Source of the DNA: Bacillota bacterium
GTDB taxonomy: Bacteria > Bacillota > Clostridia > Lachnospirales > Lachnospiraceae
DNA: 20,630 bases
Assembly (NCBI GenBank): GCA_023399455.1
Contig: JAEWPN010000021.1
Span: 1-20,630, forward strand
Direction: 5' to 3'
The position numbers and the translations under genes are program-made. How positions within the stretch are numbered: position 1 is the stretch's first letter; every line of letters begins with the position of its first letter. Shown here piece after piece: positions 1-20,630 of the stretch. Below the pieces are notes generated by a model. That model did no database searches, was not told the origin of the DNA, and saw only the letters and a program-made list of their open reading frames with translations.

Positions 1-24
1 GAGAAGCAGTTGTTATTATTAAAC

Positions 25-40
25 GGAACAAGGGCGTTCT
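25..40 (+). promoter_or_regulatory. Candidate ANTAR-target antiterminator hairpin in the glnA leader
   Basis: GGAAC (25-29) pairs with GTTCT (36-40), with one G-U pair, around a six-base loop AAGGGC. The loop has A at position 1 and G at position 4, the rule known for RNA hairpins bound by ANTAR proteins such as EutV and NasR. The loop bases are also the 5' strand of the terminator at 30-64, so the two folds exclude each other. An ANTAR protein is encoded just after glnA. Only one hairpin is visible; the usual first hairpin of the pair would lie before the window. Binding is inferred. Confidence 0.62.
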
Positions 41-64
41 TTTAGCAAAGGATTGCCTTTTTTT
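30..64 (+). terminator. Intrinsic terminator (attenuator) upstream of glnA
   Basis: Bases 30-42 pair with 47-60 around the loop TAGC (43-46), with G-U pairs and one bulge at 54. The outer part is AAGGGC against GCCTTT and the inner part is TTCTTT against AAAGGA. A run of seven T (58-64) follows. This lies 35 bases before the glnA start and shares bases 30-40 with the ANTAR-type hairpin, as expected for an attenuator controlled by antitermination. Confidence 0.7.
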
Positions 65-98
65 GTATTCAGACAATAGTAAAGGAAGGGAAGAAAGC

Positions 99-1433
99 AT
101 GATGAAAAATTACACGAAGGAAGATATTATAAAATTGGTAGAAGATGAAGATGTGGAATTCATCCGCCTGCAATTCACCGATATGTTTGGCAATATGAAG
201 AATGTGGCAATTACAGCGAGCCAGTTGGAAAAAGCATTGGATAATAAATGTATGTTTGACGGTTCCTCTATTGAGGGTTTTGTACGTATTGAGGAATCGG
301 ATATGTACTTGTACCCCGATTACAATACTTTTCAGATATTTCCGTGGAGACCTCAGCAAGGAAAGGTTGCAAGGCTTATCTGCGATGTATACCGTCCGAA
401 TGGAGAGCCCTTTGAAGGCGATCCGCGGTATATATTGAAGCGCGCGGTAAAAGAAGCTGAGAAGCTGGGCTACCGTTTTGAAGTTGGACCGGAGTGCGAA
501 TTCTTCCTTTTCCATACGGATGAAAATGGGCTTCCCACTACGCTTACTCACGAGCAGGCAGGTTATTTCGATTTGGGACCGGTGGATTTCGGGGAAAATG
601 CCAGAAGAGATATGGTTCTTACTTTAGAGGAGATGAATTTTGTCATCGAAGCCTCTCATCACGAGGTGGCTCCGGCACAGCATGAAATTGATTTCAAATA
701 TGACGAAGCTATGAAAACGGCGGATAATATTATGACCTTCAAGCTGGCGGTAAAGACGATCGCAAAACGCCATGGTCTTCATGCAACGTTCATGCCAAAG
801 CCCAAGCATGGAATAAACGGCTCCGGCATGCACATTAATATGTCCTTGTCCAAGAACGGCAAAAATATTTTTGCGGATGCCTCCGATGATTTCGGTCTGA
901 GTAAGGAAGCATATTATTTTATCGGTGGAATTATGAAGCACATGAAAGGGATGGCGGCGATTACCAATCCCCTTATAAATTCCTATAAGAGACTTGTTCC
1001 CGGTTACGAAGCGCCGGTATATATTGCGTGGAGCGCTACGAATAGGAGCCCTCTCATCCGTATTCCTGCCTCTAGAGGGGAAGGTACTCGGGTGGAGCTT
1101 CGGTGTCCGGACCCTTCGGCAAATCCCTATCTGGCGCTGGCAGTATGTCTGCGCGCAGGGCTTGACGGCATTCAGAACAAGATAATGCCGCCTGAGAGTG
1201 TAAGCCGCAATATCTTCGCCATGTCTGAAGAGGAGAGAGAAATGGAGAAAATTGAAGCGATTCCGGGAACTTTGATCGAGGCGGTACATGAGCTGGAAAA
1301 GGATGAGTTCATCCAAGAGGTTCTGGGTGAGCATATTTATGAAAAGTATATTAAGGCGAAGAAAGCAGAGTGGGCGGAATACAGTTCGCAGGTTACCGAT
1401 TGGGAAATAGAAGCTTATCTGAATAAATATTAA
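99..1433 (+). CDS. glnA: Glutamine synthetase, type I-alpha
   Basis: ATP-dependent condensation of glutamate and ammonium to glutamine in the cytoplasm; normally a dodecamer. The 444-residue length fits the GSI-alpha class. Visible blocks are FDGSSIEGF near residue 53, the ATP/glutamate region [10 protein letters not shown], the glutamate flap region [13 protein letters not shown], and RSPLIRIP. The sequence VRIEESDMY holds the Arg that in Bacillus GSI-alpha (Arg62) mediates glutamine feedback inhibition. The tyrosine adenylylation motif of GSI-beta enzymes is absent (NIFAMSEEE there), so control is by feedback and leader RNA rather than adenylylation. The start was set at ATG 99 after AAGGAAGGG (82-90); ATG 102 is equally possible. 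A longer reading from TTG at 63 would run through the terminator and was rejected. An ANTAR regulator follows 74 bp downstream. Confidence 0.97.
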
Positions 1434-1507
1434 ATATTTCCGGAGGAAAGAATGTAATTGGACCGATGGAAATATAATAAGAAACAGCATAAGGAGGAGG
1501 TGAGTAT

Positions 1508-2053
1508 ATGACAAGCATTATCGTTGCGTTTCCTAAGCTGGAAGATGCGAAGAACATGAAGAATCTTCTGGTAAGAAACGGATTCTCCGTTGCAGCGGTC
1601 TGTACCACCGGTTCGCAGGCAATCGGTCATGCAGACCATCTGAACAGCGGTATTGTTATATGCAGCTACAAGTTGTCAGATATGATTTACTCACAGCTGC
1701 ACGAATATCTTCCTCCCGGATTTGAAATGCTTCTGATGGCGTCTCCCCATATACTCGCTGGCTGTCGCAACAACGATATTGTTTGCCTGGAGATGCCGCT
1801 TAAGATTTATGATATGGTAAATACGGTAGATATGATGATACAAGCGTCGGAGAGACGCCGCAAGCATCAGAAATCCAGGCCGAAGGAGCGGGATGAAAAA
1901 GAGGAAGCCCTGATCGGGGAAGCGAAACAGGTTCTCATGCACCGTAATAATATGACGGAGGAAGAGGCTCACAGGTATATACAGAAGTGCAGTATGGACA
2001 GCAGCACGAATATGACGGAAACGGCACAGATGATTTTATTCATGAATGAGTGA
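1508..2053 (+). CDS. ANTAR-domain RNA-binding antitermination regulator with degenerate receiver
   Basis: A 181-residue protein starting at ATG 1508 after a strong AAGGAGGAGG site. Residues 1-112 look like a response-regulator receiver fold, but the position of the phospho-acceptor Asp (after beta-strand GIVIC) is Ser53, so ordinary phosphorylation looks unlikely. A basic linker (about 113-131, with RRRKHQKSR) leads to a C-terminal ANTAR domain: IGEAKQVLMHRNNMTEEEAHRYI, continuing to residue 181, matches the family pattern of AK..LM followed by a second and third helix. ANTAR proteins bind paired RNA hairpins and prevent terminator formation. The likely target is the hairpin/terminator in the glnA leader at the start of the window, making this a self-contained nitrogen-control pair. 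What signal it senses is not evident; no partner kinase is in view. Confidence 0.85.
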   Translation: MTSIIVAFPKLEDAKNMKNLLVRNGFSVAAVCTTGSQAIGHADHLNSGIVICSYKLSDMIYSQLHEYLPPGFEMLLMASPHILAGCRNNDIVCLEMPLKIYDMVNTVDMMIQASERRRKHQKSRPKERDEKEEALIGEAKQVLMHRNNMTEEEAHRYIQKCSMDSSTNMTETAQMILFMNE

Positions 2054-2091
2054 AAGCAGCTAATGATCATAAAACGCTCATATAAAAACAT

Positions 2092-2127
2092 AAAAAGCGG
2101 ATTCGGATTTATGCCGGATCCGTTTTT
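2092..2127 (+). terminator. Terminator after the glnA-ANTAR operon
   Basis: CGGATTCGG (2098-2106) pairs with CCGGATCCG (2114-2122), with one G-U pair, around ATTTATG. Five A precede the stem (2092-2096) and five T follow it (2123-2127), so it may stop transcripts from either direction. Confidence 0.85.
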
Positions 2128-2139
2128 AATGTAATAGGA

Positions 2140-2317
2140 TTAGGGTGTCAAAAGGTCCTTTATAAATACATTCTGGTCAATATGACCAAAACAAAAAGAA
2201 CGACTGCGCCTATGTAAATATTTAGAACTTCTTATATATTGGAATTCGGAGCAGGAGTCTTTTTGTTTTGAGCATATTGACTTGAGACGTTTGCAAAAGG
2301 ACCTTTTGACACCCTAA
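2140..2317. mobile_element. MITE-like element with 22-bp perfect terminal inverted repeats
   Basis: Bases 2140-2161 are the exact reverse complement of 2296-2317; the core is GGGTGTCAAAAGGTCCTTT. The interior is also an imperfect palindrome: the CAATATGACCAAAACAAAAAG segment near 2178-2198 resembles the reverse complement of the CTTTTTGTTTTGAGCATATTG segment near 2259-2280, so the whole ~178 bp can fold into one long hairpin. No reading frame of note lies inside. These are the marks of a non-autonomous transposable element. Two target-duplication readings are possible: TA just outside GGGTGTC/GACACCC, or the 9-mer GTAATAGGA present at 2131-2139 and 2320-2328. The parent transposase family is not identified. 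Confidence 0.72.
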
Positions 2318-2347
2318 ACGTAATAGGAAAGTGATCCTATTACGTTT
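2316..2347. repeat. 13-bp-stem palindrome flanking the MITE-like element
   Basis: AAACGTAATAGGA (2316-2328) is the exact reverse complement of TCCTATTACGTTT (2335-2347), with the six-base spacer AAGTGA. No T tract follows, so it is not a typical terminator. Its left arm repeats GTAATAGGA found on the other side of the element at 2131-2139. The rest of the interval up to 2530 holds no gene and no promoter I would defend. Confidence 0.7.
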
Positions 2348-2530
2348 GATCCAAAAGCGTTTCGGTGGACATGAGAGCATTTTTTGCACAATTTTAGGCA
2401 ATGATTACAATATATATGGTAAAATACATGTGTTATACTAATAAAAACTTTTGAGGTCTGTATGATAAGTTTCTGTGATGGGATGAAAGATAGAAAGCGG
2501 TGGGTCTGCCTGCCGGAAGGGAGCGGAAGC

Positions 2531-3370
2531 ATGGAATTTACGAAGATGCACGGATGTGGCAACGATTACATTTATGTGAATGGTTTTACGGAGGAAGTAC
2601 CGGCAAGGAAAAAGCCTGAGCTGGTGAGAAGACTGAGCGACAGACACTTTGGAATAGGCGGAGACGGGGTTATTTTTATTAACCGTTCGTCGCAGGCGGA
2701 TTTCGAAATGGAAATGTACAACGCAGATGGCTCCAGAGCGGAGATGTGCGGAAATGGCATTCGCTGTGTGGCGAAATATGTTTATGATAAAAGTCTGACC
2801 GATAAGAAGTCCGTCAGTGTTGTCAGTTCTGGAAAGATAAAATATTTGGATTTACTCATAAAGAACGGGGTAGTGGATGCTGTGAAAGTTAATATGGGAA
2901 GCCCTATACTCAAAGCGACTGACATACCTGTCATTTCGGAAAATGAGGAAGTAATTTCCGAAACGATAGAGGTAGAAGGCAATGTTTACGAAATGACATG
3001 CGTGTCGATGGGGAACCCCCATGCGGTCGTCTTTATGGAAGATGTGGAGAATCTGGATATAGAGAAAATCGGGCCTTATTTTGAGAACCACGTTCGTTTT
3101 CCCAAAAGAGTCAATACGGAATTCGTAAAGGTAATCGACAGGAATACGGTTCAGATGCGGGTATGGGAACGCGGGACGGGAGAAACGCTGGCCTGCGGTA
3201 CAGGAGCCTGTGCCACGGTAGTGGCATGCATATTAAATGGTTTGACGGAGGAGAAAGTTACTGTTAAACTATTAGGTGGTGAACTGCATATACGATGGGA
3301 CCAAGCAGAAAATCTCGTATATATGACAGGGCCTGCAGAAACTGTTTTCGAAGGTGAAATCAAGATATAA
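2531..3370 (+). CDS. dapF: Diaminopimelate epimerase
   Basis: Interconverts LL- and meso-diaminopimelate, the last step before meso-DAP is used for peptidoglycan or decarboxylated to lysine. The 279-residue length is typical. It begins MEFTKMHGCGNDY, the standard N-terminus. Both catalytic cysteines are visible: Cys73 in AEMCGNGIRC and Cys222 in ETLACGTGAC. The two halves form a pseudo-symmetric fold in this family. ATG 2531, preceded by GGAAGGGAGCGG, was chosen because family homology begins there; an in-frame ATG at 2462 would add 23 residues with no family match. The dapL gene follows after 36 bp on the same strand, and DapL makes the LL-DAP that this enzyme uses. Confidence 0.96.
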   Translation: MEFTKMHGCGNDYIYVNGFTEEVPARKKPELVRRLSDRHFGIGGDGVIFINRSSQADFEMEMYNADGSRAEMCGNGIRCVAKYVYDKSLTDKKSVSVVSSGKIKYLDLLIKNGVVDAVKVNMGSPILKATDIPVISENEEVISETIEVEGNVYEMTCVSMGNPHAVVFMEDVENLDIEKIGPYFENHVRFPKRVNTEFVKVIDRNTVQMRVWERGTGETLACGTGACATVVACILNGLTEEKVTVKLLGGELHIRWDQAENLVYMTGPAETVFEGEIKI

Positions 3371-3406
3371 AATAAGAGATATGGAATGCGTGAGAGGAGA
3401 AACATA

Positions 3407-4621
3407 ATGTTTAAGATCAATGACAATTATTTAAAGTTGCCGGGGAGTTATCTTTTTTCCACAATAGGTAAGAAGGTGAATGCTTATTCACAGGCGAATC
3501 CGGATAAAAAGATCATACGTCTCGGTATCGGCGATGTGACCCAGCCTTTGGCGCCGGTCATCATCGAGGCGCTGCACGGGGCAGTGGAAGAGATGGGAAA
3601 TGCAGAAACCTTTAAAGGCTATGCACCGGATCTGGGATATGAATTTTTGCGAAGCGCGATTGCAGATAACGATTATAAAGCGCGAGGCTGTGATATAACG
3701 GCAGATGAAATTTTCATTTCGGACGGAGCGAAATGCGACTCGGGAAATATTCAGGAAATCTTTAGCTTGGACAATAAAATCGCGGTATGCGACCCGGTAT
3801 ATCCGGTTTACGTGGATACTAACGTAATGGCTGGAAGAACAGGTGTTTACGATGAGAAAAAGGAGACGTGGAGCGATGTGATTTATATGCCATGTCTTGC
3901 AGAGAATAATTTCGCTCCTGAGATTCCAAAAGAGACACCGGATCTTATTTATCTCTGTTTCCCGAACAACCCTACCGGGTCCACCATCACGAAAGCACAG
4001 CTTCAGGAGTGGGTGGACTATGCGAACAGAGTAGGAGCGGTCATTATCTATGATGCGGCATATGAAGCTTATATCTCGGAAGCGGATGTGCCCCACACCA
4101 TCTATGAATGCGAGGGTGCAAGGACTTGTGCCATCGAGCTTCGTTCTTTCTCCAAGAATGCCGGATTCACGGGTGTACGTCTGGGATGTACAGTGATCCC
4201 TAAGGATCTGAAATGTGGTGATGTGATGCTTCATTCTCTCTGGGCGAGACGTCACGGAACCAAATATAACGGAGCGCCTTATATCGTGCAGCGCGCGGGT
4301 GAGGCTGTTTATTCCAGAGAAGGCAAGGAGCAGCTTAAAAAGCAGGTCGCTTATTACATGAACAATGCGAAATACATTATGAACGGGTTAAAAGAGGCCG
4401 GCTATACGGTATCCGGTGGTGTGAATGCCCCTTATATCTGGCTTAAGGCTCCGAATGGAATGACCAGCTGGGAGTTTTTTGATTATCTTTTGGAAAACGC
4501 TAACGTGGTCGGCACGCCCGGATCAGGCTTCGGACCTAGCGGGGAGACGTATTTCAGACTGACTGCTTTCGGCAGCTATGAGAATACGGTTGCGGCGGTA
4601 GACCGGATCAAAGCGCTGTAG
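3407..4621 (+). CDS. dapL: LL-diaminopimelate aminotransferase
   Basis: PLP-dependent class I/II aminotransferase that converts tetrahydrodipicolinate and glutamate to LL-diaminopimelate in one step, bypassing succinylated or acetylated intermediates. It has 404 residues, normal for DapL. The N-terminus [16 protein letters not shown], the [10 protein letters not shown] motif, the PLP-contacting FPNNPTG and YDAAYEAYI, and the Schiff-base lysine Lys250 in [14 protein letters not shown] are all present and diagnostic. ATG 3407 follows GAGAGGAGA at a good distance; an upstream in-frame ATG at 3386 would overlap that ribosome binding site. It shares a strand and close spacing with dapF, so the two probably form one transcript that delivers meso-DAP. 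Confidence 0.96.
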
Positions 4622-4645
4622 AAAAATACAGGAATTGGAAAGGGC

Positions 4646-5239
4646 ATGGATATAGTTATGAAGATTTATGATATTTCTCAGGAACTGTTCACAAGCCATG
4701 TGTTTCCGGGAGATCCCGTACCCTCCTATGAGAGGCGTTTACAGATTAAGAACGGCGACATCTGCAATTTGACCGAGTTTTCCATGTGCGCGCATAACGG
4801 TACTCATTTGGATGCACCGTATCATTTTTATGATGACGGAAAGAGAGTGGATGAACTGGACTTAAGCCGCTGCGTAGGAGAGGCCACAGTGACCGCTATG
4901 GAAGGGGATATAACTGCCGGACAGATACGCGAGGTAATGGAAGGCGCTAAAAGCCACAAGCGCCTGCTCATAAAGGGGAAAGCGACTGTAACCTTGGAAG
5001 CGGCGGAGGAAATGAACCGTCAGGGAATCCTTCTCGTAGGAGTGGAATCCCAGACTGTGGGCCCTGAAGATGGACCTGCCAAAGTGCATTATGAGCTGTT
5101 AAAAAAAGAAGTGGTTCTGCTGGAAGGTTTAGTGTTAAAGGATGTGCCTGAGGGCAATTATTTGTTGAGCGCGGCCCCAATTAATCTGGGCGGTGCAGAT
5201 GGAGCCCCCTGCCGTGCGATACTTATTAAGAGTGAATAG
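4646..5239 (+). CDS. Cyclase family protein (kynurenine formamidase-like metal hydrolase)
   Basis: A cytoplasmic protein of 197 residues from ATG 4646. The metal-binding signature HNGTHLDAPYHF is intact, giving His50, His54, Asp56 and His60 as the likely divalent-metal ligands of the cyclase/KynB fold. Members hydrolyse amides or formamides, but the substrate cannot be read from sequence; no tryptophan-degradation gene is nearby. The start is uncertain: GGAAAGGG (4637-4644) lies almost against ATG 4646 and 13 bases from ATG 4658. Starting at 4658 gives MKIYDISQE, which is closer to the usual N-terminus. It lies 24 bp after dapL and is followed by a terminator, so it is probably the last gene of the dapF-dapL unit; a link to DAP metabolism is not established. 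Confidence 0.88.
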   Translation: MDIVMKIYDISQELFTSHVFPGDPVPSYERRLQIKNGDICNLTEFSMCAHNGTHLDAPYHFYDDGKRVDELDLSRCVGEATVTAMEGDITAGQIREVMEGAKSHKRLLIKGKATVTLEAAEEMNRQGILLVGVESQTVGPEDGPAKVHYELLKKEVVLLEGLVLKDVPEGNYLLSAAPINLGGADGAPCRAILIKSE

Positions 5240-5246
5240 AACAATA

Positions 5247-5292
5247 AAAAGCAGTACATTCATCGGTGAATAACCGATTATGTACTGCTTTT
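5247..5292. terminator. Bidirectional terminator between convergent genes
   Basis: AAAAGCAGTACA (5247-5258) is the exact reverse complement of 5281-5292. A second stem, ATCGGT/ACCGAT (5262-5267 with 5273-5278), sits inside it. It lies between the cyclase gene (plus) and the membrane-protein gene (minus). The minus-strand reading ends in TTTTTATT and the plus-strand reading in TTTTCT, so it can serve both, perhaps better on the minus strand. Confidence 0.85.
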
Positions 5293-5293
5293 C

Positions 5294-5334
5294 TGAACAA
5301 CGAACAATTCGCGAAGCATGCTGCCCGTTGTTCA
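5294..5334. repeat. Inverted repeat just after the membrane-protein gene
   Basis: TGAACAACG (5294-5302) is the exact reverse complement of CGTTGTTCA (5326-5334), with a 23-base spacer. It lies in the 3' untranslated part of the minus-strand gene, before the shared terminator. It may be an extra 3'-end hairpin; no function is evident. Confidence 0.45.
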
Positions 5335-5341
5335 CATTCAA

Positions 5342-5737
5342 CTAGTTATTATTATTCGGTCCCACATATTGAGCCTTGCCGAAGCCAAGAATCAATACAA
5401 AAATGGTGTTTAAGAACAATAAGCCGAAGCCGAAGGCAACACCCTGCCCAAAGGCTTTTGCCAGCTTGAAATACATCATGATACCTACTACGATGTTAAC
5501 AATCGGAATAAGCATAAGTAAGAACAACCAGCCGTTGCCGAAAGAAATGTCGAATAAGCAGTAAATATTGTAAATTGGAACGATTGCAGCCCAACCCGGC
5601 TTACCTGCTTTTGCAAACATTTTCCACATTCCTACCAGTGTTATAACCGCGATTACCAAGATAACTACAAGGTACGCTGAAATAAAAGCCATGGCTGCTG
5701 CGTAGGATGCCTGATCATAATACAATTCATTATTCAT
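5342..5737 (-). CDS. Small integral membrane protein, DUF5684-like
   Basis: A 131-residue, highly hydrophobic protein. Three or four membrane segments can be seen: about residues 14-38 (ISAYLVVILVIAVITLVG), a shorter stretch around 48-68, about 70-90 (WLFLLMLIPIVNIVVGI), and about 98-118. The block MFAKAGKPGWAAIVPIYNIY is the recognisable signature of a widespread family of small membrane proteins often labelled DUF5684 or signal peptidase I-like; the catalytic residues of signal peptidase are not apparent. It ends in an Asn-rich tail. The ribosome site AGGGAG lies about 10 bases before the ATG at 5737. It is monocistronic, convergent with the dap cluster, and has its own near-consensus promoter. 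The function is unknown. Confidence 0.88.
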   Translation of the reverse strand: MNNELYYDQASYAAAMAFISAYLVVILVIAVITLVGMWKMFAKAGKPGWAAIVPIYNIYCLFDISFGNGWLFLLMLIPIVNIVVGIMMYFKLAKAFGQGVAFGFGLLFLNTIFVLILGFGKAQYVGPNNNN

Positions 5738-5770
5738 TTTTATATCTCCCTCTCATAAGTATTCCTTATT

Positions 5771-5799
5771 ATATTAATTGAGCAACGCTATAAAGTCAA
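5771..5799 (-). promoter_or_regulatory. Sigma-A-type promoter for the membrane-protein gene
   Basis: On the minus strand, TTGACT (5799-5794) and TAATAT (5776-5771) are separated by exactly 17 bases. This is near consensus and sits about 35-60 bases before the start codon of the gene at 5737. Confidence 0.75.
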
Positions 5800-5863
5800 C
5801 CCAATTTATGGTAAAGTTTAAAAAATAGTTATAATAAACTCTGTATTCAGTGTAAAAAAATAT

Positions 5864-5891
5864 TTGATAAATTTGTCGAAAGGATTATAAT
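5864..5891 (+). promoter_or_regulatory. Sigma-A-type promoter for the GNAT gene
   Basis: TTGATA (5864-5869) and a perfect TATAAT (5886-5891) are separated by 16 bases. Transcription would start near 5898, inside the palindrome at 5887-5932, about 85 bases before the GNAT start codon. Confidence 0.7.
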
Positions 5892-5932
5892 GATGTCGGG
5901 GCTAAAATACCTTTTGACCTCGACATCATTAT
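5887..5932. repeat. Near-perfect 46-bp palindrome over the GNAT promoter and start site
   Basis: Bases 5887-5901 pair with 5918-5932 over 15 positions (14 Watson-Crick, one G-T). Inside, AAAA (5904-5907) can pair with TTTT (5912-5915). The left arm starts within the -10 box, so as DNA it could be an operator and as RNA it would form a 5' stem. No T tract follows. The segment ACCTTTTGAC (5909-5918) is the reverse complement of GTCAAAAGGT in the ends of the MITE-like element. Confidence 0.7.
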
Positions 5933-5981
5933 ATAAACATAAAACAGGATTATAAAAACCTAAGCTAAGACAGGAGTGCCG

Positions 5982-6557
5982 ATGATGAATGAAAATATGA
6001 TGATTAGGGCGGCGAAGCCGGAAGACGCAGCACGGTTGCTGGACATATATGCGCCTTATGTGGACAATACAGCGATAACATTCGAATACGAAGTGCCGAC
6101 TGTGGAAGAATTCAGGAATAGGATGGCTCATACTATGGAAAAATATCCTTATCTTTTGCTGCAGCAGGGAGAGGAAATCATGGGATATGCTTATGCGTCC
6201 GCATTTAAAGGGCGTTCTGCTTACGACTGGGCAGTGGAGACTTCCATTTATGTAAAAGAAGGAACACATGGGAAAGGCATTGGTAAGAAGCTGTATGCGG
6301 TGCTGGAGGAGATTCTTGCGGCTCAGCACATCATAAATGTCAATGCATGCATCGCTTATCCCAATCCTGAGAGCATTGCTTTTCACGAGAAATGCGGATA
6401 TAAAACAGTGGCTCATTTTACGAAGTGCGGTTATAAACTGGGCAAGTGGTACGACATGATCTGGATGGAAAAGATGTTGGGCCCGCATCCTGAGAAGCCT
6501 CAGACTGTTTTAACGGCATCGAATGTTGAACTGTTATACAATAATACAAAAATTTGA
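5982..6557 (+). CDS. GNAT N-acetyltransferase, phosphinothricin acetyltransferase-like
   Basis: Acetyl-CoA-dependent N-acyltransferase of about 191 residues. It opens with the typical MIRAAKPEDAARLLDIYAPYV, then ITFEYEVPT, and carries the acetyl-CoA pyrophosphate-binding motif A at VKEGTHGKGIGKKLY. The motif near ACIAYPNPESIAFHEKCGY, followed by GYKLGKWYDMIWME, is characteristic of the Pat/MnaT (YncA) group. Relatives acetylate phosphinothricin, methionine sulfoximine or related amino acids; both of those inhibit glutamine synthetase, but any link to the nearby glnA is only inference. ATG 5982 lies five bases after AGGAG (5972-5976), with ATG 5985 as an alternative; a GTG at 5976 overlaps the ribosome site. 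It is monocistronic with its own promoter. Confidence 0.9.
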   Translation: MMNENMMIRAAKPEDAARLLDIYAPYVDNTAITFEYEVPTVEEFRNRMAHTMEKYPYLLLQQGEEIMGYAYASAFKGRSAYDWAVETSIYVKEGTHGKGIGKKLYAVLEEILAAQHIINVNACIAYPNPESIAFHEKCGYKTVAHFTKCGYKLGKWYDMIWMEKMLGPHPEKPQTVLTASNVELLYNNTKI

Positions 6558-6566
6558 TAAAAGGTA

Positions 6567-6595
6567 TTGCAATTGAACAAAAGTTATGATAGTAT
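6567..6595 (+). promoter_or_regulatory. Promoter of the T-box-aspS-gatCAB transcript
   Basis: TTGCAA (6567-6572) and TAGTAT (6590-6595) are separated by 17 bases, placing a start near 6602, just before the T-box structure. It lies immediately after the GNAT stop codon. Confidence 0.6.
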
Positions 6596-6601
6596 GTGGC
6601 T

Positions 6602-6905
6602 ATTAAAAAATTTATTGAAATGCGTTGAAAGAGACTCTTGTTATGAAAAGCGACAGGAATACGGCGTCACCGACTGAGAGCGCTGTTTGTGGGAAGTAAC
6701 AAAGGGAACACTCTGGAGCAGATTTTTCGAACTGCTGATGAAGGCACTAGGGAGATACGTTAACACGCGTTAAGTGTAAGAGTGGGCAGGACGGTTCACA
6801 CATCTTGATAGAGATGTCGGCTTGTCAATGCGGGTGGTACCGCGGGTTATTATAATTTTAATTATCCGTCCCGGAATGCAGGAAACTGTGTTCCGGGACT
6901 TCTTT
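6602..6905 (+). promoter_or_regulatory. T-box riboswitch, probable tRNA-Asn specificity
   Basis: The T-box core CGGGTGGTACCGCG (6831-6844) is unmistakable. Upstream, the stem I elements AGGAATAC (loop E-like, near 6654), GAGAGCGCTG and the distal-loop-like TTTGTGGGAA (6687-6696) appear in the normal order. The 3' strand then reads GGGAACACTCTGGAGC. By position the specifier is AAC (6707-6709, Asn); the overlapping triplet GAA (6706-6708) encodes Glu. In the antiterminator, CGGG (6831-6834) can pair with CCCG (6870-6873), competing with the terminator at 6868-6905. Uncharged tRNA would promote readthrough into aspS-gatCAB. The stem I fold was judged by motif order, not computed. Confidence 0.93.
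6868..6905 (+). terminator. T-box regulated intrinsic terminator
   Basis: GTCCCGGAATGCAG (6868-6881) pairs with 6886-6899 around a GAAA tetraloop, with two G-U pairs, followed by TTCTTT (6900-6905). The 5' strand is shared with the T-box antiterminator. Confidence 0.88.
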
Positions 6906-6920
6906 GCGCGCATAAGCAGA

Positions 6921-6980
6921 GTAAGATTGCCGGAGAACCGCTGAACTGCTTGCAGCTCAGCGGTTCTCCGGCAATCTTAC
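6921..6980. repeat. 24-bp perfect hairpin in the aspS leader
   Basis: The 24 bases at 6921-6944 (beginning GTAAGATTGCCGGAG) are the exact reverse complement of 6957-6980. The 12-base loop holds a further CTGC/GCAG match (6946-6949 with 6952-6955). The stem is too long and too perfect to be chance. It lacks a T tract, so it is not an ordinary terminator. Confidence 0.9.
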
Positions 6981-6991
6981 GAGCAACGCGA

Positions 6992-7023
6992 ACTTTAAAT
7001 TTCTCGGCAGAGAAATTTAAAGT
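6992..7023. repeat. 14-bp perfect hairpin in the aspS leader
   Basis: ACTTTAAATTTCTC (6992-7005) is the exact reverse complement of GAGAAATTTAAAGT (7010-7023), with the four-base loop GGCA. It is AT-rich, unlike the neighbouring GC-rich 24-bp hairpin, and is separated from it by an 11-base linker. Confidence 0.88.
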
Positions 7024-7026
7024 CTG

Positions 7027-7076
7027 CTTATGACTCAGCCAAAGAAATTGGCTTATGACTCAGCCAAAGAAATTGG
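7027..7076. repeat. Perfect 25-bp tandem repeat, two copies
   Basis: 7027-7051 and 7052-7076 are identical; each begins CTTATGACTCAGCC and ends AAAGAAATTGG. Within the array, AGCCAA (7038-7043) and TTGGCT (7048-7053) form a small hairpin spanning the copy junction. The first copy overlaps the right arm TCTGCTTATG of the enclosing stem, so the second copy of CTTATG offers an alternative partner for CATAAG at 6911-6916. Confidence 0.92.
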
Positions 7077-7156
7077 TCAATCCACAAATAAGCAAAGAAG
7101 TCCCGGAACGTCAAAAAAGAAAAATGAGCAAAGAACACTCATAAGGAGAGAGTATT

Positions 7157-8908
7157 ATGATGACTAAAAACATTTACAGAGACATCACAGTAAAAGAAAT
7201 CGACGAATCCTACATCGGAAAAACAGTAAAAGCGGCGGGATGGGTAGAAAATATTCGGGATCACGGAGGAGTATCCTTTGTCGATTTGAGGGATATGTAT
7301 GGAGTATTACAAGTAGTAATCCGGACTCCTGAGCTTATGAAAGAGATTACAAAGGAAGCTTCCATATCGGTGGAGGGTCTCATAGAAAAAAGGGATGAAG
7401 AAACATACAATCCCAAGATACCTACCGGAACCATAGAGCTGGAAGCTAGGTCCATTGTCATTCTGGGCAAGGTATACAAACAGCTTCCTTTTGAAATAAT
7501 GACTTCCAGGGAAACAAGAGAAGATGTCCGGCTGAAGTATCGTTATTTAGATCTTAGAAACGCCAAGGTAAAAGAGAACATTATTTTCCGATCCCAGGTC
7601 ATCTCCTTTCTGCGGGAGAAAATGACGGAAATGGGATTTCTGGAGATACAGACTCCGATTTTATGCGCTTCCTCGCCGGAAGGAGCAAGGGACTATATCG
7701 TTCCCTCCAGAAAATATAAAGGAAAGTTTTATGCGCTTCCTCAGGCTCCTCAGCAGTATAAGCAGCTTTTGATGGTGTCGGGATTCGATAAATATTTTCA
7801 GATAGCGCCCTGCTTCCGCGATGAGGATGCCAGAGCAGACCGCTCGCCCGGCGAATTTTATCAGTTGGATTTTGAAATGAGCTTCGCCGAACAAGAAGAT
7901 GTTTTTCGTGTAGGAGAAGAAATTCTGAGCGCTGCTTTTGAAAAATTTGCTCCGGAAGGTTTTGAGGTAACAAAGGCTCCTTATCCCATTATCAGCTATA
8001 AGCAGGCGATGCTTGAGTTTGGTACGGATAAACCGGATTTGCGCAATCCACTCAGAATCATGGATATGACAGAGTTCTTCCAGGAATGCACCTTTAAGCC
8101 ATTTATTGGAAAAACAGTGCGGGCCATTAAGGTACACGGAGAGATGACTAAGGGCTTCCACGAAAAGCTGCTTAGTTTCGCAGTGTCTCTCGGTATGGGT
8201 GGCCTCGGATATCTGGAGGTGGAGGAAGGCCTGACCTATAAGGGGCCTATCGACAAATTCATTCCGGAAGATAAGAAGATGCAACTGCTGGAAAAAGCCG
8301 GTCTAGCCGTGGGAGATACTATTTTTTTCATAGCAGACAAAGAGGAGAGAGCTAATTATTATGCCGGACAAATTAGAAATGAACTGGGCATTAAACTCGA
8401 TTTGTACGAAAAGGATGCGTATCGCTTCTGCTATGTGAATGATTTTCCGATGTTTGAGCGGGATCCTGAGACGAAACGGATTGGATTTACACACAATCCC
8501 TTCTCCATGCCGCAGGGCGGGTTGAAGGCGCTTGAGGAGGAGAATCCTCTGGATATATTGGCATATCAATATGATATCGTATGTAATGGCATCGAACTAT
8601 CCTCGGGAGCGGTGAGAAATCACGATATGCAGATAATGGTAAAAGCTTTCGAAATTGCAGGATATGATGAAGAAACCTTGAAAAATAAATTTGGAGCGCT
8701 CTACCAGGCATTTCAGTTCGGTGCGCCTCCCCACGCAGGAATGGCGCCGGGAATCGACCGCATGCTTATGCTGCTTCGAGGCGAGGAGAATATCAGAGAG
8801 GTGATCGCTTTCCCTATGAGCGGCTCTGCGCAGGATTTAATGTGCGGTGCACCTAATGATGTGACGGAAAAGCAGCTTCGGGAAGTGCATATTAAAGTCA
8901 GAGACTAA
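7157..8908 (+). CDS. aspS: Aspartyl-tRNA synthetase, probably non-discriminating
   Basis: Charges tRNA-Asp with aspartate and, if non-discriminating, also tRNA-Asn for later amidation by GatCAB. It has 583 residues, typical of bacterial AspRS with the inserted GAD domain. The N-terminal OB-fold anticodon domain includes RDHGGVSFVDLRD; class II motif 2 is FRDEDARADRSPGEFYQLDFE and motif 3 is GMAPGIDRMLMLL. His36 (RDHGG) occupies the site where Pseudomonas aeruginosa non-discriminating AspRS has His31 and discriminating enzymes such as E. coli have Leu. The second site known to matter there (Gly82; Lys in E. coli) is Glu here. ATG 7157 follows AAGGAGAG (7143-7150). It is the first gene of aspS-gatC-gatA-gatB, under T-box control. 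Confidence 0.95.
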   Translation: MMTKNIYRDITVKEIDESYIGKTVKAAGWVENIRDHGGVSFVDLRDMYGVLQVVIRTPELMKEITKEASISVEGLIEKRDEETYNPKIPTGTIELEARSIVILGKVYKQLPFEIMTSRETREDVRLKYRYLDLRNAKVKENIIFRSQVISFLREKMTEMGFLEIQTPILCASSPEGARDYIVPSRKYKGKFYALPQAPQQYKQLLMVSGFDKYFQIAPCFRDEDARADRSPGEFYQLDFEMSFAEQEDVFRVGEEILSAAFEKFAPEGFEVTKAPYPIISYKQAMLEFGTDKPDLRNPLRIMDMTEFFQECTFKPFIGKTVRAIKVHGEMTKGFHEKLLSFAVSLGMGGLGYLEVEEGLTYKGPIDKFIPEDKKMQLLEKAGLAVGDTIFFIADKEERANYYAGQIRNELGIKLDLYEKDAYRFCYVNDFPMFERDPETKRIGFTHNPFSMPQGGLKALEEENPLDILAYQYDIVCNGIELSSGAVRNHDMQIMVKAFEIAGYDEETLKNKFGALYQAFQFGAPPHAGMAPGIDRMLMLLRGEENIREVIAFPMSGSAQDLMCGAPNDVTEKQLREVHIKVRD

Positions 8909-8980
8909 ATGCTAAGTGATCTGGGCGGGTGTTTACGAAAAAAGCCTAAATGTACTAAGATATGAAAGGAGTAGGTTGAA

Positions 8981-9274
8981 ATGGCAAATGTGATAAATGA
9001 TGAAACGATTGAGTATGTAGGCATTCTCGCCAAGCTTGAGCTTTCCGAAGAGGAGAAGGAGCAGGCCAAAAGGGATATGGGCAGAATGCTCGATTATATC
9101 GATAAGCTTAGCGAACTGGACACTTCCGGAGTGGAGCCGATGTCTCATGTCTTTTCCGTTCAGAATGTTTTTAGAGAAGATGTAGTGACGAACGGTGATA
9201 TGAGGGAGGAAATCCTGAAAAACGCACCGGGGGAAAAGGATGGCATGTTTATGGTTCCCCCGACATTCGATTAG
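8981..9274 (+). CDS. gatC: Asp-tRNA(Asn)/Glu-tRNA(Gln) amidotransferase subunit C
   Basis: A small, 97-residue subunit that wraps around GatA and helps hold GatA and GatB together. The N-terminal helix reads [19 protein letters not shown], the family hallmark, and the C-terminus ends FMVPPTFD as in other GatC proteins. The middle segment [12 protein letters not shown] is also conserved. The start ATG 8981 follows AAAGGAG (8966-8972). It lies 72 bp after aspS and 11 bp before gatA in a single-direction operon, so translation with gatA is probably coordinated. Confidence 0.95.
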
Positions 9275-9285
9275 GAGGCGCTGCT

Positions 9286-10755
9286 ATGGATATTTTACAA
9301 TGGACAGCCGTGGAGCTGTCAGCTGCGATAAAGAAAAAAGAAGTGACGGTAATGGAGGCGGCAGCTGCAGTGATAGACAGTATCGAAAGCCGCGAAGGGC
9401 GATATAACTGCTACATTACGGTGGACAGAGAAGGAGCATTGAAAAAAGCCGGGGATATTCAAAGAAGGATTGAAAACGGAGAACTGACCGGACCGCTGGC
9501 GGGAGTACCGATGGCAATTAAAGACAATATGTGCACGGAGGGAATCTTAACTACCTGCGCATCGAAGATTCTTGGTAATTTTGTTCCTGTTTTTTCCTCG
9601 GAGGCGGTTTTAAACCTGGAAAAGGCCGGTGCACTTATGATAGGCAAGACAAATATGGATGAATTCGCCATGGGTTCTACCACAGAGACCTCCGCTTATG
9701 GGGAGACGAAGAATCCTTGGGATGAAAGCAGGGTGCCCGGAGGCTCCTCCGGGGGCTCAGCCGCTGCGGTGGCGGCACAGGAATGCTTTTTTGCATTAGG
9801 CTCGGATACCGGTGGCTCCATTCGTCAGCCCTCGTCCTACTGCGGCGTGGTGGGAATGAAGCCCACCTATGGAACCGTATCCCGTTATGGCCTGATCGCT
9901 TATGGCTCTTCTTTGGATCAAATCGGGCCTATCAGCAAGGACGTAGCGGATTGTGCGGCAATTCTCGAGGCAATCGCTTCCCATGATGAGAAGGATTCGA
10001 CTTCTGTATCCAGGGAGGCCGATTTCACCAGTGCCCTGATAGAAGATGTGAAAGGCATGAGAATCGGTGTGCCCAAGGATTATTTCGGAGAAGGACTGGA
10101 TAGCGAAGTGAAGGAAGCTGTTTTAAAAGCGGCGCAGTTACTGAGAGAGAAAGGTGCTGTAGTAGAAGAATTCGATTTGAGTCTGGCAGAATATGCTATT
10201 CCCGCCTATTATACCATTGCTGCGGCGGAAGCCAGTTCTAACCTGGAGCGCTTTGACGGCATCAAATACGGACACCGGGCTCAGGAATACGAAGGGCTGC
10301 ACAGCATGTATAAGAAATCCCGCTCCGAGGGCTTTGGGGCAGAGGTGAAGCGGAGGATTATGTTAGGCTCCTTCGTACTGAGCTCCGGCTATTATGATGC
10401 GTATTATCTGAAAGCGTTGAAGGTGAAGGCTCTTATTAAAAAGGCTTTTGACGAAGCCTTTTCCAAATATGATCTGATTCTCGGTCCTGTTGCACCCACC
10501 ACGGCTCCACGGCTGGGAGAGAGCCTGGCAGATCCTATCAAGATGTATCTGGGAGATATTTATACGATTTCAGTAAACCTTGCAGGACTTCCTGCCATCA
10601 GCGTTCCCTGCGGGATGGATTCAAGAGGGCTTCCGATAGGGCTGCAGCTTATCGGAGATTGCTTTCAGGAGAAGAAAATCATTCAGGCGGCTTACACCTA
10701 TGAAAAGGCCAGAAGTGTCTTTGGCGCTCCCACTATAAAAAACGTAGAAAAATAA
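9286..10755 (+). CDS. gatA: Asp-tRNA(Asn)/Glu-tRNA(Gln) amidotransferase subunit A
   Basis: Amidase-signature subunit that hydrolyses glutamine and channels ammonia to GatB. It has 489 residues, normal length. The catalytic triad is intact and numbered as in the Staphylococcus aureus enzyme: Lys79 (GVPMAIKDNMC), cis-Ser154 (PGGSSGGSAAAVAA) and the nucleophile Ser178 (GSDTGGSIRQP). The TYGTVSRYGLIAYGSSLDQIGP segment that follows is typical of GatA rather than of other amidases. An AGGAGG site at 9272-9277, overlapping the gatC stop, serves ATG 9286. gatB follows 18 bp downstream. Confidence 0.96.
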   Translation: MDILQWTAVELSAAIKKKEVTVMEAAAAVIDSIESREGRYNCYITVDREGALKKAGDIQRRIENGELTGPLAGVPMAIKDNMCTEGILTTCASKILGNFVPVFSSEAVLNLEKAGALMIGKTNMDEFAMGSTTETSAYGETKNPWDESRVPGGSSGGSAAAVAAQECFFALGSDTGGSIRQPSSYCGVVGMKPTYGTVSRYGLIAYGSSLDQIGPISKDVADCAAILEAIASHDEKDSTSVSREADFTSALIEDVKGMRIGVPKDYFGEGLDSEVKEAVLKAAQLLREKGAVVEEFDLSLAEYAIPAYYTIAAAEASSNLERFDGIKYGHRAQEYEGLHSMYKKSRSEGFGAEVKRRIMLGSFVLSSGYYDAYYLKALKVKALIKKAFDEAFSKYDLILGPVAPTTAPRLGESLADPIKMYLGDIYTISVNLAGLPAISVPCGMDSRGLPIGLQLIGDCFQEKKIIQAAYTYEKARSVFGAPTIKNVEK

Positions 10756-10773
10756 GGAAAGGTGGTCTAGGAT

Positions 10774-12204
10774 ATGGCTAAGCAATATGAAACGGTCATT
10801 GGTCTGGAGGTTCACGTAGAGCTTTCTACCAAAACAAAGATTTTCTGCGGCTGCTCCACCGCCTTCGGCGGCGCGCCGAATACACATACCTGTCCGGTCT
10901 GTACCGGTATGCCGGGATCTCTTCCGGTGCTGAACAAGCAGGTATTAGAATATGCCATAGCGGTAGGGCTGGCTACCGAATGCACGATTACACAACATTG
11001 TAAATTTGACAGAAAGAATTATTTTTATCCTGACAATCCACAGAATTATCAAATATCCCAGCTCTATCTTCCTATTTGCAGAAACGGCAAGGTGGAAATA
11101 GAAACAGAAGGCGGAAGTAAAACGGTAGGAATCCATGAAATCCATATGGAGGAAGATGCGGGTAAGCTGATTCACGATGAATGGGAGGAATGCTCCCTCG
11201 TGGACTATAACCGTTCCGGTGTTCCTCTTATAGAGATCGTATCCGAACCGGATATGCGAAGCGCAGAGGAGGTAATAGCCTATCTGGAAAAACTCCGCCT
11301 GACGCTTCAGTATCTTGGCGTTTCCGACTGCAAGCTTCAGGAGGGTTCCATGAGGGCTGACGTGAACCTGTCCGTTAGAGAAGTTGGTGCGAAAGAATTC
11401 GGAACGAGAACAGAAATGAAAAACATGAATTCCTTCCGTGCAATAAAACGTGCCGTGGAGGGCGAAAGGGAAAGACAGATAGACCTTCTGGAGGCAGGAG
11501 CTGAAGTGATTCAGGAGACGAGAAGGTGGGATGATAATAAGGGAGAATCCTATGCGATGAGAAGCAAGGAAGACGCCCAGGATTACCGGTATTTTCCTGA
11601 TCCTGACCTTGTCCCTATCAGGGTCAGCGATGAATGGATAGCCCGGATTAAAGAAACACAACCGGAAATGCGGGCGGAGAAGATAACACGTTATAAAAAG
11701 GAGTACGATATTCCTGATTATGATATAGATATTATTACCGGATCCAAACACATGGCGGATATTTTCGAGAGGACTGCAGCTCTTTGCGGGCAGCCGAAAA
11801 AAGCGGCGAACTGGCTTATGGTAGAAACCCTTCGTTTGCTGAAGGAGAATGGCATGGAGCCGGAAGACATCCGCTTTTCTCCGGAGAATCTGGCAAAGCT
11901 TATCGGGCTCACGGAAGAAAAGGTGATCAACAGCTCCGTAGCGAAGGAAGTATTCGAGATAATGTTCGATACCGATATTGACCCGCAGTTATATATAGAA
12001 GAAAAGGGCTTGAAGACGGTAAACGACGAAGGCGCACTGCGCAGGACGATAGAAGAGGTAATAGACGCCAATCCTCAATCTGTCGAGGATTATCGAAACG
12101 GCAAAGAAAAGGCGATCGGATTCCTGGTGGGACAAACGATGAAAGCGATGCAGGGCAAAGCGGAGCCGGGTATGGTGAATAAACTTTTGAAAGAACTTTT
12201 GTAG
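10774..12204 (+). CDS. gatB: Asp-tRNA(Asn)/Glu-tRNA(Gln) amidotransferase subunit B
   Basis: Kinase and transamidase subunit: it activates the side chain of misacylated Asp-tRNA(Asn) or Glu-tRNA(Gln) with ATP and adds ammonia supplied by GatA. It has 476 residues, full length. The N-terminus YETVIGLEVHVELSTKTKIFC is diagnostic, and a four-cysteine zinc site is present (Cys25, Cys27, Cys40, Cys43 in CGCS...CPVC). The DYNRSGVPLIEIVSEPD motif follows, and the C-terminal YqeY-like tail domain ends at VGQTMKAMQGKAEPGMVNKLLKELL. ATG 10774 follows AGGAAAGGTGG. It is the last gene of the operon, with a terminator directly after it. Confidence 0.96.
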   Translation: MAKQYETVIGLEVHVELSTKTKIFCGCSTAFGGAPNTHTCPVCTGMPGSLPVLNKQVLEYAIAVGLATECTITQHCKFDRKNYFYPDNPQNYQISQLYLPICRNGKVEIETEGGSKTVGIHEIHMEEDAGKLIHDEWEECSLVDYNRSGVPLIEIVSEPDMRSAEEVIAYLEKLRLTLQYLGVSDCKLQEGSMRADVNLSVREVGAKEFGTRTEMKNMNSFRAIKRAVEGERERQIDLLEAGAEVIQETRRWDDNKGESYAMRSKEDAQDYRYFPDPDLVPIRVSDEWIARIKETQPEMRAEKITRYKKEYDIPDYDIDIITGSKHMADIFERTAALCGQPKKAANWLMVETLRLLKENGMEPEDIRFSPENLAKLIGLTEEKVINSSVAKEVFEIMFDTDIDPQLYIEEKGLKTVNDEGALRRTIEEVIDANPQSVEDYRNGKEKAIGFLVGQTMKAMQGKAEPGMVNKLLKELL

Positions 12205-12215
12205 GACGAAATAAT

Positions 12216-12260
12216 AAAAAAGCTGCCGATTTGGTTAAAAAACTAATCGGCCGTTTTTTT
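12216..12260 (+). terminator. Terminator after gatB
   Basis: GCCGATT (12225-12231) pairs with AATCGGC (12245-12251). An A-rich 5' flank (12216-12221) faces seven T (12254-12260), extending the stem through one mismatch. It lies 12 bases after the gatB stop. Confidence 0.88.
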
Positions 12261-12292
12261 ATTATAACGGCATAGAACTTATAGCTATCGTG

Positions 12293-12331
12293 TTGATAGT
12301 GCCTTATATACATGCTAGAATATTGCATGTA
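12293..12331 (+). promoter_or_regulatory. Promoter with operator-like inverted repeat before the AraC-type gene
   Basis: TTGATA (12293-12298) and TAGAAT (12316-12321) are separated by 17 bases. TACATGC (12309-12315) and GCATGTA (12325-12331) form a perfect 7-bp inverted repeat with a 9-base spacer that contains the -10 box. A protein bound there would block polymerase, so autorepression is an obvious guess, though AraC proteins more often bind direct repeats. Confidence 0.62.
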
Positions 12332-12371
12332 CATTTACAACTTTCCACATCAAAAAGGAGCAGGAGAAAGC

Positions 12372-13223
12372 ATGGACTTAAAGCGTGAGCTCGTATTACC
12401 CAACGATGACCTCCCATTTAAAATGTTCATATTTGAGGGAAGAAACGGCAATTATCGCGTGACGAAGCACTGGCACGACAGTATAGAGATATTCCTCGTT
12501 TTCGAAGGAGAAATTGATTTTTATATCAATACCTCTTATTACGGGCTGTCCAGAGGAAAATTTATTATCGTGAATTCCAACGAGGTGCACTCCATTGACG
12601 TATCGAAGGAGAATTTCACGATTGTATTGCAGATTCCTCCGGAGGAATTCCACAAATATAAGGAAGAAGAATATCTTCTCTTCCGTCATACCTCTGAGGG
12701 CTACAAGGAAGAGGACGCGCAGTTCGTGAGGCTCATTCGCCGGATGTACACGGCATATGCGGAAAAAAGGTATGGCTATGAGCTGGAGGTGCTGAGCGAT
12801 TACTATAAAATGATGCATTTCCTCCTGACACGTTATCGGGAGACAAATGTGGACAAGGAGAGGATGAAGCAGAGCAGGCAGATGGAAAAACTGTTCAAGA
12901 TCACTTCCTATATACAGAAACACTTCAGGGAAGATATAACACTCGAACATGTGGCGGAAATCTTCGGATTTTCCTCTACCTACCTGTCCCGAATCTTTAA
13001 AAAATATGCGAATGTGAACTATAAGACCTATGTTTTAAACGTGCGGGTGGAGTATGCTTTTAAGGAGCTTTTGAATACGGACAAATCGGTAAATAAGATA
13101 GCGGAGAACAACGGATTCCCCGATGCGAGAAGCTTTGCGAAGGCCTTTTCATCCCGTTTTGGAATATCTCCGGACAAATATAGAAGAGAAATGAGAAAAA
13201 GGCAAGAAAGTGCTATGAAATAG
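12372..13223 (+). CDS. AraC-family transcriptional regulator with cupin sensor domain
   Basis: A 283-residue DNA-binding protein. The N-terminal half is a cupin-type ligand domain, recognisable by HWHDSIEIFLVFEGEIDF and the following GKFIIVNSNEVHSI. The C-terminal ~100 residues hold two helix-turn-helix motifs: DITLEHVAEIFGFSSTYLSRIFKKY and, in the second, SVNKIAENNGFPDARSFAKAF followed by FGISPDKYRR, the AraC signature. ATG 12372 was chosen because AAGGAGCAGGAG lies just before it; an in-frame ATG at 12312 falls inside the promoter. It is divided from gatB by a terminator and lies 90 bp before a sugar isomerase/kinase operon on the same strand, which it probably controls. That operon has a TATAAT at 13259-13264 without a good -35 box, as is common for activator-dependent promoters. 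Confidence 0.92.
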   Translation: MDLKRELVLPNDDLPFKMFIFEGRNGNYRVTKHWHDSIEIFLVFEGEIDFYINTSYYGLSRGKFIIVNSNEVHSIDVSKENFTIVLQIPPEEFHKYKEEEYLLFRHTSEGYKEEDAQFVRLIRRMYTAYAEKRYGYELEVLSDYYKMMHFLLTRYRETNVDKERMKQSRQMEKLFKITSYIQKHFREDITLEHVAEIFGFSSTYLSRIFKKYANVNYKTYVLNVRVEYAFKELLNTDKSVNKIAENNGFPDARSFAKAFSSRFGISPDKYRREMRKRQESAMK

Positions 13224-13313
13224 ACAAGTTATTGGTAGAAAAGAGCAAAAAAAAGTCCTATAATAAAAACTATAATAAACATCTTTATAGAAGAATAGGA
13301 GGAGTGATACAAG

Positions 13314-13931
13314 GTGAAGATTCAATCGATTATGGATGAGGCATATAAAGCCTACGGACGGGTTTTCGATGGATTTGACGTCGCACAGCTGATAAGCGCC
13401 ATGAAAGAGACAGATGCGCTGGCAGATGCGGTCGTATATTATCCGTCAATTGCGGAGCTTGAAAAACTGCCTATAGCTGACGACATCAAGAACAGTCTCT
13501 TCGGAGGGCTGGAGATACAGCTTGGATATTGCAACGGCACGAACAACAAGCTGAACGCGATGGAGTATCATCGCAATTCAGAATTCGGAGTTGCGGCATC
13601 TGATCTTATTTTATTGCTTGGAAAACAGCAGGATATAGAAGAAGACTTTTCCTATGATTCCGCAAAAGTGGAAGCCTTTTTCGTTCCCGAAGGCACGGTA
13701 TATGAAATATATGCGACGACGCTGCATTATGCACCGTGCAGCGCCTCCGGAAAGCCCTTCCGCAATGTAGTGATTCTGCCCGCGGGCACCAATACGGAAT
13801 TGGAAGCTTCCGACCGTGTATATCCGGAGGATAAATTGCTCACGGCAAAGAACAAATGGCTGATTGCTCATGCCGACGCCGCTATCGAAGGAGCGGTAAA
13901 CGGCATAAGGGGCGAAAATATTGCGCTGTAA
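13314..13931 (+). CDS. DUF4867-like protein
   Basis: A 205-residue cytoplasmic protein with no signal peptide or membrane segment. I recognise it as similar to the DUF4867 family, which I recall from Clostridia next to sugar isomerases; no biochemical role is known to me. The middle and end (LGYCNGTNNKLNAMEYHRNSE, VEAFFVPEGTVYEIYATTLHY, RNVVILPAGTN) resemble a cupin-like beta fold, as in small sugar-binding or mutarotase-like proteins; this is inference. The start is GTG 13314, nine bases after AGGAGGAG (13297-13304). It heads the isomerase-kinase cluster with 30 bp to the next gene, so it is likely to act on the same sugar. Confidence 0.85.
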   Translation: MKIQSIMDEAYKAYGRVFDGFDVAQLISAMKETDALADAVVYYPSIAELEKLPIADDIKNSLFGGLEIQLGYCNGTNNKLNAMEYHRNSEFGVAASDLILLLGKQQDIEEDFSYDSAKVEAFFVPEGTVYEIYATTLHYAPCSASGKPFRNVVILPAGTNTELEASDRVYPEDKLLTAKNKWLIAHADAAIEGAVNGIRGENIAL

Positions 13932-13961
13932 AAGCAGCAGAAAGAATGGAGGATAAGTATA

Positions 13962-15449
13962 ATGTTTGATAATTTACCCAAAGTGAAAATCGGTATCGTA
14001 GCGGTAAGCCGCGACTGCTTCCCGGAAAGCCTCTCTGTGGAGAGAAGAAAAGCACTCATTAAGGCTTATGAAGACAAATATGGAAAGAATGATATTTATG
14101 AATGTCCCATCTGTATCGTAGAAAGCGAGATCCATATGGTACAGGCGCTGGAAGATGTTAAGAAAGCGGGCTGTAACGCTCTCGTCGTATACCTTGGCAA
14201 CTTCGGACCGGAAATTTCCGAGACCTTACTTGCAAAGCATTTTGACGGACCGGCAATGTTCGTAGCGGCTGCGGAAGAAAGCGGAGATAATCTGATCGGC
14301 GGAAGAGGCGACGCTTACTGCGGTATGCTGAATGCAAGCTACAATTTGAAGCTTCGCAATATCAATGCTTACATTCCTGAATATCCTGTTGGTACGGCGC
14401 AGGGATGTGCGGATATGATCCGTGAATTCGTTCCGATCGCACGCGGCATCATCGGCTTGTCCGACCTTAAGATTATCAGCTTCGGCCCCAGACCGTTAAA
14501 TTTCCTCGCATGTAATGCGCCCATTAAGCAGCTTTATAATCTCGGCGTAGAAATCGAAGAAAACTCTGAGCTTGACTTGTTCGAAGCTTTCCATAAGCAT
14601 GACAACGACCCTCGTATTCCCGATGTAGTTAAGGATATGGAGGCGGAACTGGGTGCAGGCAACCAGAAGCCCGAGGTTCTTCCTAAATTAGCTCAGTACG
14701 AGCTGACTCTGCTCGATTGGGTAGCGGAGCACAAGGGCTATAGAAAATATGTTGCTATTGCAGGAAAATGCTGGCCGGCATTTCAGACTCAGTTCGGATT
14801 TGTCCCTTGTTATGTAAACAGCCGTTTGACGGGAATGGGTATTCCGGTATCCTGCGAAGTAGATATCTACGGAGCACTCAGCGAATTCATCGGTACATGT
14901 GTGAGCGAAGATACAGTTACGCTTCTCGATATCAATAATACCGTGCCTGCGGATATGTACGAAGAAAGCATCAAGGGCAAATTCGCCTATACACATAACG
15001 ATACGTTCATGGGCTTCCACTGCGGAAACACGAACTCTAAGAAGTTGTCTTCCTGCGCTATGAAATATCAGATGATTATGGCCAGAAACCTTCCCGAAGA
15101 AGTAACGCAGGGAACCCTGGAGGGAGATATCTTACCCGGGGAGATCACTTTCTACCGTCTGCAAAGTACGGCAGATTCAAAGCTGCGCGCTTATATTGCG
15201 CAGGGCGAAGTGCTTCCGGTAGCTACTAAATCCTTCGGCGGCATCGGCATATTTGCGATTCCTGAAATGGGACGCTTCTACCGCCACGTATTGATCGAGG
15301 GCAATTATCCTCATCACGGCGCTGTTGCATTCGGACATTTCGGAAAGTCACTGTATGAAGTTTTCAAATATATCGGCGTACCGGTAGAAGAAATCGGCTA
15401 CAATCAGCCTAAGGGAGTAAGATATCCTACGGAGAATCCTTTTGCATAA
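13962..15449 (+). CDS. L-fucose/L-arabinose isomerase family protein
   Basis: An aldose-ketose isomerase of 495 residues. The N-terminal domain (KIGIVAVSRDCFPESL, then ALVVYLGNFGPE) and the central block match the fucose/arabinose isomerase fold. Plausible metal ligands by position are Glu299 (SCEVDIYGAL), Asp323 (LLDINN) and a His in NYPHHGAVAFGH (His451 or His452), the Glu-Asp-His pattern of FucI. It is shorter than classical FucI (about 590 residues) and belongs to the diverse side branch of the family, so its sugar cannot be named; the following xylulokinase-type gene suggests a ketopentose product. ATG 13962 is preceded by GGAGGAT. It lies 30 bp after the DUF4867-like gene, in one probable operon. 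Confidence 0.9.
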   Translation: MFDNLPKVKIGIVAVSRDCFPESLSVERRKALIKAYEDKYGKNDIYECPICIVESEIHMVQALEDVKKAGCNALVVYLGNFGPEISETLLAKHFDGPAMFVAAAEESGDNLIGGRGDAYCGMLNASYNLKLRNINAYIPEYPVGTAQGCADMIREFVPIARGIIGLSDLKIISFGPRPLNFLACNAPIKQLYNLGVEIEENSELDLFEAFHKHDNDPRIPDVVKDMEAELGAGNQKPEVLPKLAQYELTLLDWVAEHKGYRKYVAIAGKCWPAFQTQFGFVPCYVNSRLTGMGIPVSCEVDIYGALSEFIGTCVSEDTVTLLDINNTVPADMYEESIKGKFAYTHNDTFMGFHCGNTNSKKLSSCAMKYQMIMARNLPEEVTQGTLEGDILPGEITFYRLQSTADSKLRAYIAQGEVLPVATKSFGGIGIFAIPEMGRFYRHVLIEGNYPHHGAVAFGHFGKSLYEVFKYIGVPVEEIGYNQPKGVRYPTENPFA

Positions 15450-15458
15450 TATTTAAAT

Positions 15459-15496
15459 ATTGCTTGGGAAGCTTAAAATCGGGCTTTCCAAGCAAT
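15459..15496 (+). other. Intercistronic hairpin between isomerase and kinase genes
   Basis: ATTGCTTGGGAAGC (15459-15472) pairs with GCTTTCCAAGCAAT (15483-15496) over 14 positions with one G-U, loop of 10 bases. No T tract follows, so termination is unlikely; an RNA-processing or 3'-protecting stem that sets different expression for the two genes is possible. Confidence 0.65.
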
Positions 15497-15546
15497 AATT
15501 GATGCTTTGGCATCGTATTTAGATCGTATAGGAGGAAATAAAAAAC

Positions 15547-17013
15547 ATGTTTTATATAGGGATAGATTTGGGAACCTCCGCCGTTAAGCTTCTGCTTATG
15601 GCAGCGGATGGAAAAATAGAAAATATCGTATCCAAAGAATACCCCCTTTTCTTCCCGCATCCCGGCTGGTCTGAGCAGAATCCGGAGGATTGGTGGATCG
15701 CGGTTGTGGAAGGATTGAAAGAGCTGACCGTCTCTTGCGACAAGTCGCAGGTGGCGGGAATAAGCTTTGGTGGACAGATGCACGGGCTCGTTATTTTAGA
15801 CGAGAAGGATGAGGTCATCCGCCCTGCGATTCTTTGGAATGACGGAAGAACGACGAAGGAGACGGATTATCTGAATCAGGTAATCGGCAAGGATAAGCTT
15901 TCTAAGTATACGGCGAATATCGCGTTTACCGGCTTTACGGCACCGAAGGTTCTCTGGGTCAAGGAAAACGAACCGGAGAATTTTGCCAGGATAAAGAAAA
16001 TTATGCTGCCGAAGGACTACATCGCATATAAGCTTTCCGGCACATTCTGTACGGACGTATCCGATGCATCCGGCATGCTTCTCTTCGATGTGGAACATAA
16101 ATGCTGGTCTGAGGAAATGATGGGAATCTGCGGAGTGACGAGCGAGCAGTTAGCGGGTATTTATGAAAGTGCGGATGTAGTAGGAACATTAAAGGCTGAT
16201 GTGGCGAAGGAGCTGGCTCTTCCAGAGACGGTAAAGGTCATAGCGGGTGCCGGAGACAATGCGGCTGCTGCGGTAGGTACGGGTACGGTAGGAGACGGAA
16301 TGTGCAACATTTCTCTCGGAACGTCAGGTACGATATTTATCTCCAGCAATCAGTTCGGCGTAGATAAGAACAATGCGCTGCATGCCTTCGCTCATGCAGA
16401 CGGCTATTATCATCTGATGGGATGTATGCTCAGCGCAGCTTCCTGTAACAAGTGGTGGATGGATGATATCGTGGGCGAACACGATTATGCCAAGGAGCAG
16501 TCGGCGATTACGAAGCTGGGAGAGAACAATGTGTACTTCCTGCCGTATTTAATGGGCGAGCGTTCCCCGCTCAACGACCCTTATGCGCGAGGCACTTTCA
16601 TCGGTCTTACCATGGACACGACCCGGGCGGATATGACACAGGCAGTGCTTGAGGGTGTTGCTTTTGCTATTCGCGATTCTTTCGAGGTGGCACGTTCTCT
16701 CGGAATCAATATCGAGCGCTCCAAAATCTGCGGGGGCGGTGCTAAGAGCCCTCTTTGGCGTAAGATTATCGCTAACGTATTGAATATAAAGATCGACAGG
16801 ATAGAAAGCGAGGAAGGACCGGGATACGGCGGAGCTATGCTGGCGGCGGTAGGCTGCGGAGAATACGCGACAGTCGAGGAAGCGGCAGCGAAGCTTGTGA
16901 AGATCGTGGATACGATAGAGCCGGAACCGGAGATCGCAGCGAAGTACGAGGAGAAATACAGCAAATTTGCAAAAATATATCCGACGGTAAAAGAATTATT
17001 CCGTCAGATATAA
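15547..17013 (+). CDS. xylB: Xylulokinase-type FGGY carbohydrate kinase
   Basis: An ATP-dependent sugar kinase of 488 residues, normal for XylB. The N-terminal phosphate-binding motif is GIDLGTSAVK with Asp7. The XylB-type substrate signature GISFGGQMHGLV is followed by RPAILWNDGRT. The catalytic base is Asp237 in GAGDNAAAAVGTGTVGDG, and the C-terminal nucleotide site reads ICGGGAKSPLWRKIIANV. By family it phosphorylates D-xylulose or a close ketose; the adjacent isomerase is of fucose/arabinose type rather than xylose isomerase, so the natural substrate could be another ketopentose. ATG 15547 follows AGGAGG (15531-15536). It is the last gene of the cluster before a strong terminator. No transporter or aldolase is in view. 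Confidence 0.92.
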   Translation: MFYIGIDLGTSAVKLLLMAADGKIENIVSKEYPLFFPHPGWSEQNPEDWWIAVVEGLKELTVSCDKSQVAGISFGGQMHGLVILDEKDEVIRPAILWNDGRTTKETDYLNQVIGKDKLSKYTANIAFTGFTAPKVLWVKENEPENFARIKKIMLPKDYIAYKLSGTFCTDVSDASGMLLFDVEHKCWSEEMMGICGVTSEQLAGIYESADVVGTLKADVAKELALPETVKVIAGAGDNAAAAVGTGTVGDGMCNISLGTSGTIFISSNQFGVDKNNALHAFAHADGYYHLMGCMLSAASCNKWWMDDIVGEHDYAKEQSAITKLGENNVYFLPYLMGERSPLNDPYARGTFIGLTMDTTRADMTQAVLEGVAFAIRDSFEVARSLGINIERSKICGGGAKSPLWRKIIANVLNIKIDRIESEEGPGYGGAMLAAVGCGEYATVEEAAAKLVKIVDTIEPEPEIAAKYEEKYSKFAKIYPTVKELFRQI

Positions 17014-17079
17014 GTGTATAGTGTAAAAATAATGAGCAGTGCGTCTGGCGGATTGCTCTCATATTCAATAAATAATATT

Positions 17080-17121
17080 CCGGGGATTAGAACATTTTCG
17101 TTTCTAGTCCCCGGAGTTTTT
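17080..17121 (+). terminator. Terminator after the isomerase-kinase operon
   Basis: CCGGGGATTAGAA (17080-17092) pairs with TTCTAGTCCCCGG (17102-17114), with one G-U pair, followed by AGTTTTT (17115-17121). It lies between the converging xylB and aroC genes. A small GCCC/GGGC hairpin with TTTT follows at 17150-17164. Confidence 0.9.
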
Positions 17122-17160
17122 GTTCCGCACGCACAGTTTCGCATTGTTCGCCCGAAGGGC

Positions 17161-17196
17161 TTTTATGTAACAGGCGCATTTTCCTATTACATAAAA
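17161..17196. repeat. Inverted repeat overlapping the aroC stop codon
   Basis: TTTTATGTAACAGG (17161-17174) is the reverse complement of 17183-17196 except at one position, with an eight-base spacer. The right arm contains the last codons and stop of aroC (17187-17189 on the minus strand). No T tract follows on either strand; it may protect the aroC mRNA 3' end. Confidence 0.55.
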
Positions 17197-18287
17197 AAGC
17201 GAATTACGTCTTCCATCCGCGACGTCATACTGGAAAAGAGCATATCTGTGACGGTCAGTGCAGCCATGGATTCAACCACTACCACAGCTCTCGGAACAAT
17301 CACAGGATCATGACGCCCTTTTATGTTTATGGAAATATTTTCTTTGCTTTTATTCACGGTCTGCTGGGTGGCGGCGATGGAGGGAGTAGGTTTTACTGCT
17401 GCCCGGAAAATAATATCGCAGCCGTCGCTCATTCCTCCCGTGATACCTCCGGCATGATTGGTAGTTTTCCTAATGTCGCCTTGTTCATCCGCCTGATAGC
17501 TGTCATTATTTGATAAGCCGGTGGCGGTGGAAACTAAAAAGCCATCGCCGATTTCAAAGCCTTTTACGGCACCGATAGAAAGAATGGCTTTTCCCAGATT
17601 GGCGTTCAGCTTTTCGAATACCGGATCGCCTATGCCCGCCGGCATGCCGTGGATAACACATTCAATAATACCGCCGGAAGAATTCTTCTCCTCCATACAT
17701 TTCTCCAGATACCTGGCAGCCTTTTCGGCGGCATCCATATCAGGCATGTAAAGAGGATTGCGCATGATGGCATCTTTATCAAAATTGTTTTTGTCGATGG
17801 AGATGGGGCCGATAGACAATGTGTAGGAGGACAGGGTAATGCCCAGCTGCTCTAAAATCTTACAGGCAATGGCTCCGGCTGCCACACGTCCGACCGTTTC
17901 GCGTCCCGAAGAACGGCCTCCGCCCCGGTAGTCCCGAAAGCCGTATTTGGTATCGTAATTAAGATCCGCATGCCCCGGGCGGTAATACCCGGCAATCTCA
18001 TTGTAATCGGCAGTATGGTGATCCTTGTTATAGACAACGAGCGAAATGGAAGTCCCTGTAGTCTTTCCGTCAAAAACCCCCGATAGAATTTCCACGGTAT
18101 CGGATTCGCCCCGCTTTGTGGCGTATCTGGATTGTCCGGGTTTTCTTCTGTCAAGATACACCTGGATATCCTCCTCCGAAAGAGAAAGACCGGCAGGACA
18201 GCCGTCAACAATAACGCCCAGACCTTTGCCGTGGGATTCTCCCCAGGTGGTTATTTTAAATATATTGCCGAATGATGAACCAAACAT
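17187..18287 (-). CDS. aroC: Chorismate synthase
   Basis: Last step of the shikimate pathway: 5-enolpyruvylshikimate-3-phosphate to chorismate, using reduced FMN. It has 366 residues, full length. Family signatures are clear: FKITTWGESHGKGLG at the N-terminus (His19), RPGHADLNYDTKYGFRDYRG, GGRSSGRETVGRVAAGAIA, and GGITGGMSDG near the C-terminus. The start ATG at 18287 (minus strand) is preceded by AAAGGAG. A TATAAT lies at 18316-18311 on the minus strand, with a palindrome where the -35 box would be. The gene stands alone, away from other aromatic-pathway genes, and is divergent from the PTS regulator. Confidence 0.97.
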   Translation of the reverse strand: MFGSSFGNIFKITTWGESHGKGLGVIVDGCPAGLSLSEEDIQVYLDRRKPGQSRYATKRGESDTVEILSGVFDGKTTGTSISLVVYNKDHHTADYNEIAGYYRPGHADLNYDTKYGFRDYRGGGRSSGRETVGRVAAGAIACKILEQLGITLSSYTLSIGPISIDKNNFDKDAIMRNPLYMPDMDAAEKAARYLEKCMEEKNSSGGIIECVIHGMPAGIGDPVFEKLNANLGKAILSIGAVKGFEIGDGFLVSTATGLSNNDSYQADEQGDIRKTTNHAGGITGGMSDGCDIIFRAAVKPTPSIAATQQTVNKSKENISINIKGRHDPVIVPRAVVVVESMAALTVTDMLFSSMTSRMEDVIRFFM

Positions 18288-18322
18288 AAAACATCTCCTT
18301 TGTATTATATATTATACACTAA

Positions 18323-18346
18323 AACTTCTCTAACCTTAGGGAAGTT
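18323..18346. promoter_or_regulatory. Operator-like palindrome between aroC and the PRD regulator
   Basis: AACTTC (18323-18328) and GAAGTT (18341-18346) frame a further TAA/TTA match, making 20 of 24 positions symmetric. It covers the expected -35 region of the aroC promoter and lies ~90 bp before the PRD regulator gene. A binding site for an unidentified dimeric regulator is inferred. Confidence 0.4.
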
Positions 18347-18434
18347 GTTTGGTATTTTGCCCTAATATTTTTATTGATATAATGTCAATATAGTAATAAT
18401 AAACAACTCTATTTAAACTAAGAGGTTAAGATAA

Positions 18435-19913
18435 ATGAATAATTTAAGTAAAAGAGAAGTGGACTTTATCTACCTGCTTCTTGGAGAAAGTGAATATCAG
18501 CCTATTTCATATTATGCCAAAAAATTGAATGTTTCAACTAAAACATTGCAGTCTGATTTAAAAAATATAAGAAATTATATGAAAAGGTATGAAATAAAAA
18601 TAGATGCGCGGCCGGGCAAAGGCCTTTTGACTTGTGCAAAAAAAGAAGACAGCGAAAAGCTATTGAATGAGATAAGCCTGAAGATACCGAAGGCAGGAGA
18701 AGAATCGTCTACGGAAAGAAGAGAATTGATTTTAAAAGATATGCTTCTTAAAACGAATGAGATGACCTCCATACAAAAGCTTTCCGACATGTATTATGTA
18801 GGAAAAACCAGCATTGTCAACGACATGAAATATATAGGGGAATGGATTCGGAAATATAATCTCACTTTTAAGAAGACAAAAGAGGGGACTTGTATTAATG
18901 GGAGCGAAACAGATATCAGGAAAGCGATTGCCGGCATTGCCATCCGTGAAAATACGAGAAATGGCCTGCTTGAATTATTTGGGAAGGAGGATATTGATTT
19001 TATAGAGAAGCTCCTTTCTGATATCGGAAAAAAGAATCTGGATATCGGTGATATCTATTACGCAAATTTGCTGACACATATTTTGATCTGTATTAAAAGG
19101 GTCAGGGAAAATATCCATATTGATGATAACGAAGAAAGCAGAATGATTCATGTCCATACACTGGAGCAATATGGAAAGGCGAAAGAAATAGCAGGAAAAA
19201 TCAATGAGCATTACAACATTCAGATAGGGGAAGGAGAAACCTACTATATTTACCAGTATTTTATTTCTTCCGGTTTCCAAGGAAGAGAGATAAAGGAAGG
19301 CAGGGAGCGGGGAAATGACGATAAGTGTACAGAATTTGCCAGCAAACTGACCAAACGCCTGTCGGAGAAATTTGGAATACGTTTTGAACAGGATACGGAT
19401 ATGATGCAAGGCCTGATCCTTCATATAAGACCAATGTTAAATCGATTGGAATACAACATCCAGATACAGAACCTGCTGAAGGAAGAAATAGGCAGACAAT
19501 ACCCGCAAATGGTTGCACAATGCGGCGAGGTACTGAAAGAGCTGGCAAAGGAATATGGATTGCCTGAAATCAGCAGCGACGAGGTGGTCAATATAGCTAT
19601 TTATTATCAGACTATGCTGGAAAAAAAGGCAATGAGAAAAAGGGTGCTTGTAGTTTGTCACAGCGGATACGGAACATCGCAGCTCCTGGCAGCTAAATTA
19701 AAAAATGAGTTTGCTTTTATTCAGATTGCGGATGTTGTTTCCGGCAGAAAAGTGAAAGATATGGATCTGACCGGCATTGATTATATCATAGCGACCGTAC
19801 CGATTGAAAGGGATGATGTACCTTATATCATAGTTTCTTCGCTGCTGTCTGAGCAGGATATTAAAGCGATCAGAAACAGTTTCATGAATAGGGAACAAAA
19901 TGAAGGGGAATAG
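18435..19913 (+). CDS. PRD-domain PTS-responsive transcriptional regulator with C-terminal EIIB domain
   Basis: A 492-residue regulator of the BglG/MtlR class. Residues 1-65 form a helix-turn-helix (YYAKKLNVSTKTLQSDLKNI) and a second one follows at ~112-140 (TSIQKLSDMYYVGKTSIVNDM), so it binds DNA rather than RNA. PRD1 (~180-285) keeps His215 in NLLTHILICIKRVR; PRD2 (~290-398) keeps His330 in LILHIRPMLNRL. The second histidine expected in each PRD appears replaced (YYIYQYF and AIYYQTM). Residues 402-488 are a galactitol-type EIIB with phospho-Cys408 (VLVVCHSGYGTSQ). The EIIA domain often fused at the C-terminus is missing and is encoded by the next gene. ATG 18435 follows AAGAGG. A weak promoter with TATAAT at 18378-18383 is possible. 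It probably controls the PTS genes that follow. Confidence 0.9.
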   Translation: MNNLSKREVDFIYLLLGESEYQPISYYAKKLNVSTKTLQSDLKNIRNYMKRYEIKIDARPGKGLLTCAKKEDSEKLLNEISLKIPKAGEESSTERRELILKDMLLKTNEMTSIQKLSDMYYVGKTSIVNDMKYIGEWIRKYNLTFKKTKEGTCINGSETDIRKAIAGIAIRENTRNGLLELFGKEDIDFIEKLLSDIGKKNLDIGDIYYANLLTHILICIKRVRENIHIDDNEESRMIHVHTLEQYGKAKEIAGKINEHYNIQIGEGETYYIYQYFISSGFQGREIKEGRERGNDDKCTEFASKLTKRLSEKFGIRFEQDTDMMQGLILHIRPMLNRLEYNIQIQNLLKEEIGRQYPQMVAQCGEVLKELAKEYGLPEISSDEVVNIAIYYQTMLEKKAMRKRVLVVCHSGYGTSQLLAAKLKNEFAFIQIADVVSGRKVKDMDLTGIDYIIATVPIERDDVPYIIVSSLLSEQDIKAIRNSFMNREQNEGE

Positions 19914-19921
19914 GGTGGCAC

Positions 19922-20404
19922 ATGGATATACGGGAAATTTTACTGGAAGAAAATATACAATTGAATTCAGATGCCGATACGAAAGAGCGGGCGTTGAAGG
20001 TAATGGCCCAAATGCTCTTTCGAAGCGGAAAGATTGAAGATGCTGATATATTTTTACACGATGTATGGGAACGGGAAAAAATGGGATTCACCGGGGCCGG
20101 CAATAAAATAGCTATTCCTCATGGAATATCTACGCAGGTGAAAAAGGTAGCAGTCTCTATCGTAAGGACCAAAAGAGATATTTTCTGGGAATCAGAACAG
20201 GAAAATATTCCAAAAGAAGCAAAACTGGTGCGGTTCATAGTTCTTTTTGCAGTTCCCGGGGGGCCGCCTAAGACCGGGGAAATTAAATATATAGAAGCTT
20301 TAAAGGCTGTTTGCCGGAAGCTGGCAGACCGTCAGGCGACAGAAGGATTGCTGAAGGTGCAGGAAGCATCGCAAATAATCGAAATCATAAATAATGATAA
20401 ATAA
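19922..20404 (+). CDS. PTS EIIA protein, fructose/mannitol type
   Basis: A 160-residue phosphotransfer protein (PTS_EIIA_2 fold). It accepts phosphate from HPr on His67 in the conserved block FTGAGNKIAIPHG. The N-terminus IREILLEENIQLNSDADTKERAL and the C-terminal VPGGPPKTGEIKYIEAL region fit the family. It starts 8 bp after the PRD regulator in a different frame, with GGGTGG just before ATG 19922. In relatives of MtlR and LicR this domain is the C-terminal part of the regulator, so here it may be a detached regulatory EIIA rather than the transport subunit. Transport use cannot be excluded. Confidence 0.9.
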   Translation: MDIREILLEENIQLNSDADTKERALKVMAQMLFRSGKIEDADIFLHDVWEREKMGFTGAGNKIAIPHGISTQVKKVAVSIVRTKRDIFWESEQENIPKEAKLVRFIVLFAVPGGPPKTGEIKYIEALKAVCRKLADRQATEGLLKVQEASQIIEIINNDK

Positions 20405-20427
20405 TAAACATACAGAAAGGAGAAGGG

Positions 20428-20630
20428 ATGGTTGAAGTAATCGTAGTATCTCATGGCAGTTATGCGAAGTCGCTGGTAGAAAGCAGTGAACTTATCATGG
20501 GTGAACAGGAGCAAGTGCATGCTTTTGGATTTTTCCTGGGAGAAAATGTGGAAGCACTGCGGGAAAAGGTGGAACAGAAAATCAAGGAAATCAGAGAGGA
20601 GGATCAAAATAAGGAAATTTTGATTTTGAC
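20428..20630 (+). CDS. PTS EIIA component, mannose type (partial, runs off the window)
   Basis: An open frame from ATG 20428 to the window end, 67 codons seen. It begins MVEVIVVSHGSYAKSLVESS; His9 in SHGSYAKSL is the phospho-histidine position of mannose-family EIIA (ManX/AgaF type). Family members have about 130-150 residues, so roughly half is missing. AAAGGAGAAGGG lies just upstream. In this class EIIB, EIIC and EIID genes normally follow, so a mannose-type permease probably lies downstream. Confidence 0.85.
   Translation, partial: MVEVIVVSHGSYAKSLVESSELIMGEQEQVHAFGFFLGENVEALREKVEQKIKEIREEDQNKEILIL

Follow-up and report, generated by a model that had tools for sequence, protein, structure and literature searches.

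The core (6906-7032) of a structured RNA block that lies between the T-box terminator and the start of aspS is very probably one copy of a dispersed structured element. Our preferred reading, to which we give a probability of about 0.6, is that this core is an inserted, probably trans-mobilised, non-coding guest whose sense strand folds as a fixed three-way junction and which has little effect on aspS. The element is dispersed, has been copied within genomes and has decayed at orthologous sites; its shape is fixed and its sequence free, its P2 pairing is asymmetric in favor of the sense strand, and its copies mostly dock at particular transcription signals.

A sequence-only reading of the window (the whole stretch of 20,630 nucleotides analyzed here) had described a non-coding block of packed stems and a tandem repeat at 6890-7109, just before the ribosome site of aspS. 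Inverted- and direct-repeat searches and folding recovered all of these features in place (Table 1), except that the stem given as 10 bp, P1 in our nomenclature, is 9 bp long. The minimum free energy of the RNA 6890-7109 is -121.7 kcal/mol, compared with -53.7 kcal/mol (SD 4.4) for 200 dinucleotide shuffles, none of which was as low (0/200; z = -15.5), and none of the listed ORFs of at least 80 amino acids overlaps the block. The core consists of P1, the long P2, the junction GAGCAACGCGA, P3 and a probable pseudoknot. The arms of P2 are complementary over 29 nt at 97%, with 24 bp unbroken in the fold, and the tandem repeat is present twice in the window and three times in G001, which is the same species or nearly so. 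The downstream gene is presumably aspS, a name given from general sequence knowledge and by the sequence-only reading.

Table 1. Positions of the block, its parts and its context in the window
Feature	Position	Strand	Basis or remark
T-box leader of aspS (context, outside the element)	6616-6876	+	RF00230 match
T-box intrinsic terminator	hairpin 6868-6899, T-rich tract 6900-6905	+	Inverted repeat
Outer stem	6890-6907/7092-7109	+	18 bp, 100% complementary
Outer stem, 5' strand (3' arm of the terminator with the T-rich tract)	6890-6907	+	Inverted-repeat search
Outer stem, 3' strand, GCAAAGAAGTCCCGGAAC	7092-7109	+	Inverted-repeat search; conserved in relatives; RNA pair probability
Core, very probable copy of the dispersed element (type I, three-way junction)	6906-7032	+	Covariance models R1 and R2
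Probable pseudoknot, strand a, CGCG	6907-6910	+	Pairing count over type I copies
P1, 5' strand	6911-6919 (pairs with 7024-7032)	+	9 bp; fold
P2, long hairpin, apex GC-TT-GC	6921-6980 (arms 6921-6949/6952-6980)	+	Inverted repeat; fixed length and register among copies
Junction GAGCAACGCGA	6981-6991	+	aspS rows and type I copies
Probable pseudoknot, strand b, CGCG	6987-6990	+	Within the junction
P3 hairpin, 14 bp	6992-7023 (arms 6992-7005/7010-7023, 100%)	+	Inverted repeat, fold
P1, 3' strand	7024-7032	+	Fold
25-bp tandem repeat	7026-7050/7051-7075, 100%	+	Starts within the P1 3' strand
Putative ribosome site AAGGAGA	7143-7149	+	Sequence
aspS (aspartyl-tRNA synthetase, presumed; context)	7157-8908	+	ORF of 583 amino acids

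The T-box upstream of the block is probably real. RF00230 matches the leader over the full model length with 67.4 bits (E 2.4e-14), under the gathering score of 93, and both GGGTGGTACCGCGG at position 6832 and the terminator support membership of this leader in the class. The T-box adjoins the block on its 5' side and contributes one strand to the outer stem; the block itself falls wholly after the terminator, relatives of its core occur without T-boxes, and it is no part of the T-box. When both T-box states were folded, the terminated RNA (6833-6906) formed the terminator hairpin with a pair probability of 0.99997, and the read-through RNA (6833-7156) formed the outer stem with a probability of 0.999, against 0.006 for the terminator, a preference of 5.1 kcal/mol. 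Since the outer stem borrows the 3' arm of the terminator, it can form only once the terminator is open, and since the polymerase has by then already passed, it cannot alter termination. At most, the folding predicts an effect on the stability or translation of the read-through mRNA.

By known T-box logic, charged tRNA-Asp would end the RNA at about 6905, before the block, and uncharged tRNA-Asp would allow read-through, so that at aspS the block would be transcribed only then. Its 3' flank could pair over 18 bp with the freed terminator 3' arm and close a domain before the ribosome site. The effect on aspS is likely to be small, that of a stable 5' UTR domain which may shield or mark the read-through mRNA. 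A second regulatory layer acting only on read-through transcripts had been one of the proposals of the sequence-only reading, beside an inserted palindromic repeat, an RNA stabilizer and a separate small RNA. The restriction to read-through follows from the position of the block at aspS, but it is not general: type II copies of the element lie where transcripts begin, and a few of type I seem convergent with the next gene.

BLASTN with the 220 bases of the block across 61 genomes gave matches in four (G001, G015, G012 and G008), all at the junction between the T-box and aspS, the G001 copy being nearly identical to that of the window. The five aspS copies, window included, have in common GCGCGYATAAGCAGAGTA...TAC(G/T)AGCAACGCGAACTT...AAGTCTG, and differ in P2; 14 of 51 predicted pairs carry at least one two-sided change. 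The junction is identical in four of the five rows, with one G-to-T change in G001, and is also common to type I copies elsewhere. AGTCCCGGARC, within the 3' strand of the outer stem, is kept in all four relatives that have the block. Orthologues of aspS (84-100% identity) were found in 13 of 16 genus genomes, and those genus members with a readable leader beyond the four have the same T-box sequence with different or short tails; G002, G005 and G009 keep the T-box sequence without the block. Inheritance of the aspS copy seems to extend over at least four species (window/G001, G015, G012 and G008), and the copy persists in all four genomes.

The same leaders hold other small insertions and blocks. 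In G001 (L008/L001), the aspS leader is longer by about 80 bases, which include a small hairpin, GTGTGAAAAATGGATTTTTCACAC, between two GAGAGTA copies just before the gene; the window is without this addition, which is another small palindromic insertion in the same leader. G010, G006, G003 and G004 carry a different folded block behind the same terminators (L011, L014, L013 and L015 at aspS, L185 at trpE, L321 at tyrS), in variants of a hairpin GGGGCATCC..GGATGCCC, CGCGCG and a hairpin GAGTAGGG..CCCTACTCGAT. Its presence in G010 at both aspS and trpE makes it look like a second dispersed element with the same docking place. Separately, 14 of the 16 genus genomes encode an aspartyl-tRNA synthetase-like protein with 42-43% identity to the query, which coexists with the aspS orthologue in 11 genomes; the orthologue was not found in G014, G016 and G011.

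The dispersal of the core was followed with two covariance models, R1, built from the five aspS copies, and R2, built from 27 copies at other loci with no aspS copy among them. R1 matches the window, whose own copy was scored with this model only, at 6899-7034. R2 scores the aspS copies of G001, G012, G015 and G008 at 111.4, 103.6, 102.5 and 92.0 bits, and the P1-P2-junction-P3 fold at aspS is in this way recovered by a model made from other loci. R1 found further copies at unrelated loci within the genus and, at E 0.01, matches in 16 of 397 family genomes. In the wide R2 searches eight candidates were scored per genome. At E 1e-3 the order gave matches in 70 of 392 genomes, and at E 1e-4 the class gave them in 15 of 391, six of the latter outside the order; these order and class counts are not clean, since weak R2 matches of about 30-40 bits may be other hairpins. 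An exact-pattern scan of GTDB contigs returned at least 120 stretches. Among the 80 listed, 75 are not obviously chance and are titled Lachnospiraceae, genera of Lachnospiraceae or plain 'bacterium'; the other five, from Acidobacteria, Chloroflexi and actinobacteria, have odd spans and look like chance. The copies are located at unrelated loci, mainly in Lachnospiraceae, and tandem arrays of them occur.

The family was revealed only by the covariance models. A same-sequence DNA repeat elsewhere in the genome was sought with the 220-base BLASTN query and rejected, the aspS site being the only one found in G001. In Rfam 15, no match anywhere in the window, the block included, reached its gathering score; a search of 801 bases with E up to 10 returned only sub-threshold generic hairpins (mir-, snoRNA- and traJ-like), and there was no Rfam match reaching gathering score at the copies themselves in 20 further loci or in 57 loci. 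Larger relatives with an inserted gene were likewise rejected: nine of 85 distinct 5' ends from the fetched loci are without the strict junction motif, none has a gene inside, and inspection of 90 bases each by eye puts these nine down to variants of the junction, to remnants, to an antisense read or to chance. Two further observations concern neighboring families. More than 30 R2 matches of about 160 nt, mostly at 24-40 bits, are among those listed for G248 and are probably another repeat family. The elements at L089, L108/L173 and L111/L172 have the same layout behind T-runs with different cores (e.g., GTAACGATGAG..CATCGTTAC), which suggests a superfamily of docked three-way junctions.

What unites the copies is shape. 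Compensatory changes, which the sequence-only reading had recommended looking for, proved abundant: in the 27 copies at other loci, 92.5% of 1256 cells are paired and 44 of 49 pairs show two-sided changes (P1, 7 of 9; P3, 10 of 12). The covariation score of these copies is 0.713, compared with 0.195 after shuffling and at most 0.105 after sliding, in an alignment that was fitted to the R1 structure and so favors it. The span is 79 nt in 64 of 83 pattern matches and 78-80 nt in 75 of the 83, the five chance matches included. P2 measures 62 nt in 87 of 122 non-redundant copies, and these 87 (53 type I and 34 type II) follow one pairing register, with i+j=62 in the outer and i+j=61 in the apical part, corresponding to about 24 bp with a one-base offset below the apical stem. 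Most P2 pairs occur among them in all four Watson-Crick forms. The strands of the probable pseudoknot are fully paired in 94 of 104 type I copies, against 87.7 (SD 1.1) in shuffles, none of 2000 of which reached 94, the best of four offsets being taken in both cases; its two-sided change (CGTG/CACG) occurs in six copies from the same genus and may therefore have arisen once.

The P2 pairs that are not Watson-Crick comprise 145 G-U, 41 A-C and 319 other mismatches, and G-U exceeds A-C in type I (81 to 17) as well as in type II (64 to 24), under a copy filter that treats the two alike. The binomial p of 8e-15 is too small, since the copies share ancestry. Equal numbers would be expected if only the duplex mattered, and selection therefore seems, from these counts, to act on the sense single strand; a partial alternative is that the excess in part reflects transcription-linked C-to-T mutation.

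Evidence of copying comes from G248. Four of its copies, at unrelated loci, form six pairs with 87-92% identity, one further pair reaches 95%, and the flanks match at 33-53%. Copies that are 87-95% alike within one genome and have unrelated flanks indicate that the element is, or was, mobile DNA. One pair in this genome (L144/L146, 81%) also has an alike upstream flank (87%), so not every pair of copies represents a lone insertion. At the trpE leaders, full copies are found in G001 and G008, only P1 and part of P3 in G012, and none recognizable in G015; at the tyrS leaders, G001 and G008 again have full copies, and G015 has only the 5' end plus another small palindrome. The copies are therefore dispensable at those leaders. 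A clean empty site was not found when trpE and tyrS were compared within the genus, where the relatives are diverged and the losses look imprecise. The additional palindrome of the G015 tyrS leader (L310; 27 nt, GTTACTG..CAGTAAC) lies between two CTTTGCG copies, behind the terminator and before the truncated element end, and G012 has, besides an intact tyrS, a second, broken tyrS-like copy with many stops (G012:C1:4280-5503, L324).

The inserted palindromic repeat that had been among the first suggestions for the block is borne out in so far as the core is dispersed at many unrelated loci and is decayed or unrecognizable at the orthologous sites of some relatives. It had also been stated that dispersed near-identical copies would reduce the block to a repeat insertion. 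Dispersed the copies are, but most have only the shape and a short core in common, and their covariation is very strong. Dispersal combined with such covariation gives the element the look of an insertion whose sense-strand fold is under selection as well.

No target-site duplication was seen at type I copies (0/70 at a score of at least 10; 0.6 expected), and type II copies gave 2/39 (1.2 expected). A Y1 transposase as the mobilizer, which a REP/RAYT or IS200/IS605 derivative would need in its host, gained no support. Of 13 genomes with copies, six (G248, G372, G100, G062, G139 and G424; 93-100% complete) gave no match to PF01797 (Y1_Tnp), and the domain was present in six of 13 others that had been chosen as copy-poor. 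Carriage by phage was rejected on zero matches of viral contigs to the exact pattern, one strict pattern, and a guide or antisense role of the P2 arms on zero viral-contig matches to the exact arms of two copies (window aspS and G001 trpE).

Most copies dock at a terminator or a -10 box. Of 76 type I copies, 65 directly follow a hairpin with an energy of -8 kcal/mol or below, whereas 4 of 43 in type II do so and the frequency at 528 T-rich control sites is 21%; some of the 11 type I copies that fail this test do so because their 5' end is TATAAT-like. At 51 type I loci, 13 cis-regulatory RNAs exceed the Rfam threshold and ten of them end immediately upstream of the copy, namely T-boxes (L197, L212, L221, L241 and L263), SAM riboswitches (L195, L211, L228 and L268) and a ZTP riboswitch (L237), some of these leader loci, such as the SAM ones, being orthologous in related species and not independent. 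In the first set of 20 loci, all five T-boxes are adjacent to copies. Further copies follow leaders of genes that, from their translated starts, we take to be aspS, trpE, tyrS, ileS, pheS, proS and valS.

Type II copies begin after an extended -10 box, TRTG[GA]TATAAT, of which the search pattern fixed a part and left the TG and the -35 region free. The -35 signal is weak and its spacing right, with T at -29 in 64% and at -28 in 54%. By crude ORF calls, the first ORF of at least 80 amino acids downstream of a type II copy is co-oriented in 24 of 24 cases, and the gene following 51 type I copies is co-oriented in 37, opposed in 10 and not called in 4. Of the opposed genes, that at L211 is a miscall, a metK-like start following the copy, and those at L228 and L268 are probably miscalls too; L217, L223 and L257 look convergent with the next gene, and L240 and L245 are antisense between two atp genes. 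Some copies, at L061, L240 and L245 (atp operon) and at L051 (S10 operon), are antisense between operon genes and do not lie behind terminators. The 5' ends of both types can be aligned by eye to TWTWWTG-Y-S-CG, pointing to a single target rule. Some type II copies (L289, L290, L063, L270 and L066) are followed by a second ATGGTATAAT-like box, which may be a duplication or a promoter of the element.

Docking at these signals suggests that insertion takes place where RNA polymerase holds the DNA open, either paused at a terminator or in an open promoter, and some protein presumably recognizes the folded strand. On this reading, the folded sense strand is what selection maintains, probably to the benefit of the element's own spread, and one copy came to rest behind the aspS T-box terminator. 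Put in its most specific form, as a shape-recognized mobile element whose insertion is coupled to the polymerase bubble at U-tracts and -10 boxes, with the sense strand (RNA or displaced non-template DNA) as substrate and the aspS copy as one such insertion now resting in a read-through leader, the proposal is tentative and on balance doubtful.

A cis-acting leader RNA that hosts keep at gated transcripts, as a 5' stabilizer, RNase III entry site or sensor, and whose dispersal reflects recruitment of a useful module, is the alternative that we take most seriously, possible if improbable. It would account for the co-oriented genes after every one of the 24 type II copies in the crude calls, for the enrichment of type I copies behind T-box, SAM and ZTP terminators, and for strong covariation together with a pseudoknot; a helix as long as P2 also suffices as an RNase III substrate. 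The apparently convergent and antisense type I copies fit such a role poorly, as do the close relatives that have lost or truncated their trpE and tyrS copies, and type II copies share no visible gene function. The inserted guest that we prefer also faces the possibility, a very slim one, that the repeats arose as inverted-repeat DNA by replication template switching and that the pairing reflects correction of one arm by the other, single-strand selection playing no part. That process typically leaves near-perfect arms, tails and arrays in tandem, and inverted copies such as that of the terminator arm at aspS. Arm correction, however, predicts neither the excess of G-U over A-C nor a fixed length and offset of P2, and it leaves unexplained the covariation of P1, where P2 and P3 lie between the two strands.

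Hardly more credible is a T-box accessory, in which the block traps the terminator 3' arm and keeps the read-through RNA antiterminated as part of aspS regulation. The outer stem does win over the terminator in the full-length RNA, and its AGTCCCGGARC half is kept in G001, G015, G012 and G008; the terminator arm itself hardly varies and so shows no informative covariation. The trap would exist only after the polymerase has passed the terminator, however, and T-boxes of the genus are kept without the block. Moreover, by eye the trpE and tyrS copies have no such inverted arm copy, and inverted matches to the upstream flank were found in 0 of 70 type I copies (0.3 expected) within the 70 nt behind them, a reach too short for the full aspS stem.

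Among known systems, group IIC introns also insert just behind intrinsic terminators. Their ribozyme runs to hundreds of bases and is usually accompanied by a reverse transcriptase, whereas the core described here has 127 bases. The nearest precedent that we found is the BOX element of Streptococcus pneumoniae, which, in the portions of its description available to us, is a small dispersed intergenic repeat with modular tandem parts that folds when transcribed and is judged parasitic, one copy lying within a trp leader between two T boxes (Croucher 2011; PMC3049150). BOX elements are defined there by the sequence modules boxA, B and C, terminal inverted repeats and target duplications (PMC3049150). 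By this partial description, the present family is set apart by a nearly free sequence, a fixed shape, copies that abut terminators or -10 boxes and type I copies that show no target duplication. MITEs are characterized, in the excerpt consulted, as short, non-coding, strongly folded, multicopy and mostly intergenic (PMC10969869), and the present element resembles them as a dispersed multicopy non-coding element. It differs from MITEs in that no target duplication was seen at type I copies, no partner transposase was found, and the copies, with GC mostly at 0.35-0.6, show no marked AT-richness. The arms of P1 form near-terminal inverted repeats whose sequence covaries and is not fixed. The family is best filed with repeats of the BOX/MITE kind.

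A survey of non-coding RNA in 50 genomes takes multicopy covarying motifs (mobile/repeat sequence candidates, MRSC) as selfish and, in its authors' example, allows that the fold may matter as DNA; it counts 250 candidates, one of which may match the present family, as far as the consulted text of that survey goes (PMC11109978). The MRSC described in that text, MRSC-65-2, consists of one long stem carrying a UYCCGG repeat (PMC11109978), unlike the three-way junction here. The accessible part of another source (PMC8632094) describes nothing like the element, and no paper on the dispersed family was among the matches listed from the open-access literature. Relative to Rfam 15 and the open literature searched, this element of gut clostridia is apparently undescribed.

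In summary, bacterial small interspersed repeats are as a rule recognized from their sequence, and the present family is united by shape and was found through covariation; the models R1 and R2 can be used to annotate its copies in other genomes. The choice of terminators, attenuators and -10 boxes as docking places points to a testable link between transcription and transposition. In the 5' leaders of gut Lachnospiraceae, an apparent additional layer of regulation may be no more than a guest that the host tolerates.
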